Below the pieces are notes generated by a model, which worked only from the letters and a program-made list of their open reading frames with translations, was not told the origin of the DNA and made no database searches. Positions 1-64,000 of a stretch of 64,000 bases of DNA are shown here, in pieces (positions within the stretch are counted from its first letter, which is position 1; every line of letters begins with the position of its first letter). The position numbers and the translations under genes were made by a program. Source of the stretch: Desulfosudis oleivorans (GTDB taxonomy: Bacteria; Desulfobacterota; Desulfobacteria; Desulfobacterales; SURF-7); NCBI GenBank assembly GCA_020723305.1, contig DYJC01000002.1, positions 186,001-250,000 on the forward strand. Reading direction: 5' to 3'.

Positions 1-1059
1 CGGGCCTTGAATATGCCTATTAATATGACAACCAGTCGCGGCTGCCCTTTTAAATGCATATTCTGTGTCGGCAGAAAAATGGTTGGAGCAAAGGTTCGTT
101 ACCGCAATGCCAAATTGGTTGTAGATGAAATGGAGAATCTCATCAAGCTTGGTTTTTCTCAGATTAATCTCGCCGACGATCTGTTTACCGCCAATGAAAA
201 ACATTGTATCGATATATGTAATGAGATTGTAAAGAGAAATTTGAAAGTCAAATGGTCCTCTTTTGCGCGCGTGGATACTGTATCTCCTGAAGTGTTATCG
301 AAAATGAAAGAAGCCGGATGCACGGCCATCAGCTTTGGCATTGAGACCGGGAATGAAGAAATTTTGAAAACTATTCAAAAGAGAATCACGACTTCACAGA
401 TTAGGGATGCGGTGAAGATGTGTAACGATTCCGGAATTCAACCCTGCGGCTCGTTTATTCTGGGTTTGCCGGGTGAAACACCGGAAACGATTGAGGAAAC
501 AGTTGCCTTTGGCGATTCATTAAAAAAGATGAATTTAGCCTATGGATTTCATATTCTTGCACCTTTTCCGGGAACCCGTGTACGGGAAGAGGCAGATCAA
601 TATGGTCTGAAAATTCTAACAGATGATTGGTCCGAATACCACGCAAACCGGGCAGTTGCCGAAACCCCTTCCGTTAACAAGGAAATGCTGGATAACATTG
701 CCAAAGAATGGGAAGAAAATATCGAAAAATGGTTAGGACATATTCAGGAGAGAATCAAGACCGGTGAAGCCTCTGAGGAGGAAGCCTTTCCCCTTGTGAA
801 CCTTGAACGTACCATATTAATATATGATTTGATGATGCAGGATATCCTTTCCATTTATGGCTCCTGGGAACAGGAGAACTCAGCCTCTGTTTCAACGGAA
901 GATGCGCTTCATATGATGATTCAGAGGATTCCGGAAGACTCCATTAAACATCCACGGGAGAAGATATTCGCAGAACTTCAGGTGCAAATGAGCAAAGAAA
1001 ATCTTCGGTTTCGAAATGATAATGGGAGAATATCGCTGGAGTGGAATGATTATCTGTAG
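1..1059 (+). CDS. B12-binding-type radical SAM protein, C-terminal part (5' truncated by window)
   Basis: The frame is open from base 1, so the start lies outside the window. The segment begins just before the radical SAM cluster motif CxxxCxxC, read as CPFKCIFC at about codons 15-22. The rest of the SAM barrel follows, including the SFGIETG and LGLPGETPET segments typical of the Elp3/MiaB-like SAM fold. Proteins that place the Fe-S motif after an MTTSRGCP-type lead-in usually carry an N-terminal cobalamin-binding Rossmann domain, which would be upstream of the window. The last 130 or so residues are helical and acidic and I do not recognise them. The substrate cannot be read from sequence; methyl transfer or ring rearrangement in cofactor or lipid metabolism are family possibilities. 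Confidence 0.85.
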   Translation, partial: RALNMPINMTTSRGCPFKCIFCVGRKMVGAKVRYRNAKLVVDEMENLIKLGFSQINLADDLFTANEKHCIDICNEIVKRNLKVKWSSFARVDTVSPEVLSKMKEAGCTAISFGIETGNEEILKTIQKRITTSQIRDAVKMCNDSGIQPCGSFILGLPGETPETIEETVAFGDSLKKMNLAYGFHILAPFPGTRVREEADQYGLKILTDDWSEYHANRAVAETPSVNKEMLDNIAKEWEENIEKWLGHIQERIKTGEASEEEAFPLVNLERTILIYDLMMQDILSIYGSWEQENSASVSTEDALHMMIQRIPEDSIKHPREKIFAELQVQMSKENLRFRNDNGRISLEWNDYL

Positions 1060-1077
1060 TTCCTGCCGAGCTGATTA

Positions 1078-1878
1078 TTATCCTTGCATCGTGAGGAAGT
1101 ACCAATCCACAATCGTGTCCCCAAAAAAAATGTAAGTGATGCTTCCAATTGAAAGGAAAGGACCAAAAGGGATTGCATACTTCATATTTTTTTTTCTGGC
1201 CAACATTAAAGGAAGACCGATGAGTGTTCCCAGTGCGGAAGCCATATAAATTGTAAAAAGAACACCTTGCCATCCGATCATCGCACCGATCATTGCAAGC
1301 AGCTTAATATCACCGCCACCCATTCCGTCTTTTTTCGTGATGGCTTTATATCCCCATGCAATCAGGAAAAGACTGCCGCCGCCGGTTATCAATCCCAGCA
1401 GTGCGTCTTTGAACGATAACTCCGGAAAAGCAAAGGAGGCGAGAAGACACACGGGAATACCAGGTAAAGTGATCCGGTTGGGTATAATTTTGTGGTCAAT
1501 ATCAATATAGGTAATGACAATAAGAGCCGATATAAAGGAGAAAATGATCAGGGCCTGGATGGATAATCCGTATTTCATAAAAGAGCTGAGGGCGCAGAGT
1601 CCGGTTATAATCTCTACGCATACATACCGGAATGATATCGAATTTTTGCAATTTCTGCAACGGCCAAGGAGAAAAATATAGCTCAGAATCGGAATGTTGT
1701 CATAAAATTTTATCGGTGTGTTGCAGACAGGGCAATGTGAGGATGGTTTGACAATCGATTGATATGCCGGAAGTCTGTAAATGCATACATTTAAAAAGCT
1801 GCCGATGCATGCGCCAAATATAAAAGCATAGATTTGTATAATCGAGTCCGGCATGTGTATGAATATTCTCCGATCCAT
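1078..1878 (-). CDS. pilD: prepilin peptidase / N-methyltransferase (A24 family)
   Basis: This inner-membrane aspartic protease cleaves the leader of type IV prepilins and type II secretion pseudopilins and methylates the new N-terminus. The N-terminal part shows the GSFLNVCIYRLP segment and a zinc-ribbon pair of CPVC and CRNC motifs that marks full bifunctional enzymes. The first catalytic aspartate is in YIDIDHKIIPN and the second in the GMGGGDIKLL loop. Several hydrophobic segments follow. Length of 258-266 residues fits the family. The start is ambiguous between 1878 and an in-frame ATG at 1854, since neither has a well-spaced Shine-Dalgarno. It is convergent with the radical SAM gene. 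No pilin genes are visible nearby, so the gene is isolated from its substrates. Confidence 0.93.
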   Translation of the reverse strand: MDRRIFIHMPDSIIQIYAFIFGACIGSFLNVCIYRLPAYQSIVKPSSHCPVCNTPIKFYDNIPILSYIFLLGRCRNCKNSISFRYVCVEIITGLCALSSFMKYGLSIQALIIFSFISALIVITYIDIDHKIIPNRITLPGIPVCLLASFAFPELSFKDALLGLITGGGSLFLIAWGYKAITKKDGMGGGDIKLLAMIGAMIGWQGVLFTIYMASALGTLIGLPLMLARKKNMKYAIPFGPFLSIGSITYIFFGDTIVDWYFLTMQG

Positions 1879-2149
1879 GTTATAAATTTATACTCCTCAA
1901 TGGGTTTATGGTGTATGAAAAGCGCAACCCATTGAGTCCGGGAATCATAGGTGTGTTGCAGAAAAAAAGCAAGGTTGATGTTGTAAATATTGAATTTGTT
2001 ATTATATTAATAGATCGATTATATTTATAGTTGATATTGAATAAATTGAAGCGCATAATATTGTCAGAAAAACAGGTTCTCATGGTACAATAGCGAAAAG
2101 TATATCTACTGCCGCTTTCAAGGATGAATTTGAATCAATAGGAGATGGA

Positions 2150-4570
2150 ATGGCTGAAACTGATAAAGACGATTTGATTAGTCTGATTCAAGATGACGAA
2201 GGAAAGACAGAAATTCCGGATGAGCTTCCACTTCTGCCTGTACGGGATGTTGTTATATTTACAGATATGTTGTTACCATTGTTTATTGGGCGTGAGAAGT
2301 CGGTCACAGCTATGGAAGCGGCTGTCGAGAATGACAAGCTCCTTTTTCTCGCTACCCAAAAGGATCCTACAATTGAAAATCCGGATCCGGATGAGATCTA
2401 TCTTGTTGGGACGGTCGGCAGAATTCTCAGGATGCTGAAATTGCCGGATGGCCGTCTCAAAGCCCTGGTGCAAGGGATTTCAAAAGCCAGAATTGTGAAA
2501 TACACACAGAAAAAGAACACCTATCGGGTTAAGATTGAGTTGATAAAAGAGCAGGCTGCAGGAGAAGTAAGCCTCGAATCCGAAGCGTTGATGAGGAATG
2601 TCCGGGAGCAGTGCGAGAAGATTTTATCGCTCAGGGGAGAGATGACAGGCGAAGTAGGTTCCATTCTGGATAACATAGAAGATCCAGGCAAACTGGCTGA
2701 TCTGGTTGCTTCGAATCTCCGATTGAAAACCGAAGATGCCCAGATTCTTCTTGAACTTACGGATTCGATTCAACGTTTGAATAAAATAAATGAATTTTTG
2801 TCCAAAGAGGTTGAGCTTTCTGCTGTTCAAGCAAAAATACAGTCCGATGTAAGGGATGAAATTTCAAAGAGCCAACGGGATTATTACTTGCGGGAGCAGG
2901 TCCGTGCAATCCATAAAGAGTTGGGAGAATCGGATGAAAAGACCCATGAGTTTGAGGATTACACAAAAAGAATAAAACAAGCAAAAATGCCCAAGGATGC
3001 TGAAAATGAGGCTTTGAAACAGTTGAAACGGCTTCAGTTGATGCATACTGATTCTTCAGAGGCGTCCATTTCCCGAACCTACCTTGACTGGTTGGTTGAG
3101 ATGCCATGGAGCAAATCAAGCAAAGACTATATCAATATCAAGAATGCACAGATTATTCTGGATAAGGAACACTATGGTCTTAGCAAAATTAAAGACCGGA
3201 TTCTGGAATATCTGAGTGTCCGAAAATTAAATCCAAAAATGAAGGGCTCGATCCTCTGTTTTATCGGTCCGCCCGGGGTTGGGAAAACATCCCTGGGTCA
3301 GGCGATTGCAAAGTCCATGAAAAGAAAATTTGTTCGGATCTCTTTGGGGGGTCTGAGGGATGAAGCGGAAATCAGAGGCCATCGAAGGACCTATATCGGG
3401 GCTCTGCCAGGCCGTATCATTCAGGGTTTGAAGCAGTGCGGTACCAATAATCCTGTGTTTATGATGGATGAGATTGATAAGATTGGTTCTGACTATCGTG
3501 GTGATCCCTCTTCCGCTCTTTTAGAGGTTCTTGATCCTGAACAAAATGTTGCTTTCAGCGATCACTATCTCAATCTGTCATTCGATCTTTCCAAGGTTAT
3601 GTTTATTTTAACGGCAAATTTGACGGATACGATACCGTCAGCCCTCATGGATCGAATGGAAATCATCAGCATTCCGGGGTATACGGAAGAGGAAAAAAGA
3701 GTAATTGCCGAAAAATATCTGCTTCCAAGGCAAATCAGAGAAAACGGTTTGCAGACCAGCAAGAGTCTGACCATCAGTCCGAACGCCATGGATGAAATTA
3801 TTACCGGATATACATCGGAAGCAGGCTTGCGAAATCTGGAACGGGAGCTTGGGACGATCTGCCGGAAAGTGGCCAGAAGAAAAGCAGAAGGAGATAAAAA
3901 ACCGGTCACGATTACTCGGACAAATCTGGAGAAATTTCTTGGTGTTACAAAATTTATACCGGAAATGGATCAGGAAGAAAGTCAGATTGGTCTGGCTACG
4001 GGTCTGGCCTGGACGCAGGTCGGCGGAGAGGTTTTGTATGTTGAAGCATCCCTTTTGCCTGGCAAGGGGGAACTGATCATTACCGGGCAGCTTGGAGAGG
4101 TCATGCAGGAGTCGGCTCGTGCAGCACTGAGTTATGCAAGAGCGAATATGAAAACATTCCATATTGACAAAGAGTTTTTTGAGAATCGGGATATTCATAT
4201 TCATGTTCCAGCGGGTGCAATTCCAAAGGATGGACCGTCTGCGGGTATTGCCATGGCAACCGCCTTGATTTCTGCAATGACGGAAACTCCAATCAACAAG
4301 TATGTAGCCATGACCGGTGAAATTACCTTAAGGGGTCGGGTTCTTCCCATCGGGGGGCTGAAAGAGAAGGCTTTGGGGGCTCTGAGAGCGGGTATTCGAA
4401 CCATTATTATTCCTGAAAAAAATAAAAAGGATCTATCCGAGATCCCGAAGAATGTGAAAAAGAAAATTAACTTTATTCCCGTGAAACAGATGGATAAAGT
4501 GCTTTCGATCGCACTTGAAGAGATCAAAAAGAAATCCAGGACAAAAAAGACCGGTAAAAAGAAAAAATGA
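2150..4570 (+). CDS. lon: ATP-dependent Lon protease
   Basis: Cytoplasmic AAA+ serine protease that degrades misfolded and regulatory proteins. The order is the Lon substrate-binding domain (about residues 25-215, opening with LPLLPVRDVVIF), a helical linker, an AAA+ module with Walker A GPPGVGKTS near residue 373 and Walker B FMMDEIDK, then the C-terminal protease. The catalytic serine is in PKDGPSAG near residue 697, and the lysine partner lies in the GGLKEKALGA region near 740. At 806 residues it is full length for LonA. The ATG is preceded by an AGGAGA Shine-Dalgarno. The C-terminus is unusually lysine-rich. The stop overlaps the tsaB start (ATGA), so the two are translationally coupled. 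Confidence 0.98.
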   Translation: MAETDKDDLISLIQDDEGKTEIPDELPLLPVRDVVIFTDMLLPLFIGREKSVTAMEAAVENDKLLFLATQKDPTIENPDPDEIYLVGTVGRILRMLKLPDGRLKALVQGISKARIVKYTQKKNTYRVKIELIKEQAAGEVSLESEALMRNVREQCEKILSLRGEMTGEVGSILDNIEDPGKLADLVASNLRLKTEDAQILLELTDSIQRLNKINEFLSKEVELSAVQAKIQSDVRDEISKSQRDYYLREQVRAIHKELGESDEKTHEFEDYTKRIKQAKMPKDAENEALKQLKRLQLMHTDSSEASISRTYLDWLVEMPWSKSSKDYINIKNAQIILDKEHYGLSKIKDRILEYLSVRKLNPKMKGSILCFIGPPGVGKTSLGQAIAKSMKRKFVRISLGGLRDEAEIRGHRRTYIGALPGRIIQGLKQCGTNNPVFMMDEIDKIGSDYRGDPSSALLEVLDPEQNVAFSDHYLNLSFDLSKVMFILTANLTDTIPSALMDRMEIISIPGYTEEEKRVIAEKYLLPRQIRENGLQTSKSLTISPNAMDEIITGYTSEAGLRNLERELGTICRKVARRKAEGDKKPVTITRTNLEKFLGVTKFIPEMDQEESQIGLATGLAWTQVGGEVLYVEASLLPGKGELIITGQLGEVMQESARAALSYARANMKTFHIDKEFFENRDIHIHVPAGAIPKDGPSAGIAMATALISAMTETPINKYVAMTGEITLRGRVLPIGGLKEKALGALRAGIRTIIIPEKNKKDLSEIPKNVKKKINFIPVKQMDKVLSIALEEIKKKSRTKKTGKKKK

Positions 4571-5244
4571 TTATTCTTGCTGCGGATACTGCTTCAAAGA
4601 GTTGCAGTGTTGCGATCGTGAGTGAACACAGTGTCCTGTCGGAAATAACAATCGTTACCCAAAAGACCCATTCAAGATATCTGATGGAGATGATTGAGTC
4701 TGCTATTCGCCGATCCGGAATTTCAAAACATGAGTTGGATGGATACGCCGTAACCATAGGGCCGGGCAGTTTTACAGGACTGAGAATTGGAATCAGTACA
4801 ATGAAGGGCCTTTCCGAAGCAACGGGTAAACCGATCGTAGGCGTTTCCTCGCTGGATGCACTGGCTGCTTCTTTTTCCTTTTCCGTGTTTCCGGTATGTT
4901 CCATGTTGGATGCAAGAAGAGGAGAGGTCTATTATGCGTGGTACCAGTTTACAGATGGTGTCATGAAGAAAAAAAATCAGGACGCTGTTGCATCCCCAAA
5001 ATCGGTTTTTGCTGATTTAAAAACCCCATGTTTGTTTGTTGGCGATGGCTCCGAAGTTTACCGGGAAGTCCTTATGGATCAGGACAGGGGAAATGTTTTT
5101 TTCTCCCCACCATCTCAAAATATGATACGCGCAGCTCATGTAGGTTATCTTGGGATGGAGAAGATTCACAGTCAGGATACCTTGGAAAATGCGCTTATCC
5201 CATATTATATAAGGAAATGTGATGCAGTTTATCAAAATGAGTAA
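4567..5244 (+). CDS. tsaB: TsaB, tRNA threonylcarbamoyladenosine (t6A) biosynthesis protein
   Basis: TsaB is the non-catalytic ASKHA-fold partner of TsaD in making the t6A37 modification of ANN-decoding tRNAs. The N-terminus (AADTASKSCSVAI) and the GPGSFTGLRIG segment are diagnostic for this family. The length of 225 residues is standard. It shares the ATGA overlap with lon, so it is translated from the lon message. No tsaC, tsaD or tsaE is present in the window. Confidence 0.95.
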   Translation: MIILAADTASKSCSVAIVSEHSVLSEITIVTQKTHSRYLMEMIESAIRRSGISKHELDGYAVTIGPGSFTGLRIGISTMKGLSEATGKPIVGVSSLDALAASFSFSVFPVCSMLDARRGEVYYAWYQFTDGVMKKKNQDAVASPKSVFADLKTPCLFVGDGSEVYREVLMDQDRGNVFFSPPSQNMIRAAHVGYLGMEKIHSQDTLENALIPYYIRKCDAVYQNE

Positions 5245-5378
5245 TAATTGAGTGAAACGTTTCTTGTGTTATCATTGACAATTGGGTCTGATTTTGATAT
5301 TTTTATAAGGTTTTTATATTTATTAATAATATATTCAATATGTTGTGTATAGAATCAGGATAGCAAGCAAAGGCGTGA

Positions 5379-6050
5379 ATGGAAAAATATTTTTGGTCTG
5401 AACCGATACACTTTACCGCTTTTCCAATTGCAAAACCAGGATATGGTGTGATCGGGGCATCTGCATTTGCAACAGCGATATTTGCATTGATCGGTTTTAC
5501 AGGGCTCTCCTTTCTGGGTCTCATTATCACTTTTTTTATCTGTTGGTTTTTCAGGGATCCGGATCGTGTTATACCTACACAGGAAGGGGCAGTGGTTTCA
5601 CCTGCGGATGGAAAAGTGATTATTCACGAAATTGTAAATGAAAATCCATTTATCGAGGGGCCCTGCCTGAAAATCAGTATTTTCATGTCCGTGTTTAATG
5701 TACATGTAAATCGGATTCCCCATGAAGGAAGAATCTCCCGGGTTGTGTATAATCCAGGCAAATTTTTTACTGCCAATCTGGATAAGGCTTCACTGGATAA
5801 TGAACAGAATGCAATAATTCTGGAGACAGAAAAAGGAAACATGATTTGTTTTATCCAGATTGCCGGTCTGATTGCAAGGCGGATTCTCTGTAGAATCCAG
5901 GAAGGGGATGAGTTATTACGGGGGCAGCGTTTTGGTATGATCTGTTTCGGATCTCGTCTGGATCTGTTTTTGCCTCCTGACACCCGATCGGCAATCTCAA
6001 TCGGAGAAAAGGTGCAGGCTGGTACATCCATATTGGGGTATCTGCATTGA
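5379..6050 (+). CDS. psd: phosphatidylserine decarboxylase, short (archaetidylserine-decarboxylase-like) form
   Basis: Membrane-associated pyruvoyl enzyme that converts phosphatidylserine to phosphatidylethanolamine. The 223-residue length, the two N-terminal hydrophobic segments, the SPADGKVI motif and the FNVHVNRIPHEG motif fit the short Psd form. The self-cleavage site is the Gly-Ser pair in CFGSRLDLF near residues 190-191; the serine becomes the pyruvoyl group. The partner gene pssA, often next to psd in related genomes, is absent here; a terminator and a leuB-type gene follow instead. Confidence 0.93.
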   Translation: MEKYFWSEPIHFTAFPIAKPGYGVIGASAFATAIFALIGFTGLSFLGLIITFFICWFFRDPDRVIPTQEGAVVSPADGKVIIHEIVNENPFIEGPCLKISIFMSVFNVHVNRIPHEGRISRVVYNPGKFFTANLDKASLDNEQNAIILETEKGNMICFIQIAGLIARRILCRIQEGDELLRGQRFGMICFGSRLDLFLPPDTRSAISIGEKVQAGTSILGYLH

Positions 6051-6093
6051 TCCATTACTGAAATCAGATCATTTTGAATCAGGAAAAAATACC

Positions 6094-6120
6094 TCGCCGA
6101 CCTTTTGGGTCGGCGATTTT
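6094..6120 (+). terminator. intrinsic terminator after psd
   Basis: A perfect 9-bp stem (TCGCCGACC at 6094-6102 with GGTCGGCGA at 6108-6116) with a 5-nt loop is followed by TTTT. It sits 44 nt after the psd stop and before the next gene. Confidence 0.88.
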
Positions 6121-6160
6121 AATCTAAACTTTTTGATCAGGGATAGTGGAGCAAAAGAAT

Positions 6161-7231
6161 ATGTCGAAGAAGTATAAAATTGCTGTAGTCGGGGGGGATG
6201 GAACAGGCCCCGAGGTTGTAGCCGAAGGAATCAAGGTGTTGAATGCTGTTGCAGAAAAGAGCGATTTTTCTTTACAATATACCGATTTTCACATCGGTGG
6301 TGAGCATTATAAAGCCACAGGAGAAATCCTTACAGACCAGGTTAAGGCATCGCTACGAGAACATGATTCGATTTTTCTGGGTGCAATCGGACATCCGGAT
6401 GTAAAACCGGGTATTCTTGAAAAAGGGCTTCTTCTGAATTTACGGTTTGATTTTGATCAATATATTAATCTTCGACCGGTTAAACTATATGAAGGTGTTG
6501 AAACCCCGCTAAAGGATAAAAAACCGGAACATATCGATTTTGTAGTCGTTCGGGAAAATACGGAAGGACTTTATGCTGGAGCGGGTGGTACCTTGAAGTA
6601 TGGGACACCGGATGAGGTGGCTGTTCAGGAGTCGATCAATACACGAAAAGGTGTGGAAAGGTGTATCCGATATGCGTTTGAGTACTGTCGGAAACGCAAT
6701 AAAAGAAAAAAGTTGACTTTGTGTGGAAAAACCAATGTACTAACGTTTGCTTTTGATTTATGGGAAAGAACTTTTCATGAAGTGTCCAAAGAGTACCCGG
6801 ATATTGAGATAGACTACGCACATGTGGATGCGATCTGCATGTGGATGGTAAAAAATCCCGAGTGGTTTGATGTCATTGTAACGGACAATATGTTTGGAGA
6901 TATTATTACCGATCTTGGCGCAATGATTCAGGGCGGCATGGGGATCGCCGCAGGCGGCAATATCAATCCGCATGGTGTCTCCATGTTTGAGCCCATCGGC
7001 GGTTCAGCTCCTAAATATACAGGAAAGCAGGTAATCAACCCCCTTGCAGCGATCATGGCTGGACAGTTGATGTTGGAGACACTTGGAGAAAAAAAAGCAG
7101 CGGAGCGGATTGAAGCGGCTGTTCAAAAAGTCCTGCGGGAGGATATTAAGGACGTTGCTGCCGGAAAAATGGGTTACACAACAAGCGAAGTAGGAGATCT
7201 TGTTGCTGATTTTATCGGTAAAACATCATGA
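6161..7231 (+). CDS. leuB: isocitrate/isopropylmalate dehydrogenase family, probably 3-isopropylmalate dehydrogenase
   Basis: NAD(P)-dependent beta-decarboxylating dehydrogenase. It has the [10 protein letters not shown] nucleotide-site start, the [11 protein letters not shown] phosphorylation-loop region, the metal-binding [12 protein letters not shown] aspartates and the [10 protein letters not shown] motif. In deltaproteobacteria this subtype is usually annotated as the leucine-pathway enzyme. However, the TEGLY loop also occurs in isocitrate, homoisocitrate and tartrate dehydrogenases, so substrate is inferred. An upstream GTG at 6146 is possible, but the ATG at 6161 has GGAG at 9-nt spacing and gives the usual N-terminus. 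No leuA, leuC or leuD is adjacent. Confidence 0.85.
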
Positions 7232-7232
7232 T

Positions 7233-7258
7233 GATTCATTTTATGAATCGTTTTTTTT
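7233..7258 (+). terminator. intrinsic terminator after the leuB-type gene
   Basis: GATTCAT at 7233-7239 pairs with ATGAATC at 7243-7249 and is followed one base later by eight T residues. The hairpin starts 2 nt after the stop codon. The stem is short and AT-rich but the T-run is strong. Confidence 0.75.
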
Positions 7259-7282
7259 GAAGGTTGCTTCAGGAGTAAAAGC

Positions 7283-7750
7283 GTGGAAAGAGTACCGATA
7301 ACAAAAACTGGATATGAAGTTCTGAGAAAAGAGCTTATTCAACTCAAGAGTGTTGAACGCCCACTGAACATTAAGGCAATTGAAGAAGCCAGAGCCCATG
7401 GTGATTTGTCTGAAAATGCTGAATTTGAAGCAGCCAAGGATCGTCAGGGATTTATTGAGGGGAGAATTGGTGAGCTTGAATTTAAACTGGCCAATGCAGA
7501 TATTATAGACCCCACGAAACTATCAAAAAATAAGGTTGTGTTTGGATGCAGGGTATTGCTTGAGAATGCAGCCACAGGTGATGAAGTTGAATATCAATTG
7601 GTTGGCCCGGATGAATCCAATATTGATGAAGGCCGGATTTCGGTTTCATCTCCTCTTGGGAAGGCGATGCTCGGAAAAGTTCCCGGAGACGAAGTTGTTC
7701 TGAATGCTCCGGGAGGTAAAAGAAGCTATGAGTTGATTGAGATTCTATAG
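7283..7750 (+). CDS. greA: transcription elongation factor GreA
   Basis: GreA binds the RNA polymerase secondary channel and stimulates transcript cleavage to rescue backtracked complexes. The N-terminal coiled coil contains the acidic tip in ARAHGDLSENAEFEAAKDRQ, and the C-terminal FKBP-like domain ends in the APGGKRSYELIEI type tail. The length of 155 residues is standard. It starts with GTG behind AGGAG. It is followed by rpoZ 51 nt later, and both gene products act on RNA polymerase. Confidence 0.97.
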   Translation: MERVPITKTGYEVLRKELIQLKSVERPLNIKAIEEARAHGDLSENAEFEAAKDRQGFIEGRIGELEFKLANADIIDPTKLSKNKVVFGCRVLLENAATGDEVEYQLVGPDESNIDEGRISVSSPLGKAMLGKVPGDEVVLNAPGGKRSYELIEIL

Positions 7751-7801
7751 GATAGATACTTTTCATAATATTTGAAGAACAATAACAGGAGGATACTGAC
7801 T

Positions 7802-7996
7802 TTGGCACGTGTAACGATTGAAGACTGTCTGGAAAAAGTCAAGAACCGATTTGAATTGGTTCATATGGCCGCCAAACGGGTACGACAGATTCGGGAAGGT
7901 TCAGATTATCTGGTATATTCTCCGAAAAATGAGGATATTGTTGTGTCGCTGCGGGAGATCGCCGCAGGTAAGGTACAACGGAAAAAGAACGAGTAA
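7802..7996 (+). CDS. rpoZ: RNA polymerase omega subunit
   Basis: Omega helps assemble and stabilise RNA polymerase by clamping the beta-prime C-terminus. The 64-residue product starts [13 protein letters not shown] and continues with the [16 protein letters not shown] helix typical of RpoZ. An in-frame TTG exists upstream at 7772, but AGGAGGA at 7787-7793 lies 8 nt before a second TTG at 7802, and that start gives the conserved N-terminus. The gene therefore uses a TTG start. It lies between greA and a TtcA-like gene on the same strand. Confidence 0.95.
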
Positions 7997-8019
7997 TTCA
8001 ATCCGGATAGACATATTTC

Positions 8020-8742
8020 ATGTCACGTCATCCATATTCGACAATGAAACGGTTGGTTGGAAAGGCGATCCATCAATACCGAATGATTTCCGATGGCGAA
8101 AAAATTGCAGTCGGGCTTTCCGGAGGGAAAGACAGTCTGTCCTTGATGTGGATTTTAACGGAACGCTTATCACGGATTCCAATTTCATATGAGTTGTTTG
8201 CGATTCACGTTGATCCAGGGTTTGAGGGCAGTGATCTTTCTTATCTGGAAGACTACTGTACAAAAATGAATTACAATCTGCGGGTGGAAAGATCTGATTT
8301 CGGGATCAGGGCTCATAGAAAAGAGAACCGGGAAAATCCTTGTTTTTCTTGTTCCCGACTGAGACGAAAACGACTGTTTGAGGTTGCATCTGAACTTGGC
8401 TGTAACAAGTTGGCACTCGGTCACCATAAAGATGATATTATTGAGACGCTCTTCATGAATATGTGTTACGGAGGGACCATCAGCACAATGGTTCCATCGC
8501 AATCTTTGTTTAACGGAGGGTTCACGATTATCCGTCCGTTGTCTTATATTGATGAAGATGTTATAATCCGATTTGCGCGGCAGAATGATTTTCCAGTTTT
8601 TCGGAATGCTTGTCCTTCTGAAAAACATTCCAAACGTCATGAGATGAAACAGATGCTTGCGGAACTTTATAAAACCAATCGAAAAATAAAAGGTAATATT
8701 TTTCGATCCATGTCTAATGTAAATACAGATTACCTTATATGA
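8020..8742 (+). CDS. ttcA: TtcA-family tRNA 2-thiocytidine (or related) sulfurtransferase
   Basis: PP-loop ATPase of the TtcA/TtuA group, which thiolates tRNA bases. The PP-loop SGGKDS is at residues 34-39. Two cysteines of a CxxC are at C108 and C111 in PCFSCSR, and a later cysteine occurs in RNACPSE, a possible third ligand of the Fe-S cluster used by this family. The GHHKDDIIETLFMN segment is a family hallmark. At 240 residues it is shorter than E. coli TtcA. The exact tRNA position modified is an inference from family. Confidence 0.88.
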   Translation: MSRHPYSTMKRLVGKAIHQYRMISDGEKIAVGLSGGKDSLSLMWILTERLSRIPISYELFAIHVDPGFEGSDLSYLEDYCTKMNYNLRVERSDFGIRAHRKENRENPCFSCSRLRRKRLFEVASELGCNKLALGHHKDDIIETLFMNMCYGGTISTMVPSQSLFNGGFTIIRPLSYIDEDVIIRFARQNDFPVFRNACPSEKHSKRHEMKQMLAELYKTNRKIKGNIFRSMSNVNTDYLI

Positions 8743-8743
8743 C

Positions 8744-8790
8744 AGGAGGTCAAGGATTATCCATTCGGCTTCAATCCTTTTTCAAACATG
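8744..8790 (+). promoter_or_regulatory. hairpin-bridged Shine-Dalgarno for folE2
   Basis: A strong AGGAGGT at 8744-8750 lies 37 nt before the only plausible ATG (8788). No ATG, GTG or TTG occurs in frame between them. AAGGATT (8752-8758) can pair with AATCCTT (8773-8779) over 7 bp, with a possible CC/GG extension in the loop. Folding this hairpin leaves about 9 nt between the Shine-Dalgarno and the AUG, a normal distance. Confidence 0.5.
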
Positions 8791-9573
8791 AAAGATATAC
8801 AGAACCAACTGGATGATCGAAACATTCCGATTAATAAGGTCGGTATCAAGAACATTAAATATCCCATTACCGTAATGGATCGGAAAGATAATAAGCAGCA
8901 TACGGTTGCAACCATTAACATGTATGTAGATCTTCCGCATGACAGCAAGGGAACTCACATGAGCCGATTCGTGGAGATGCTGCATGCATTCCGTCCCGAA
9001 GTTTCCTTGAAATCTTTTTCCGTTATTCTAGATCAGATGAAGAAAGACCTCCATGCCGCATCCGCACATATTGAGGTTACATTCCCCTATTTTATCCGTA
9101 AAGAAGCTCCTGTCAGCAAATCCCCTGGTCTGATGGATTATACATGCCGGCTGATTGGAAACAGTGATCCAAAAGGGAGGCTCGATCTTATCTCCGAGGT
9201 AATTGTTCCCATTTCCTCTGTCTGCCCGTGCAGCAAGGAGATCAGTGACGGAGGTGCCCACAATCAACGAGGGGAAGTGTGCTTAAGTACCCGGTTTAAA
9301 AAATTTATCTGGATAGAAGATATGATAACACTTGTTGAAAGCGCAGCTTCCTGTGATGTTTTTTCGGTGTTGAAACGGGTTGATGAAAAATGGGTAACTG
9401 AAAAAGGATTCAACAATCCGAAGTTTGTTGAGGATATCGTTCGTGATATTTCCAAGTCCTTAATGGAGGATGACAATATTATCTGGTTTTCAGTAAGCGT
9501 TGAGAATTTCGAGTCGATTCATCATCACAGCGCTTATGCATTTATCACAAGCGATAAGAAAAATACAAAATAA
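8788..9573 (+). CDS. folE2: GTP cyclohydrolase FolE2 (type IB)
   Basis: FolE2 converts GTP to dihydroneopterin triphosphate for folate or queuosine synthesis, using a metal other than zinc if necessary. The family signature VCPCSKEISDGGAHNQRG carries the catalytic cysteine. The NIPINKVGIKN start and the ESIHHHSAYA ending also fit the family. The length of 261 residues is standard. The start is set by the family N-terminus, although the nearest Shine-Dalgarno is far upstream (see the hairpin at 8744). No second GTP cyclohydrolase is present in the window. Confidence 0.95.
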   Translation: MKDIQNQLDDRNIPINKVGIKNIKYPITVMDRKDNKQHTVATINMYVDLPHDSKGTHMSRFVEMLHAFRPEVSLKSFSVILDQMKKDLHAASAHIEVTFPYFIRKEAPVSKSPGLMDYTCRLIGNSDPKGRLDLISEVIVPISSVCPCSKEISDGGAHNQRGEVCLSTRFKKFIWIEDMITLVESAASCDVFSVLKRVDEKWVTEKGFNNPKFVEDIVRDISKSLMEDDNIIWFSVSVENFESIHHHSAYAFITSDKKNTK

Positions 9574-9607
9574 AATATGCACATTTTATATTGAGGGTTT
9601 TTTTAAA

Positions 9608-10843
9608 CTAGTAGAAATGGTTGATCAGCTTCATAATGTTTTCCATTGAATTTGGGTTGGAATTCAATATGACAACAAAGCTGAGCAGTTTACCTCCTCG
9701 CGTCTGTAAATATCCGGCCCGTGACCGGACTCCGGTCAGTGTTCCTGTTTTATATAGCTCATTTCCTTGTTTCTTCAGCAAATTCCGGTATGGAAAAAAT
9801 TCCTTCAATATTTGACCCATCATACTTGCTGACAATCGATTTAAGGTTGAAAGTCCGGAACCTTCCTGAAATTGAATTTTAGACAATCCATGGTGGGTTT
9901 CCGCATATGAATGTGCAACCTGAATTCCTTTGGCAAGGGTTCCAGGTTCTCCGAACTTTGCGGCACCCGCAGCGACCAGAATCTGGTTGGCTGTGAAATT
10001 ACTAGAATAATAGAGCATTTTCCCAATAATATCCTGCATAGAGTAGGGAGATCGATATCGCTGAATGAGCGTATCATGTTTTTTATCAACAACACCTTGC
10101 CGGATTATCCCCTTGACAGATGCTTTACTTTCTAAAAAATGTTTGAACATATGGCCGGCGTAAAAAAGATGCTCATGATGGTTATCAGACAGAATGATTC
10201 TGCCATGATCCAATGAAGAATGGGCTATTCTGTCTGCAATAAATGGCAGAAAGGGAGTTTGGGATTCCGCACTGATATATTCTCCATTTTGATCCTTTTT
10301 AAAAAAAACAGTATTGAAATTGACACACAAAGAACCATTTGGAGCATCATAGGGCTGGATTGAATTTTTTGTTGCACCGGGGATGGTCATTGGTGATTGA
10401 AAATAATTATCATCCAGAATTATATCGTTTATTTCATGGATCTGATCACCAACCTGATGAACCATTTCAGGAATGATTTCTGAAATAAGCAAGGGGTCTC
10501 CATAGCCTTTGATTTTTAAGTTTTTATATGGATCAATGAAAAAATCAGTATGAAAGTGATAATCCTCCCCAAGTGCACTCATCGCAACCAGGGCTGTGAA
10601 AAGTTTTAAAATCGATGCAGGAATCAGCAATTGATCAGCGCGTATTCGAATCAGATTCGTATCGGAATTGATTTCGGAAACAAGAAGTGAATCGTTTTTC
10701 CCAAGAAATTTTTTGAAGGAATCTTCAGTTACAGCTGCCTGAGATAAGTTTTGCCCCATGAAAAACACACAGACAGATATCATCAGGCATATGAGTGATG
10801 GCAGAAAAGGGAGGAGGATATGGGGAAATTTGTTATTTTTCAT
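9608..10843 (-). CDS. dacB: D-alanyl-D-alanine carboxypeptidase / PBP4-like (peptidase S13)
   Basis: Exported peptidoglycan hydrolase of the PBP4 class. It has a charged N-terminus and a long hydrophobic signal segment (residues 7-36). The three penicillin-binding motifs are all present: SILK at residues 77-80, SSN in YYSSNFTANQ near 281 and KTG in YKTGTLTG near 366. At 411 residues it is shorter than E. coli PBP4, so the inserted domain between the first two motifs is reduced. It is convergent with folE2. A good promoter is visible upstream. Confidence 0.92.
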   Translation of the reverse strand: MKNNKFPHILLPFLPSLICLMISVCVFFMGQNLSQAAVTEDSFKKFLGKNDSLLVSEINSDTNLIRIRADQLLIPASILKLFTALVAMSALGEDYHFHTDFFIDPYKNLKIKGYGDPLLISEIIPEMVHQVGDQIHEINDIILDDNYFQSPMTIPGATKNSIQPYDAPNGSLCVNFNTVFFKKDQNGEYISAESQTPFLPFIADRIAHSSLDHGRIILSDNHHEHLFYAGHMFKHFLESKASVKGIIRQGVVDKKHDTLIQRYRSPYSMQDIIGKMLYYSSNFTANQILVAAGAAKFGEPGTLAKGIQVAHSYAETHHGLSKIQFQEGSGLSTLNRLSASMMGQILKEFFPYRNLLKKQGNELYKTGTLTGVRSRAGYLQTRGGKLLSFVVILNSNPNSMENIMKLINHFY

Positions 10844-10892
10844 GAATCAGGTTAAGATGAAATCAATAAAGCGTATTTGATAGCTCCGACAC

Positions 10893-10920
10893 AAAATATG
10901 TAATTTTTAAATATTGTCAA
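10893..10920 (-). promoter_or_regulatory. sigma-70-type promoter for dacB
   Basis: On the minus strand, TTGACA at 10920-10915 is followed after 16 nt by TATTTT at 10898-10893. The dacB start is about 50 nt downstream. Confidence 0.5.
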
Positions 10921-11055
10921 ATCCAGTACAACAATATCAAACAATGGACACTTTTTATCCTTTACTATTTAATCAACTATGGTTATGAGTGAAACCTATC
11001 TGAAGCCTAACATATTTTTTGACGGATTGGTATCACAAAGATGTAACGGAGATTT

Positions 11056-11670
11056 ATGAAGGGTAATACATTCCAGGAGTTGCGTGAAAGAGAACAGCAT
11101 TTGCGCCGGGAAGTGATCATCATAGCAACAGAAGAACTCTTTTCTCGAAAGGCGTTTCATGAAATCAGCATGAAGGATATTGCAAAGGCAGCAAAGGTAT
11201 CTGTTGCAAGCATCTATCGGTATTTTGACTCACAGGATGATCTGCTGTTAGCTGTTTTATTGAAAGATATCAATAATGTGAATCAATTAATCCGAGATTT
11301 GACAGAGGCGGCTGATTCCTCTTTGGAAGAGATATCCTGTATCTTCGTTGATTATCTGCTTGATAATGAAGCCACTTTTCAGATTGCTTGTCATTTTTTA
11401 ATCCGGGGAGATCAGGATAGTGTTGTTTCTGAAAAATTTGAATCTGTGAAAGCTGTTTTCCTGGATCGTTTTGATTCCGGGCTCAATACAATGGATTATC
11501 AAAAGCACAGTCGGGTTTTTTCAGAATCTTTTTTTGCAGCCATCCTTGGAATCGTGATTACTTATAGAGGTCGCGAAGGCATGAGTATTGAAAACCGGGA
11601 TCACCTTTATGAACTTGCAAGATTTACCGCAAAAGCTTTCGATAATTCCATGAAAGCACTTTCAAGGTAG
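11056..11670 (+). CDS. TetR/AcrR-family transcriptional regulator
   Basis: The N-terminal region (about residues 15-62) is a TetR helix-turn-helix: ATEELFSRKAFHEISMKDIAK, then VSVASIYRYFDSQDDLL. The remaining 140 residues form the variable ligand-binding and dimerisation domain. The gene is 204 residues long and stands alone, convergent with RNase J with only 7 nt between stop codons. No efflux pump or catabolic operon is adjacent, so its target cannot be inferred from context. Confidence 0.93.
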   Translation: MKGNTFQELREREQHLRREVIIIATEELFSRKAFHEISMKDIAKAAKVSVASIYRYFDSQDDLLLAVLLKDINNVNQLIRDLTEAADSSLEEISCIFVDYLLDNEATFQIACHFLIRGDQDSVVSEKFESVKAVFLDRFDSGLNTMDYQKHSRVFSESFFAAILGIVITYRGREGMSIENRDHLYELARFTAKAFDNSMKALSR

Positions 11671-11677
11671 AGTGAGA

Positions 11678-13327
11678 TTATAATTCCATGATAACCGGAA
11701 TAATAACAGGACGGCGTTTAATGGTAAAATAAAAGTATTGGCGTAAGGCGGTTTGAAGCTTTGTTTGGATAATCTCTGCCCGGTTCGGAACTTCCGGACC
11801 GATATCTTCAATTATTTCAAGTATAACACACTGTGCATCATCCAGCAGATGTCCTGTTTCAGTCCAAAAGACAAATCCACGGGATAGAATTTCAGGACCA
11901 TGAATCACGATACCGGTTTCTTCATCAAAAGCAAGGGTGACTACCACCACACCTTCTTCGGATAAAAAACGTCTTTCCTTCAGGACACTTCTGCCGACAT
12001 CTCCTACTCCTTTTCCATCAATCAGGATGCGGCTGGTTTCAATGCTTCCGGATATCCGGCCGCCGTTTTTATCAAATTCAATAATGTTCCCGTTTTCAGC
12101 CAGAATAATATTTTTTGGGGGGATACCGGTTTTTTCTGCCAATCTCGCATGGAGCAGCAGGTGACGGTATTCACCGTGAGCAGGTATAAAAAACTTGGGT
12201 TTGGTGAGACCGATCATCAACTTCAACTCTTCCTGAAAAGCGTGTCCGGAAACATGGATGTCCGAGATTTTTTCATAAATAACATCCGCTCCCTTTCGGT
12301 ATAAATTGTTAATGATGTTTGTGATCGCTTTTTCATTTCCGGGTATGAATTTGGAAGAGAGGATAATGGTATCGCCTTTCTTAACCTTGATCTGCTTGTG
12401 GGTGTCCGAGGCCATACGAGCCAGAGCAGACATGGGTTCTCCCTGGCTGCCCGTGGTGATCATCAGGATCTCATTGTCAGGAAAATTTTTGATGTCATTG
12501 ATAAAAATTTCCATATTATCTGGAATGTTGATATGGCCGAGGGATTTTGCAATTTCCACTGTCATCTCAATGCTTCGACCGTTCAATATGATTTTACTAT
12601 CTTTTTTGTTCGCAATATTAATTAATTGTTGAATTCTGGCGACATTTGAGGCGAACAGGGCAACAATCACCCGTCCGTTGGTGTTTAGAATGATCGATTC
12701 TAATTCCTGGCCAACTTGTTGATCCGATATTGTATACCCTTCTTTTTCAACATTGGTTGAATCCGACAGGAGGGCAAGAACCCCCTGCCCGCCATACTTT
12801 GCAAGTTTATTGACATCCGTAACCATGCCGTCCACAGGATTGTGGTTCAGTTTAAAATCACCGGTATGTATTATGGTGCCATAGGGCGTTTTAATCGCGA
12901 TTCCTACACAATCAATTACACTATGGTTCATCCGAATGAAATCAAGTTCAAAAATACCGATCTTCAGTTTTTCATCAGGATGAATTTCATGTAATGACGA
13001 TGCACCAAGAAGTCCGAATTCTTCCAGTTTTTTTCGGATTACACCCAGTGTATAGGGGGTTCCAAAAACCGGCGCGTTGACTTCTTTTAAAAGATAGGGA
13101 AGGGCGCCGATGTGATCCTCATGGGAATGGGTAATGACAATTCCGGAGATATGAGATTTTTTCTGTTTCAGATAGGTTATATCCGGAATGACGATATCAA
13201 CTCCAAGCATATAATCTTCCGGGAACATCAATCCGGCATCAATGATGAAAATGGTATTTTGATATTCAAAAACCATCATATTCAATCCAATTTCACCAAA
13301 TCCGCCAAGTGGAATAATTTTAAGCAT
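11678..13327 (-). CDS. rnj: ribonuclease J
   Basis: Metallo-beta-lactamase/beta-CASP nuclease with endo- and 5'-3' exoribonuclease activity in mRNA decay. The metal site HSHEDH is at residues 67-72, the HTGDFK motif follows near 153-158, and the beta-CASP region contains the FIPGNE and HVSGHA segments. At 549 residues it is full length with a C-terminal domain. No RNase E is visible in the window. Confidence 0.95.
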   Translation of the reverse strand: MLKIIPLGGFGEIGLNMMVFEYQNTIFIIDAGLMFPEDYMLGVDIVIPDITYLKQKKSHISGIVITHSHEDHIGALPYLLKEVNAPVFGTPYTLGVIRKKLEEFGLLGASSLHEIHPDEKLKIGIFELDFIRMNHSVIDCVGIAIKTPYGTIIHTGDFKLNHNPVDGMVTDVNKLAKYGGQGVLALLSDSTNVEKEGYTISDQQVGQELESIILNTNGRVIVALFASNVARIQQLINIANKKDSKIILNGRSIEMTVEIAKSLGHINIPDNMEIFINDIKNFPDNEILMITTGSQGEPMSALARMASDTHKQIKVKKGDTIILSSKFIPGNEKAITNIINNLYRKGADVIYEKISDIHVSGHAFQEELKLMIGLTKPKFFIPAHGEYRHLLLHARLAEKTGIPPKNIILAENGNIIEFDKNGGRISGSIETSRILIDGKGVGDVGRSVLKERRFLSEEGVVVVTLAFDEETGIVIHGPEILSRGFVFWTETGHLLDDAQCVILEIIEDIGPEVPNRAEIIQTKLQTALRQYFYFTIKRRPVIIPVIMEL

Positions 13328-13487
13328 AGAGTATCAACCTTCCGGCATATCTATTAGGAGTTGATATATTTCATTATGGTAATTTTTTTATCATTACCCA
13401 GTGATCAATGTGTTTATAATGATGCCCCGGGTATTGAAAAAAATGAGTACAATTGCGGAAACGCTTGAGCTGAGCCCCATGAGGAAG

Positions 13488-13820
13488 TTAAACATGGACT
13501 TCCAATTTTTCAAGAATTGCATCGATCAAACGGATATACCAGTTTCGTTGGGATTCCGTTGCATAACGAACACAATCGCATCTTACTCGATTGCCTGTTC
13601 GTACGAGAAGTTCACATGATAGTTTATCCGGTTCAAGCTCAACAGCAAAGTAAAAGGGTTTACAACTATCATGCAAAATCTGTATTTCAGAAAGAATTTC
13701 CGGAACTATATGTATCCAGTAAATGCTATCGATTTTTGATGCTTCGAAGTGGTCGTCAAAATATGTTTTAATTTTCTCGTAGTCTTCTATTCTCAATTCG
13801 TCTATTGTATATTGTTTCAT
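13488..13820 (-). CDS. conserved-looking hypothetical protein (110 residues)
   Basis: I do not recognise the family. The protein is acidic and mixed alpha/beta by composition, with a VRTGNRVRCDCVRYA segment in the middle. An ATG at 13838 would add six residues, but the product from 13820 (starting MKQYTIDELR) looks more natural; neither start has a clear Shine-Dalgarno. It lies alone between RNase J and the aldolase operon. Composition resembles its neighbours, which argues for a real gene. Confidence 0.6.
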   Translation of the reverse strand: MKQYTIDELRIEDYEKIKTYFDDHFEASKIDSIYWIHIVPEILSEIQILHDSCKPFYFAVELEPDKLSCELLVRTGNRVRCDCVRYATESQRNWYIRLIDAILEKLEVHV

Positions 13821-13917
13821 GGCATTTCGAATTATCATAGTTCAATAGATGGTGCAATATATATTCCGTCACTCACTTTCTTGACAAGATGAAAGATATC
13901 TGTTAACTGGAGTGATC

Positions 13918-14019
13918 ATGAGCAACTTCCAAATTCAAAAAGGGCCGGATTATTTATACAGCTGTTATTGTTTTTTTGGTTTTTTTAGCTGGCTATGCGG
14001 CCTGGATGGAGGAGGTTGA
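13918..14019 (+). CDS. possible small membrane protein gene, apparently frameshifted
   Basis: A 33-codon frame begins at an ATG 5 nt after GGAG and 32 nt after a TTGACA at 13881-13886. After codon 8 the encoded peptide becomes an implausible Cys/Phe/Gly-rich stretch. The frame shifted by one base after the AAAAAGGG run instead encodes a good hydrophobic helix (about YTAVIVFLVFLAGYAAW) followed by a charged tail. That frame has no start codon of its own. One base fewer in the GGG run would join the two. It is followed by a terminator at 14046. It may be a real small gene with a frameshift, or not coding. Confidence 0.3.
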   Translation: MSNFQIQKGPDYLYSCYCFFGFFSWLCGLDGGG

Positions 14020-14045
14020 CCATCATATAAAGAGACATCTTTACA

Positions 14046-14079
14046 GGGCCGCAAGCAAAGCTTGCGGCCCTTTTTTTTT
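14046..14079 (+). terminator. strong intrinsic terminator
   Basis: GGGCCGCAAGC (14046-14056) pairs perfectly with GCTTGCGGCCC (14060-14070) around an AAA loop and is followed by nine T residues. It terminates rightward transcription before the aldolase gene, which implies a transcription unit upstream, probably the small gene at 13918. Confidence 0.9.
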
Positions 14080-14117
14080 AATCATATAAAAATGATCCAA
14101 CATAAAAAGGAGGAAGT

Positions 14118-14909
14118 ATGCATCTCGGGAAAATGGTCAGACTGGAAAGAATCTTTAACCGCAATACAAGGAAAACAATTATTGTTCCACTGGATCATGG
14201 GGTCAGTGTAGGGCCGATTTTTGGTGTTGTTGATCTGAGGGATACCATTGACAAGGTGGCAGAGGGTGGCGCCAATGCTGTTCTAATGCATAAAGGGTTG
14301 CCTCGGCGATCCCATCGAGGACATGGCCGTGATGTGGGACTGATCATTCATCTTTCAGCCAGTACCGATCTTTCTCCTTATCCCAATGCGAAGACATTGG
14401 TCGGGGAAGTTGAGGATGCCATTCGTCTTGGAGCGGATGCAGTTTCTGTTCATGTGAACCTGGGTGATGAGACGGAAAGAAACATGTTGAATGAATTTGG
14501 AATGATCTCTACACGGGCAAATAATTGGGGAATGCCGGTTTTGGCAATGGTCTATGCGAGGGGACCGAAGATCAAGAACGGGTTTGATCCAGAGGTCGTA
14601 AAACATTGTGCACGACTCGGGGAAGAGCTTGGAGCCGATGTTGTTAAAGTTCCTTATACAGGAGATGCAGAGTCCTTCCGGAATGTTGTTGAAAGCTGCT
14701 GTATTCCTGTGGTGATTGCTGGTGGCCCGAAGATGGATAATCAAAGAGACATTGTTCAGATGGTGTATGATTCCATACAGGCAGGCGGTGCAGGTTTATC
14801 GGTTGGAAGAAATATTTTTCAGGCAGAGGATCCTAGCCGGCTGGTGAGAGCATTACATGGGGTGGTTCATCAGAATTGGAATGTGGAGCAAGCCATGTAT
14901 GAACTGTAA
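14118..14909 (+). CDS. DeoC/FbaB-type aldolase, probable 2-amino-3,7-dideoxy-D-threo-hept-6-ulosonate (ADH) synthase
   Basis: Class I aldolase barrel of the FbaB/AroA' group. In the DKFP route this enzyme makes the precursor of 3-dehydroquinate. The [10 protein letters not shown] start, the [10 protein letters not shown] strand and the Schiff-base region VVKVPYTGD (lysine in VVKV) are characteristic. The ending [11 protein letters not shown] and [10 protein letters not shown] provides the phosphate-binding loops. An AGGAGG Shine-Dalgarno precedes the ATG. The neighbour 10 nt downstream is pheA, which supports an aromatic amino-acid role over glycolytic aldolase. The usual partner, 3-dehydroquinate synthase II, is not in the window. 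Confidence 0.85.
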
Positions 14910-14919
14910 AGGGGATAAA

Positions 14920-16056
14920 ATGGATATTAATCGTCAAGCAACCGATGTTTTTTTTGATGATAAAGGCTTGGATAAACAAAAGCTAGAGAATATTCGTTCG
15001 AAGATTGATCGTATTGATATGGGATTGCTGGAACTGTTGAACCATCGGGCAGAGTTATGCAAGGAGGTGGGAGGGATAAAGTCCGTATCCAAAGAATCGG
15101 TTTTTAAACCTTTTCGGGAAAAAGAGGTTATGAAAAAGCTCATTTCTCAAAATCCCGGGCACTTGCCGGATGATCATTTGCGGGCGATTTACCGGGAAAT
15201 ACTATCCTCCTCGCGAAAATTGCAACAGCCTCAGAAAGTGGTGTATCTCGGTCCGGAAGGTACCTTTTCTTACTTTGCCGGAATCGAGTACCTTGGTCAT
15301 AGTGCAGATTTGAAACCTTGCAACAGTTTAAAAGAAGTGTTTCAGATTGTAGAAAAACATGAAGCTGAGCTAGGGATCATTCCTTTGGAAAATTCTCTTC
15401 AAGGCAGTGTCGGACAAAGCCTGGATTTTTTTTTAACTTATCAGGTGTATATACAGGCAGAAGTTTTCTGTAAAACCAGTTATTCTCTGTTGAGTTCAGA
15501 TACATCTCTTGCCCGAATCCATACTGTGTATTCTCATCCTCAAGCGCTGGAACAATGCTCCAATTGGCTCAGGACACACCTCCCGGAAGTCGGAATCATT
15601 CCAGTTAATAGTACTTCCGCAGCAGCGATTAAGGTAATTAATGAACAGGGAAGTGCGGCCATTGGGCATGAAAAGCTAGGGGATATGTTTGGGCTTAATA
15701 TCCTGAGTAGCCGGATAGAAGATTTTCCGGATAACTGGACTCGTTTCATGATAATCGGACCGACACAGCCCGAGGGTGGCCATCAGGACAAAACTTCTCT
15801 ATTATTTACACTGCCGGATAAATCCGGCGCTCTTGCCGCTGTATTGACAGTTCTGGCTCAAAACGGAATTAATTTGAAGAAACTTGAATCAAGGCCACTT
15901 CGATCGGAAAAATGGAAATACGTTTTTTTTGCAGATCTTGAATGTGACCTGTCCGGAGAACAATACCGGGATTTAAAAATGGAACTTTCAAAGCGATGCA
16001 GCAGTCTTCAGATTCTGGGAAGCTATCCAGCGGGGGCATATATCAGTACTTTATAA
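14920..16056 (+). CDS. pheA: bifunctional chorismate mutase / prephenate dehydratase
   Basis: This enzyme makes phenylpyruvate from chorismate. The N-terminal AroQ-type mutase domain (about residues 20-100) contains the RSKIDRIDMGLLELLNHRAE helix. The dehydratase starts at VVYLGPEGTFSYFAG near residue 107 and contains the NWTRFMIIG motif. The C-terminal ACT domain has the ESRP feedback motif. An upstream in-frame start at 14857 lies inside the aldolase gene; the ATG at 14920 with AAAGGGG is preferred. It is coupled to the aldolase gene, 10 nt apart. Confidence 0.95.
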   Translation: MDINRQATDVFFDDKGLDKQKLENIRSKIDRIDMGLLELLNHRAELCKEVGGIKSVSKESVFKPFREKEVMKKLISQNPGHLPDDHLRAIYREILSSSRKLQQPQKVVYLGPEGTFSYFAGIEYLGHSADLKPCNSLKEVFQIVEKHEAELGIIPLENSLQGSVGQSLDFFLTYQVYIQAEVFCKTSYSLLSSDTSLARIHTVYSHPQALEQCSNWLRTHLPEVGIIPVNSTSAAAIKVINEQGSAAIGHEKLGDMFGLNILSSRIEDFPDNWTRFMIIGPTQPEGGHQDKTSLLFTLPDKSGALAAVLTVLAQNGINLKKLESRPLRSEKWKYVFFADLECDLSGEQYRDLKMELSKRCSSLQILGSYPAGAYISTL

Positions 16057-16073
16057 TGAATTCAATTGCCTAC

Positions 16074-16102
16074 TTGACCATGGTATATGGATAGGTTATA
16101 TT
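16074..16102 (+). promoter_or_regulatory. sigma-70-type promoter for the response regulator
   Basis: TTGACC at 16074-16079 is separated by 17 nt from TATATT at 16097-16102. It implies an untranslated leader of about 125 nt before the response-regulator coding region. Confidence 0.55.
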
Positions 16103-16233
16103 CCAGTGCAATCCAACGATCTTTTTTATAATTATAGGTTTTTCAAGAATAACTTTTAGATATAATCCATTTGGAAGCGCCATGTATGCTTAGGGCATCG
16201 CTATTTCTCGGATATGGTTGAGGTGTCGCTATT

Positions 16234-16611
16234 ATAGCCAATGTTAAAATCATAGTCGTTGAGGATGAAACACCCATACGTACGTTCCTTTCCAATGCAT
16301 TAAAATATTGTGTGAATCGTGAGGTCAAGACCTTTGAAAATGGTGCTGTGGCCTGGGAATACATGCAACATCAAGCTGATGTGGATATTGTTATTTCAGA
16401 TGTTGATATGCCTGAGATATCCGGGATTGAACTTTTGAAAAAAATCAAACAGCAGTTTCCTTCCATAATATGTATCATCATGTCTGGAAATCCTCTGAAT
16501 GAATCATTGGCACTAGAAAATGGTGCAGATGGTTTTTTGGCAAAACCATTTAAGTTAAGAAATCTTTTTGATATTGTGCAAACGTTTGTAATAAATGGAA
16601 GGTCTCCCTAA
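16234..16611 (+). CDS. single-domain response regulator (CheY-like) with a non-canonical start
   Basis: The receiver domain is complete: acidic pair in VVEDE at residues 10-12, phosphoacceptor aspartate D56 in ISDVDMP, a serine in IIMSGNP and the conserved lysine in FLAKPF. No output domain follows. No ATG, GTG or TTG precedes the first conserved strand in this frame; the upstream in-frame stop is at 16219. A Shine-Dalgarno-like GAGGTG at 16220 lies before ATT (16231) and ATA (16234). The ATA would give the typical MANVKIIVVEDE start. A GTG at 16312 would delete the first strand and acidic residues, so it is unlikely. No cognate kinase is adjacent. Confidence 0.75.
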   Translation: MANVKIIVVEDETPIRTFLSNALKYCVNREVKTFENGAVAWEYMQHQADVDIVISDVDMPEISGIELLKKIKQQFPSIICIIMSGNPLNESLALENGADGFLAKPFKLRNLFDIVQTFVINGRSP

Positions 16612-16655
16612 TTAGTTACAAGAATGTGAATCCGATATACAGAATCCATTGTTTT

Positions 16656-18575
16656 TCATTGCCCCTTTACAAGAACTTCTGATTGCTCAAAAATCGGACA
16701 AAAATAGATGTCAGTCGGGGTTGACTGAAAGGCTTTTTTTGCCAATGTAAAATTCGGATCCAGTTGGATCGATTTTTGAAATGCATAACGGGCCTGTTCA
16801 AATTGCCGCTTATCCAGATACTCCAGCCCAAGGGAGTAGCTCAGAAATGCATCAAAATTTTGTGTGTGTGCTTTCTCAATTGAAAATAGGCTCGCAGGTG
16901 GCAGGTCTTTTTTATGTATTCCAATGGATTCAAGGATTCCAAATACCATCCGCTTCTCAAGCAGGTGAAATTCTTCCCGTGTACCCTTGATGTCAAACTT
17001 TCTGTTTTTATCTGCTTTCTGGGAGTTTGTAACTGTTGCCATGATGTGAAATGCATTTTCGCTTATATCGGTAAACTCCCCCCACACTGTGTGTTTTGAT
17101 GAAAGATATTGTCCTAGTACCGTAGCATTTTGATTGTCTGAGATTTGAATCAGATCCGGATTCATCAATCTGGACATTGTGTGTATCATGATTCGATCCG
17201 TAATCCGGATTCCTTCAATTTTTCGTAAATCATCCATGATCATTGCAACCAGACCCTTTCCCATACCCGGCAGGGTAGCAAAACAACGGTTTCGAAATTC
17301 TGAGATTACAATACTCTTATCAGTCTGAATATTCGATTTCTGAATACGTTTTTTAAGCATCCCTGCGGAATAGACTGCGGCATGATTTAACAAAAGCAGC
17401 GTCATTTGCTTGCTCAAATGAATGGTTCTTTCGTTTTCCGGAGCTCTTGAAAGATATTTTTCCCATTCTCGAATCCCATCTTCAAGTCTTCCTTCTCTTA
17501 TATCGATATATCCAAGGTAGTAGGAAACGGCTATGTTATCTGGATCATGTTTTTGAACAGATCGCAATAATTTTTCAGAGCTGCTTCCGATCTGATAAAA
17601 TTTTTGTGGAGGTTTTCGAACCTGGAATTCTGGATCTGGATTGTCATTTGAGTTTTTGGGTTTTTTCTTTTTGATGAGAAAATCCAGGCTCAATGGTAAA
17701 CGTTTTTCATCCTCCAGAAGCAGCCTTTTCATATGACTGATATATTGTAGCATATCCGAAGGTGGTTGGAAAGCTTTTGCCTTTTCAAGTTCCTGCAGCG
17801 CTTCATGGCCTTTTTTCTGTTTAAATAGAATCGCGGCAAGTTCTATCATTACTTGGGATGTGTTTGGTTCTTTCGCAAGAAGTAATGTCAGTTTTTCGGC
17901 AGCTTGATTGTAATTTCCTGTCTTTGATTCACAAATTCCACTCCAGAAGAGAAGGTCAGGGTTATCAATACTCTCGGAAATCTGGTTGAACAACGATAGG
18001 GCTTTCGCAAACTGTTCATCATGATAGTACCTGAGAGCACTCCCGAATACTTCAATAATTTTATTATTTTCTTTTTCATTAGAGAGAATGGGAGGTGCCT
18101 CTTCCGGCGTATTGATCGGCTTGGATAGTTCGACTTGTTTATCTATTGCAAAGGTAGGTTTACCTTCTTTGCTTTTTGGCTGGTGATTTTGATTCGGAAA
18201 ATCTGTCTTTTCTTTCAGTATTGCGATGGCATATTGATCAGAAATATCGGAGTTCCATAATTTGTTGAGTGTTATGAGGGCTTGTGCTTTTGATGGGAAG
18301 GTTCCTGCAAAAATACGATATTGAATTCCTTCCTCAAATGAAGGCATATGTCGATAAAACGCTTCATATCCTTTTTGATTTAGATCGGTTGTAATTCGTT
18401 CTGCAAGTTCAAGAGAATTTACAGTCTTTATATGAATAGAGTATATTATCCCATTGGCATTTGTGGGCCGCGCAAAGATGAAAAAAATAGTAAAGGGTAT
18501 AAAGAGTAATAAGCATTTCCTAATGAATAGAACAATGTGCAAGAAAGATGAGATTGCAGACAGTGATGTTTTCAT
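16656..18575 (-). CDS. exported SPOR- and TPR-containing protein
   Basis: The N-terminus has a hydrophobic segment (about residues 14-36), probably a signal peptide or anchor. A SPOR-like domain follows at about residues 45-120 (YSIHIKTVNSLELAERI, YRIFAGTFPSKAQALITLNKL), which would bind denuded peptidoglycan. TPR-like helices come next (about 170-300 and 340-390). The region near 430-560 resembles a CsgG/FlgO-type curli-lipoprotein fold, with phrases like GMGKGLVAMIMDDLRKIEG. A last TPR is at about 580-620. It starts 4 nt after the sigma-54 activator ends, so both are in one operon. Function is unknown, but the domains suggest a cell-envelope assembly or stress role. Confidence 0.75.
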   Translation of the reverse strand: MKTSLSAISSFLHIVLFIRKCLLLFIPFTIFFIFARPTNANGIIYSIHIKTVNSLELAERITTDLNQKGYEAFYRHMPSFEEGIQYRIFAGTFPSKAQALITLNKLWNSDISDQYAIAILKEKTDFPNQNHQPKSKEGKPTFAIDKQVELSKPINTPEEAPPILSNEKENNKIIEVFGSALRYYHDEQFAKALSLFNQISESIDNPDLLFWSGICESKTGNYNQAAEKLTLLLAKEPNTSQVMIELAAILFKQKKGHEALQELEKAKAFQPPSDMLQYISHMKRLLLEDEKRLPLSLDFLIKKKKPKNSNDNPDPEFQVRKPPQKFYQIGSSSEKLLRSVQKHDPDNIAVSYYLGYIDIREGRLEDGIREWEKYLSRAPENERTIHLSKQMTLLLLNHAAVYSAGMLKKRIQKSNIQTDKSIVISEFRNRCFATLPGMGKGLVAMIMDDLRKIEGIRITDRIMIHTMSRLMNPDLIQISDNQNATVLGQYLSSKHTVWGEFTDISENAFHIMATVTNSQKADKNRKFDIKGTREEFHLLEKRMVFGILESIGIHKKDLPPASLFSIEKAHTQNFDAFLSYSLGLEYLDKRQFEQARYAFQKSIQLDPNFTLAKKAFQSTPTDIYFCPIFEQSEVLVKGQ

Positions 18576-18579
18576 TCTT

Positions 18580-19764
18580 TCATTTCATTATGGAAATTGT
18601 AGATTTCTCCGTATGTAAGAGATGGGATATATCCAATTCATCTATGCTGAAATACTTATGGTTTGATGTAAACTCCCTATCGACGTGATTCTCCATTGAT
18701 TCAAGATCCATTTTTTTGATCTTCTCCACAAGAGTTGTCCGGTTCATTTTTAAAAGCGAGGCTGCCTTGGCTTTAATCCAGTTGGTTTGGTTCAATGCCT
18801 GTAAGATAAGGTTTTTTTGGAATTGATCCACTGCCTGATTAAAACCAGGCCAGTTTCTCTCCATAATGCTCTCAGGTATATTCTGCCGGGTTGTCGCTTT
18901 TTCTTTCATTTTTTCTGGAAGATCTTTATATCGAATTGTATCTTCATCTACCAGTATGGATAATCGTTCAATCAGATTTTCAAGTTCTCTGATATTCCCA
19001 GGCCAGTTGTAATTTATAAGCGTTTCCATGGCACGCTTTGAAAATGTTTTTTTAGTATCAGCGCTTTTGTTGGAATTGGCCTGTCGCTTTTCAAGAAAGT
19101 GATTGATGAGAAGAGGGATGTCTGATTTTCGTTTATGAAGGGATGGCATGTTGATGGGGATGACATTCAGTCGGTAGTAAAGGTCTTCACGGAAAGCTCC
19201 TTCATGAATTGCTTTTTTTAAATTTTTATTTGTTGCAGATATGATTCGGATATTGACATGGATTGTTTTTACACTTCCTACGCGTTCGAAACATTGTTCC
19301 TGAAGAACGCGGAGTAGCTTTACTTGTAATCCTGGACTCATGTCTCCAATTTCATCAAGAAATATCGTCCCCCCATCAGCCATTTCAAAGCGTCCTATAC
19401 GAGGCTGATGTGCTCCGGTAAAGGCACCTTTTTCATGGCCGAACAGTTCGCTTTCAAGAAGCTCGCTAGGAATGGCACCGCAATTCAATACAACCATTGG
19501 GTTATTTCGACGACTGCTGTTTTCATGGATCGCTCTCGCAGTTAATTCTTTTCCGGTTCCGCTTTCGCCGGTTATTAAAACAGTACTGTCTGTATCTGCA
19601 ACTTTTTCAATTGTCTGAAAAACTTCCTTGATTTCAGCGCATTCACCTATGAATCCGCTATAGATGAGTGACATTTTTTTGTCATGTGAGGTCGGATGAC
19701 TATTATGTTGCTGGTTCATGGTATTACTACTAACTTTTTCTTTACCATCTGATTTATTTTTCAT
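18580..19764 (-). CDS. sigma-54-dependent transcriptional activator without receiver domain
   Basis: AAA+ enhancer-binding protein that remodels sigma-54 RNA polymerase. Walker A GESGTGKE is at residues 66-73, the sigma-54 contact loop GAFTGA is at 113-118, and Walker B is in [10 protein letters not shown] Fis-type helix-turn-helix sits near residues 330-365 ([20 protein letters not shown]). There is no N-terminal receiver, GAF or PAS domain, so activity is probably set by expression or by a partner. It is the first gene of an operon with the SPOR/TPR protein. A sigma-54-like promoter and candidate enhancer sites lie upstream (19844-20006). Confidence 0.95.
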
Positions 19765-19843
19765 TTTCGCCTTTCACCTTTATCAAGTATAGTAGAAGGT
19801 ATGATCATTATGAAATTAATGACAGGTGTTTTGATGAAGAATG

Positions 19844-20006
19844 TATCAACAACCATGCCAAACATTTGACACCGGCTTGTAATGAAATTTTTATTAAAAA
19901 AAAACAGTAGTATAAGTGCATTGGTAAATTTAATAAATTCTTTTGGAGGAGGCAAGTGAACCTATTTTGTCTCGCTCTATAGGACAAACGTCCTGTTCGG
20001 AAGGAC
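19844..20006 (-). promoter_or_regulatory. candidate sigma-54 promoter with upstream activator sites
   Basis: On the minus strand TTGGCATGGTTGTTGATA (19861-19844) matches the -24/-12 consensus with correct GG to G-x spacing, but has A where the -12 C is expected. About 120-160 bp upstream, TTGTCCT occurs twice 21 bp apart, and AGGAC-AAAC-GTCCT at 19981-19994 is an inverted repeat. This layout is typical of NtrC-type enhancer sites, placed two helical turns apart. The target is the activator gene itself, 80 nt downstream. Confidence 0.4.
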
Positions 20007-20029
20007 AAGAAATGTAACAGGATTTGTAA

Positions 20030-21106
20030 TTAATCATAGACGGATTCATTGGGACGCAGTTTTGTATTTTTCAGTCGTTTTCCAAGGGCCTGACGTGTGA
20101 TACCAAGCATTCTGGCGGCAATGGTCTGATTCCCTTTTGCACGCATTAAGGCTTCGTCAACCAGAAGACGGGTTGCATATTTGATCGTGGGTAATTCATC
20201 GGAGAAAGTTACTGGTGCATTCTTCTCAGATGCATGGGGATGATTTATTTTTTGAATGTTGGACCGTCTTTCTGTGATATGGTCATTCAACCGTTCCAGA
20301 GAAAGTATTTTCCCCGTATGTCTGCTTACAGCGTCAAAAATTATGGATTCCAATTCTCTAATATTACCCGGAAAGGAATAGGTTGAGAGAAGTGATAACA
20401 ACTCCTTTGGGAATGTTGGTTTCTTTTTGTTAAGTGCGAATGCTGCTTTCTGCAAAAAAAAATCAACCAGAATCGGGATGTCATCAATACGTTTTCGAAG
20501 AGGCGGGATGTCGATATGGTGAGTCCGTAACCTGAAATTCAGATCTTGCCGGAAGCTTCCGGAGCGTTGTTTTTCCCAGAGATCCACATTTGTCGCCGCA
20601 ATGATTCTGGCATTGGAGTGTCTCAGTTCATCGCAACCCAACGGAAGGAATTCTCCTTCCTGGAGCAGGCGCAATAATTTGACCTGGGAGGAATGGCTGA
20701 GGTCTCCGATTTCATCCAGAAAAAGCGTTCCGGAATCCGCTTTTTCGATTAATCCAGGACGATTTCGATCTGCTCCGGTATAAGCGCCTCTGGCATGTCC
20801 AAACAATGTATCTGAAAAAATATTATCATCAAGTCCGGCTGCATTCACCGTAACCATAGGGCCTTTTCGTCTGCTGCATGCATGAATCGATTTTGCGATC
20901 AATTCCTTTCCAACACCTGTTTCACCAGTGATCAGGATCGGTTGCGCAGTAGCAGCAATCGACTCAATATATCCAAGTATTGAATGCATTTCAGCACTGT
21001 TTGTGAGGATATCGGAAAAATATGTCGGATAGATAAGTCTTTGAGCGGATGGGTCTGTTATCATGGTATCTGTTTCCCTGTTTATTGTGGAAGATGTTTC
21101 TGCCAT
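20030..21106 (-). CDS. second sigma-54-dependent transcriptional activator, receiver-less
   Basis: AAA+ activator with Walker A GETGVGKE at residues 61-68 and a GAYTGA loop at 107-112. The Phe-to-Tyr change in this loop is seen in functional activators. Walker B is in TLFLDEIGD. The C-terminal Fis-type helix-turn-helix is in ALMRAKGNQTIAARMLGITRQALGKRLK. The short N-terminus has no sensory domain. It is on the same strand as the other activator but separated by 265 nt, so it may control the sigma-54-like promoter there. Confidence 0.94.
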   Translation of the reverse strand: MAETSSTINRETDTMITDPSAQRLIYPTYFSDILTNSAEMHSILGYIESIAATAQPILITGETGVGKELIAKSIHACSRRKGPMVTVNAAGLDDNIFSDTLFGHARGAYTGADRNRPGLIEKADSGTLFLDEIGDLSHSSQVKLLRLLQEGEFLPLGCDELRHSNARIIAATNVDLWEKQRSGSFRQDLNFRLRTHHIDIPPLRKRIDDIPILVDFFLQKAAFALNKKKPTFPKELLSLLSTYSFPGNIRELESIIFDAVSRHTGKILSLERLNDHITERRSNIQKINHPHASEKNAPVTFSDELPTIKYATRLLVDEALMRAKGNQTIAARMLGITRQALGKRLKNTKLRPNESVYD

Positions 21107-21408
21107 GTCTTTGATATTGCCGATCAGTTTATCAGGATGTTTGAATAAAATGGTTGAGTCTTTGTTGAGAATATACTTATTATGTCTTTACATGAAAGGT
21201 ATCGCTGTTTTTATATTGTCTTCAAATTTGTCTTCAGCCCACAAAAAATGCAAGTAATGGCGATTCATAACAAAACTAAATAGAGAGAGGACAGAAAACG
21301 GGATATATGCTGAAGGGCGGATAATCTTTTGATGAAAATGATTATATAATAATTAAATGATTTTGTAAAGTGCACCAGGATTTCAAAAACAGGGGGTATT
21401 AAAGAGCA
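21107..21408. other. divergent intergenic region between the second sigma-54 activator and the metallolyase
   Basis: AT-rich spacer holding the promoters of two divergent genes. The only structure I see is a 9-bp direct repeat, TTGTCTTCA at 21216-21224 and 21228-21236, 12 bp apart. I find no convincing -35/-10 or -24/-12 pair. Confidence 0.4.
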
Positions 21409-22536
21409 ATGAGACATCACGATATTCTCGTTTGTGACCAAACCATCCGTGAGGGGATGCAGTATCGAGGAGTCGTCTTTACTTATGAAGAAAGACTGAC
21501 AATTCTCAAGTTTCAGGAATCTCTTGGCATTGATATTTCTCAGGTTGCATATCCTCCGGCACATGAAACGGAAAGAGATATATTGCATCGTCTGATTCGT
21601 TATGCAGGAGAACAAAAATATAAGATCTGCATTGCAGGACTTGGTCGTGCCTTGATCAATGATGTGGATCTTATGATTGATTCAGGAGCCACTGAAATCC
21701 AGATCCACACAGTGATGGCGGATCGGTTTGAAGATCGTTGGGATATGGATACTTTTTTAGATACACTCAAAAAGGTTGTGCATCATACAAGGTCAAAGAT
21801 CAGGAATGCAAGAATATCGATCAGTATACTGGATATTGGCCGCACTGATTCGGTAATGCTTGAAAAGTGCGTCCAATTTTTAAGTCAGGATTTGAATGTT
21901 GAAATAATAACATTGCCGGATACTTCAGGAATTATGGCACCCAACCTTCTATATGATCGACTATCGGATATTGTGGTCATAACGAAAATGAGCAATGCAA
22001 GAATCGGTGTACATTGCCACAATGATATGGGAATGGCTACGGCCAATACAGTCCTTGGTGCGGTTGCCGGCGCTTCAGTAATTGAAGTATCCGCACTTGG
22101 AATTGGAGAAAGGAACGGGATCGGTGATCTATTTCTTGTTGGGAAAACATTAAAAGAACAGGGATATGGGATCAATTTAAAAACAGATAATCTGGAACAG
22201 TTCAAGGCATATTATTCATATATTGATATGTTGATCCGGCAAAAAACAGGGGTCGGTATTCTTACCTATAACACTCCGTTTTTTGGAGAATCCATGCAAA
22301 CCCATGTTGCCGGAACTCATGGAGCGAGATCGTTCGGGCTTGAACAAGGGGAGAATTGGCTTCTGAATGTTTTATGCGGAAAACACTTAGTTAAAAAATT
22401 TTTGGAGAAAAATCGGATTCCGTATCCAGTTAAATTACTTCCAGAAATTGTGGATGAAATTAAAAACAGAAGTGCCTCTCTGGGAAGAAGCCTTTCAAAA
22501 GAGGATATTTTGGAAATCATCAAATTGATTGCTTGA
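21409..22536 (+). CDS. DRE-TIM metallolyase (isopropylmalate/homocitrate synthase-like)
   Basis: Claisen-type condensing enzyme or lyase on a TIM barrel. The DQTIREG segment at residues 10-16 is the DRE-TIM signature, the metal-binding HCHNDMGMA is near residue 203, and GIGERNGIGDL follows. At 375 residues it lacks the long C-terminal allosteric domain of LeuA, like homocitrate synthase NifV. No nif, leu or lys-pathway gene is adjacent, so the acceptor 2-oxo acid cannot be assigned. It is transcribed away from the sigma-54 activators. Confidence 0.85.
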   Translation: MRHHDILVCDQTIREGMQYRGVVFTYEERLTILKFQESLGIDISQVAYPPAHETERDILHRLIRYAGEQKYKICIAGLGRALINDVDLMIDSGATEIQIHTVMADRFEDRWDMDTFLDTLKKVVHHTRSKIRNARISISILDIGRTDSVMLEKCVQFLSQDLNVEIITLPDTSGIMAPNLLYDRLSDIVVITKMSNARIGVHCHNDMGMATANTVLGAVAGASVIEVSALGIGERNGIGDLFLVGKTLKEQGYGINLKTDNLEQFKAYYSYIDMLIRQKTGVGILTYNTPFFGESMQTHVAGTHGARSFGLEQGENWLLNVLCGKHLVKKFLEKNRIPYPVKLLPEIVDEIKNRSASLGRSLSKEDILEIIKLIA

Positions 22537-22732
22537 TAAATTTTCCTCAGTATTCATTCCTTTAGAAGTTGTCTGACTTATCATTAGCTGTCGCATTTTG
22601 ATACAATCTTTTTTCTTCCCTTAAAATTGTTTCAAAAAAAGACAATATATCAGGTTGTTGATGTCGATAGTTTCTAATTACAACTATTTGATATTAAAGT
22701 TTTTATTTAATTATTATTGGCCGTTGGTCGAC

Positions 22733-22748
22733 TGGCATTCATATTGCT
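22733..22748 (+). promoter_or_regulatory. sigma-54 (-24/-12) promoter
   Basis: TGGCATTCATATTGCT has the invariant GG and GC dinucleotides with correct 10-nt spacing and TGGCA / TTGCT halves close to consensus. Transcription would begin near 22759, leaving a leader of about 150 nt before the 53-residue gene at 22911. The rest of the 22537-22910 spacer is AT-rich and shows no other feature. Confidence 0.6.
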
Positions 22749-22910
22749 CAAATACAAATCAAACCCAGTCAGCGAAAATGATTCGTTTATTGATCGTTAC
22801 CACAGCGTACAATCCATTTGCAGGATGGATACAAATTGGAATCAAACATCAGGTCATGACAGTAAAAAACAATATGTTTTTCAGTTCACAAAATTAAATA
22901 AGGAGCAAAA

Positions 22911-23072
22911 ATGGAACCGGAAAAATTCAAACAGTTGGAAGCCAAATTGAAAAGCCTTTTTGAAGAAGCGGAAAAAGAAGATGAGGCACCAAAGATGTCT
23001 ATCCCTGTCATATCGAGCCAGAGGGTTGTCATTCGCAGGCGGAATGGGGTTTCTATGAAACTGGTTTCATAA
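22911..23072 (+). CDS. small charged protein of 53 residues
   Basis: An ATG 5 nt after AGGAG opens a 53-residue frame. The first half is an acidic and lysine-rich helix (FKQLEAKLKSLFEEAEKEDE). The second half is basic with an arginine triplet (VVIRRRNG). I do not recognise the family. It sits behind the -24/-12 promoter at 22733 and before a class A PBP gene about 200 nt downstream. The strong Shine-Dalgarno and clean codon pattern support a real gene. Confidence 0.65.
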   Translation: MEPEKFKQLEAKLKSLFEEAEKEDEAPKMSIPVISSQRVVIRRRNGVSMKLVS

Positions 23073-23278
23073 TTTCTGGTTTATTCCGTATCTGTTTTAA
23101 ACAATCTTTTTTGCCGGAAATCGGCAGGAAAAAACAATCCGGTTTTGATGCCGATGGTGAAATCCACCTGACATAAGTTGATAATCGTTGAGTCTTTCCA
23201 TCAATAATTGTATGAATACCCCCAGTTTGTATTTGGATATTACTTTTTTCATGAAAGAGTATTACTCATCTAATTTGT

Positions 23279-25576
23279 ATGCCTGTTATCAAAAAATTCC
23301 TATTGTTTCTAACACTGATTTTTTTTGGTTTATTCATCGGGCTGTTTTTCTACAGCCGGACATTATCCAATCTGGTTGAAACCCGATTTTCCGGGAGAAA
23401 ATGGCAGATTCCATCAAGGGTCTATTCCGACAGCATGTTATTGTTCCCGGGGCAACGAATCGATCTGCCGTCTTTTTATGAGAAGCTAAAAAGACTTCAC
23501 TATCACAAAGTTGAAAGTTATCCGAAACATAAGGGAGAAGTGAGGATCTCTTCTTCTGTTTTGGATATTTATCTGTATGATGTTACCCTCCCTAACCAGA
23601 AGAGAGAAGGCTTTCTTCTGCGAATTCGTTTGCAGGGGAATCTGATTGAATCCATTGAACAGTCTGAAACCCGGACTGCACTTCCAGTTTTTGAACTTGA
23701 ACCTGAGGAATTGATGCAATTTTTCGGACCGGAACGAGAACGGCGACAACTCATTTCAATCCATCAGGTTCCGGATCATTTAATCAAAGCTGTTCTGGCC
23801 ATCGAGGACAACCGTTTTTATCAGCATCATGGGATATCTTTTATCGGTATCCTGCGGGCACTTTATATAAATACCCGCTATGGGAAAATCACGCAGGGGG
23901 CTTCAACGATAACCCAACAACTTGCAAAGAATTATTTTCTTACACCAGAGAAAACAATTGTAAGAAAGTTGAAAGAAGCGTTAATCGCTTTGATTCTGGA
24001 GACAAAGTTTTCAAAAGAAGAGATTTTGGAGATCTATTTTAACGAAATATATCTGGGCCAGATGGGGTCGGATTCAGTCAACGGGATCGGGGAGGCATCG
24101 CTTTTTTATTTCGGGAAACCTACGGATGAGCTAACCCTGTTAGAATCAGCCGTGATCGCCGGTATGATAAAAGGTCCGAATTTGTATTCACCCTATGTCA
24201 GCAAAGATGCCTGCCTTCTCAGAAGAAATATGGTTTTGTATGCAATGAAGAAAAAACATTGGCTTACACAGGAAGATCTGGATGCGTTAATAAAGGAGCC
24301 GATTCAAACATCCGGTTTTACATCGCATCCGCGGCAAGCTCCCTTTTTTATGGACTATCTTTATCAACAGCTCACGACTTTGTATTCAAAAGAAGATTTG
24401 ACCAGTTTGGGGCTCTCCATCTATACGACAATGGATGCACAAGTTCAGAAAGCAGCGGAATCGGCCTTGAAAACAGGACTTGAGCGACTTGAAAGACAGA
24501 ATCCAACCTTATTCCGTAGGCTTCCTGAAAAAAAACTTCAGGGTGCAATTGTTGTGATGCAGCCAAAAACCGGAAATATCCTGGCAATGGTAGGAGGACG
24601 GAATTACAGCTTGAGCCAGTTCAATAGAGCATCTCAGGCAAAGAGACAGACCGGTAGTGTTTTTAAACCATTTGTATTCCTTACGGCTTTGGATCGCTTT
24701 ACTCCAGCCTCTAGATTGTCAAACGCCTCGAAGACGTATGTAAACGAAAAAGGAGTTGAATGGATACCTCAGAATTATGAGCCGGTTTCAGAAAAACTGG
24801 TCTCCATGAGAACAGCACTTTCAATGTCCCACAATCGGGCAACGGTGGATTTGGCTATGCAGGTTGGTCTGGATCCAATAATCCGTCTGGTCGGAGCATT
24901 TCATTTTTCTACCCCTCTTGAACCTTATCCATCATTGGCTTTAGGTTCATTTGAAGCGATTCCCATAGAAATGGCAAGAGCATATTGCGTTTTTGCTGCC
25001 GATGGTGTCCAGCCATACCCTCTTGCATTGAAGAATATTACTGACGCATCCGGAAGAATACTGAATCGAAAACACATGGAGATTGAGCGTTTGATTTCTC
25101 CGGCAAAGGCATATATCATATCCTCCATGCTCAGGAGTGCGGTTGTCGAAGGTACGGGAAAGGCACTCCGTCAGTATGGAATCGCCTTTCCGGCTGCAGG
25201 AAAAACAGGAACCACAAGCAATTATCGGGATGCCTGGTTCATTGGATATACCCCGGATTTACTGGCTCTGGTTTGGGTAGGTTTTGATAACGGTGACCCC
25301 ATTCATTCCAGTGGTTCTCAGGCAGCATTACCCATATGGGCTGAATTGATGAATTCAATTCCTCATCATATCTCCGGTACATGGTTCACGATGCCTCCTG
25401 GTGTAGTAAAAAGAAAAATCTGCCCGGACTCCGGCCTTCTTCCCATTCCATTTGTCTGCCCGGAGGAAAAGGAAGAATTTTTTGTAACGGAAAATGTTCC
25501 GGAGGAAAATTGTTCGGTCCATAAAATACAGATATTGGATCGATTGATGAAAGGATTGAAATCCCTTGTACCGTAA
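23279..25576 (+). CDS. mrcB: class A penicillin-binding protein, PBP1b type
   Basis: Bifunctional peptidoglycan glycosyltransferase and transpeptidase anchored by one N-terminal membrane helix (residues 5-26). A UB2H-like region (about 40-150) is followed by the GT51 domain with EDNRFYQHHG near residue 176 and GASTITQQLAKN. The transpeptidase motifs are SVFK near 460, SHN in SMSHNRAT near 517 and KTGT in AGKTGTTSNYRD near 642. At 765 residues it is full length. The UB2H-like region is what suggests PBP1b over PBP1a. The Shine-Dalgarno is weak. The 3' end runs directly into the TPR lipoprotein. Confidence 0.92.
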   Translation: MPVIKKFLLFLTLIFFGLFIGLFFYSRTLSNLVETRFSGRKWQIPSRVYSDSMLLFPGQRIDLPSFYEKLKRLHYHKVESYPKHKGEVRISSSVLDIYLYDVTLPNQKREGFLLRIRLQGNLIESIEQSETRTALPVFELEPEELMQFFGPERERRQLISIHQVPDHLIKAVLAIEDNRFYQHHGISFIGILRALYINTRYGKITQGASTITQQLAKNYFLTPEKTIVRKLKEALIALILETKFSKEEILEIYFNEIYLGQMGSDSVNGIGEASLFYFGKPTDELTLLESAVIAGMIKGPNLYSPYVSKDACLLRRNMVLYAMKKKHWLTQEDLDALIKEPIQTSGFTSHPRQAPFFMDYLYQQLTTLYSKEDLTSLGLSIYTTMDAQVQKAAESALKTGLERLERQNPTLFRRLPEKKLQGAIVVMQPKTGNILAMVGGRNYSLSQFNRASQAKRQTGSVFKPFVFLTALDRFTPASRLSNASKTYVNEKGVEWIPQNYEPVSEKLVSMRTALSMSHNRATVDLAMQVGLDPIIRLVGAFHFSTPLEPYPSLALGSFEAIPIEMARAYCVFAADGVQPYPLALKNITDASGRILNRKHMEIERLISPAKAYIISSMLRSAVVEGTGKALRQYGIAFPAAGKTGTTSNYRDAWFIGYTPDLLALVWVGFDNGDPIHSSGSQAALPIWAELMNSIPHHISGTWFTMPPGVVKRKICPDSGLLPIPFVCPEEKEEFFVTENVPEENCSVHKIQILDRLMKGLKSLVP

Positions 25577-25577
25577 T

Positions 25578-26015
25578 ATGTTATTTATCTGCCTAACTGT
25601 ATTCATGATTTTTTTATCAGGTTGTACCCTGGTAAGGCAACCAGCTCCTCCTGGTAAAATGGGTGAAGATATAGAAGACCATCCAGCGGTTATTCCGGGG
25701 GACACAGGTGTAAATGCCCGCTCCAATGCATCGGCCGCATTATTGGTTCAGGCCCGTGAAAGGCTTGATAATAGCAAACCGGATGATGCTATTGATTTGC
25801 TTGAACGAGCCATTGCTCTGGATCCAAAAGAGGGCCGTATTTACTACTACCTAGCCAGGAGTTGGGTTATGAAGGGGAATGCCGGGCAGGCGTCGGAATT
25901 CAACAGTCTGGCAGAGATTTATCTTGGTAATGATCCGGAATGGCATAAAAAAATAACAGAGCAGAAAAACGATATCCATCAAATAGATCGATCATCCGGT
26001 AAAGATGCCTATTGA
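25578..26015 (+). CDS. TPR-containing lipoprotein
   Basis: The N-terminal signal ends in the lipobox LSGC. A TPR-like pair follows at about residues 55-130 (ARERLDNSKPDDAIDLLERAIALDPKEGRIYYYLARSW). The ATG at 25578, one base after the PBP stop, is preferred over a TTG at 25566. The position directly behind a PBP1b gene suggests a role like LpoB, activating the synthase from the outer membrane, but this is inference: there is no LpoB fold evidence. Confidence 0.75.
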   Translation: MLFICLTVFMIFLSGCTLVRQPAPPGKMGEDIEDHPAVIPGDTGVNARSNASAALLVQARERLDNSKPDDAIDLLERAIALDPKEGRIYYYLARSWVMKGNAGQASEFNSLAEIYLGNDPEWHKKITEQKNDIHQIDRSSGKDAY

Positions 26016-27186
26016 CCGCAGTATGATGAAGATGGTTCTGAATCTTTGCGCTGCCTCCCTGGGCCGTCTGGCATTGAATACAGCCCGCCGATTTATCTAT
26101 CCTTTTGCGCCGGCATTGGCAAGGGGTCTGGGTGTCCCCCTGGCATCCATTTCCTCGATCATTGCCATGAATCAGGCAGCCGGCATTCTTGTCTTGTTCG
26201 CCGGCCCCCTAGCTGATCGGGTAGGTTACAAAATCATGATGATGGCTGGACTTGGTTTTTTGATCATCGGTATGTTTGCCGCTGGAATGATGCCGTTTTA
26301 TGGGGTGGCGATGGCGGCTCTTTTTCTGGCGGGGATAGGGAAATCCATTTTTGATCCTGCCTTGCAGGCTTATGTGGGAAAACGTTTTCCATTCCGGCAG
26401 CGGGGACTGATCATCGGTATATTGGAGATGAGCTGGGCAGGAAGCACCCTGGTCGGGATTCCCATCCTGGGACTGGTCATTCAGGATCTGGGGTGGCGGA
26501 TTTCTTTTTTTGTGATCGGCAGTGTCGGCCTTCTCAGTATGGCAGCGCTGTTTTTTGGGATACCACGGGATAACAATCTGTTGAAAACCAGCAGACATTC
26601 CGGTCTGCTGTCCGCCTGGAAACAATTTGCGGCAAACCGGACGGCTTTTTCTGCAGCTGGATTTGCTTTTTTCATCAGTGCTGCCAACGATAACCTTTTT
26701 ATGGTGTATGGCGCATGGTTGGAAAGCGCTTTTGCTTTAAATCTTGTTGCCATCGGGATCGGTACCGGTGTTATCGGTGTTGCAGAGTTGTGCGGTGAAG
26801 GCCTTACCGCAGCACTGGCCGACCGGATTGGTTTGAAACGCTCCATCATTCTGGGAAGCTTCATGGTTGCTGTCTGTTATGCGGCGTTGACTCTTGTCTC
26901 CCAATCTCTTCCATTTGCACTGGGGGGGCTATTTGTTGTTTTCATTGCCAATGAGTTTACTTTTGTTTCCACCCTTGCCCTTTGCACGGAGCTTCTTCCG
27001 GAATACAGGGCAACCATGATGTCCACATTACTGGCTGCTGCAGGTATGGGTCGAGTTGTTGGCGCCCTGTTCGGTGGAATCATTTGGCCATCAGGAGGGA
27101 TATATGGAATCGGGATGGTTTCTTCAGGAATGAGCGCGATAGGTCTGTTGTTACTGTTATGGGGGCTTAGATCCTGGAAGAGCTAA
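26005..27186 (+). CDS. major facilitator superfamily transporter
   Basis: Inner-membrane secondary transporter of 393 residues with about twelve hydrophobic segments. The PLADRVGYKIMMMAG loop between helices 2 and 3 is the MFS signature A. A related loop, LADRIGLKRSI, appears after helix 8, as expected from the internal duplication. It overlaps the preceding lipoprotein gene by 11 nt. Substrate is not readable from sequence. Confidence 0.92.
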   Translation: MPIDRSMMKMVLNLCAASLGRLALNTARRFIYPFAPALARGLGVPLASISSIIAMNQAAGILVLFAGPLADRVGYKIMMMAGLGFLIIGMFAAGMMPFYGVAMAALFLAGIGKSIFDPALQAYVGKRFPFRQRGLIIGILEMSWAGSTLVGIPILGLVIQDLGWRISFFVIGSVGLLSMAALFFGIPRDNNLLKTSRHSGLLSAWKQFAANRTAFSAAGFAFFISAANDNLFMVYGAWLESAFALNLVAIGIGTGVIGVAELCGEGLTAALADRIGLKRSIILGSFMVAVCYAALTLVSQSLPFALGGLFVVFIANEFTFVSTLALCTELLPEYRATMMSTLLAAAGMGRVVGALFGGIIWPSGGIYGIGMVSSGMSAIGLLLLLWGLRSWKS

Positions 27187-27255
27187 AAATGAGATTGACA
27201 ATTGTTATTCACCATACTTTACAATATGAATGACAAGACACCTTAACAATAGCCC

Positions 27256-27987
27256 TTATGTTTTAAGAAGTGAAGTATATTTTACAAGAATACGAATGAT
27301 CACATAGGTAATCGAGCCAACGGTAAAAATAATTATCCAGCGGGTATCCAGCCCGATTTTACCGGTGGAGAAATAACGACTGATAATCTCTAAAAAAGTA
27401 AAAATACAAATAATGGCATAAAAGCCTGCATATTCTTGACGAATTGTTTTTTTAAATGAAAAGGGCAGTTCCGGTTGCCTCCAGTTTTGCAGTTTGGGAA
27501 GGAATACAGGTGTATGCCCCGCCCAGGAAAGGTAAGATTCACCAAATTTTTTTCGTAAAAACTCTTCCTCAGCATAAATAATCCGTTCATAATATACCCA
27601 GAAAATAAATACTACTAATAACGTCAGCCACCAGAAGCGAAAAAAAGTGGAAATACCGACCCACATGATAAAATTTCCAAGGTAAAGCGGGTTTCGAACG
27701 ATGGAATACATGCCGGATGTGTTTAATACCATCGCCACTTGTTCTTTTGTGTTCCTTCCTGATGTTCCCTTAGGTTTGTAACCGGTCACAAGGCAGCGGA
27801 TGAATAATCCGCAATAAGCAAACATCATGCTGATGATCTCACCATAGTCTTCTATTTCCTCTATTGCACCGGGAAAGTGAAATTGTGTTGCGGCATGAAT
27901 AAACATCGCAATACCGATTAACGGCAGATAGCTGCGCCAACGGAACAACCAGGTTCCCTGTTTTTCCAGTTCTTCTCTCAACGCCAT
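27256..27987 (-). CDS. membrane methyltransferase of the isoprenylcysteine/phospholipid (ICMT/PEMT) type
   Basis: A polytopic membrane protein of 243 residues. The GMYSIVRNPLYLGNF segment and the YYERIIYAEEEFLRKKFGESYLSW segment together form the SAM-binding signature of ICMT/PEMT-like methyltransferases. Bacterial members methylate lipids or small hydrophobic compounds; the substrate is unknown here. It is convergent with the MFS gene and divergent from padR. Confidence 0.85.
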   Translation of the reverse strand: MALREELEKQGTWLFRWRSYLPLIGIAMFIHAATQFHFPGAIEEIEDYGEIISMMFAYCGLFIRCLVTGYKPKGTSGRNTKEQVAMVLNTSGMYSIVRNPLYLGNFIMWVGISTFFRFWWLTLLVVFIFWVYYERIIYAEEEFLRKKFGESYLSWAGHTPVFLPKLQNWRQPELPFSFKKTIRQEYAGFYAIICIFTFLEIISRYFSTGKIGLDTRWIIIFTVGSITYVIIRILVKYTSLLKT

Positions 27988-28093
27988 AATGGAAAATCCT
28001 TTTTGATAAAATTACTATTGTCAATCATCCGAACCTTGACTCTTTTAAATATGACTCTCAGGCGATAACGATAATATGGCAAATGAATATCAC

Positions 28094-28130
28094 TTGACAA
28101 TATCGTATGTCAATATTAAATATCGATATC
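28094..28130 (+). promoter_or_regulatory. padR-tauE promoter with overlapping operator
   Basis: TTGACA at 28094-28099 can serve as -35, with TAAATA at 28117 as a -10 at 17-nt spacing. The same TTGACA forms an inverted repeat with TGTCAA at 28108-28113, and an ATATCGATAT palindrome follows at 28120-28129. Binding of PadR there would block its own promoter, as is usual for PadR regulators. Confidence 0.5.
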
Positions 28131-28152
28131 AAGATTAAAAAACGGAGGTACC

Positions 28153-28455
28153 ATGATTCGTGATCTGGAATTGGCATTTGTTAAGATTCATATACTGTAC
28201 CATGCTGAAAAAGAAGAGGTATTCGGAATCGGATTAATGGAAGAATTGGGCAGCCACGGCTACGAGATCGGGCCTGGCACTCTTTATCCAACTCTGGCAA
28301 AACTGGAAAAAGGTAGTTTTTTAAACTGTAAGACGCGAACGGTTGACCACAAACAGCGCAAGTATTACCGGATCACACCCAAGGGCAGAGAATTACTGGA
28401 TAAGATGCGGGAAAAAATCGAAGAGCTTTATCAGGAGGTAATCAAACAGAAATGA
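28153..28455 (+). CDS. PadR-family transcriptional regulator
   Basis: A 100-residue winged-helix protein. The PadR domain is seen in FGIGLMEELGSHGYEIGPGTLYPTLAKLEKGSF and the wing in YYRITPKGRELLDKM. It has the short PadR-s1 size, without a long C-terminal dimer helix. It starts behind a GGAGG Shine-Dalgarno and overlaps the exporter gene by 4 nt (ATGA), so the two form one autoregulated unit. Confidence 0.93.
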   Translation: MIRDLELAFVKIHILYHAEKEEVFGIGLMEELGSHGYEIGPGTLYPTLAKLEKGSFLNCKTRTVDHKQRKYYRITPKGRELLDKMREKIEELYQEVIKQK

Positions 28456-29240
28456 GCTATATCATTATTTGTCTATCTGCAATGCTGGCATCAGCGTTAA
28501 CCCTGTTTTCAGGTTTTGGCCTTGGCACACTTTTGCTACCGGTCTTTGCTTTGTTTTTTCCAATTGAGGTTGCTGTCGCCGGTACTGCTGTCGTTCATGG
28601 TGCAAATAATATATTTAAGGTCGGGCTTGTCGGAAAACACGCAGACAGGTTGATCGTGTTGAGGTTTGGCATCCCTGCTATTATCGCTGCCTTTGTCGGG
28701 GCTACTGCATTTGGATATGTGTCGTATTTCGGTGAAATTGCCAGATATCCGGTTGAGTCCCGAATAGCAGTGATTACACCTATTAAAGTTGTCATGGGAC
28801 TGCTGATGTTTGTGTTTGCATTGTTTGAGCTTTTACCAACTCTTCGTGAGCTGAAGTTTGACCGAAAATACCTGTTTTTAGGAGGCATCCTTTCCGGATT
28901 TTTCGGAGGATTTTCCGGACACCAGGGCGCACTTCGTTCGGCATTCCTATCTAAGGTGGGCATCTCAACACAGGCTTTTGTAGGAACGAATGCAGTTATC
29001 GGTTTTATGGTGGATGTGGTACGAATAGCAGCCTATGCCTTTGTTTTCTGGGGTGCTGAAACAAACAGCCCATTTAGCCAGGATCAATGGCCACTGATTC
29101 TCTCCTGTATTGTTGCCGCATTTGCCGGTGTCATGATCAGCAAACGCTTTTTGCACAAAATTACAATGAAAACGGTTGAGACACTCACAGGCATTTTGTT
29201 GTTGATAATTGCAATGGCACTTGGAGCCGGGATTATCTGA
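28452..29240 (+). CDS. TauE/SafE-family anion exporter
   Basis: An eight-to-nine-helix membrane protein of 262 residues. The N-terminal LFSGFGLGTLLLPVF and the mid-protein GFFGGFSGHQGALRSAF segments are the two repeated TauE/SafE half-motifs. Family members export sulfite, sulfoacetate or related organosulfur anions. The co-transcribed PadR gene suggests induction by a small molecule. The 122-bp repeat is inserted right at the stop codon. Confidence 0.88.
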   Translation: MSYIIICLSAMLASALTLFSGFGLGTLLLPVFALFFPIEVAVAGTAVVHGANNIFKVGLVGKHADRLIVLRFGIPAIIAAFVGATAFGYVSYFGEIARYPVESRIAVITPIKVVMGLLMFVFALFELLPTLRELKFDRKYLFLGGILSGFFGGFSGHQGALRSAFLSKVGISTQAFVGTNAVIGFMVDVVRIAAYAFVFWGAETNSPFSQDQWPLILSCIVAAFAGVMISKRFLHKITMKTVETLTGILLLIIAMALGAGII

Positions 29241-29241
29241 T

Positions 29242-29363
29242 GAGCCAATTGCAAAACTATTATAAAGCGTCACACCGGCGAAAGTCAGTGCCCAGAAAAG
29301 AGCCGAAAATACTGGATTCTAGTTTTCGCCGGAACTACAACAACAGATTTTTGAAATTGGCTC
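29242..29363 (+). repeat. 122-bp inverted-repeat element, copy 1
   Basis: A MITE-like element bounded by GAGCCAATTGCAAAA and TTTTGAAATTGGCTC (terminal inverted repeats, one mismatch). It is flanked by TGAT on both sides (29238-29241 and 29364-29367), a probable target duplication that contains the tauE TGA stop. An internal CCGGCGAAA / TTTTCGCCGG inverted repeat would fold into a stem. The rest of the spacer up to 29510 has no recognisable gene. Confidence 0.85.
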
Positions 29364-29510
29364 TGATAGTTACGATTAAGTCCTGACAATTGTTTTAAGC
29401 TGGTTCAGTGTCTGATCCTCACACCCGACTGAAGCTTTCAAACAGATCTGTTGATATAGTATGCCAGAAGAAGCCTCGACAAAGAGAGATCTTCTGACAT
29501 CATTCAACGG

Positions 29511-30137
29511 CTATTGATAAACCTTTCTCAGGGAGTTGCTTACCTCCGTAAACACCTGGAAGTTGTTTTGAAAATCATTTTCTTTGGAAATCAGGGTAAC
29601 ATGAATATTGCAGGTGCATTTATTCTGGCATTGATTTAAAAACTCGGACCGGGCATATTTTTCACCTGCAAGGCTCTGCGCAGATTCCTGGTAAATAAAA
29701 GATGGGCCATATCCTTGTTTTACGGTCAGTGGACCGATTTCATAGGAATAATTTTTTATTTGATTGCCGGTGATCAATTCTTTCTCTCTGTCCTGTATTC
29801 TCAGCTTCAATCGTCCTTTGAAAATATCCGGGTTATAACCCACTGCAAGGATATCTTCATTTGATTTATCGGCTTGGACGATGATCATGCCGTTGTTTTT
29901 GGGATGGATCAGCATGACAACAAAGTCTTTTGAAAAAAGACCGGCAAGCCCTATATCAGGCGATTTTGACATCGTTTCCTGGACATGCCATCCGTTTGGA
30001 ACCTGAAATGCAAATTCATATTCGAAATTTTTATAAATTGCATCTTCAACACGGGGAGTCTTGAAGATTGTGCAGCCAAAAAGTATTGTCATGATCAAAA
30101 GAACCGGAACCGTAAAGTTTTTCTGAGTTATTGTCAT
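29511..30137 (-). CDS. hypothetical lipoprotein
   Basis: The N-terminal signal ends in a lipobox (ILFGC), so the 208-residue product is probably anchored in the cell envelope. The mature part contains a VPNGWHVQETMSK segment like those in PsbP-like or surface lipoproteins of unknown function, and a CQNKC pair near the C-terminus. I do not recognise the family. It is a single gene, divergent from the UbiB-type gene. Confidence 0.7.
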   Translation of the reverse strand: MTITQKNFTVPVLLIMTILFGCTIFKTPRVEDAIYKNFEYEFAFQVPNGWHVQETMSKSPDIGLAGLFSKDFVVMLIHPKNNGMIIVQADKSNEDILAVGYNPDIFKGRLKLRIQDREKELITGNQIKNYSYEIGPLTVKQGYGPSFIYQESAQSLAGEKYARSEFLNQCQNKCTCNIHVTLISKENDFQNNFQVFTEVSNSLRKVYQ

Positions 30138-30397
30138 TTGTCCCTCCTGAAGAAATTGAATTGTAATCTCGTAATAATATTAAAACAATCATTTGAAATT
30201 GATGTCATGCTTTTTTCCCGTTTTTACTATTGGATTTGAATGGAAGCAAGCAGTTTTTCATATCGCAAAACAATCGCATAAATTTATCCATAATAGAAAC
30301 TTGAATCTTCGAATTGCATCTGATATAGCAGCAGCCTTATCCGGGAAAAATAATACGACAGGCAAGACAATTTTCATTTTCAACAAGGATCAGAATC

Positions 30398-31702
30398 GTG
30401 CTCCATTATATATATCGTGAACTCCCAAAAACGCTTTCCAATGGTTTGAAGGGTGCCAAAAGGGTCCGCCACACAACAGGGGTTCTAACAAAGACGGGCA
30501 TCGGGTGGTTACTGGGGGATCGCCCTGAAACACCGGAACTGGTTCGCAGAACCTTTGAGCGCATGGGAGCAACCTATATCAAACTGGGTCAGGTTATTGC
30601 CAGCTCACCTTCGCTGTTTCCGGAAGAATATGTGAAACAGTTTAAACGATGCCTGGATAAGACAGAACCGGTTTCCTATCGGGTAATGGAAAAAATTTTA
30701 TACAAGGAGCTGGGAAAACAAAAAGTGAAACAGTATTTTGCTAAGATCGATCCCCAGCCCTTGGCATCCGCATCCATCGCTCAGGTTTATGGAGCAAAAC
30801 TGAGAACCGGCGAAGATGTCGTCATTAAAATTCAAAGACCTGGCGTTAAAGATACGCTGGTTACGGATCTGATTTTTCTTCAAACTGCTGCTCAACTTCT
30901 GGAATGGATTGTTCCCCGGCTGAAACATGCATCCATCACCGGAATATTATCTGAAATCCAGAAATCGGTACTGGCAGAGTGTGATTTTTTACAAGAATCT
31001 GAAAACATAGAAATATTTTCAAAATTTTTACATCGAACCGGCAGCAGCAGGGTCGTTGTTCCCAAGGTATACCCGGAAGTAACGACAAAAAGGGTTCTGA
31101 CCATGGAGAGGTTTTTCGGGATTTCGTTGACCAATCGGAAAGGGTTGATGCAATATGCGGATGACCCTGCAGAATCCATCGGTGCAGCTTTTGAAACATG
31201 GTTTAAGAGTATCACCCAATGCACCCTTTTCCATGCAGATCTTCATGCCGGCAACATTCTTCTGCTTCAGGATGGAAAGGTCGGATTTATTGATTTCGGT
31301 ATTGTCAGCAGCATTTCCCATAAAACCAGATCCGGAATGAAATCCCTGATCCAGGCGATGATAAGCAATGATTTTCATCTAATGGCAAAATCCATGATTA
31401 TGATCGGTCTTACCGGGAAGAGAGTCAACCGGTTTCAACTGGAGGAGGATCTGATGAATCTGTACGATCAATTCTCGGGTCATGATTCCATGTCCGCTAT
31501 CAGTCCCATGCTCCAAAATGGGGAATCCGACCAATTTCTGCTTCGGATCATCCAGATCGGGGAAAAACACGGGATACGTTTTCCCAGTGAATTTACACTC
31601 CTCCTGAAGCAGTTTCTGTATTTCGACAGTTACAGGGATATCCTGATGAACTCAGAAGCGTTTTTTGATGGAATGATGACAATGACCGGGCAGGGGAGAT
31701 GA
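30398..31702 (+). CDS. ABC1/UbiB-family atypical protein kinase
   Basis: The KxGQ motif occurs in YIKLGQVIASSPSLFP, the alanine-rich nucleotide loop in PLASASIAQVYGA, the lysine in VVIKIQRPGV, the catalytic HADLHAGN and the DFG in FIDFGIV. Members support isoprenoid quinone synthesis or lipid homeostasis. At 434 residues it is shorter than E. coli UbiB and appears to lack the two C-terminal transmembrane helices. No quinone-biosynthesis gene is nearby. It overlaps the GNAT gene by 4 nt. Confidence 0.92.
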   Translation: MLHYIYRELPKTLSNGLKGAKRVRHTTGVLTKTGIGWLLGDRPETPELVRRTFERMGATYIKLGQVIASSPSLFPEEYVKQFKRCLDKTEPVSYRVMEKILYKELGKQKVKQYFAKIDPQPLASASIAQVYGAKLRTGEDVVIKIQRPGVKDTLVTDLIFLQTAAQLLEWIVPRLKHASITGILSEIQKSVLAECDFLQESENIEIFSKFLHRTGSSRVVVPKVYPEVTTKRVLTMERFFGISLTNRKGLMQYADDPAESIGAAFETWFKSITQCTLFHADLHAGNILLLQDGKVGFIDFGIVSSISHKTRSGMKSLIQAMISNDFHLMAKSMIMIGLTGKRVNRFQLEEDLMNLYDQFSGHDSMSAISPMLQNGESDQFLLRIIQIGEKHGIRFPSEFTLLLKQFLYFDSYRDILMNSEAFFDGMMTMTGQGR

Positions 31703-32235
31703 TTTTTAGAAATCCTATCAAAACATCACGTCTGATTTTGCAGCCTGAATCCATTGCTGACTTCCCGAGATTTTATTCAATGACCATTGATCCGGAAGTG
31801 ATGAAGCATATTGGAGATGGAACTGTTTTTCATTGGACGGAAGATGTAGCTTTTGAAAAATATCAGGAAAGAATTTCAAACCAAGGAAATCAGGATCCCG
31901 GGAACCTTGCGGTGTATCGTAAGGATATGAATCAATATATAGGCTGGTGCAGTATCGGGGAATCCAGATTTTTGAAAAAGATGGAACTGAGTTACCGATT
32001 CTGCCGCGATTCATGGTCCAATGGATATGCAACCGAAGCAGCTCGTGCGATTCTGATCCAAACTTTTGATATGACATGTATCAGGCAGATCTTTTCCTGC
32101 ACTCATCCGGAAAATTCAGCCAGCATCGCCATCCTCAAAAAACTCGGATTTGTATTGTCCTATCATATAGTGAGTCGCCCCATAAACCGGGAGATGCCGG
32201 TGTTTCTGGTAACCCGGGAAGCCGCGACACCCTGA
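31699..32235 (+). CDS. GNAT-family N-acetyltransferase (RimJ/RimL type)
   Basis: Acetyl-CoA-dependent acyltransferase of 178 residues. The TSRLILQPESIADFPRFY start, the ELSYRFCRDSWSNGYATEAARAIL acetyl-CoA loop and the HPENSASIAILKKLGF segment are typical of the RimJ/RimL group. The target may be a protein N-terminus or a small amine. It overlaps the UbiB-type gene by 4 nt and is convergent with the dehydratase genes. Confidence 0.9.
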   Translation: MIFRNPIKTSRLILQPESIADFPRFYSMTIDPEVMKHIGDGTVFHWTEDVAFEKYQERISNQGNQDPGNLAVYRKDMNQYIGWCSIGESRFLKKMELSYRFCRDSWSNGYATEAARAILIQTFDMTCIRQIFSCTHPENSASIAILKKLGFVLSYHIVSRPINREMPVFLVTREAATP

Positions 32236-32316
32236 ATGAAAAGAAGTTCCGTTTTTTTATTCCTGGTAGAAAGCCAGGTACTCGGGAGCCGATCAGCGCT
32301 CTCCGGAGTCAAGTTA

Positions 32317-33549
32317 TCAATTCCAGGGAGATGACCGGTTATCCAGCATTTCAATAAAAGCTTCCAGACGGGTTTTAAGCTGTCCCTGTGCAAAATTTCT
32401 GGAATCAATGCAGTCAACCTCAAGATTTAAAACCGGAACACCAATCTCCCCCAACCCTTTGCTGACAAGACCTCTGGCTCCACTGCCCTGCCTGCATCCC
32501 CAATGACATGGATTGATGGCGCCGTCAATCCGATAATCCTTGGCCATCTGCTGAAGATGCCTGATCCTTCTTCTGCCCTGTCCGTTAAACGGAATGGAGA
32601 TGGCTCTTCTGGCAAGACCGATATAGGGATTATCCGGATTAATGGGGTCCCAGGTGATGTCATTTAATTCATCGGAAATAATGGATGCGTTGTACTGCGT
32701 TTCCAGGATTTCAATCAGGGGGTTTTTGAATTGAATCCGGTTTTGAATCCAGAGAAGTCGGTACCGTTCATTGGGAATACCGGACACTTTGTTTTTCAGC
32801 ATCTCCTTGAATGAATCGCGATAAACCGTTGCAACATCTACTGCTGCCTGTGTGCCCAGCAGCAATGCAACCACAATTCCAAAATTGCCGAACAGGCGGC
32901 CATTGGCAGGGGAGGGGAGATTCATGGCCATTTTGTATACATCGACCATAATTTCTCTGGCCTTGTTTGTGTTCGCAATGGCTTCCCGGAACCGGTCTTC
33001 TGAAAGGGGTTCGCCGGTATGGTTTGATACAAATCGCACCATATCCTGAATCTGATCCGCAAGATATTGAACGCTCTGATCTGTTTCCTCCTGGGGGATG
33101 TTCAGGACAAACAGGTCTTTTTTAAAATGGCGGGCCAGATTTTCCATAACCGCAAGACCTCCTGTGCAGGGGCAGCTTGTAGCGATCAGGAAGTCGGGAA
33201 CCGGCATGAGATTTTTCCGTGCAGCCCCCAGAACCGATTTATGATAGGCACAGGTATCTCCGGCAAAACCGGCCTGTTCCGCTTCTGCGAGAAATTCGGA
33301 AACCATGCCGGTGGATGCCAGCATGGCTCCGACAAACTCCACAAAACAGGAGGTAATCCCCATGGCAGCAAGCAGATCAAAAGGAGCGGTGACACCGCAC
33401 CATGCAACCCTCTCTTCTCCTCCGTAAAGCCGGCGGCCGATTTTTGCGACTTCCAGGGCATAGATTTTTCTCGGACTCATACTGCCTGGATCTTCCTTGA
33501 TTTTGGCCTCGATTCCATTCACCAGGTCATCAAAATATTGTTTCATCAT
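32317..33549 (-). CDS. 2-hydroxyacyl-CoA dehydratase / benzoyl-CoA reductase-type subunit (HgdB/BcrB-like)
   Basis: A D-component-like subunit of the BcrB/HgdB family, which carries a [4Fe-4S] cluster and carries out ATP-driven radical dehydration or ring reduction. Candidate cluster ligands are cysteines in AWCGVTAP, TSCPCTGG and INPCHWGCRQGS. The C-terminal NLEVDCIDSRNFAQGQLKTRLEAFIEML is the family ending. It has 410 residues. The second subunit gene precedes it by 4 nt. The ATPase activator (HgdC-like) is not in the window, so activity is unproven; BcrB/HgdB-like pairs also act in other low-potential reductions. Confidence 0.88.
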   Translation of the reverse strand: MMKQYFDDLVNGIEAKIKEDPGSMSPRKIYALEVAKIGRRLYGGEERVAWCGVTAPFDLLAAMGITSCFVEFVGAMLASTGMVSEFLAEAEQAGFAGDTCAYHKSVLGAARKNLMPVPDFLIATSCPCTGGLAVMENLARHFKKDLFVLNIPQEETDQSVQYLADQIQDMVRFVSNHTGEPLSEDRFREAIANTNKAREIMVDVYKMAMNLPSPANGRLFGNFGIVVALLLGTQAAVDVATVYRDSFKEMLKNKVSGIPNERYRLLWIQNRIQFKNPLIEILETQYNASIISDELNDITWDPINPDNPYIGLARRAISIPFNGQGRRRIRHLQQMAKDYRIDGAINPCHWGCRQGSGARGLVSKGLGEIGVPVLNLEVDCIDSRNFAQGQLKTRLEAFIEMLDNRSSPWN

Positions 33550-33553
33550 GGCA

Positions 33554-34618
33554 TCACCTCAACATCTCTGCAAATGCTTCAATTCTTGTTTTCTGCTGCC
33601 CGAAAGAGCGCAGGGTGCAGTCTCCTTCCAGAAGCAGTAAAGGAATTTCCGTTCCCTGGATGGTGTCTCTGACCATCGGAAGCCTTGCCAGATATGGATC
33701 GCAGAATTTCAGGCTGTGTCCGATAACCCCTCTGGCTCCGAGCGATTTTGCCTTTTGGACAACATCATCTGCAATTTTTCCTGGGTGGGAAGGATCAAAG
33801 CTCCTGGCACAGGGAGGTTTTCCCAGGATATGTCCGGAAAGCTGGGCAAAAATGGATTCCTCCTTTTTGCACGGCAATTGGCTGAACATCCGGGTGCTGG
33901 TGCAGAAATCATTTCCGATAATCTGAACTCCGCAATCTTCGATCAATGAAAAAAACTCAGGGTCCGGCATCACATTGCCAAACAAAAAGACCGGGATTCC
34001 ATTCATTTCAGCAGGATGATTTTTATTTTTTATAATTTCATCATCCAGCAGTTTCAGGGAATCTTCAAATGGAATGGATGTCGCCAGATTGATCAGTTCC
34101 TGCAAGCGTTTCCCGGAACCTTTGAGCTTCCCATCAGCCAGAAAAGAGTTCAGTGTCTGAATTCGATCCGCGATCCGGTTGTATTGATCGATGGATTGGA
34201 GTATCTTGCCGGCAGTTATCCGGCTGCCTGACCATGCTGCAAGTGTGTCCGAAAGCCTGGATAACTCTTGAGCAAAAAAGGAGATGTCAATTTTTTCGGG
34301 AGTGGTCGGGAGGTCAAGGATAATCACCTTATCCTTCGGCCGTGTTTCCATCCATGCATCAGCCAGCCTTCTCATGGCATCACAACTGTTCATGAAAATC
34401 ATGCCGGTCAGATCTTCCGGCAGATCGTTTTCAAGTGCACGATCCAGAACCCGTTTGACATGGGGGCAAAGATTGTCATGAAGAATCCGGCCGGCCTGAT
34501 CCGGCACTTCGCTTACGGGCAAAACCCGATAGGGGATGTATCCTGCTGCATCCGCCATTGCAATCGGCGTGTATGCACAGGTAAAACCGATTTTCTCTTT
34601 TTTCATATTTGTCATCAC
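33554..34618 (-). CDS. 2-hydroxyacyl-CoA dehydratase / benzoyl-CoA reductase-type subunit (HgdA/BcrC-like)
   Basis: The second subunit of the pair, 354 residues. It shows the GFTCAYTPIAMADAAGYIPYR start, the MNSCDAMRRLADAW segment and the LLEGDCTLRSFGQQKTRIEAFAEML ending that aligns with the partner subunit. Cysteines in these three places are likely cluster ligands. Its start overlaps the marR stop by 4 nt. The two subunits are diverged paralogues of each other, as in characterised dehydratases. Confidence 0.87.
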   Translation of the reverse strand: MMTNMKKEKIGFTCAYTPIAMADAAGYIPYRVLPVSEVPDQAGRILHDNLCPHVKRVLDRALENDLPEDLTGMIFMNSCDAMRRLADAWMETRPKDKVIILDLPTTPEKIDISFFAQELSRLSDTLAAWSGSRITAGKILQSIDQYNRIADRIQTLNSFLADGKLKGSGKRLQELINLATSIPFEDSLKLLDDEIIKNKNHPAEMNGIPVFLFGNVMPDPEFFSLIEDCGVQIIGNDFCTSTRMFSQLPCKKEESIFAQLSGHILGKPPCARSFDPSHPGKIADDVVQKAKSLGARGVIGHSLKFCDPYLARLPMVRDTIQGTEIPLLLLEGDCTLRSFGQQKTRIEAFAEMLR

Positions 34619-35064
34619 CTGCCTGCCTTTTGTGCGTTTGATAGTATCTGTTTGAGAAGATCCATTGCTTTTGACAGCTCTTTTTCGGAAATTCCCTCAA
34701 AGACTGCGCCCAGAACATGATTTACAGCATCTAAGGTAACATCTTTGATATCGATTCCTTTCCGGGTGAGATAAATCCGTAGTACCCTGCGATCATTGGG
34801 ATCAGCAGAACGATAAACCAGTCCGCTGCTCTCCATCCGGTCCAGAAGACCTGTCATGGTGGAGGGTTCAAGGCCAGCCTGATGCCCGAGTTCGACAACC
34901 TTTAATCCATCACTCTGCCACAGTGTGAACAACACGCCAAGATAAGCTGGTTTCACATCCTGCGCACCTTTGGATGTGAACTCCTTTTTCAGCACGCTGG
35001 TCACCTGAAGACTGATCCGGGAGATCAGATAATAGGGGCAATTGATCGGGGTTATTTGAGTCAT
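34615..35064 (-). CDS. MarR-family transcriptional regulator
   Basis: A winged-helix dimeric regulator of about 149 residues. The recognition region is VVELGHQAGLEPSTMTGLLDRMESSGLVYR and the wing is DPNDRRVLRIYLTRKG. An in-frame GTG at 35070 exists, but the ATG at 35064 has AAGG at good spacing. It is translationally coupled to the dehydratase pair. Its promoter carries palindromes, so autoregulation and control of the pair by an aromatic or CoA-linked ligand are likely. Confidence 0.93.
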   Translation of the reverse strand: MTQITPINCPYYLISRISLQVTSVLKKEFTSKGAQDVKPAYLGVLFTLWQSDGLKVVELGHQAGLEPSTMTGLLDRMESSGLVYRSADPNDRRVLRIYLTRKGIDIKDVTLDAVNHVLGAVFEGISEKELSKAMDLLKQILSNAQKAGR

Positions 35065-35069
35065 GGGCA

Positions 35070-35138
35070 CCTTAATAATAAGGTTTGTATCCGTTTATTT
35101 TGTAGGAGGATAATACGTATACGAAATATATGTGTCAA
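35070..35138 (-). promoter_or_regulatory. promoter and operators of the marR-dehydratase operon
   Basis: On the minus strand, TTGACA (35138-35133) is followed after exactly 17 nt by TATTAT (35115-35110). A CGTATACG palindrome lies in the spacer. A second palindrome, CCTTA-N4-TAAGG, covers 35070-35083 at the ribosome-binding site of marR. Both are plausible MarR-binding sites. Confidence 0.7.
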
Positions 35139-35163
35139 GAATAATTTTATACGGACTGTTTTT

Positions 35164-35973
35164 TTATTTTACTCCGTGACGAAGGCTTATTTTTTCAAAC
35201 ATGGTCACCAGGCCGGCAACAAGGGAATACACGGCTCTAATGTTCAGGTTGTCTTCCATAACTGCATCGTAAAACAGGTGCAGACTGGATTCAAGACCGT
35301 CATCCGGTTTCCAGTAGCAGATGAGAATCGGAACCTTTGGCAGGGGATGAAGAACCAGAGAGATATCTGCCTGGTAATGTTTTTCGACCTGCCTGCCATT
35401 GAACAGATGCACCATATCTTCAAAAAGGTCTGTGTAAGTATCGGCGACCTTTTTCAGGGGCTTTTCACATCGTTGCTCATAAAGTGGTGCAAAGGTCTTT
35501 CCGTTTTTCAATTCCCGGAAAGGAACCCATTTCCCTGAAAGGGGCAAGCCTTTGCAATCAAGGATGTAACTGAGCAGGGGGATGGTGATCCACTGGTGGA
35601 GGTGGATGTCTGAATATAGGTTACCCTGTGAATCAATGCTGATGTCCTTGCCCAAGATCTTGATGGTCAGCTTGTTGTTGACGATTCTTCCGCCGGTTTT
35701 GTCCGTAATCGATAAGAGATCAATGGACTGAATCTGTTTTTTTAAGTCTTCCACAAATCCGGTCATCTCCAGTTCGATTGAACTTCTTTCCTGGGGCTGA
35801 TCCCCGTTGTATTGCTGAATTATTTCTTTACTGATCTTCGGGCATTCATTCAGATGCCGCAGCCCCTGGTATACTGCACCGGCAAAAGCCAGGCAGGTTT
35901 TTTCATTGCAATCCCGGCAGTTGGATTTGTCCAGCAGTTTGAAAACTTCCATTGCATTGGAAAACTCAGACAT
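35164..35973 (-). CDS. Fe-S domain plus DUF3786 protein
   Basis: The N-terminus has a CRDCNEKTCLAFA...CP cluster (C-x2-C-x4-C, plus a later C), like the 4Fe-4S domain of the acetyl-CoA decarbonylase/synthase gamma subunit. A DUF3786-type domain follows, recognisable by LHQWITIPLLSYIL and a WVPFRELKNG segment. The start at 35973 (MSEFSNAME) is preferred over an upstream ATG at 36060 because it has GGGAGA upstream and begins just before the Fe-S domain. DUF3786 proteins are frequent in anaerobes with Wood-Ljungdahl or corrinoid metabolism. Its role beside the dehydratase operon is unknown. Confidence 0.75.
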   Translation of the reverse strand: MSEFSNAMEVFKLLDKSNCRDCNEKTCLAFAGAVYQGLRHLNECPKISKEIIQQYNGDQPQERSSIELEMTGFVEDLKKQIQSIDLLSITDKTGGRIVNNKLTIKILGKDISIDSQGNLYSDIHLHQWITIPLLSYILDCKGLPLSGKWVPFRELKNGKTFAPLYEQRCEKPLKKVADTYTDLFEDMVHLFNGRQVEKHYQADISLVLHPLPKVPILICYWKPDDGLESSLHLFYDAVMEDNLNIRAVYSLVAGLVTMFEKISLRHGVK

Positions 35974-36110
35974 TCTAACGCTCTCCCTTTCTTCTGTAGA
36001 CGAATTCGTCTTCACTATTTCAGTAGAGGTAAAATAGCATGATTGTTTTTTATAGATCAAGCCCCCGGCTCAATCAGAGTGCCTTCTCCATAAAATGTTG
36101 AAATTCATTT

Positions 36111-36140
36111 TGTGGGAGCGACATCCTGTCGCGAATTTCC
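36111..36140. repeat. REP-like palindrome (GCGACA / TGTCGC)
   Basis: TGTGGGAGCGACATCCTGTCGCGAATTTCC-like sequence has GCGACA at 36118-36123 and TGTCGC at 36127-36132 with a 3-nt loop. It resembles dispersed REP units in many proteobacteria. Only one copy is in the window, so this rests on pattern. Confidence 0.45.
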
Positions 36141-36163
36141 ATTTGAAAATGATTTTATGCTTT

Positions 36164-36203
36164 TGTAGGGGTAGCCCTTGTGGCTACCCGCTATGGCTAC
36201 CCA
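36164..36203. repeat. REP-like palindrome (GGGTAGCC / GGCTACCC)
   Basis: GGGTAGCC at 36169-36176 pairs with GGCTACCC at 36182-36189, and the right arm is repeated at 36195-36202. It lies 24 nt from the previous palindrome in a gene-free stretch (35974-36400). Together they suggest a site where mobile or repetitive DNA has accumulated. Confidence 0.45.
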
Positions 36204-36301
36204 TATTTTTTCATGACACAGGTTTTATCGGTTGTCATGTACCAAACGATTGGGTAATCGAAATCCAACACTTTTAATTGCACCCTTTCAATAACCCTTT
36301 A

Positions 36302-36345
36302 TTGACAATAATAAATTGTAATTATATTAGTATAATATCATATTA
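36302..36345 (+). promoter_or_regulatory. AT-rich promoter and palindrome before the antitoxin-like gene
   Basis: TTGACA at 36302-36307 is followed by TATATT (36323) and TATAAT (36331); the spacing is 15 or 23 nt, neither ideal. TAATAT-C-ATATTA at 36333-36345 is a perfect palindrome, which suits an autoregulated antitoxin-type operon. Confidence 0.35.
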
Positions 36346-36400
36346 ACTATCAGATGATATAACCGTCCGGTAAATACCGCATCAATACAGGAACAGTAAA

Positions 36401-36583
36401 ATGATCAAAAAAGTGATCAAGATAAAAAATGTAGATGATAAAAATCTGATTTTGGATGACCTGAAATACTGGTTGAGCAGGTCTTCTAAAGAACGGATAG
36501 ATGCAGTTGAATATTTGAGGAGACAATATCATGGAGGTACAGAAAGACTTCAAAGAGTTGATAGAGTTATTCAACGCACATAA
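36401..36583 (+). CDS. small antitoxin-like protein (partner of a nucleotidyltransferase)
   Basis: A 60-residue basic protein with the segment LKYWLSRSSKERIDAVEYLRRQYHG and ending LQRVDRVIQRT. I recognise this as the small protein that commonly precedes a nucleotidyltransferase-fold gene in a toxin-antitoxin-like pair; the family assignment is from memory of such pairs, not from a search. Its 3' end overlaps the remnant of the partner gene. The protein itself looks intact. Confidence 0.6.
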   Translation: MIKKVIKIKNVDDKNLILDDLKYWLSRSSKERIDAVEYLRRQYHGGTERLQRVDRVIQRT

Positions 36584-36608
36584 AGTTGAGTATCTGATTG
36601 TGCTATAA
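36531..36608 (+). pseudogene. truncated nucleotidyltransferase gene, N-terminal remnant
   Basis: A 25-codon frame from an ATG inside the preceding gene encodes MEVQKDFKELIELFN, then AHKVEYLIVL and a stop. The AHKVEYLIV motif is the usual beginning of nucleotidyltransferase-fold toxins, which then continue GGYA. The homology ends at that point and the next gene begins. So the catalytic part has been deleted, probably together with downstream sequence. Confidence 0.6.
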
Positions 36609-36618
36609 GCCCTTCGTT

Positions 36619-37605
36619 ATGAACAATACCCTGAATAATTTTAGCCCCCCCTGGTTTTTACGCAACAGGCACGTTCAATCCATTCTGGCATCGATAAAAT
36701 TTAGAAAACCTCTTGTCCGGAAACGGGCTTCCGGATTGTTGAAGCGATCAAAAGAGGTTGTACTCCATTGCAGCCAAGGAGTCCGGCTTCAGGGGTTTTT
36801 CTCTGGTCATCCGGGCGGCGGGGAGCGCAATCTTGTTATCCTGCTTCACGGGTGGGAGGGAAGCAGTGATTCCACATATCTGCTGTCTGCGGCCGGGACT
36901 CTTTTTTATCAAGGGTTCAATGTTTTCCGGTTGAACTTCAGGGATCACGGCACCAGCCATCATCTGAACCAAGAGCCGTTTCATTCGTGCCGCCTGGAGG
37001 AGGTTCTGGATGCGATACGGATCATTCAGCAGGATTATGGAAGCAACGGAAAACTGTTTCTGTGCGGATTTTCCCTGGGAGGAAATTTTGCCTTGCGGGT
37101 TGCGGCAAACGCGCCGGAGAGAAACATCGGCCTGCACCGAGTTGTCGCAATCTGTCCGGTTCTTCATCCTCCGGATACAATGGATAATATTGAAAACGGT
37201 CTTTTTGTGTACAACTGGTATTTCATCGAAAAATGGAAAAGATCCCTGATGAAAAAACAGATCCTGTTTCCGGACAACTACACCTTTGATGATCCGGAGA
37301 TATTCAGATCTTTGAGCCGGATGACGGATATCCTGGTTGACCGGTATACTCCTTATCCGGATTCTCAAACCTATCTAAACGGATACTCAATTACCGGAAA
37401 TGTTTTAAAGGACTTAAGAATTCCATCACACATCATCATCAGCAGGGATGACCCGGTTATCCCGTATGCAAACCTGACCGAGGTTGCACGATCGGAAAAT
37501 CTTGAAATCACAACGACCGGATATGGCGGGCATTGCGGCTTTATCCAGGGGATTTCGATGAAAAGCTGGATTGATGACAGGCTTGTCGATCTGTTTGCAT
37601 CATGA
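36619..37605 (+). CDS. YheT-type alpha/beta hydrolase
   Basis: A serine hydrolase of the UPF0017/YheT group. The N-terminal phrase PPWFLRNRHVQSILAS is a family hallmark. The nucleophile elbow is CGFSLGGNFALR, and the oxyanion region is LLHGWEGSSDST. The C-terminal GYGGHCGF holds the catalytic histidine. The start at 36619 gives the normal N-terminus; it lies 10 nt after the nucleotidyltransferase remnant stop and has no clear Shine-Dalgarno. It is followed by a metallophosphoesterase gene without a gap. Confidence 0.88.
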   Translation: MNNTLNNFSPPWFLRNRHVQSILASIKFRKPLVRKRASGLLKRSKEVVLHCSQGVRLQGFFSGHPGGGERNLVILLHGWEGSSDSTYLLSAAGTLFYQGFNVFRLNFRDHGTSHHLNQEPFHSCRLEEVLDAIRIIQQDYGSNGKLFLCGFSLGGNFALRVAANAPERNIGLHRVVAICPVLHPPDTMDNIENGLFVYNWYFIEKWKRSLMKKQILFPDNYTFDDPEIFRSLSRMTDILVDRYTPYPDSQTYLNGYSITGNVLKDLRIPSHIIISRDDPVIPYANLTEVARSENLEITTTGYGGHCGFIQGISMKSWIDDRLVDLFAS

Positions 37606-37628
37606 TGGAGAAAAAAGGAAGATCAGGA

Positions 37629-39005
37629 ATGAATTATACAGCATTTCGTATTCTACTATTGTTTCTATGGGCGCTGGTTTATACCGGATGCGGCGGGCAT
37701 ACCTTTCTATACCAGACAGATTCGAAGATCAGGGCTCTTCATGATGAAAAACCGGTATATCCTTCTGCAAAATTTATTGTGCTTTCCGATACCCATTTTT
37801 ATGACACCAGCCTTGGAGACTCCGGCAAGGCTTTTCAGAGTGTGATAGCCTATGATCGCAAGCTGCTGCTTCAGAGTCAGGAGATCATGGAGGAAACTGT
37901 CCGGCAGATTTCAAGGGAGACCGCCGATTTTCTGATTATTTGCGGGGATCTGACCAAGGATGGAGAGATGGTAAATCATCTGGGGATGCAGAAAGTGTTG
38001 GCAAGGATCGCACAGTCCGGATTGAAGGTTTATGTCATTCCCGGCAATCATGATGTGGCCAATGGAAATGCCGTGAGATTCAAGGAGCATGAAAAAATAC
38101 CGGTAGAATCGGTTTCCGGCCGGTCGTTTTCGGAGATATACAAGGATTTCGGCTATGGCCAGGCGCTGTATCGGGACATGGATTCTCTTTCCTATATTGC
38201 AGAACCGGTTCCGGGGTTGTGGATTCTGGCCTTGGATTCCTGCCGCTGGAAGGAGAATGAGCCAGGCCGTCCATCGGTTTCCGGAGGTGCTTTTTCATCG
38301 GAAACGCTGAGATGGATGGAGGATGTTCTGATTCAGGCTAAAAAGTTAAGAAAGGCGGTCATCGGAATGATGCACCACGGGATTTTGGAGCATTATCCGG
38401 GGAATGAAAACTATTTTCCTATGTATGTTGTTCAGGATCATGAAGCCATATCCAGAATGCTGATGCAGTATGGGGTTTCCTTGATGTTCACCGGCCATTT
38501 TCACGCCCAGGATATTACGGTAAAAGATTTCAATGACCTGGATGGAACGCTTTTTGACATTGAGACCGGATCCCTGATCACCTATCCTTCACCATACCGT
38601 GTTGTCCGGATCCAGGATGATCAGCGCGTTTTGATAGAGAGTCGTTTTATTGCATCCATTCCTTCGCATCCGGACAATTTTACAGCGTTTTCAAAAAACT
38701 TCCTGTTCAACAACACCCTGCGCATTACGGACCGGGCGTTGAAAAAATACTGGATGTCCGATCCGGACAGTGAAAAGATTGCACCCAGCGTGGCAACCGC
38801 ATATTCAGCCCATCTCCAAGGAGATGAAAAGAAGCCGGAATCATTTATGGAAACAGAGGGTCTTGGACTGTGGGGAAAGATCATCGTCTGGGTTCGAAAA
38901 GATCTGATTGAAGGATGGTGGACGGATCTGCCTCCTGCAGACAACTCCATTGAAATCGATCTGGCAGCCGGTAAGGTTCTTGAAACAAACAACGCCCCGG
39001 ATTGA
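37629..39005 (+). CDS. metallophosphoesterase lipoprotein
   Basis: The N-terminal signal ends in YTGC, a lipobox. The calcineurin-like motifs are in order: VLSDTHFYD, CGDLTKDGE, IPGNHDVANG, MMHHG and FTGHFHAQD. So it is an extracytoplasmic phosphoesterase or nuclease of about 458 residues. The C-terminal 100 residues are outside the catalytic domain and unassigned. ATGs at 37602 and 37605 overlap the previous stop; the ATG at 37629 has GGAAG and a tight lipoprotein signal, so I prefer it. Substrate is unknown. Confidence 0.85.
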   Translation: MNYTAFRILLLFLWALVYTGCGGHTFLYQTDSKIRALHDEKPVYPSAKFIVLSDTHFYDTSLGDSGKAFQSVIAYDRKLLLQSQEIMEETVRQISRETADFLIICGDLTKDGEMVNHLGMQKVLARIAQSGLKVYVIPGNHDVANGNAVRFKEHEKIPVESVSGRSFSEIYKDFGYGQALYRDMDSLSYIAEPVPGLWILALDSCRWKENEPGRPSVSGGAFSSETLRWMEDVLIQAKKLRKAVIGMMHHGILEHYPGNENYFPMYVVQDHEAISRMLMQYGVSLMFTGHFHAQDITVKDFNDLDGTLFDIETGSLITYPSPYRVVRIQDDQRVLIESRFIASIPSHPDNFTAFSKNFLFNNTLRITDRALKKYWMSDPDSEKIAPSVATAYSAHLQGDEKKPESFMETEGLGLWGKIIVWVRKDLIEGWWTDLPPADNSIEIDLAAGKVLETNNAPD

Positions 39006-39012
39006 TCGAACA

Positions 39013-39975
39013 GTGCATAAATCCATATTATATATGGCGCCGCTAAAAGGTGTTACCGACCATATTTTCCGGAACACCTTTAGCAGACACTTCCAGGGAA
39101 TTGATCTGGCGATTGCTCCGTTTGTTGCATCAATCAATGGGAGAAAGATCCATCGAAAGTATATCAATGACCTGCTTCCTGAAAATAACAAGGAAATGCC
39201 GGTTATTCCCCAGATTTTGAGCAATTCAGCCAAAGGTTTTATATTACTGGCAAACCGTTTTTATGATCTGGGTTATCAAACCGTAAACTGGAACCTGGGA
39301 TGTCCATATCCCATGAATCCGGAAAAAAATCGTGCAGCCTGGCTGCTTCCCCATGTGGATCGGATTCAGGAATTCCTTGAGAAGGTTGTTCCATCCCTGA
39401 AAGGCAGAATATCCATCAAGGCAAGGCTGGGTCTGAGAGACAATCAGGAGTTCGGGCGGCTGATCCCTGTGTTGAATGGTTTTCCCATAGATGAGGTTAT
39501 TCTTCATCCCCGGACGGGATTACAGCGGTATGATGGAAAACCGGATTTGCAGGCTTTTGAAGAATGCATTTCCGGAATGAAACATCCGGTTGTTTACAAT
39601 GGCGATATCAGAACCATAGCGGATTATCAGATGCTGGCAGTGAGATTTCCTACGATTGAAAGGTGGATGATCGGAAGATGGCTGCTGGTGGATCCTTTTC
39701 TTCCCCATGCAATCAAGAACGGAAAAAGGGTTGGCCGGAATCGGGCGGAAAAAATGAAGATGTTTCATGATGATCTGTTTGAACAATACCGTGATATTCT
39801 GAATGGGCCGAAACATCTTCTGGACCGGATGAAGGGGCTCTGGCAGTTTTTTCAGTTTGCTTTTCAGGATTGCAGACCTGGGATGGAAATCATCCGGCAA
39901 ACCCAACATCCGGATCAGTATAAGGGGGTTGTCGACCATTTTTTTCAGACTCATGCGCTTTGTGTGACGGACTGA
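39013..39975 (+). CDS. dus: tRNA-dihydrouridine synthase
   Basis: An FMN-dependent TIM-barrel enzyme reducing uridines in tRNA. The N-terminal MAPLKGVTDHIFRNTF, the NLGCPYPMNP active-site loop with its catalytic cysteine, the SIKARLG strand and the VYNGDI segment are typical. The start is uncertain because the frame is open upstream into the previous gene; a GTG at 39013 gives a short, normal N-terminus. About 320 residues. The subfamily (A, B or C) is not clear from sequence alone. Confidence 0.87.
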   Translation: MHKSILYMAPLKGVTDHIFRNTFSRHFQGIDLAIAPFVASINGRKIHRKYINDLLPENNKEMPVIPQILSNSAKGFILLANRFYDLGYQTVNWNLGCPYPMNPEKNRAAWLLPHVDRIQEFLEKVVPSLKGRISIKARLGLRDNQEFGRLIPVLNGFPIDEVILHPRTGLQRYDGKPDLQAFEECISGMKHPVVYNGDIRTIADYQMLAVRFPTIERWMIGRWLLVDPFLPHAIKNGKRVGRNRAEKMKMFHDDLFEQYRDILNGPKHLLDRMKGLWQFFQFAFQDCRPGMEIIRQTQHPDQYKGVVDHFFQTHALCVTD

Positions 39976-39987
39976 AAAAAAAGAAAT

Positions 39988-40013
39988 TGCCGAAAAATTT
40001 TAAATTATCGGCA
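39988..40013. terminator. hairpin after dus, abutting the repeat element
   Basis: TGCCGA (39988-39993) pairs with TCGGCA (40008-40013), with an AT-rich inner part. There is no T-run because the 122-bp repeat begins at the next base. It may be a terminator interrupted by the element. Confidence 0.35.
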
Positions 40014-40135
40014 GAGCCAATTTCAAAACGATTATAAAGCGTCACACCGGCGAAAGTCAGTGCCCAGAAAAGAGCCGAAAATACTGGATTTTCGTTTTCG
40101 CCGGAATTACAATAAGAGACTTTTGAAATTGGCTC
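40014..40135 (+). repeat. 122-bp inverted-repeat element, copy 2
   Basis: GAGCCAATTTCAAAA at the left end and TTTTGAAATTGGCTC at the right end are perfect 15-bp inverted repeats. Length is 122 bp, exactly as the other two copies. No target duplication is visible. The element is in the same orientation as dus, 38 nt beyond its stop codon. Confidence 0.88.
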
Positions 40136-40188
40136 TTATATCCTGACAAAGCCAGGTTCACACTCCGGAAAAAGGGAAGGGAGGTTTT

Positions 40189-40761
40189 ATGGCCAGATAC
40201 AATGGAATCAATCATCTTGCAATGATCACCCGGGACATGGATGCAACCATCCGTTTCTGGAGGGATCTGCTCGGCATGCGGCTGGTTGCCGGTCTGGGAA
40301 GCAAAGCCTACCGGCACTATTTTTTCGAGATTTCCGAAACCGATCTGATCGCATTTTTTGAGTGGCCCGGGGATCGGAAAATTGAACTGAAAGATCATGG
40401 GGTTCCTCCAAAAGGCCCGATGGTTTTTGATCATGTTTCCATCGGTGTAGAGAGCATGGACGATATCATTGAACTGAAAACAAAGCTGATGGCGGCTGAT
40501 TTCTGGGTTTCGGAAATCATTGATCACGGGTTTATCTATTCCATCTATTCCTTTGATCCCAATAACATTCCTCTTGAATTCAGTTACAATCTGCCTCGCG
40601 TTGATATCAGAAGAAATCCAAGGATGAAAGATCCGCACCCGTCAACAGCAGCCCTCGAAGGTTCTGAGCCTCAGTCCGGTCACTGGCCTGAGGCACTGAA
40701 TGCAGAAGCAGTTGATCTCGCGGTTTATCCCGGAGAAGGAACAATTCTCGCGGAAGAATAG
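40189..40761 (+). CDS. glyoxalase/VOC-superfamily protein
   Basis: Vicinal-oxygen-chelate fold protein of 190 residues. The NHLAMITRDMDATIRFWRDLLGMRLV repeat is the first half and FDHVSIGVESMDDIIELKTKLMAADFWV the second. The metal-ligand histidines and glutamate of the fold are in HLAMI, DHVSIG and PLEFSY. A GGGAGG Shine-Dalgarno precedes the ATG. Such proteins are dioxygenases, isomerases, glyoxalases or resistance proteins; in an anaerobe an isomerase or epimerase role is more likely. Confidence 0.88.
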   Translation: MARYNGINHLAMITRDMDATIRFWRDLLGMRLVAGLGSKAYRHYFFEISETDLIAFFEWPGDRKIELKDHGVPPKGPMVFDHVSIGVESMDDIIELKTKLMAADFWVSEIIDHGFIYSIYSFDPNNIPLEFSYNLPRVDIRRNPRMKDPHPSTAALEGSEPQSGHWPEALNAEAVDLAVYPGEGTILAEE

Positions 40762-40919
40762 CCATTCATCGATTCCCTGGATGATCAACGCGTTTTTTCG
40801 AGCATGGTACGGAACTTGCTTTTTTCAGTATCATCGACATTGCTTTGGTAAGAAATATGGATGCAGTTTGCTGCTTGAGTTTGCCAGGGTGATAAAACAA
40901 TAAAATAAGGAGAGACGCC

Positions 40920-41192
40920 ATGGCTAATCAAATACATATGTGTAAAAGTTGTGGAGAAGTTAAAATCGGGGCCGGCCATCTTTGCGATCCGGTTGAAATC
41001 GATAAGGCCTATGTTTGTGAGCACTGCGGAGGCGCAACAAAAGATCCAAGACATATCTGCAAACCCAAACTGCAGAATATTAATTTTGTATGTATCGCAT
41101 GTGGAAGGGTTGCTGAACTGCCCAAACAGCTCTGCAATCCGCGTGATATCGTGTTAATGGCAAAGCATGAGCCTCCGGAAAAAATTATTTAA
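40920..41192 (+). CDS. small protein with three zinc-ribbon-like repeats
   Basis: A 90-residue protein built of three similar units, each with a CxxC pair and a later cysteine: CKSC...LCDP, CEHC...ICKP and CIAC...LCNP. Each unit is roughly 27-30 residues. It is likely to bind zinc or a metal cluster. I do not recognise a named function. A clear AAGGAG precedes the start. A second small gene and a zinc-ribbon gene follow. Confidence 0.75.
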   Translation: MANQIHMCKSCGEVKIGAGHLCDPVEIDKAYVCEHCGGATKDPRHICKPKLQNINFVCIACGRVAELPKQLCNPRDIVLMAKHEPPEKII

Positions 41193-41235
41193 CTCAAATA
41201 GATCCTTATGGAAAAAGTATATTGGAGGTGGTATT

Positions 41236-41484
41236 ATGCGTCAATCTAATGAAATATGTGAGAAAATTCGTTCCATGTACCCGGATGTAGGGGAGTGTGG
41301 AATCGATATTCACGTAAATTTTGAAGAGCAGAATAATGCATGGGCGGTCCATCTGCATAAAGATGGCCGTGAATTAAAAACCTATCTTGAGATCGATGAA
41401 ACAGATACTTGCATTGACAGGGAAAAATGTATCGGACTGGGTTTGCAGATCGCCCAGTTGCGTGACAACATTACACATCTGTGA
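41236..41484 (+). CDS. small conserved-looking protein (82 residues)
   Basis: The product begins MRQSNEICEKIRSMYPDVGECGIDIHV and is mixed alpha/beta with acidic segments. The TCIDREKCIG segment carries two cysteines. I do not recognise the family. The ATG at 41236 has GGAGGT 7 nt upstream and is preferred over the in-frame upstream ATG at 41167, which lies inside the preceding gene. It is probably transcribed with the zinc-ribbon protein 44 nt upstream. Confidence 0.65.
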   Translation: MRQSNEICEKIRSMYPDVGECGIDIHVNFEEQNNAWAVHLHKDGRELKTYLEIDETDTCIDREKCIGLGLQIAQLRDNITHL

Positions 41485-41636
41485 ATTTCAATTTTTTCAA
41501 ATTCAGAAAGGCAATCCTGGTTTCTATTGTTTCCGGGAATCAGGGTTGTCATTTGTTTGAATTATTCCTGTATTACATGAGACAGAAGCGTCTTGAACAA
41601 ATTTAAATGAGACACTGACATATACAAGGACAGACA

Positions 41637-41852
41637 ATGAGCACACATAATGAAAGGCCCATACGACGAATTGACCCCAAGGAAAAGATATCCTGTTGCC
41701 CGGAGTGCAAATACAAGGATGGTTTTCATGTTTCTCTGTATAATCCGGACAAGGCAAAATTAAGCGAGGTGATCCTGATCTGCCCGAGCTGCCATAGTCA
41801 CTTTGGTCTTGGCTGGAAAGTGGATTTACATGCTTCTGCGTCCGATTCCTGA
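41637..41852 (+). CDS. small zinc-ribbon protein (71 residues)
   Basis: Two CxxC knuckles, CPEC near residue 21 and CPSC near residue 49, form a classic zinc ribbon. The ending GWKVDLHASASDS is unremarkable. An AAGGA precedes the ATG. The function is unknown. It is the third small Cys-containing gene in this 1-kb stretch. Confidence 0.65.
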   Translation: MSTHNERPIRRIDPKEKISCCPECKYKDGFHVSLYNPDKAKLSEVILICPSCHSHFGLGWKVDLHASASDS

Positions 41853-42099
41853 TCTGATTTGTGAAACACAATCAGTGGTTGCAGTTCCTACCGAGGTGTG
41901 ATAAAGATTACGTCATTGCATATCAATCCAGTCTTTTATTTTAAATGTAATATTAAATTCTCAGCACTGTTTTTTTGGATCAAATCTTCTTGCGGTTTCA
42001 AGCTTCTCAGAAACTCCTGATATTTCTGACTCCAGAATTTGTATTACCAGTAGAATTTGTTTTTCATCATAGTTTTCGACTGTGGAGTGAGCAAAAAAT

Positions 42100-44985
42100 A
42101 TGGGTATCCAGCAACCTCTGTTTAACAGCAAACTTATGAAAATCTATCTGGAATACATTGCGGAAACCTATCCTCACATGGATATCAGCCCGGTATTTGA
42201 ATATTCCAAAATCTCTCCGCTTGAAATAAGTGAATCCGGCCATTGGTTCGATGAATCTCAGGTGGACCGGTTTTATCAATATCTTGTTGAAAAGACAGGC
42301 AATCAGAATCTGGCAAGAGATGTTGGGAGGTATGTTGTTTCTGCCCGTGTGATGGGGGTCAGCAAGAAGTTTGTAATGGGTCTGATGAATACAGCCTCCA
42401 TTTATATGCAGATCGAGAAAAGCTACCAGGTGATGAGCAAGGCTGCAATCGTCACATCCAGAAAACTAGGACCGAACAAGGTTGAAATCACCTCGGTTCC
42501 AAAAGATGGTCTGAAAGAAAAGCCTTATATGTGTGAAAACCGGACAGGCATTTTCGAGGCGTTATCCATCATTTTTACGGGCAAATACGCAGATGTTCGG
42601 GAACAATCCTGTGTAAATAAAGGTCATGACTGCTGCAAGTATACGATCACCTGGGAGGAGGCGGATTTCTGGATGTGGAATAAAATCTCTATCTACTCTG
42701 TTTTTCTTACAATACCTATTCTAATTTTACTGTTTTTTTATCTTCCTATTGCGTTGTGGACATCGATTTCCGGATTGCTGCTGGCAATCAGCATTTTTAT
42801 CTTCATGCACTCGGAGTATCTGGAAAAAAAGGAGCTACTGAAGATCATGAAAGCAGAAGGCAGCGCTGCAAAAGATCTGCTGGATGAGATGGAGATACGG
42901 TATCGCAATGCATTGATGGTTCAGGAAATTGGTCAGAGCATTTCCAATATCCTGGATATCAACAAGCTCCTCACCACGGTGATGAAGACTATGGAGAAGA
43001 ATCTGGATTATGAATGTGGAGCTGTTTTGATTTATGATGAGGATAACTCTGAACTAGCCTATGCAAAAAGCTATGGATGCCCGGATGAGATAAAAAAGTT
43101 GATCGAAAAAAACACTTTATTCCTTGAGGAACCGGAAGCCCTGTGGCCATTTGTCCATTCGTTTAAGGACAGAAAACCATTACTGATCAACCGTGTTGAA
43201 GAGTGGAAGGAAGTGCCTCCGGAGTTGAGAGAACAGCTGATCCATCATTTTCAGGTAAAGTCGTTCATCTGTATTCCGATTGTGTATGAAAATTCTTCCA
43301 TGGGCCTTTTGCTTACAGCAAATCCATTTAAAAAGCGGCGTTTAACTCAAAGTGATTTGAGTCTGCTGAGCGGTGTTGCTTCAGAGATTGCGATCAGCAT
43401 GGCAAACGGGATTTCTTTCCGAAAATTGAAAGAAAGTGAAGAACGATACAAACTTCTTGCTGAAAATATTAACGATGTGATCTGGAAGACGGATCTGGAA
43501 CTGAAATCTCAGTACATCAGTCCATCTTTTGAAAAGCTGACAGGGTATACACAGGAAGATGGAAAAAAGATTCCGATTGAGAAGATGCTGACAAAAAACT
43601 CTCTTGATAAAATACGGGCGCTGATTCAAGAGAAAGTGAAAGCAGTGAACAGCGGTATTGCTAAAAATGTTTCCATCACCACGGAGGTTGAATACTTTTG
43701 CAAAAATGGGTCTACGGTATGGGCAGAGGTGGATGCTTCGTTTGAATTGGGCAACCATGGTCGGCCTGTCGGGATTCTCGGAGTTTCGCGGAATATTACA
43801 GACCGTAAACGCGCAGAAGAGGAAAAACAACTTCTGGAAGATCAGTTAAGACAGAAGCACAAGATGGAGGCTATTGGTACAATGGCCGGCGGTATTGCCC
43901 ATGACTTCAACAACATCCTGGGGATTATTCTCGGGAATGCAGAGCTGGCCATTTTTGATCTGGATTTATCCGACTCCTTGCACCCGCATATGTTTGAGAT
44001 TAAGAAAGCCAGTCTAAGGGGCAAGGATGTTGTCATGCAGCTTCTTAATTTTACCCGGCAGACCCCTCATCGAAAGGAGACATTGGAAATCCAGTCGATT
44101 ATCCAGGAATCAATGGGGCTGCTGATGGTTACGATTCCTTCCAGCATCAGAATCCAGTCCGACTTATCAAAGGCAAAAACCCATATCCTGGCAGATCCGA
44201 TTCAGATACATCAGGTTGTCATCAATCTGGGTACAAATGCTGCCCAGGCGATGAATGAACATGGAGGGATTCTGTCAATAACCCTGGAAGAGAAGCGTAT
44301 CGATAATTCAGGATACTATTCTGATCATCATATGCCTCCAGGGAGATATGCTGTTTTAAAAATTTCAGATACAGGAAATGGTATTTCTCCGGATATTATC
44401 GATCGGATTTTTGACCCCTACTTTACCACAAAGCCGGTTGGAAAAGGGACCGGCATGGGTCTGTCTGTTGTGCATGGGATCATTCAAAACCTCGGGGGGA
44501 AAATATTTGTTGAAAGCAAGGTTGGAAAAGGATCTGTCTTTACGATATATTTACCGGCAACGGAAACAATGACCATTCAGAAATCCAGAACATATTCTAC
44601 AGATTCATATTATGGAAATGAGCGGATTCTGCTGGTGGATGATGATGCACAGATTGCTCAGCTCGGACAATTGATGCTGACCAAGATGGGTTATCAGGTT
44701 ACGGCAATGACCAATCCGCTGGATGTGATCGAGGAATTCCAATCAAATCCGGGACAATACAATCTGGTGATAACCGATATGACCATGCCGGATATTTCAG
44801 GAGATCGGCTGGCGGAAAAGCTGCTCGAGATCAAGAAAGACTTACCGATCATCCTGTGTACAGGCCATAATGACCGGATCAATCAGGAGATTGCAGCCTC
44901 AATCGGCATCAAGGCTTTTATGATGAAGCCGGTCGAGAACAACGAGTTGGCAAAAACCATCCGTAATGTCCTTGATGAAAAATGA
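42100..44985 (+). CDS. membrane-bound hybrid histidine kinase
   Basis: A 961-residue sensor. The N-terminal region (about 1-190) is an unassigned sensory domain with a QSCVNKGHDCCKYTITW signature, like V4R or heme/NO-type domains in layout. Two membrane helices follow at about 195-240. Next are a GAF domain (about 265-435), a PAS domain with its C-terminal segment (about 445-570), HisKA with the phosphoacceptor in GIAHDFNN (near 600), the HATPase with GTGMGLSVV (near 783) and a C-terminal receiver with D892 in ITDMTMPD. The receiver suggests an internal phosphorelay. It has no adjacent response regulator other than its own. Confidence 0.92.
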   Translation: MGIQQPLFNSKLMKIYLEYIAETYPHMDISPVFEYSKISPLEISESGHWFDESQVDRFYQYLVEKTGNQNLARDVGRYVVSARVMGVSKKFVMGLMNTASIYMQIEKSYQVMSKAAIVTSRKLGPNKVEITSVPKDGLKEKPYMCENRTGIFEALSIIFTGKYADVREQSCVNKGHDCCKYTITWEEADFWMWNKISIYSVFLTIPILILLFFYLPIALWTSISGLLLAISIFIFMHSEYLEKKELLKIMKAEGSAAKDLLDEMEIRYRNALMVQEIGQSISNILDINKLLTTVMKTMEKNLDYECGAVLIYDEDNSELAYAKSYGCPDEIKKLIEKNTLFLEEPEALWPFVHSFKDRKPLLINRVEEWKEVPPELREQLIHHFQVKSFICIPIVYENSSMGLLLTANPFKKRRLTQSDLSLLSGVASEIAISMANGISFRKLKESEERYKLLAENINDVIWKTDLELKSQYISPSFEKLTGYTQEDGKKIPIEKMLTKNSLDKIRALIQEKVKAVNSGIAKNVSITTEVEYFCKNGSTVWAEVDASFELGNHGRPVGILGVSRNITDRKRAEEEKQLLEDQLRQKHKMEAIGTMAGGIAHDFNNILGIILGNAELAIFDLDLSDSLHPHMFEIKKASLRGKDVVMQLLNFTRQTPHRKETLEIQSIIQESMGLLMVTIPSSIRIQSDLSKAKTHILADPIQIHQVVINLGTNAAQAMNEHGGILSITLEEKRIDNSGYYSDHHMPPGRYAVLKISDTGNGISPDIIDRIFDPYFTTKPVGKGTGMGLSVVHGIIQNLGGKIFVESKVGKGSVFTIYLPATETMTIQKSRTYSTDSYYGNERILLVDDDAQIAQLGQLMLTKMGYQVTAMTNPLDVIEEFQSNPGQYNLVITDMTMPDISGDRLAEKLLEIKKDLPIILCTGHNDRINQEIAASIGIKAFMMKPVENNELAKTIRNVLDEK

Positions 44986-45022
44986 TCATGACCGGTCACA
45001 CCCAGACATCCTGCAAACAGCT

Positions 45023-45520
45023 ATGAAAATCAAGATTTTTACAACCGGCGGAACCATTGACAAAATCTATTTTGATCAAAAGAGCGAATACCAGGTTGGC
45101 GATCCTCAGGCTGGAGGCGTTCTGGAAAGGGCGAATGTTGTCATTGAATATGAGGTAGAGTCCATCCTAAGAAAAGACAGTCTGGATCTGACGGATGAGG
45201 ATCGGAATGTTATCAAAAGAAAAGTGTATGCTGATCCGTGCAACCGGATTCTGATTACGCACGGAACAGACAGCATGATTCAGACTGCACAATTTCTGGG
45301 CAGGGAGTCCGGAAAAACACTTGTGTTAACCGGCTCCATGTATCCTGCGGAATTTCGGAACAGTGACGCCATATTCAATATCGGGTGTGCAATCACAGCC
45401 GTTCAGATTCTCACGCCTGGTGTATATATCGCAATGAACGGCCGGATTTTTGATCCATATTGTGCAAAGAAAAATATGGAAAAGAACCGGTTTGAAGAAT
45501 TGAAGTCATCCTCAGTTTGA
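45023..45520 (+). CDS. short asparaginase-like protein (N-terminal domain only)
   Basis: A 165-residue protein with the N-terminal asparaginase fold only. The first catalytic threonine is in FTTGGTIDK, the second in THGTDSM, and the lysine in GKTLVLTGSM. The C-terminal domain of classical type I and II asparaginases, about 150 residues, is absent. Such single-domain forms are seen in other bacteria, but activity is not certain. The start at 45023 gives the natural N-terminus; an ATG at 44966 overlaps the kinase gene. A strong terminator follows. Confidence 0.8.
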   Translation: MKIKIFTTGGTIDKIYFDQKSEYQVGDPQAGGVLERANVVIEYEVESILRKDSLDLTDEDRNVIKRKVYADPCNRILITHGTDSMIQTAQFLGRESGKTLVLTGSMYPAEFRNSDAIFNIGCAITAVQILTPGVYIAMNGRIFDPYCAKKNMEKNRFEELKSSSV

Positions 45521-45576
45521 AACTGCCTGCCGGTCATGATATGGCCTAATTGACTTATCGTTTTTTAAGGAGATAT

Positions 45577-45616
45577 CACCCCCCTGAAGCATAATTCTTC
45601 AGGGGGGTGTTTTTTG
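45577..45616 (+). terminator. strong intrinsic terminator after the asparaginase-like gene
   Basis: A perfect 13-bp stem, CACCCCCCTGAAG (45577-45589) with CTTCAGGGGGGTG (45597-45609), is followed by TGTTTTTT-type T-run to 45616. Confidence 0.92.
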
Positions 45617-45758
45617 GGTTCCATTCGATTTCGATCTGTGCCATCGTGCTGAATTCTGTGGACACACCATGACCACAAGAGTATAAGGAATATCATTACT
45701 ATATCGGGAGGCAAGCGAACAGCCAGGGGTGTCTCAAAGTAAGTTTCGGATGTCAAAC

Positions 45759-46637
45759 ATGAAGATTAAAAAATCCGATTTTAACAGCAGGGGAGTCCGG
45801 TGCGATGGCGATCTGTATCTGCCGGAAGGGGTGAGCAAACCTCCGGTTGTCATCATGGCTCACGGGATGGCTGCGCAGAAAGACTTTCGGCTGCCGGCAT
45901 ATGCAGAGCGGTTTGTGGAAAAAAAGATGGCCGCGTTTCTGTTTGATTACCGGACGTTCGGGAAGAGCGATGGAGAACCCCGGCAGATGGTGGACCCGGA
46001 TCTTCATGTTCAGGACTGGCAGGCAGCCATTTCCCATGTGCGAAATCTCACGGATGTCGATGGGAAAAGGATTGCTCTCTGGGGATCATCCTTTTCCGGA
46101 GGGCATGTGATCACCTGTGCCGCAGCAGACCATGATATCCGGGCAGTGGTCTCCCAGATTCCGTTTGTCAGCGGTTGGTCATCAAGCCGTGTAAAAAGTC
46201 TTCCGGATATATTGCTGTCCACCATTTATGGGACATATGATGTGATCCGGAGTTTTTTGGGTTTATCTCCTCACTATTCACCGGTTATCGCTCATCCCGG
46301 ATCCTTTGCTGCTATGAATACAGCAGAGTCTTATCCTGGCTATATGGCGATTGCAGACAAGGATTCCGGCTGGGAGAACCAAATGGCGTCCCGGGCGTTT
46401 ATCAAGGTATCCATGTACAGCCCGATCCAAAAAGCGAAGCAGGTGAAGGCCCCGACACTGGTCATGGCAGGAAGATATGATTCCCTGATTCCTGTGAAAG
46501 CGGTTGAGAAAATGGCAAAGAGGTTGCCAAGGGGGGAACTGGTTGTGATGGAATGCAATCACTTTGAACCCTATACAGGTCAATTTTTTGAAAAATTTGT
46601 CAAGAAACAAAGTGAATTTCTGAGAACCCATTTATGA
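45759..46637 (+). CDS. alpha/beta hydrolase (dienelactone-hydrolase/peptidase S15-like)
   Basis: A cytoplasmic serine hydrolase of about 292 residues. The HGMAAQKDFRLPAYAERF segment is the oxyanion region and ALWGSSFSGGHV holds the nucleophile serine. GRYDSLIPVKAVEKM contains the acid residue and CNHFEPYTG the histidine. In-frame upstream ATGs exist at 45729 and 45750; none has a good Shine-Dalgarno. Substrate is unknown; an ester or peptide is likely. Confidence 0.85.
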   Translation: MKIKKSDFNSRGVRCDGDLYLPEGVSKPPVVIMAHGMAAQKDFRLPAYAERFVEKKMAAFLFDYRTFGKSDGEPRQMVDPDLHVQDWQAAISHVRNLTDVDGKRIALWGSSFSGGHVITCAAADHDIRAVVSQIPFVSGWSSSRVKSLPDILLSTIYGTYDVIRSFLGLSPHYSPVIAHPGSFAAMNTAESYPGYMAIADKDSGWENQMASRAFIKVSMYSPIQKAKQVKAPTLVMAGRYDSLIPVKAVEKMAKRLPRGELVVMECNHFEPYTGQFFEKFVKKQSEFLRTHL

Positions 46638-46777
46638 TAATGCCGGGTTCCGGTATCCACCAACTAAAAATGCACATACCATCATACTGTATTTGATCCG
46701 GCATATAGTGATTGCTCTGACTTCGGGAATTTGCAGGGATGATATTGTAAAGTGTACCAAGATATCCATCTGAATCC

Positions 46778-48973
46778 ATGGAAAACCGACCAAAAGAAAT
46801 TTTGAAAACCATATTTGGATACGATTCCTTCCGGCCGCTTCAGGAAGAAGTCATCCATCATATACTTGCCGGGAAAGATACCCTGGTTATCATGCCTACC
46901 GGCGGCGGAAAATCCATCTGCTACCAGATTCCTGCACTTCTGTTTCAGGGTCTGACCATTGTGGTTTCGCCGCTGATATCCCTGATGAAAGATCAGATAG
47001 AACAGTTGACGGCGCTGGGGATCAGTGCCGTGACCCTGAACAGCTCCCTGACGACGGATCAGCTTTCCGCCAATATTTCACTGATCCGGCAGAAGAAGGC
47101 CAGGCTGGTCTATATGGCCCCGGAGACCCTTCTGAAAGAAAATACGCTGTCGATGCTGGCTGAAGAGAAGGTGGACTGCCTGACCATAGATGAGGCGCAT
47201 TGCATTTCCGAATGGGGGCATGATTTCCGGCCTGAATATAGGCAACTGGTGTCTTTCCGCTCCCGGCTTCCCAATATGGTTTGTATCGCCTTGACCGCTA
47301 CAGCCACACCCCGCGTGCGGGAGGATATTAAACAGAGTCTGAATTTCGACTTGTCATCGGAGTTCATCGGAAGCTTTAACCGGGAGAATCTGAATATCCG
47401 GGTGGTTCCAAAAAATACGCCGATTGATCAGACGCTCCGGTTTATTGAAAAATTCAAAGGACAGTCCGGGATCATCTACTGCTTTTCCCGGAAACAGGTG
47501 GATGACCTGAGCAATATTCTGGCTGCCAAAGGATATTCGGTCAAACCCTATCATGCCGGGCTTCCGGATGCGCAGCGCATGAAAAATCAGGAGCTGTTTA
47601 TCCGGGATGACATCCAGATCATGGTTGCCACCATTGCCTTTGGCATGGGGATCAACAAGCCAAACGTCCGGTTTGTGGTTCACTATGACCTGCCCAAAAA
47701 CATCGAAAGCTATTATCAGGAGATCGGCCGTGCGGGACGCGACGGACTTCCATCTTATTGCCTGCTTCTTTTCTCCTATGGTGATATCTATAAGATAAAA
47801 TATCTTCTCCAGGACAGCGACGGTCAGAAGATGCGTGTTGCGGTCAATCATCTGAACGCCATGGTTCGATACGCGGAAACAGACATCTGCCGACGTAAGG
47901 TTCTTCTCAATTACTTCGGGGAGGAGTATAAGTCGGAAAATTGCGGCATGTGCGATAACTGCCTGGATGATCAGAAGGCGATGCAGGACATCACCGTTGC
48001 AGCCCAGAAATTTCTCTCCTGTGTCAAGCGGACAGGGGAGATCTTCGGGATTCAGCATATCATTGATGTACTTCGGGGCTCTGAAGCCAAAAAGATATTT
48101 CGATTCGGGCATCAGGGTCTTTCCACCTATGGTATTGGAAAAGAACACACTGCACGGCAATGGCAGAATTTTGCCCATCAGTTTCTCCATAAGGAACTCA
48201 TGACCCAGGATATGGAGTTCGGCGGGATCCGGCTGACCGAAAAAGGATGGGATGTATTAAAAGGCCGGCTCACGGTAACGGGAAGAATACTCACGGAAAG
48301 TCCGGCTGCGACTTTTGTAAAAAAAGCCGCGGATTTTGAGGATATTGAATATGATCAGGAGCTGTTTGATCTGCTCCGGAAGAGGCGGAAAGAACTGGCA
48401 ACAGAAGCCAATGTGCCGCCCTATGTTATTTTTTCCGACAAAACCCTTACGGAAATGGCAACCTTGTTCCCGCAGACCAAAGAAAGCCTGCTTGCAATCA
48501 GCGGCGTCGGTACAGTGAAGCTCCGGAAATACGGCCGGGATTTTCTGTTCCTGATGCAGGAGTACTGCCGGCTGAACAGGATTGAGGATAAGGCACTATC
48601 CATGGACAGGACCGCCTCGTTTTCCGGAAGACCGGTACAGAAGAAACGGCATCAGGCCATCGGAGAGCTTTATAATGCCGGACGCACGGTTCAGGACATC
48701 ATGGCCATATTCAGCATCAAACAGATTACCGTGATCGATCATCTGTTTACCTATTTCCAGGAAGGAAATCCGATCCGGACCGGCAGTGTAATCAATGAGT
48801 CAACACTCTCTTCCCAACAGAAAAAAAATGTTCTGGAAGCCTTTGCCGGAATCGGGTATGAATTTCTGGCGCCTGTGTATTCGTCGTTGAATTGTGCTGT
48901 CAATTATGAAGAGCTGAAAATTCTGCGTCTGTATTATCTGTATCAAAAACAAATAAATGTGGAAATGAATTGA
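46778..48973 (+). CDS. recQ: RecQ-type ATP-dependent DNA helicase
   Basis: A 3'-5' superfamily 2 helicase of 731 residues. The Q-motif lies in GYDSFRPLQEEV, Walker A is PTGGGKS near residue 42, and DEAH is at about 138-141. Motif VI is in QEIGRAGRDGLP. The zinc-binding cysteines are in CRRKVLLNYFGE...CGMCDNC (about 371-396). A winged helix, an HRDC domain (about 525-600) and a C-terminal helical region resembling HTH_40 follow. It heads an operon with a SWIM protein (3 nt) and an SNF2 helicase. This context suggests a combined genome-maintenance or defence unit. Confidence 0.96.
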   Translation: MENRPKEILKTIFGYDSFRPLQEEVIHHILAGKDTLVIMPTGGGKSICYQIPALLFQGLTIVVSPLISLMKDQIEQLTALGISAVTLNSSLTTDQLSANISLIRQKKARLVYMAPETLLKENTLSMLAEEKVDCLTIDEAHCISEWGHDFRPEYRQLVSFRSRLPNMVCIALTATATPRVREDIKQSLNFDLSSEFIGSFNRENLNIRVVPKNTPIDQTLRFIEKFKGQSGIIYCFSRKQVDDLSNILAAKGYSVKPYHAGLPDAQRMKNQELFIRDDIQIMVATIAFGMGINKPNVRFVVHYDLPKNIESYYQEIGRAGRDGLPSYCLLLFSYGDIYKIKYLLQDSDGQKMRVAVNHLNAMVRYAETDICRRKVLLNYFGEEYKSENCGMCDNCLDDQKAMQDITVAAQKFLSCVKRTGEIFGIQHIIDVLRGSEAKKIFRFGHQGLSTYGIGKEHTARQWQNFAHQFLHKELMTQDMEFGGIRLTEKGWDVLKGRLTVTGRILTESPAATFVKKAADFEDIEYDQELFDLLRKRRKELATEANVPPYVIFSDKTLTEMATLFPQTKESLLAISGVGTVKLRKYGRDFLFLMQEYCRLNRIEDKALSMDRTASFSGRPVQKKRHQAIGELYNAGRTVQDIMAIFSIKQITVIDHLFTYFQEGNPIRTGSVINESTLSSQQKKNVLEAFAGIGYEFLAPVYSSLNCAVNYEELKILRLYYLYQKQINVEMN

Positions 48974-48976
48974 TTC

Positions 48977-49480
48977 ATGAACCAATCGATTGAAAACCGT
49001 ATTGAATTTTTTCGAAATGGCATGGCATTATTGCCGGAGCCGGAAGATTCCAATCCAGGCACGGTGATCTGTATCCGTGGTGAAAAGCCGGGACAGGATC
49101 AAATTTTTTGCAACTGCCTCGTTTCTGATCGAAAAACATGCCGGCATGAAAAAGAGTTTTTTATAATATATAAAAGAATAAAAGAAAATTATCCCAGCAG
49201 ACATTTTGATGCGGTTTTTCAAGCAAGCGGGTGGAATGATTTTCCCGGCAGGATGTGTGAGATCTATCGGGAAACTCCAAAAACAATTCAAATGAATCTC
49301 ATCTGTGATGATTCGGAAAATCGAATCAAAGTTGTAAATTCAAAAAATGAAACAATTTTTTTGTATTATCCCCGAAATCATTCTGATCAAAACAAGTGGA
49401 AGGATGAGACCCTGTTCATGGAACGATGCTGGGATAGTCTGGGACAACAGGGAAAGGCTCGCAGAATTAAAATCCTGTAA
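48977..49480 (+). CDS. SWIM zinc-finger protein
   Basis: A 167-residue protein with a SWIM-type motif: CNC followed by CRH, read as CxC-x7-CxH in FCNCLVSDRKTCRHE. SWIM domains accompany SNF2 helicases and other DNA-associated proteins. The rest is not recognisable. It starts 3 nt after recQ and ends 18 nt before the SNF2 gene, so the three genes are co-transcribed. Confidence 0.8.
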   Translation: MNQSIENRIEFFRNGMALLPEPEDSNPGTVICIRGEKPGQDQIFCNCLVSDRKTCRHEKEFFIIYKRIKENYPSRHFDAVFQASGWNDFPGRMCEIYRETPKTIQMNLICDDSENRIKVVNSKNETIFLYYPRNHSDQNKWKDETLFMERCWDSLGQQGKARRIKIL

Positions 49481-49498
49481 CAGATTGCTCTTTTTACC

Positions 49499-51940
49499 AT
49501 GACCGAAACGGAACAGGCAATGGAGCAGCGGGGAACCAAAACAAGAAGGCAGGCAATTGAAGAGAGTTTCTGGCACAAGGTTGCCTATCACTGTTACAGA
49601 ACATATGGAGATAATCAATACCTTTTCAGCGCCAGGGTTGATGAGACAGATCAGTCATTTCATTTAGCCTGCCGGGATCTGGAAAACCGGATGGTTTTTC
49701 AAATTCCTGTCCGAAGGGATAAGGTTCCCCATTTTTTATCTGTTTTCAAAAATAGGATTCAGAACAGAGAAGATATCCGCATTCATCCCTTTCCCATGAA
49801 GTCGATTGTCCGGATCAGCCTAAATAAGAATCGTGATCTGGTCATTCAAAGATATGTCCGGTTTGTCGAAGAAGATGAAAAAAATATTTTTTATTTTAAC
49901 CGGAGAGAGCTGGAAAAATACAGATTCGATTCTTTGTTCTATTTGAAGGAGAAAAAGCTTTTTGCAAAAATCGAGGAACCGGACAGGATTGCGGAAAAAT
50001 TGAACGGAAAGTTCAAAATAGTCATAAAAAATTCAAGGATTCCACAGTATCTTGACAAGTTTGGGGAGGATATCTGGAAACCCCCGCACATTGTGGATGA
50101 TGGTGTCCGAAATCTGAAAATTTTTAAGAGCTTTGATCGTGTTGAAATCGATCCAAAAGCGATTGAAAGAGACTGGTATTGGATTTCCATCGATTATCAG
50201 TTCAGCAACAGCAAGGCTTCTTTGTGGGAAATTTTAAAAACCAGAAAACAGGGGGAACGGTTTATCTCCATACCGGAAGGATGGATTGACTGCCAGTCAC
50301 TCAATCTGAAAGATTTTTTGTATATACCGGCGATTTCAGATATGGACATGTCCAGACAGGAAGATATGACAGCAAAGGTATCGCAGCTTGATTTATATAG
50401 GGTCCGGGCGGCAAGTGAAAAACCATTGATCGTAAATGGCAACCAGGAACTGGTGATGTTGTTGAATCGTATTCTGGAAACAAAACCTTCATCTCCTCTT
50501 CCGGAACTGCATGGATTAAAGTCAGAACTGCGTGAATATCAGAAATTCGGCACAGAATGGCTCACCTTCCTTTTTGAAAACCGTTTTGGCGGGCTTTTGT
50601 GTGATGACATGGGGCTTGGCAAGACACATCAGGTAATGGCATTTATGACATGGCTTGCGGAGTATACGCGGAAAAAACATTTTCTGGTGGTTTGTCCGAC
50701 CACGGTCTTAAGCCATTGGGAGAGTAAAATAAAGATGCATGCGCCTGGTGTTTCAACTACTACCTATTATGGAATGGATCGAAACCTGCCGGATGTTTTT
50801 CAAAGTTGCAATGTGCTTCTGACCTCATACGGTATTCTCAGGAGAGATATCAGGGAGCTTAGCCAATATCATTTTACTCTGGCTGTTTTTGATGAGGCGC
50901 AGTATATCAAGAATGCGGAAACCCAGGTATATGAGGCTGCCAGTAAAATACAAGCGGAAATGAAGATTGGTGTTACCGGGACTCCGATAGAGAACCGACT
51001 TTCTGAAATCAAGGCACTGATGGATGTTGTCCTTCCAGGTTATCTGGGTTCGGATAGTCAGTTTCAATTCCGCTATGTCAAACCCATTGAAAACAATTTT
51101 GATAAAAACCGGAAAGGAGAGCTATCCAGGCTTATTGCTCCCTTTACAATCCGTAGGTTGAAGAAGACGGTTCTTGCGGAGCTTCCGGAAAAAATCGAGG
51201 ATATCAGAACATGCAGGCTCAGTCCGGATCAGGTGAAACTGTACGATGATGCCGTAGCATCCAAAGGCCGTGGATTGATCGATCTTCTGAAAAAGGGGGA
51301 TCAACCTGTGCCGTATATTCATATTTTTGCGCTGTTGAATCTTTTAAAACAGATCTGCAACCATCCGGTAATGCTGGATGATGATACAGAGGATTATGAG
51401 AAATATGAATCCGGCAAATGGGAGCTTTTCAAGGAGTTGTTATCGGAAAGCCTGGAAAGTGGACAGAAGATCGTTGTGTACAGTCAGTTTCTGAAAATGA
51501 TCAGCATGATAAAGGGATATATTGAAAAACAGGGAATCGATTGCGTTACCCTGACTGGAGCCAGCCGGAACAGGGGTGAGATCATCAACCGTTTCAATCA
51601 AGATTCCGGCTGCCGCGTTTTCATCGGAAGCCTGAAAGCAGGAGGCGCAGGAATCGATCTGGTCGCCGCTTCTGTTGTCATTCATTATGACCGATGGTGG
51701 AATGCAGCAAAGGAGGATCAGGCCACGGACAGAGTCCACAGGATTGGCCAGAACCGCGGTGTCCAGGTATTCAAGCTGATAACAGAGGGGACTTTGGAAG
51801 AAAAGATTTCAGCTATAATCGAAAAAAAGAGAAACCTCATGGACAGTGTGATCAAAGAAGATGATTCCGGTCTCCTGAAAATGTTCTCCCGTGAGCAGCT
51901 TATTGAGATTCTTTCTTTTTGTTCAAGGGGTTCATTTTAA
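49499..51940 (+). CDS. SNF2-family DNA helicase/translocase
   Basis: A SWI2/SNF2 superfamily 2 ATPase of 813 residues. The N-terminal 340 residues are an unassigned extension with a weak SNF2-associated character. Walker A is in CDDMGLGKTHQ near residue 370, DEAQ near residue 465, motif V in GSLKAGGAGIDL near 712 and motif VI in TDRVHRIGQ near 744. The partner SWIM gene directly upstream supports a HepA-like complex. The stop overlaps the end of a convergent membrane-protein gene. Confidence 0.93.
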   Translation: MTETEQAMEQRGTKTRRQAIEESFWHKVAYHCYRTYGDNQYLFSARVDETDQSFHLACRDLENRMVFQIPVRRDKVPHFLSVFKNRIQNREDIRIHPFPMKSIVRISLNKNRDLVIQRYVRFVEEDEKNIFYFNRRELEKYRFDSLFYLKEKKLFAKIEEPDRIAEKLNGKFKIVIKNSRIPQYLDKFGEDIWKPPHIVDDGVRNLKIFKSFDRVEIDPKAIERDWYWISIDYQFSNSKASLWEILKTRKQGERFISIPEGWIDCQSLNLKDFLYIPAISDMDMSRQEDMTAKVSQLDLYRVRAASEKPLIVNGNQELVMLLNRILETKPSSPLPELHGLKSELREYQKFGTEWLTFLFENRFGGLLCDDMGLGKTHQVMAFMTWLAEYTRKKHFLVVCPTTVLSHWESKIKMHAPGVSTTTYYGMDRNLPDVFQSCNVLLTSYGILRRDIRELSQYHFTLAVFDEAQYIKNAETQVYEAASKIQAEMKIGVTGTPIENRLSEIKALMDVVLPGYLGSDSQFQFRYVKPIENNFDKNRKGELSRLIAPFTIRRLKKTVLAELPEKIEDIRTCRLSPDQVKLYDDAVASKGRGLIDLLKKGDQPVPYIHIFALLNLLKQICNHPVMLDDDTEDYEKYESGKWELFKELLSESLESGQKIVVYSQFLKMISMIKGYIEKQGIDCVTLTGASRNRGEIINRFNQDSGCRVFIGSLKAGGAGIDLVAASVVIHYDRWWNAAKEDQATDRVHRIGQNRGVQVFKLITEGTLEEKISAIIEKKRNLMDSVIKEDDSGLLKMFSREQLIEILSFCSRGSF

Positions 51941-52276
51941 ATCCCGGCCTTTCCCTATCAATAACTCTTTCATGTCTCCTTTTGTCTGAAAACTTAAATA
52001 CAGAAGATAAGGAGCTATAAACATGATCCCACCAAAGAAGGCGACCAGACTCAGCGCAAGCCCGACAGAAGAATAATCATTGCGCCATGCGACCCAGAGA
52101 CCGGAAAGTATCAAAAAACTCATGAAGTCCAGATTAAACTGTCCTGGCCAGGCCATTTCGACCATATCGCCGAAAAAAACCGGCAGCAGATTCCACCCAT
52201 GATTGGATATGGTGATGGTTGTGTAAACGACGATGTAGATACATATAATTGTCAAAAGCAGTCTGAATGCTTTCAT
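51932..52276 (-). CDS. small integral membrane protein
   Basis: A 114-residue protein with three or four hydrophobic helices. The first is a strong N-terminal helix, followed by a loop with the phrase NHGWNLLPVFFGDM and MAWPGQFNLDFMSFL. The family is not named in my memory. A GAGGAGAGAAAGAG Shine-Dalgarno region supports the start at 52276. The 3' end overlaps the SNF2 gene by 9 nt. The third copy of the 122-bp repeat lies upstream. Confidence 0.75.
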   Translation of the reverse strand: MKAFRLLLTIICIYIVVYTTITISNHGWNLLPVFFGDMVEMAWPGQFNLDFMSFLILSGLWVAWRNDYSSVGLALSLVAFFGGIMFIAPYLLYLSFQTKGDMKELLIGKGRDLK

Positions 52277-52331
52277 CTCTTTCTCTCCTCTCAAGTTGTC
52301 TTATTAGGTTTCATTGTTTTTAAATCAGCTC

Positions 52332-52453
52332 GAGCCAATTTCAAAAGTCTCTTGTTGTAGTTCCGGCGAAAACGAAAATCCAGTATTTTCGGCTCTTTTT
52401 TGAGCACTGACTTTCGCCGGTGTGACGCTTTATAATCGTTTTAAAATTGGCTC
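52332..52453 (-). repeat. 122-bp inverted-repeat element, copy 3
   Basis: The element reads GAGCCAATTTCAAAA at the plus-strand left end and TTTAAAATTGGCTC at the right (one mismatch). It is flanked by a 5-bp direct repeat AGCTC (52327-52331 and 52454-52458), a probable target duplication. Its 3' end on the plus strand supplies two bases of the thioesterase TGA stop. It has the same orientation as that gene. Confidence 0.88.
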
Positions 52454-52889
52454 AGCTCGAATAACCGATTTTTTCCGATAGTGGAATTTCACTTTTTACA
52501 AAAAGGCCATTTGCTCTTGCAATCTCATTTTCTTTTGAATCATACAGAACCGATTCAGCAATAAACTGAGAGCGATTCCGGTAAACAGCTTTTCCAATGG
52601 CTTTGACAATACCCTCCGAGACAGGACGGGTAAGATAGGTTGTGAAGCTGGTAGTTAAAACAAAAACATCTTCCACCAAAGAGTTGACTGCAAAAAAGGC
52701 CGCATTATCCAGTGCAAGAAAATATAATGCACCGTGCATGGCTCCTGCCGGATGGAAAAAATCCTCCCTTACAGGCAGTGTGATGATCGCTTCACCTTGT
52801 TTAACAGCAACTTTTGCACCGGTCAATTTCACGAACGGTGCCGAATGCATCATGTTTTCGAGTTTTCTATAATGCCCATGATCTCCCAT
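52452..52889 (-). CDS. hotdog-fold thioesterase (PaaI type)
   Basis: An acyl-CoA thioesterase of the hotdog fold. The HPAGAMHGALYFLALDNAAFFAV segment is the active-site helix of PaaI-like enzymes, with the HPAGAMHG turn at the catalytic position. About 145 residues. The ATG at 52889 is preferred to 52898 because GGAG lies 9 nt upstream. The gene follows the MarR gene on the same strand, and an operator sequence matching the marR palindrome lies between the two, so they are probably co-regulated. Confidence 0.85.
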   Translation of the reverse strand: MGDHGHYRKLENMMHSAPFVKLTGAKVAVKQGEAIITLPVREDFFHPAGAMHGALYFLALDNAAFFAVNSLVEDVFVLTTSFTTYLTRPVSEGIVKAIGKAVYRNRSQFIAESVLYDSKENEIARANGLFVKSEIPLSEKIGYSS

Positions 52890-52953
52890 TTTATTCATCT
52901 CCGAAGCGTTTTATCATCTACCATGTAAACACCAAAATGCTTTGATGCTTGTT

Positions 52954-52967
52954 ACTTGTATGCAAGC
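52954..52967 (-). promoter_or_regulatory. second MarR-type operator before the thioesterase gene
   Basis: ACTTGTATGCAAGC matches the palindrome upstream of marR (ACTTGTATACAAGT) in 12 of 14 positions and is itself nearly symmetrical. It lies about 60 bp before the thioesterase start. Confidence 0.6.
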
Positions 52968-52989
52968 AATACCGATAAATTTTTTTTAC

Positions 52990-53403
52990 TTACTGATTCC
53001 GAATCAAGCTGATTAGCCGCCTGAATTCTTTTTCATCCCCCTTCTTCAACTGTTTTAAAAAATCGGCGTTTGCTGTTTCCATTCGTGCCGCCACCTCCTT
53101 GCCGATTATTTTTCCTTTGTCGGTTAAAAAAATCCGGATGGAACGTCGGTCGTCCAGGTTGTCTTTTCTGGCAATGAGACCGGCGGTTTCAAGACGATCC
53201 AGGATTCCGGTCATGGTGGAACTGTCAAGCTCCGTTTTTTTGCCGAGTTCGATGGAAGTCACGCCGTCCTCATCATATAAAAAACGGATCACCATCGCTT
53301 GCGTAGCAGTAACATCTAAATCAGATACTCTTTGGCCCCAGGTTCTGGTTGCCAATTGACTGAGTTTGGCCAATTGAAAGAATATACAGTCGTCTGCTTT
53401 CAT
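52990..53403 (-). CDS. MarR-family transcriptional regulator
   Basis: A 137-residue winged-helix regulator. The recognition region is TSIELGKKTELDSSTMTGILDRLETAGLIARK and the wing DNLDDRRSIRIFLTDKG. The sequence resembles the other MarR in this window, in particular the SSTMTG recognition segment and DDRR wing, so the two regulators are related paralogues. It is the first gene of a unit with the thioesterase gene. Its promoter overlaps a perfect operator. Confidence 0.93.
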   Translation of the reverse strand: MKADDCIFFQLAKLSQLATRTWGQRVSDLDVTATQAMVIRFLYDEDGVTSIELGKKTELDSSTMTGILDRLETAGLIARKDNLDDRRSIRIFLTDKGKIIGKEVAARMETANADFLKQLKKGDEKEFRRLISLIRNQ

Positions 53404-53435
53404 CTTTATTTCACCCTAATACTTGTATTCAACTT

Positions 53436-53475
53436 ACTTGTATACAAGTATATATCCATCCATTTTTCCTGTCAA
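53436..53475 (-). promoter_or_regulatory. marR promoter with overlapping operator
   Basis: On the minus strand TTGACA (53475-53470) and TATACT (53452-53447) are separated by exactly 17 nt. The 14-bp perfect palindrome ACTTGTATACAAGT (53436-53449) overlaps the -10 and an extra half site ACTTGTA is at 53421-53427. This is a clear autorepression arrangement. Confidence 0.8.
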
Positions 53476-53504
53476 GGAAATTTTTGTTTGGCTCGCCTTT
53501 ATCC

Positions 53505-53523
53505 TTGACATGGTAGAACTACC
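53505..53523 (+). promoter_or_regulatory. candidate promoter/operator of the protease-MazG-nuclease operon
   Basis: TTGACA at 53505-53510 is followed immediately by the 12-bp inverted repeat GGTAG-AA-CTACC (53512-53523). No good -10 sits at 17 nt; CTATCC is the closest. The inverted repeat in the promoter region could bind a repressor. Confidence 0.35.
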
Positions 53524-53625
53524 TCCGCTATCCTTAAAATAATTTGAAAAATGTTTTATTCCACTGATAACAGGATGTTTTTTATATAATTTCTACACAA
53601 TAATCTTACTGAAGAACACTTACTC

Positions 53626-55578
53626 ATGATAATTGTCTCTGTTCCATTAAAAGATATCATCCTTGATCCCTCAAAAAAGATAGACATTTCTTTGTTACCG
53701 AAAGAAGATGCAATCTTATTGCTTAAAAACTATTACGGATTTCTCTCTTCCACTATAGAAGTTTCCATACAAAACGGGGTTGCGATCATTGAGCTGAAAG
53801 AACCGAAAAAGGAAAGAATAAACGATGCATTAATAACATACAGCAAGGGCGTCAAAGCAGCTCAGCAGGGAGACTATCATAAAGCTGTCAAACACTTCCT
53901 GAAGGTGATTGGCACAATCCCTCACCATGTAGATGCAAGAAGAAACCTCTCAATGGCTTATCTTGAATTGGGGAATTCGGATAAAGCACTGAAGCATCTC
54001 AAGGAGTGTATTCAACTGGACCCGAATAATGTATGGTCATATCTTCTGCTCGGAAATATTTATGCAAAATATGTTCATAATCAGGATATCGCTGAATTCT
54101 ATTTTGAAAAGGGGCTTTCAATCAGCCCTGATGATAATATTTTACTAAACAATTATGCGGCTTTGAAAATGGAGAAGAAACAGTTCAAGGAAGCGCAGAA
54201 TCTGTTTGAAAAAGCTCTTGAAATTGATCCATCATATCCAAATACATATTATGGGCTATCCCTGTTATTTCAGTCTACGGGAAATCCCGAACGTGCATTG
54301 GAATTTCTGAACAGACTATTTGATCAACCGAAATCTGACGATATCAGGAACACACAGGTTTATAAGCAGGCATGGGGTTTATTTATTGAAATCAATAAAG
54401 ATGTTGCTGAAAAAATTTGTGACAAACTCATAGAGTTTATTCTGTACCATAAAAAAGATGCTGAAGAGAGAACCGGTTTTCCTATAAAGGTTCTTGAAGA
54501 CAATTCTCTTGAATATGTTTCTGCAATAGCCCAGATGGCATGGAAGAATGACCACAAAGAACATATTATCAGATATCGCAAAAAAACACCCGCTGTTACC
54601 CCGCATCTTATTGCTCATGAAATTGAACATATCCTTCTTGAAAATGCAGCTAGAAAGCAAGAGCGAAACCGCTTTTTTATGACTTCTGCACAAACAAGAG
54701 AACATGCCATACGTTCTGTCAGTGATCATATCTATAAACTGCAGAAACAGGGTTTTGCAGAGGATAAAATATCAGAGGTGATGATTCAAATTACCGGCGG
54801 TCTCTGTAATCAGCTTTTCAACTGCCCGCTTGACATGGTGGTTGAATACAGCATTTTTCAAAAATATGATAAACTTCGTTCCAGCCAGATCATTTCACTT
54901 GACCAGTTATACAAAGAAGCCCTGTATGTTTTTACAAACAGTGAAATCAGAAAACTCACCCCCCCCCATGTATATAATTCAAATATATCAATGAATTGTG
55001 CTTCTGCGCTTTTTCTTGATTACTTGTTAAAAAATAAATCAGACTATGCTGCGCCCTATAAAACTTCAAAAGTTTTTCGGACCGGCACACAATTGTTCAA
55101 CATCTGGAAAAAGAAGATCGACCTGTTTGCCCCCGGTGACGAGTATGAAATGGTTGACGAGTATGCTCAGATTTTAAAATTGCAGGGCTGGTATAGCTGG
55201 AAGCATGACACAGTAAGATCGTCCCCTGATGCAAGCACATCTGTCGGTGAGTCAGGTTCAGAACAGATAAAAGAAAAAGAGCCCGCAGCTTTTTACTATT
55301 GTCTGGATGCTCTTCAACGATTTGCAGGTAAATCACGAGAGGAAATTTTCCAAGTTGTTTCAGAGATCGGTATGCTCGGAACAAAGGGTATAAATTATTC
55401 TGATCCTGATAAAAAATATTTCATAAACAGTATTCCACAGAAAGAATTTACCGGACTTCATCTTTTGTGCCTGATGTATACCGGTTTTAAGATTATTGAA
55501 CCCGATCTCGATACTGGACTTGATTTTGCTGATGCTTACAAGATGGCATTTGATGTTCACAATTTAAAAATACTTTGA
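53626..55578 (+). CDS. TPR protein with an HExxH zinc-metalloprotease motif
   Basis: A 650-residue protein. Residues 1-65 are a short unassigned beta-rich region. TPR units span about residues 66-230 (for example KGVKAAQQGDYHKAVKHFLKVI and KALEIDPSYPNTYYGLSLLFQ). The motif HEIEH is at residues 331-335 in LIAHEIEHILLEN, the arrangement of zinc-dependent proteases and of ImmA/IrrE-like peptidases. The C-terminal 300 residues are helical and unassigned. It is the first gene of a three-gene operon, 2 nt before the MazG gene. I infer a regulated protease that recognises a partner through TPRs; a catalytic third ligand is not identified. Confidence 0.72.
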   Translation: MIIVSVPLKDIILDPSKKIDISLLPKEDAILLLKNYYGFLSSTIEVSIQNGVAIIELKEPKKERINDALITYSKGVKAAQQGDYHKAVKHFLKVIGTIPHHVDARRNLSMAYLELGNSDKALKHLKECIQLDPNNVWSYLLLGNIYAKYVHNQDIAEFYFEKGLSISPDDNILLNNYAALKMEKKQFKEAQNLFEKALEIDPSYPNTYYGLSLLFQSTGNPERALEFLNRLFDQPKSDDIRNTQVYKQAWGLFIEINKDVAEKICDKLIEFILYHKKDAEERTGFPIKVLEDNSLEYVSAIAQMAWKNDHKEHIIRYRKKTPAVTPHLIAHEIEHILLENAARKQERNRFFMTSAQTREHAIRSVSDHIYKLQKQGFAEDKISEVMIQITGGLCNQLFNCPLDMVVEYSIFQKYDKLRSSQIISLDQLYKEALYVFTNSEIRKLTPPHVYNSNISMNCASALFLDYLLKNKSDYAAPYKTSKVFRTGTQLFNIWKKKIDLFAPGDEYEMVDEYAQILKLQGWYSWKHDTVRSSPDASTSVGESGSEQIKEKEPAAFYYCLDALQRFAGKSREEIFQVVSEIGMLGTKGINYSDPDKKYFINSIPQKEFTGLHLLCLMYTGFKIIEPDLDTGLDFADAYKMAFDVHNLKIL

Positions 55579-55580
55579 CT

Positions 55581-55919
55581 ATGAAAGAACTTATCCAGGA
55601 ACTAAGGAATTTTGCTGAGGAACGGGATTGGAATCAGTTCCACTCTCCCAAGAATCTATCCATAGCCCTTACTGTTGAAACAGCAGAATTGTTGGAAGAA
55701 TTCCAGTGGCTGACCGAAGAGCAGAGCCGAAAATTGGATCAGGATCGTCTCAATCGCATTAAAGATGAGATAGGCGACGTTATGATCTATCTGATTCTTC
55801 TGTCAGACCATCTTAGTATTGATCCAATATCTGCCGCTTTTGAGAAAATTGAAAAAAATCGGGAGAAGTATCCAGCTCAAAAGGTGCGGGGTACTGCCAA
55901 GAAATATACGGAGTTATGA
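55581..55919 (+). CDS. MazG-like nucleotide pyrophosphohydrolase
   Basis: A 112-residue all-alpha NTP pyrophosphohydrolase. The metal-binding residues are in TVETAELLEEFQW (E-x-x-E type) and in KDEIGDVMIYLILLSDHL (E-x-x-D). The C-terminal KYPAQKVRGTAKKYTEL is characteristic of the short RS21-C6/dCTPase-like MazG group. It is coupled to both neighbours: 2 nt after the TPR-protease stop and 1 nt before the next start. The substrate may be a nucleotide of the cell or a modified phage nucleotide. Confidence 0.9.
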   Translation: MKELIQELRNFAEERDWNQFHSPKNLSIALTVETAELLEEFQWLTEEQSRKLDQDRLNRIKDEIGDVMIYLILLSDHLSIDPISAAFEKIEKNREKYPAQKVRGTAKKYTEL

Positions 55920-55920
55920 G

Positions 55921-58380
55921 ATGCGGTTATACGCCGGAATGTCGAGCAATTTCATTCATGACACTGTCCACAATCAAATAGCTGGCAAGTTATCGGATGA
56001 ATTTATCCGATACTTTCGATACAAGCCAGCACCGAGCGAAGTGAATTCTTGGCGCAACTCCCTCCGGGCTGTATCGGATGTTTTTCAAGCAGCTCGTTTA
56101 AACGATCATGGCGTCATTCTTGAATTTCAACTCCCTTTGACCTCCAGGCGGCTTGATTGTCTCATCTGTGGGAAAAATGGTCAGGATAGGGACAATGCGG
56201 TCATTATCGAGCTGAAACAATGGGACAAGTGTGGAAGGGCCGCCAGTGATAACCTCGTTACCGCTTGGGTCGGTGGAGCAGAACGGGAGATTCTGCACCC
56301 TTCTGCTCAGGTCGGCCAGTACCATCAGTATCTTACTGATAACCATACCGCTTTCCATGAAGGCCCGGCGCCGGTTCAGCTAAAATCATGTGCTTACCTG
56401 CATAACTACTTCGCCGAAGAAGGCGACCCCCTTTTTGACGATTCTTTCACACCGCTTCTTGAACAGTATCCGTCATATACTGCAGACGATGTAACGCTGC
56501 TCAAGGATTTTCTCATAAGTAGACTCAGCGGTGGTTCAGGTCAGCCTGTGCTACATAAGATAGAGGAAAGTAAATACCGTCCAAGCAAAAAACTTATGGA
56601 GCATGTCAGCAATGTCATTCGTGGGAAAAAAGAATACGTTCTCCTGGACGAGCAATATTTGGTCTACAACAAGGTGCTTTCCTGCAGTAAAGATGGATTT
56701 CATGACCGCCGAAAGACGGTCATTATAGTTAAAGGCGGTCCAGGAACCGGGAAGTCAGTCATCGCTATCAATCTGATGAGTGACTTGCTCGCACAGGAGC
56801 TTAATGCCCATTACGCAACTGGCTCCAAGGCATTTACTGAGACGTTACGTAAGGTTATTGGCCAGCGGGGATCAGCCCATTTTAAGTATTTTAATAGTTA
56901 TGCGCAGGCACAATCAAATGAGATTGATATCATGGTTTGTGATGAAGCGCACCGTATCCGTAAAACGAGCAACAGCAGATTTACGCCTAAAGGACAAAAG
57001 AGCAACAAACCCCAGATTCAGGAAATACTTGATGCAGCCAAGGTAAGCGTTTTTTTCATAGATGACAAACAGGTGGTAAGGCCTGACGAAATAGGTTCGT
57101 CCGGATTTATCAGGAAGCAGGCAGAGAAGAACAACTGTCGTGTTTTCGAATATGAGATTGAGGCCCAGTTTCGCTGTGCCGGTTCCGACGGCTTTGTTAA
57201 CTGGATCAATAACACCCTTGATATTGAACGGACTGCAAATGTCATTTGGGAAGGTGATGAGTTATTCGAATTTAGGATATTCTCAACGCCGAAAGCACTC
57301 GACGCTGCTATAAGAGAAAAGGCAGGGAGTGGTTTCACCGCACGCATGACCGCTGGCTTTTGCTGGCCATGGTCTAATCCAAATAATGATGGAACACTTG
57401 TAGAAGATGTTCAGATTGGAGAATATAGAAGACCATGGAATGCCAAGCCTGATGCACGTCGTCTCGCAGCCGGGATACCAAAAGCGCCTTTGTGGGCGTA
57501 TGATTCGAATGGCATCGATCAGATCGGCTGTATTTACACTGCTCAGGGGTTCGAGTTTGATTATGTTGGTGTCATTGTCGGCAATGATCTGACTCGCAAC
57601 CCTGACGACCAAAAGTGGGAAGCCCATCAAACTAATTCATTTGACGGACCTGTGAAAAGGGCGCGGGAAAGATTCGTGGAGCTTGTAAAAAATACCTACC
57701 GAGTTCTGCTTTCCCGTGGAATGAAGGGCTGTTACGTTTACTTTACTGATAAGGACACCGAGCGATTTTTCAAGAGCCGAATGAATATTTTAACAGTATT
57801 GGAAGATTCTGCTGTTATGTCGAAAAGCCCATTATTACGGACAGAAGTGGCTATTGTGCCGTTTAGGCGGTTGACGCTCAGTGAAGCAATGCCTTTTAAG
57901 AACTGTGTACCTCTTTACGACCTGAAGGTTGCTGCGGGCCTATTCAGCGATGAGCAGCAAGTAAAAGCCCTGCTCCCTGAGAAGGATGGAGAAAACGTTT
58001 CGGACATTGATTGGATAGAGCTCCCCAATGCTTTTCGACCGCAGCGGGGACTTTTTGTTGCTAAGGTCGTCGGTGAATCGATGAATCGCCGGATACCGAA
58101 TGGGGCTTGGTGTCTCTTCAGGTTGAATCCTGAGGGTACCCGGCAGGGTAAAGTTGTACTTGCACAGCATCGGGAAATTGCTGATACCGATACAGGCGGA
58201 CACTATACCGTCAAGGTTTACGAGAGCGTAAAGGAGGAACTATCAGATGGAACATGGAGACATGCTTCCATCATTCTCCGGCCTGATACGACAGCATCAG
58301 GATACGAACCGATCATACTTAACGAGGAGCAGGGTGATGATTTGAAGGTGATTGCGGAACTGGTTGCGGTGCTATTTTAA
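55921..58380 (+). CDS. PD-(D/E)XK nuclease - DUF2075 helicase - S24 peptidase fusion
   Basis: An 819-residue three-module protein. The N-terminal nuclease-like module has E68, D79 and the E97-L-K99 motif (EFQLPLTSRRLDC...VIIELKQW), a PD-(D/E)XK pattern. The helicase has Walker A GGPGTGKS at 272-279 and DEAH at 341-344, as in DUF2075/Schlafen-type proteins, with an AQGFEFDYVGVI motif typical of SF1 motif V. The C-terminal 110 residues resemble the S24 (LexA/UmuD) catalytic domain: S720 in VVGESMNRRIPNGAW and K765 in YTVKVYE. Start at 55921 is set by a 1-nt gap to MazG. An autoproteolytic C-terminus on a nuclease-helicase is unusual. Confidence 0.8.
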   Translation: MRLYAGMSSNFIHDTVHNQIAGKLSDEFIRYFRYKPAPSEVNSWRNSLRAVSDVFQAARLNDHGVILEFQLPLTSRRLDCLICGKNGQDRDNAVIIELKQWDKCGRAASDNLVTAWVGGAEREILHPSAQVGQYHQYLTDNHTAFHEGPAPVQLKSCAYLHNYFAEEGDPLFDDSFTPLLEQYPSYTADDVTLLKDFLISRLSGGSGQPVLHKIEESKYRPSKKLMEHVSNVIRGKKEYVLLDEQYLVYNKVLSCSKDGFHDRRKTVIIVKGGPGTGKSVIAINLMSDLLAQELNAHYATGSKAFTETLRKVIGQRGSAHFKYFNSYAQAQSNEIDIMVCDEAHRIRKTSNSRFTPKGQKSNKPQIQEILDAAKVSVFFIDDKQVVRPDEIGSSGFIRKQAEKNNCRVFEYEIEAQFRCAGSDGFVNWINNTLDIERTANVIWEGDELFEFRIFSTPKALDAAIREKAGSGFTARMTAGFCWPWSNPNNDGTLVEDVQIGEYRRPWNAKPDARRLAAGIPKAPLWAYDSNGIDQIGCIYTAQGFEFDYVGVIVGNDLTRNPDDQKWEAHQTNSFDGPVKRARERFVELVKNTYRVLLSRGMKGCYVYFTDKDTERFFKSRMNILTVLEDSAVMSKSPLLRTEVAIVPFRRLTLSEAMPFKNCVPLYDLKVAAGLFSDEQQVKALLPEKDGENVSDIDWIELPNAFRPQRGLFVAKVVGESMNRRIPNGAWCLFRLNPEGTRQGKVVLAQHREIADTDTGGHYTVKVYESVKEELSDGTWRHASIILRPDTTASGYEPIILNEEQGDDLKVIAELVAVLF

Positions 58381-58468
58381 TTGTACTTATTGCATTTTTA
58401 TGACAGACTTGATTATAGGCCTTTTCAAATTGCATATTCAAATTTTTTTTGTAAAAACTCCGTTCAGC

Positions 58469-59389
58469 TCATTCTTTATGGTTACGGATATATTGCAACA
58501 GGCTTTCTTTGTTGATCATCCAGTTGCGTTTAAATTTAAAGGCCGGAATGGCTCCCCGCCTGGCCAAAACGTTCAAGTAATCTTTGGAGTAAGGTGATAA
58601 TTCAGCCGCCTTTGCAAGGGTGATAAAGCGGGTTTTTACCTCTGGAATTGCTTCCAGATACAGATTGATGGTACGCTCCAGCGCACGGCCAACAAAGAAG
58701 ATGAAATCATCCGGTTTCCCCCTGTGACCTTTATCAAGAGCGCCATAATAACGCATCCGATCATTTTTTAAAATAATCGCCGGGCAATAACCGTGTTTCA
58801 TCAGTATTAAATTCATCAACAGCCGTGATGTACGGCCGTTGCCATCAACAAATGGATGAATACCCACCAAATCCAAATGGGCCAGGGCCGCCTGTTCCAC
58901 CGGGTGTGTTTTGCTTCGGGCAAGCCTGGTTTCAGTAAATTTTTGCATGGCATCCGGAACATTCAGCGGATCCGGGGGGACATGGATAGCACCCGAAATC
59001 CTGACCTGAATATCCCGGTATCGACCGGCATGCCTGGAATCAATTCCTTTTAACACCAGACTGTGTATTTCACGGATATTTCGTTCGGTGATCCGGGTTT
59101 TGGAGGCGGCCAGATCCTCCACAAATGTAATTGCTTCCTTGTGGTTGATGACCTCCAGATGTTCTTTCAGGCTTTTATTGCCGATGGTCAGACCTTCTTC
59201 CAAAACGATCATGGTCTCTTTCAGGGTTAACGTGTTGCCTTCGATGGCATTGGAGTTGTATGTCCACTCAAGAATGAATTGTTTTTGCAGGCGGTTGACA
59301 ACTGCCGGTGGCAAGGGTCTGAACGAATCGATCAGCTTTTTTCCCTCATCAATTCGAAAAAACAGTTTTTTGATACGATCGGATTTCAT
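58469..59389 (-). CDS. Fic-family AMP-transferase with C-terminal DNA-binding domain
   Basis: A Fic-fold AMPylator of 306 residues. The catalytic loop is HPFVDGNGRTSRL. An inhibitory helix motif, SNAIEGN, at residues 46-52 classes it as a class II Fic, where a conserved glutamate blocks ATP binding until it is displaced. The last 55 residues look like a helix-turn-helix (ITLAKAAELSPYSKDYLNVLARRG). Upstream it has two tandem palindromes over its own promoter and start. So it is likely to bind its own operator and regulate itself. Confidence 0.93.
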   Translation of the reverse strand: MKSDRIKKLFFRIDEGKKLIDSFRPLPPAVVNRLQKQFILEWTYNSNAIEGNTLTLKETMIVLEEGLTIGNKSLKEHLEVINHKEAITFVEDLAASKTRITERNIREIHSLVLKGIDSRHAGRYRDIQVRISGAIHVPPDPLNVPDAMQKFTETRLARSKTHPVEQAALAHLDLVGIHPFVDGNGRTSRLLMNLILMKHGYCPAIILKNDRMRYYGALDKGHRGKPDDFIFFVGRALERTINLYLEAIPEVKTRFITLAKAAELSPYSKDYLNVLARRGAIPAFKFKRNWMINKESLLQYIRNHKE

Positions 59390-59470
59390 AAATAATTTTT
59401 TATCCGATCATAATGAAAATGTCAAAATAAAAAGGATCGGATAGCGATCATTTTTTATCTATCCGATCAT
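59377..59470 (-). promoter_or_regulatory. tandem operator palindromes of the fic gene
   Basis: Four copies of a 9-bp unit occur in alternating orientation: GATCGGAT(T) at 59377, TATCCGATC at 59401, GATCGGATA at 59435 and TATCCGATC at 59460. They form two imperfect palindromes with 24- and 25-bp centre spacing. The first overlaps the fic start codon. Two direct units continue as TATCCGATCAT. Confidence 0.7.
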
Positions 59471-59498
59471 GTTGTATTCAACAGATATACCGGAATCC

Positions 59499-61979
59499 TC
59501 AATCGCTTCCAATATTCCGGATCAGCTTCCTATAACGGAAGTTCGAGAGTGCATCCTTTACATCTCCATCCAGATCAATCCTCAGGCTTTGTCTGTTGTT
59601 GAATTGGATGAGATTGTTTTTTTCTGTCTTGCCGTTGTATTGATCCGGATCTGCACCATTATCTATAAAAAGCGATAGATTGTTTTCGTCTTTATCAGGT
59701 GAAGTTTTGCTGTTCGGGTTTTCCGTGAATCCGTATTGATCTGTTCCGCCCTGATCCATGAAAATCGCAAATCCTGTGAGAGCTGCCGCAGCCTGGGAGA
59801 AAAAAAGATTGCGGCTTTCATAAATGTCATTGCCGGATCGATCCGCCAGAACCGCCACTCCCATATCCCAGGCTGCTCCCTGGAGAGCTCCGACAGCACC
59901 GGAATAGTGGTCATTCCCTCCATCCTCAATCAGGATTCCGGCAGCGGAATGGGCAGAACAGCCCTGTGCATACCGGGAGCCCAGGTAACGGTCATCTCCA
60001 TCACCCGTACTTTTTAAAATGCCCAGTCCGAATGCGTACCCACATCCCTGGGAAAAGTTACCGGCAAGAAAAAAATCATTACCACCTGAATCCATCAGGA
60101 TACCGATGCCGCCGGAGGCATACCCTCTGAATCCAAAGCCGAACCCCTGGGACAAGCCATCAAATATACCTTTTGATCCATATGAATTTTTATATTTTCC
60201 AATGGCAAGGTACTGGTCATTGCCGGTCATATCGGATAAAATTCCAACGCCTTTGGGTCCGCCCACACCCTGGGCCATTAAGGTGGAAGCATAAACATCA
60301 TCGCCCCATTGATCCAGGAGGATGCCGGTACCCCACAAGCCAACTCCCTGCGTATATTCCTGTCCAGTGTAATGATCATTGCCCTGGAAATCGGCAAGCA
60401 CACCTACGCCCATGAGTCCGGTACCCTGGGAGAAAGAGGTTCCCGTGTATACATCGTCTCCGGCCAGATCAATGAGCATGCCGATTCCGAGAAAGCCGCT
60501 TCCCATGGATACTTTCTCTGTTGCGCTGTAGGTATCGTTTCCGCTCATGTCGATGATCATGGACAGACCAGATCCATCGGCATTTCCTGTATTGTTCAGA
60601 TAGATATCATCCCCACCAAAATCGATAATCAGGCCGGCTTTTATATCATAAAGATTCGGCCCTTTTCCTCCGATAATCACTTTTCCTGCGGAGGTTTCTG
60701 CAACATAAAGGATATCTCCCTGCACACCCGGAATCTTTGTCAATTTATCCTGTTTGTAATCGGTTATACAATTCTCAAAATCCTCGAGCCAGGTCTCATC
60801 TGCTAAGCTTGTTAGGATCATGGCTGCGGAGATCAGGGAGGCGTAATCGATTTCATGGGATAGCGCGGTTATTTTCTGCAAGGACTCATCGGCATGGTTT
60901 TCCTCCTCTGTCATGGAAAAGGTTGAACCATCCGGATTCGTCAGGACATCATACAGATTGTGAATCAGAAACTGCTGGTCTGCCTTGGTAATCTTTTGAA
61001 AAGCCTGATTGCGATATATCAGTGAAGTGTTGATGACGGTTTCAATAAACCGGAAATGTTCTTTTGGATTTTTTCTATCTTTCGGCGGGGAGGGCAGGGT
61101 GTTTGGGTTGATTTCAATTTTTTCATCCAGAAGCATAGCGACACTTGCCGGAAGTTCTGATAATTTTTTTTTATCTATCTGTTTTTTCAGGGTATTGCAT
61201 GTCTGATCCGCAGCCGTAAAGGCCCGCAACGGCTCGCGGTGAATATACCGGATAAGGTTCAGCCGGAATCCATCATCCCACTGCTCGTCTGCATCAAACT
61301 GCTCAAGGATTTTTTTATATGTGCTGTCCAGATGAAAATCATGAATGAGATTCAGGGATAGATCAATGTATGGATCATGGATGTTTTCAAATTCCGGGTA
61401 TAGTTGTTTGTTTTCCGGAAGTGGTGTCCGGAGTGTCCCCGGCTTTGCAGCCAGAACCACATGAATGGTTTGGATCAAAACCTCCTTGTCAATCGATACG
61501 GTAATCTGACTGCCCGGAACCTGGCTGCCGATCATCTCCTTGATGGCGTCGATATTCTGTAAACGGATCTGCTTATCATTCTGCCGGGCAGTCATTTCTG
61601 TATTTTTCCGGATTACTTCCAGGATCAAAGGATCACCGATTTTTTTTGCGGTTTGAATATACTCTCTGAAAGAGTGGACAGGATCGGTTATCTCATGAGT
61701 GTCATAGGAAACAATAATATCCCCGATTTTCAGGCCTGCATGATGTGCTGCGGATTCCGGAACAAGGTTTGTGATCCGCAGCCCTTTGGATATGGAATCC
61801 GGTATCGGCAACCCTTTCAGGTCATCCACTACAGCATAGCCAATACCCAGAAAAGGCTTTTCATTGGATGAAGCAGTCTGTTGCGGCATGGGAACAATTG
61901 GTTTCACGTGAGATGCACATGCAGCCAGCAGATGGATGATGATAACAAGAATCAGAATGTTATTTTTTCGTGTTTTCAA
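59499..61979 (-). CDS. PDZ-domain lipoprotein with C-terminal G-x-D-x-Y repeats
   Basis: A lipoprotein: signal ends at LAAC, cysteine 21. A PDZ domain is at about residues 44-125 (LGIGYAVVDDLKG...ESAAHHAGLKIGDIIVSYD). A 300-residue helical region follows. Residues about 450-790 contain roughly eleven repeats of about 30 residues, each ending in a GG/NDxY-type turn: GGDDIY, SGNDTY, AGDDVY, QGNDHY, WGDDVY, TGNDQY, GGNDFF, DGDDRY, GGNDHY, SGNDIY, GGTDQY. These probably build a beta-solenoid on the cell surface. Function is unknown. Confidence 0.8.
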   Translation of the reverse strand: MKTRKNNILILVIIIHLLAACASHVKPIVPMPQQTASSNEKPFLGIGYAVVDDLKGLPIPDSISKGLRITNLVPESAAHHAGLKIGDIIVSYDTHEITDPVHSFREYIQTAKKIGDPLILEVIRKNTEMTARQNDKQIRLQNIDAIKEMIGSQVPGSQITVSIDKEVLIQTIHVVLAAKPGTLRTPLPENKQLYPEFENIHDPYIDLSLNLIHDFHLDSTYKKILEQFDADEQWDDGFRLNLIRYIHREPLRAFTAADQTCNTLKKQIDKKKLSELPASVAMLLDEKIEINPNTLPSPPKDRKNPKEHFRFIETVINTSLIYRNQAFQKITKADQQFLIHNLYDVLTNPDGSTFSMTEEENHADESLQKITALSHEIDYASLISAAMILTSLADETWLEDFENCITDYKQDKLTKIPGVQGDILYVAETSAGKVIIGGKGPNLYDIKAGLIIDFGGDDIYLNNTGNADGSGLSMIIDMSGNDTYSATEKVSMGSGFLGIGMLIDLAGDDVYTGTSFSQGTGLMGVGVLADFQGNDHYTGQEYTQGVGLWGTGILLDQWGDDVYASTLMAQGVGGPKGVGILSDMTGNDQYLAIGKYKNSYGSKGIFDGLSQGFGFGFRGYASGGIGILMDSGGNDFFLAGNFSQGCGYAFGLGILKSTGDGDDRYLGSRYAQGCSAHSAAGILIEDGGNDHYSGAVGALQGAAWDMGVAVLADRSGNDIYESRNLFFSQAAAALTGFAIFMDQGGTDQYGFTENPNSKTSPDKDENNLSLFIDNGADPDQYNGKTEKNNLIQFNNRQSLRIDLDGDVKDALSNFRYRKLIRNIGSD

Positions 61980-62087
61980 GGATACATCAACCCCGATCTT
62001 GAGAAGCAGCTCAATTATAATAAAATGAAATAATTACTTTTTTTGGGAACGAGTATAGGGAAAGAACAATTCTGTGTCAATCCATTT

Positions 62088-62273
62088 TCAGGCCGGCTCA
62101 ACAGTTGGAACATTTTTGGATAATTCGCGGAATGCTGCCAGTTGATCGTTTTTCCCCAGAACGCCCACCATATCCTGCTGTTCAATCGTGAAATCTGGGG
62201 CCGGGTTTGAAAAAAGCATTCCGTTTCGCAGAACACCGGTGGGGAATCCGCCCCATGATCCGATCCCTTCACT
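62088..62273 (-). pseudogene. relic of a TrkA-C (RCK_C) domain
   Basis: The frame reads EGIGSWGGFPTGVLRNGMLF, then SNPAPDFTIEQQDMVGVLGK and DQLAAFRE before a stop. The phrase resembles the TrkA-C domain of KefB-like antiporters and potassium channels. There is no start codon, and the frame is closed by a stop at 62274. So this is the remnant of a transporter gene. It overlaps the last 5 bases of the methyltransferase gene. Confidence 0.5.
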
Positions 62274-63276
62274 CTAAAACCCGGCCGCACAATATACCCG
62301 ATGTCATTGCGCTTTTTACATCAAGACGTCTGATATCCACCACACCATTTTTGGTAAGCATCTTTGTAAGTTCCTGCTCTGAATAAGCACGTCCTTTTTC
62401 CGTTCCCAGAAGCATATTGATGGAGAAGAGGGCAGGGAAGAGCGGGCCTGTTTTGTCGTCATTCAGAATAAATTCATGGATAAAGATCTCTCCCCCTGGT
62501 TTGACAGCTGAAACAGCATGTCCCAGAACTTTTTCAGCTTCATCCGGCCCTTCCCCATGGAGGTTGTGGGAAATCCAGGCCACATCATATTCTTTTTTTA
62601 GATCCACCTTTTCATCCAGGTAGCTTCCGTCCACAAAATCGATGCGGTCTTTCATCCCGAAACGCGCAATCGTTTTTTCCGCAAAAACCCGCGTGGTGGG
62701 AAGATCGAATATGGTTGCCGTCATCCCTGGATTTTCCATGCAGAAATGGATGGCGTAAGTTCCCGGCCCTCCGCCGAAATCCAGAAATCTTTTTTTTCCG
62801 GAAAGATCGATTTCTTTGGCAAACGAAGGAGCCAGACCCATGGCAATGTTGAACATCCCCATGAGAAAGCTTTCCCTTTCCATCTCCGTTGATGAGGAGG
62901 CTCTTTGCCGGCAGGGTTTTCCGCTCAGAACCGATTCGGACATCCTGTTCCATGAATCCATTAAATGGTGATGGTGCATGATGATAAATCCGGTGTATTC
63001 CTGTGATTCCTTTGACAGGAATTTCAGGGAAAATGGTGTGTTCCGGTAAAGATCGTTTTCTTTCACCAGAAGATCCATGGCACAAAGGGCATGTAAAAGT
63101 GTACTCACACCATAGACATTACCGTTGATTTTTTTTCCGATTTCTTCGGCACCGAGAGCCCTGTTTCCGATCACCGAGAACAGATCCAGTTTGACTCCGG
63201 TATGCAGGGCGCAGGTTTTCCAGTAGCTGCCGGATGTTTCGAGAAGTGCGGGCTTGGTCCATTCTGTCTGCGTCAT
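62269..63276 (-). CDS. SAM-dependent O-methyltransferase (plant O-methyltransferase/family 2 type)
   Basis: A 335-residue enzyme with an N-terminal winged-helix dimerisation domain (about residues 15-85, GVKLDLFSVIGNRALGAEEIGKKI). The SAM-binding motif is KRFLDFGGGPGTYAI near residue 165, followed by TIFDLPTTR. The ending GRAYSEQELTKMLTKNGVVDI is also typical. These enzymes methylate hydroxyl groups of small phenols or quinone-like compounds. Its gene is unaccompanied by a biosynthetic cluster, so the substrate is open. Confidence 0.9.
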   Translation of the reverse strand: MTQTEWTKPALLETSGSYWKTCALHTGVKLDLFSVIGNRALGAEEIGKKINGNVYGVSTLLHALCAMDLLVKENDLYRNTPFSLKFLSKESQEYTGFIIMHHHHLMDSWNRMSESVLSGKPCRQRASSSTEMERESFLMGMFNIAMGLAPSFAKEIDLSGKKRFLDFGGGPGTYAIHFCMENPGMTATIFDLPTTRVFAEKTIARFGMKDRIDFVDGSYLDEKVDLKKEYDVAWISHNLHGEGPDEAEKVLGHAVSAVKPGGEIFIHEFILNDDKTGPLFPALFSINMLLGTEKGRAYSEQELTKMLTKNGVVDIRRLDVKSAMTSGILCGRVLE

Positions 63277-63363
63277 ACGAATCGCTCCTTATGAAATTTT
63301 TTCCGATGGCTTTTTGTTTTCTTACGATTGACAACGGATTGAACACTTGGGATAGTTATTGGG

Positions 63364-63396
63364 AGCAGGGGACGGGGTCCAACAGACCGCGTCCCC
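63364..63396. repeat. GGGGACG palindrome
   Basis: GGGGACG at 63368-63374 pairs with CGTCCCC at 63390-63396. The unit AGCAGGGGAC at 63364-63373 recurs at 63697 and, inverted, at 63794. This suggests a short dispersed repeat. Confidence 0.4.
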
Positions 63397-63441
63397 AGAA
63401 GACCCGGTGTTTTTAAACCGGACAATAATAATAAGGTACAC

Positions 63442-63651
63442 TCACCTGCCGGAATGCAACACATCGGAGTCCTTGTCAGATGGAATCACTTTTTCTGCTT
63501 TCTTGCAGGATTTATGTCGTATAAGTTTTGAACCTATCGAGAGCTGCCTTTTTCTCAAGTCTTCAAAAATAGCGTGCACATCAAAATTGAAGCGTGCCGA
63601 AAGTTCCTTTCTTATTTCTCTGACCTCTTTAACGATTGGATCTTCCCACAT
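63442..63651 (-). CDS. small protein of 69 residues, antitoxin-like
   Basis: The product begins MWEDPIVKEVREIRKELSARF and contains NFDVHAIFEDLRKRQLS. I recall short proteins of this form in many bacteria, sometimes beside toxin-like genes; the function is not assigned and no toxin is in the window. It ends in an unusual basic tail, so the C-terminus may differ from typical members. Confidence 0.55.
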   Translation of the reverse strand: MWEDPIVKEVREIRKELSARFNFDVHAIFEDLRKRQLSIGSKLIRHKSCKKAEKVIPSDKDSDVLHSGR

Positions 63652-63696
63652 AACTATTCTCCCATTAATTCTTCAGGTGTACAAATGACCGAGTGG

Positions 63697-63803
63697 AGCA
63701 GGGGACGCCTTTTTCGTTTTTATACTTTTTGTTCCGGACAGCAGTAGAATATAGGAATCATTTATTCCAAATGTAAAAATAAGAGCTTTCCCTGTCCCCT
63801 GCT
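63697..63803. repeat. inverted pair of AGCAGGGGAC units
   Basis: AGCAGGGGAC at 63697-63706 and its reverse complement GTCCCCTGCT at 63794-63803 enclose 87 bp with no recognisable gene. The right unit overlaps the stop codon of the last gene. It resembles a REP-type pair. Confidence 0.4.
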
Positions 63804-64000
63804 AAAAAGGAATTGAATCTTCTTCATCATCATACGGCACTACTTCACTCATTAAGCCAAAAAAAACTCCAAGTGAATCACAAAGATTTTTTACAATCTC
63901 GCTGTATGTAAGCCTTTCCTCTGGAGTCTTTGCTTTTGCCATATCTTTTAGTGCAGTTTGGAGTTCTTTCGATATTCCATTTATTATTTTTTCTGGGTCC
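63802..64000 (-). CDS. hypothetical protein, C-terminal part (5' end beyond window)
   Basis: The open frame enters from base 64000 and ends at a TAG at 63802-63804, giving 65 or more residues. It contains KELQTALKDMAKAKTPEERL, then TYSEIVKNLCDSLGVFFGLM, and ends in an acidic YDDEEDSIPF tail. I do not recognise it. The acidic tail and helical character are all that can be said. Confidence 0.5.
   Translation of the reverse strand, partial: DPEKIINGISKELQTALKDMAKAKTPEERLTYSEIVKNLCDSLGVFFGLMSEVVPYDDEEDSIPF

Follow-up and report, generated by a model that had tools for sequence, protein, structure and literature searches.

A recurrent operon of a DCTPP1-like MazG, a nuclease-helicase with a LexA-like tail and a TPR-metalloprotease: a candidate restriction-type defence system

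Introduction

Three genes lying almost end to end in Desulfosudis oleivorans raise the question of what a metalloprotease-like protein, a MazG enzyme and a nuclease-helicase might do together. They occupy positions 53626-58380, all on the forward strand, of a 64,000-nucleotide stretch of DNA (contig DYJC01000002.1, positions 186,001 to 250,000), hereafter the window, from whose first nucleotide the coordinates of all its features are counted. Loci from other records are numbered with L and genomes with G. The original prediction had placed the three genes in a defence context and had proposed that the protease acts on the S24 peptidase domain carried by the nuclease-helicase.

Three adjacent genes recur as an operon

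An ORF check confirmed the three predicted ORFs with their coordinates and their spacing, 2 nt between genes 1 and 2 and 1 nt between genes 2 and 3. Gene 1 (53626..55578, 650 aa), recognised by its ORF, a TPR profile and homologues of its protease part, encodes a TPR region, a zincin-like metalloprotease and a C-terminal domain. Gene 2 (55581..55919, ATG at 55581, 112 aa) encodes a MazG pyrophosphohydrolase resembling DCTPP1/RS21-C6, and gene 3 (55921..58380, ATG at 55921, 819 aa) a PD-(D/E)XK nuclease, an SLFN-g3 helicase and a LexA-type S24 tail in one protein. The residues singled out by the prediction, H331 (HEIEH), E97, K278 (GTGKS) and S720 (GESM), were all correct. Promoter and terminator scans around the operon gave matches at chance level only.

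A search of genome contigs with gene 3 as sole bait yielded 28 loci, 27 of them informative (L026 starts inside gene 3). MazG adjoined gene 3 in 22 of these 27, a ratio that implies more independent cases than there are, because many of the Bacilli loci are closely similar. It lay immediately upstream or one gene away, and downstream once; five loci had no adjacent MazG (L004, L011, L012, L015 and L025). The pair occurred in Deltaproteobacteria, Bacilli/Clostridia, Bacteroidota (Pedobacter), Planctomycetota, Woesearchaeota and Lokiarchaeota. The pairing held on a Halalkalicoccus plasmid and did not hold for the plasmid relatives from Methanosphaera and Streptomyces.

In the phylum of the window, MazG was present at all seven intact gene-3 loci. 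Such a MazG (E below 1e-15) is carried by 20 of the 247 genomes of this phylum (~8%), and at that frequency the chance of seven in seven is ~2e-8 if the loci are independent. Two further gene-3 loci were degraded, one of them retaining a MazG fragment. The operon MazG was the sole copy in all 11 operon-bearing genomes checked.

The prediction had called for a check on co-occurrence in other genomes, and the trio does recur, with its gene order and close spacing kept. It was complete in the window, L002, G034, G404, G914 (with the protease and the TPR/C-terminal part as two separate genes), two Bacteroidota loci (L122 and L130), a Marivirga plasmid (with broken ORFs) and a Microcystis phage record (L156). 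The operon is real, recurrent and modular, and its genes occur together more often than by chance. In our reading, its core is the DCTPP1-like MazG together with the nuclease-helicase.

The phage record (L156, 1629-5863; PP438423, Microcystis phage Mwe-JY31) carries the full trio without S24 in 22 kb of sequence, whose genes are all annotated as hypothetical except one ParA-like gene. Although labelled as a phage, this record may be a satellite or a plasmid-like element. The viral contigs searched yielded no close relatives.

Gene 3 is a nuclease-helicase with a LexA-like tail

The N-terminal domain of gene 3 (55921..56535) contains D79 and E97-L-K99, and this D...ExK triad was invariant in 25/25 relatives. 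An AF2 model of residues 1-230 had a pLDDT of 87.9; its best VIA-align matches were Can2, Card1, EndoMS, Kpn2I, BstEII and FokI, and the top matches were nearly all PD-(D/E)XK enzymes, at low Z of 4.5-6.8 (about 5-7 for the best). Foldseek gave no significant match for this model (E above 0.3), and sequence searches of gene 3 and of the nuclease domain against the PDB yielded nothing useful. The invariant residues, the AF2 model and the structural matches support a PD-(D/E)XK nuclease. The helicase (residues 265-610, 56713..57750; Walker K278, DEAH at 341) matched the SLFN-g3 family, formerly DUF2075 (PF09848), at E 4e-89 and 299.7 bits, against a gathering score of 24, over positions 1-354 of the 354 in the profile.

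The tail (residues 637-819, 57829..58377) contains Ser720 and Lys765 and a predicted self-cleavage site between Ala672 and Gly673 (57934..57939, LKVAA/GLFS). The Pfam Peptidase_S24 profile matched the window protein just below its gathering score (22.2 against 23.3 bits, E 1e-4) and exceeded the cut-off in L089, L090 and L091. The phage-repressor profile phrog_4 covered residues 663-816 of gene 3, LexA chains appeared weakly in a PDB profile search (E about 0.05), and the L090 tail matched UmuD in NCBIfam. In an alignment of 15 tails, which excludes L005 (whose site reads RAAAN), the P1 Ala and the catalytic Ser and Lys were invariant in 15/15 and the P1' Gly was present in 13/15. Ala-to-Ser spacing was 35-48 residues and Ser-to-Lys spacing 45-47 in these tails; in LexA the distances are 35 and 37. 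As in LexA, UmuD and CI, the Ala-Gly site is followed by Ser and then Lys at comparable distances, but the fusion partner of the tail is a nuclease-helicase and not a DNA-binding domain.

The tail was found in the window, L002-L005, L015, L062-L064, L087, L088 and L148. On the Halomonas megaplasmid (L062, 7920-10390) it lies in a different frame from the helicase, as a split gene or a sequencing error. LexA-like tails were also observed on a type I HsdR (L089, 7219-10500) and on type IV-like ResIII helicases (L090, 6707-9820; L091, 1443-4637), and as a separate gene after a type IV-like helicase in L093 (9249-9743).

The predicted cut would leave a C-terminal Ala in 15/15 tails and Ala-Ala in 13/15. 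A LexA fragment ending in VAA is a ClpXP substrate. ClpXP also destroys HsdR after DNA damage, which constitutes restriction alleviation (PMC12707154). The tail is probably a portable DNA-damage switch; because cleavage would create a ...VAA end of the LexA kind and HsdR is removed by ClpXP, an off-switch appears likelier than an on-switch.

Gene 2 is a DCTPP1-like MazG

Gene 2 matched the Pfam MazG-like family at E 1e-15 (58.1 bits against a cut-off of 27) and has the ExxE...ExxD motif of MazG and DCTPP1-type enzymes (E33xxE36 and E63xxD66). It resembled the DCTPP1/RS21-C6 structure over 104 of its 112 residues (E 5e-21); the closest solved structure was the archaeal pyrophosphatase 4qgp (E 4e-24). 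Unlike the dCTP pyrophosphatase DCTPP1, gene 2 lies in an operon with a nuclease-helicase, and dCTP is here a putative substrate. The predicted effect of MazG on nucleotide pools is plausible and can be narrowed to that of a DCTPP1-like enzyme. This likeness, combined with McrBC, GmrSD and MrcB_N partners, suggests a function involving modified cytosine nucleotides. Some DCTPP1-like MazGs were located among ordinary genes. MazG is one of the predicted, unvalidated defence domains in DefensePredictor (PMC13092281).

Gene 1 is an exchangeable component

The TPR repeats of gene 1 (residues about 66-234, 53821..54327) were matched by Pfam at E 3e-22. This part was left out of homology searches because whole-TPR searches were flooded by unrelated TPR proteins. 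The protease region (residues about 261-540, 54406..55245) contains H331-E332-x-x-H335 (HEIEH, 54616..54630) and N399-x-P-x-D403-x-x-x-E407, both motifs being invariant in 15/15 aligned members. HExxH followed by a conserved acidic residue is the zincin pattern, and D403 and E407 are candidate zinc ligands. The protease part matched no Pfam family at significance, nor any entry in a PDB profile search, and its AF2 model, built from two sequences, had a pLDDT of 37. The C-terminal domain (residues 546-650, 55261..55575) is separately mobile: it is fused straight to the TPR, with the protease absent, in L009, and lies on a separate gene from the protease in L067 and L148.

The protease part was found in 14/296 Bacteroidota genomes. 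Gene 1 and MazG precede McrBC-type genes in L065 and L136, where S24 is absent; other neighbours of gene 1 were a DNA methylase (L123) and an SNF2-type helicase (L131). In other operons of MazG and gene 3, its position was taken by MrcB_N-HNH, GmrSD, HNH, an SF1 helicase or a Fic-domain protein. Since it is replaced by other genes and found beside other effectors, gene 1 is an optional and exchangeable part. In the Bacteroidota genome of L132 (7149-13866), a gene 1 homologue lies immediately before BrxA and a BrxC-type gene.

The relatives lie among restriction and defence genes

Across relatives, the recurrent neighbours were McrBC, GmrSD, HNH, MrcB_N, BREX and type I R-M genes; GmrSD was seen in L017 and L187, and MrcB_N-HNH in L152. 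The predicted defence placement is borne out by these restriction- and defence-like neighbours, and the genes flanking the operon in the window itself do not form a defence island. In several Bacilli loci (L016, L017, L019, L022 and L023), a differing gene (HNH, Hypoth_Ymh or one with no clear match) was observed between MazG and the nuclease-helicase. In L186 (1014-5609), MazG lies directly before McrB- and McrC-like genes, and gene 1 is absent.

The prediction could match the combination to no named system, and none was found in PADLOC-DB v2.0.0 or the literature searched. PADLOC-DB profiles matched gene 3 only partially (PDC-S41; AbiO, E 6.5e-14; Nhi, E 3.9e-13), gene 1 gave weak TPR-type matches only, and MazG gave none. 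The literature search, which did not extend to most subscription papers, found no paper joining DUF2075 and MazG, and a single one, listed under toxin/antitoxin and restriction, in which MazG appears together with McrBC.

Several known systems resemble parts of the operon. Nhi (nuclease-helicase immunity) and AbiO are, like gene 3, large nuclease-helicases with related helicase motifs; however, the match spans only about 180 helicase residues (profile positions 178-329 of 470 and 174-328 of 468), and gene 3 differs in its MazG partner, its S24 tail and a PD-(D/E)XK domain of its own. McrBC and other type IV (modification-dependent) restriction systems likewise combine a nuclease with an NTP-driven motor, and they share partners with gene 3: MazG together with gene 1 in two loci (L065, L136), and MazG in L186. 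McrBC was seen only in these three loci, with no AAA_5 or McrBC match among the window genes. The McrB motor is an AAA+ GTPase, whereas gene 3 has an SLFN-g3 helicase, and the window operon contains no recognised modified-base reader domain. Hachiman (HamAB) also pairs a nuclease with a helicase, and the AF2 nuclease model of gene 3 aligned weakly to 8zue_A (Z 4.3); however, Hachiman consists of two proteins, uses another helicase family and lacks MazG, protease and S24, whereas gene 3 is a single fusion.

A proposed mechanism and its alternatives

From the anatomy and co-occurrence of the genes we infer a restriction-type, DNA-degrading defence operon of exchangeable modules, a reading that, with its steps for MazG, gene 1 and the S24 off-switch, we give an even chance of being right. 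Judged by its fold and motifs, gene 3 would unwind and cut foreign DNA through its SLFN-g3 and PD-(D/E)XK domains, probably with a preference for replicating or base-modified phage DNA, because modification-dependent restriction genes recur among its neighbours. The DCTPP1-type MazG would hydrolyse dCTP or 5-modified dCTP; the phage would thereby be starved, or modified cytosine would be kept out of host DNA so that the nuclease spares the host. The TPR-zincin of gene 1 may serve as an optional sensor or regulator that is triggered through its TPR, cleaves a partner and is swapped for others in related operons. RecA filaments on damaged DNA would prompt the tail, whose motifs are in place, to cut itself at Ala672/Gly673; the nuclease-helicase, now ending in ...VAA, a LexA/ssrA-like ClpXP signal, would be destroyed. 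Such a tail would provide built-in restriction alleviation and protect the host chromosome. None of MazG, gene 1 and the S24 tail is essential, since for each of them there are gene-3 loci that lack it.

More tentatively, with somewhat less than an even chance, the LexA-type tail could be a portable damage off-switch conferring built-in restriction alleviation on restriction nuclease-helicases of several unrelated kinds (SLFN-g3, HsdR, type IV-like), with the DCTPP1-like MazG barring modified dCTP from the host genome and the Pfam-less metalloprotease acting as an exchangeable sensor. If the proposal is right, MazG and the nuclease-helicase form a widespread defence core new to PADLOC-DB v2.0.0 and the literature searched, and a lethal restriction motor is shut off upon host DNA damage through the enzyme's own LexA-like cut site. 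MazG enzymes, whose defensive role is so far a prediction awaiting validation (PMC13092281), would gain defined partners.

Two alternatives assign the S24 tail another part. The original prediction proposed that the gene 1 protease, likened to ImmA/IrrE-type enzymes, may release or inactivate the S24-carrying protein. A HExxH protease and an S24 protein are indeed neighbours in the window, L002, L063, L064 and L148. However, among loci with MazG-SLFN or SLFN, both were present in 5, gene 1 only in 4, S24 only in 7 and neither in 17, an association that is not significant (Fisher P 0.23). Gene 1 was frequently found beside effectors lacking S24, including McrBC in L065 and L136 and MazG-SLFN in L122, L130, L060 and L156; S24-tailed enzymes frequently lacked gene 1 (L003, L004, L005, L015, L062, L087 and L088, as well as HsdR in L089). 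The ImmA/IrrE (DUF955) profile had zero Pfam matches in 15 protease members, even at E 1, so that this assignment fell away, and the tail needs no outside protease because it has its own LexA-type site. Cleavage of the S24-bearing protein by an ImmA/IrrE-like gene 1 protease upon infection or damage is therefore very improbable. Alternatively, the tail could hold the nuclease-helicase inactive until RecA filaments, induced by damage or by phage, trigger a self-cleavage that frees it and causes abortive infection. The same Ala, Ser and Lys motifs fit such an on-switch, and defence nucleases released by genome-integrity sensing exist, Hachiman being an example (PMC12278908). We nevertheless consider it rather unlikely: the Ala and Ala-Ala ends left in 15/15 and 13/15 tails resemble a ClpXP signal, the many tail-less relatives of gene 3 imply that the enzyme is safe without a tail, and an active HsdR freed by damage would attack the host.

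The other two alternatives concern the operon as a whole. Its genes could serve DNA repair and nucleotide-pool maintenance and be induced with the SOS response, which would suit the house-cleaning theme of MazG, the link of nuclease-helicases to SOS and the ordinary contexts of several DCTPP1-like MazGs. This explanation is improbable given the patchy presence of the operon, its loss between congeners, its copies on plasmids and a phage record and the recurrence of restriction and BREX neighbours. Systems that defend by depleting dNTPs are known. Together with the DCTPP1 similarity, this precedent would allow MazG to be the effector, depleting dCTP on infection and halting phage replication, with gene 3 as the sensor; five gene-3 loci without MazG (listed above) and the invariant nuclease motif of gene 3 make this quite unlikely.

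Gain, loss and decay of the operon

Gene 1 contains a C9 tract (54959-54967) in the window, L002, L063 and L064; at its position the reading frame is lost in L063, L064 and L065. A programmed +1 frameshift at this tract was rejected: the gene 1 relative in L147 is in frame there and is broken instead at a T9 run. A C9 run arose in 35% of shuffles and is thus not rare here. We read the homopolymer breaks in gene 1 as ordinary indels, decay or assembly errors; they may also reflect phase variation.

The trio is absent from three congeners (G001, G002 and G003). In G003 the missing segment corresponds to 53490..58455 of the window, with flanks 90-93% identical, and a 28-nt remnant at the junction agrees at 23 of 28 positions with 58301-58328, the 3' end of gene 3. 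Because of this remnant, the trio was probably deleted in G003 rather than newly gained in the window. Defence genes commonly show such turnover. The deletion scar with its gene 3 remnant lies at 4429-4521 of the G003 locus (L214).
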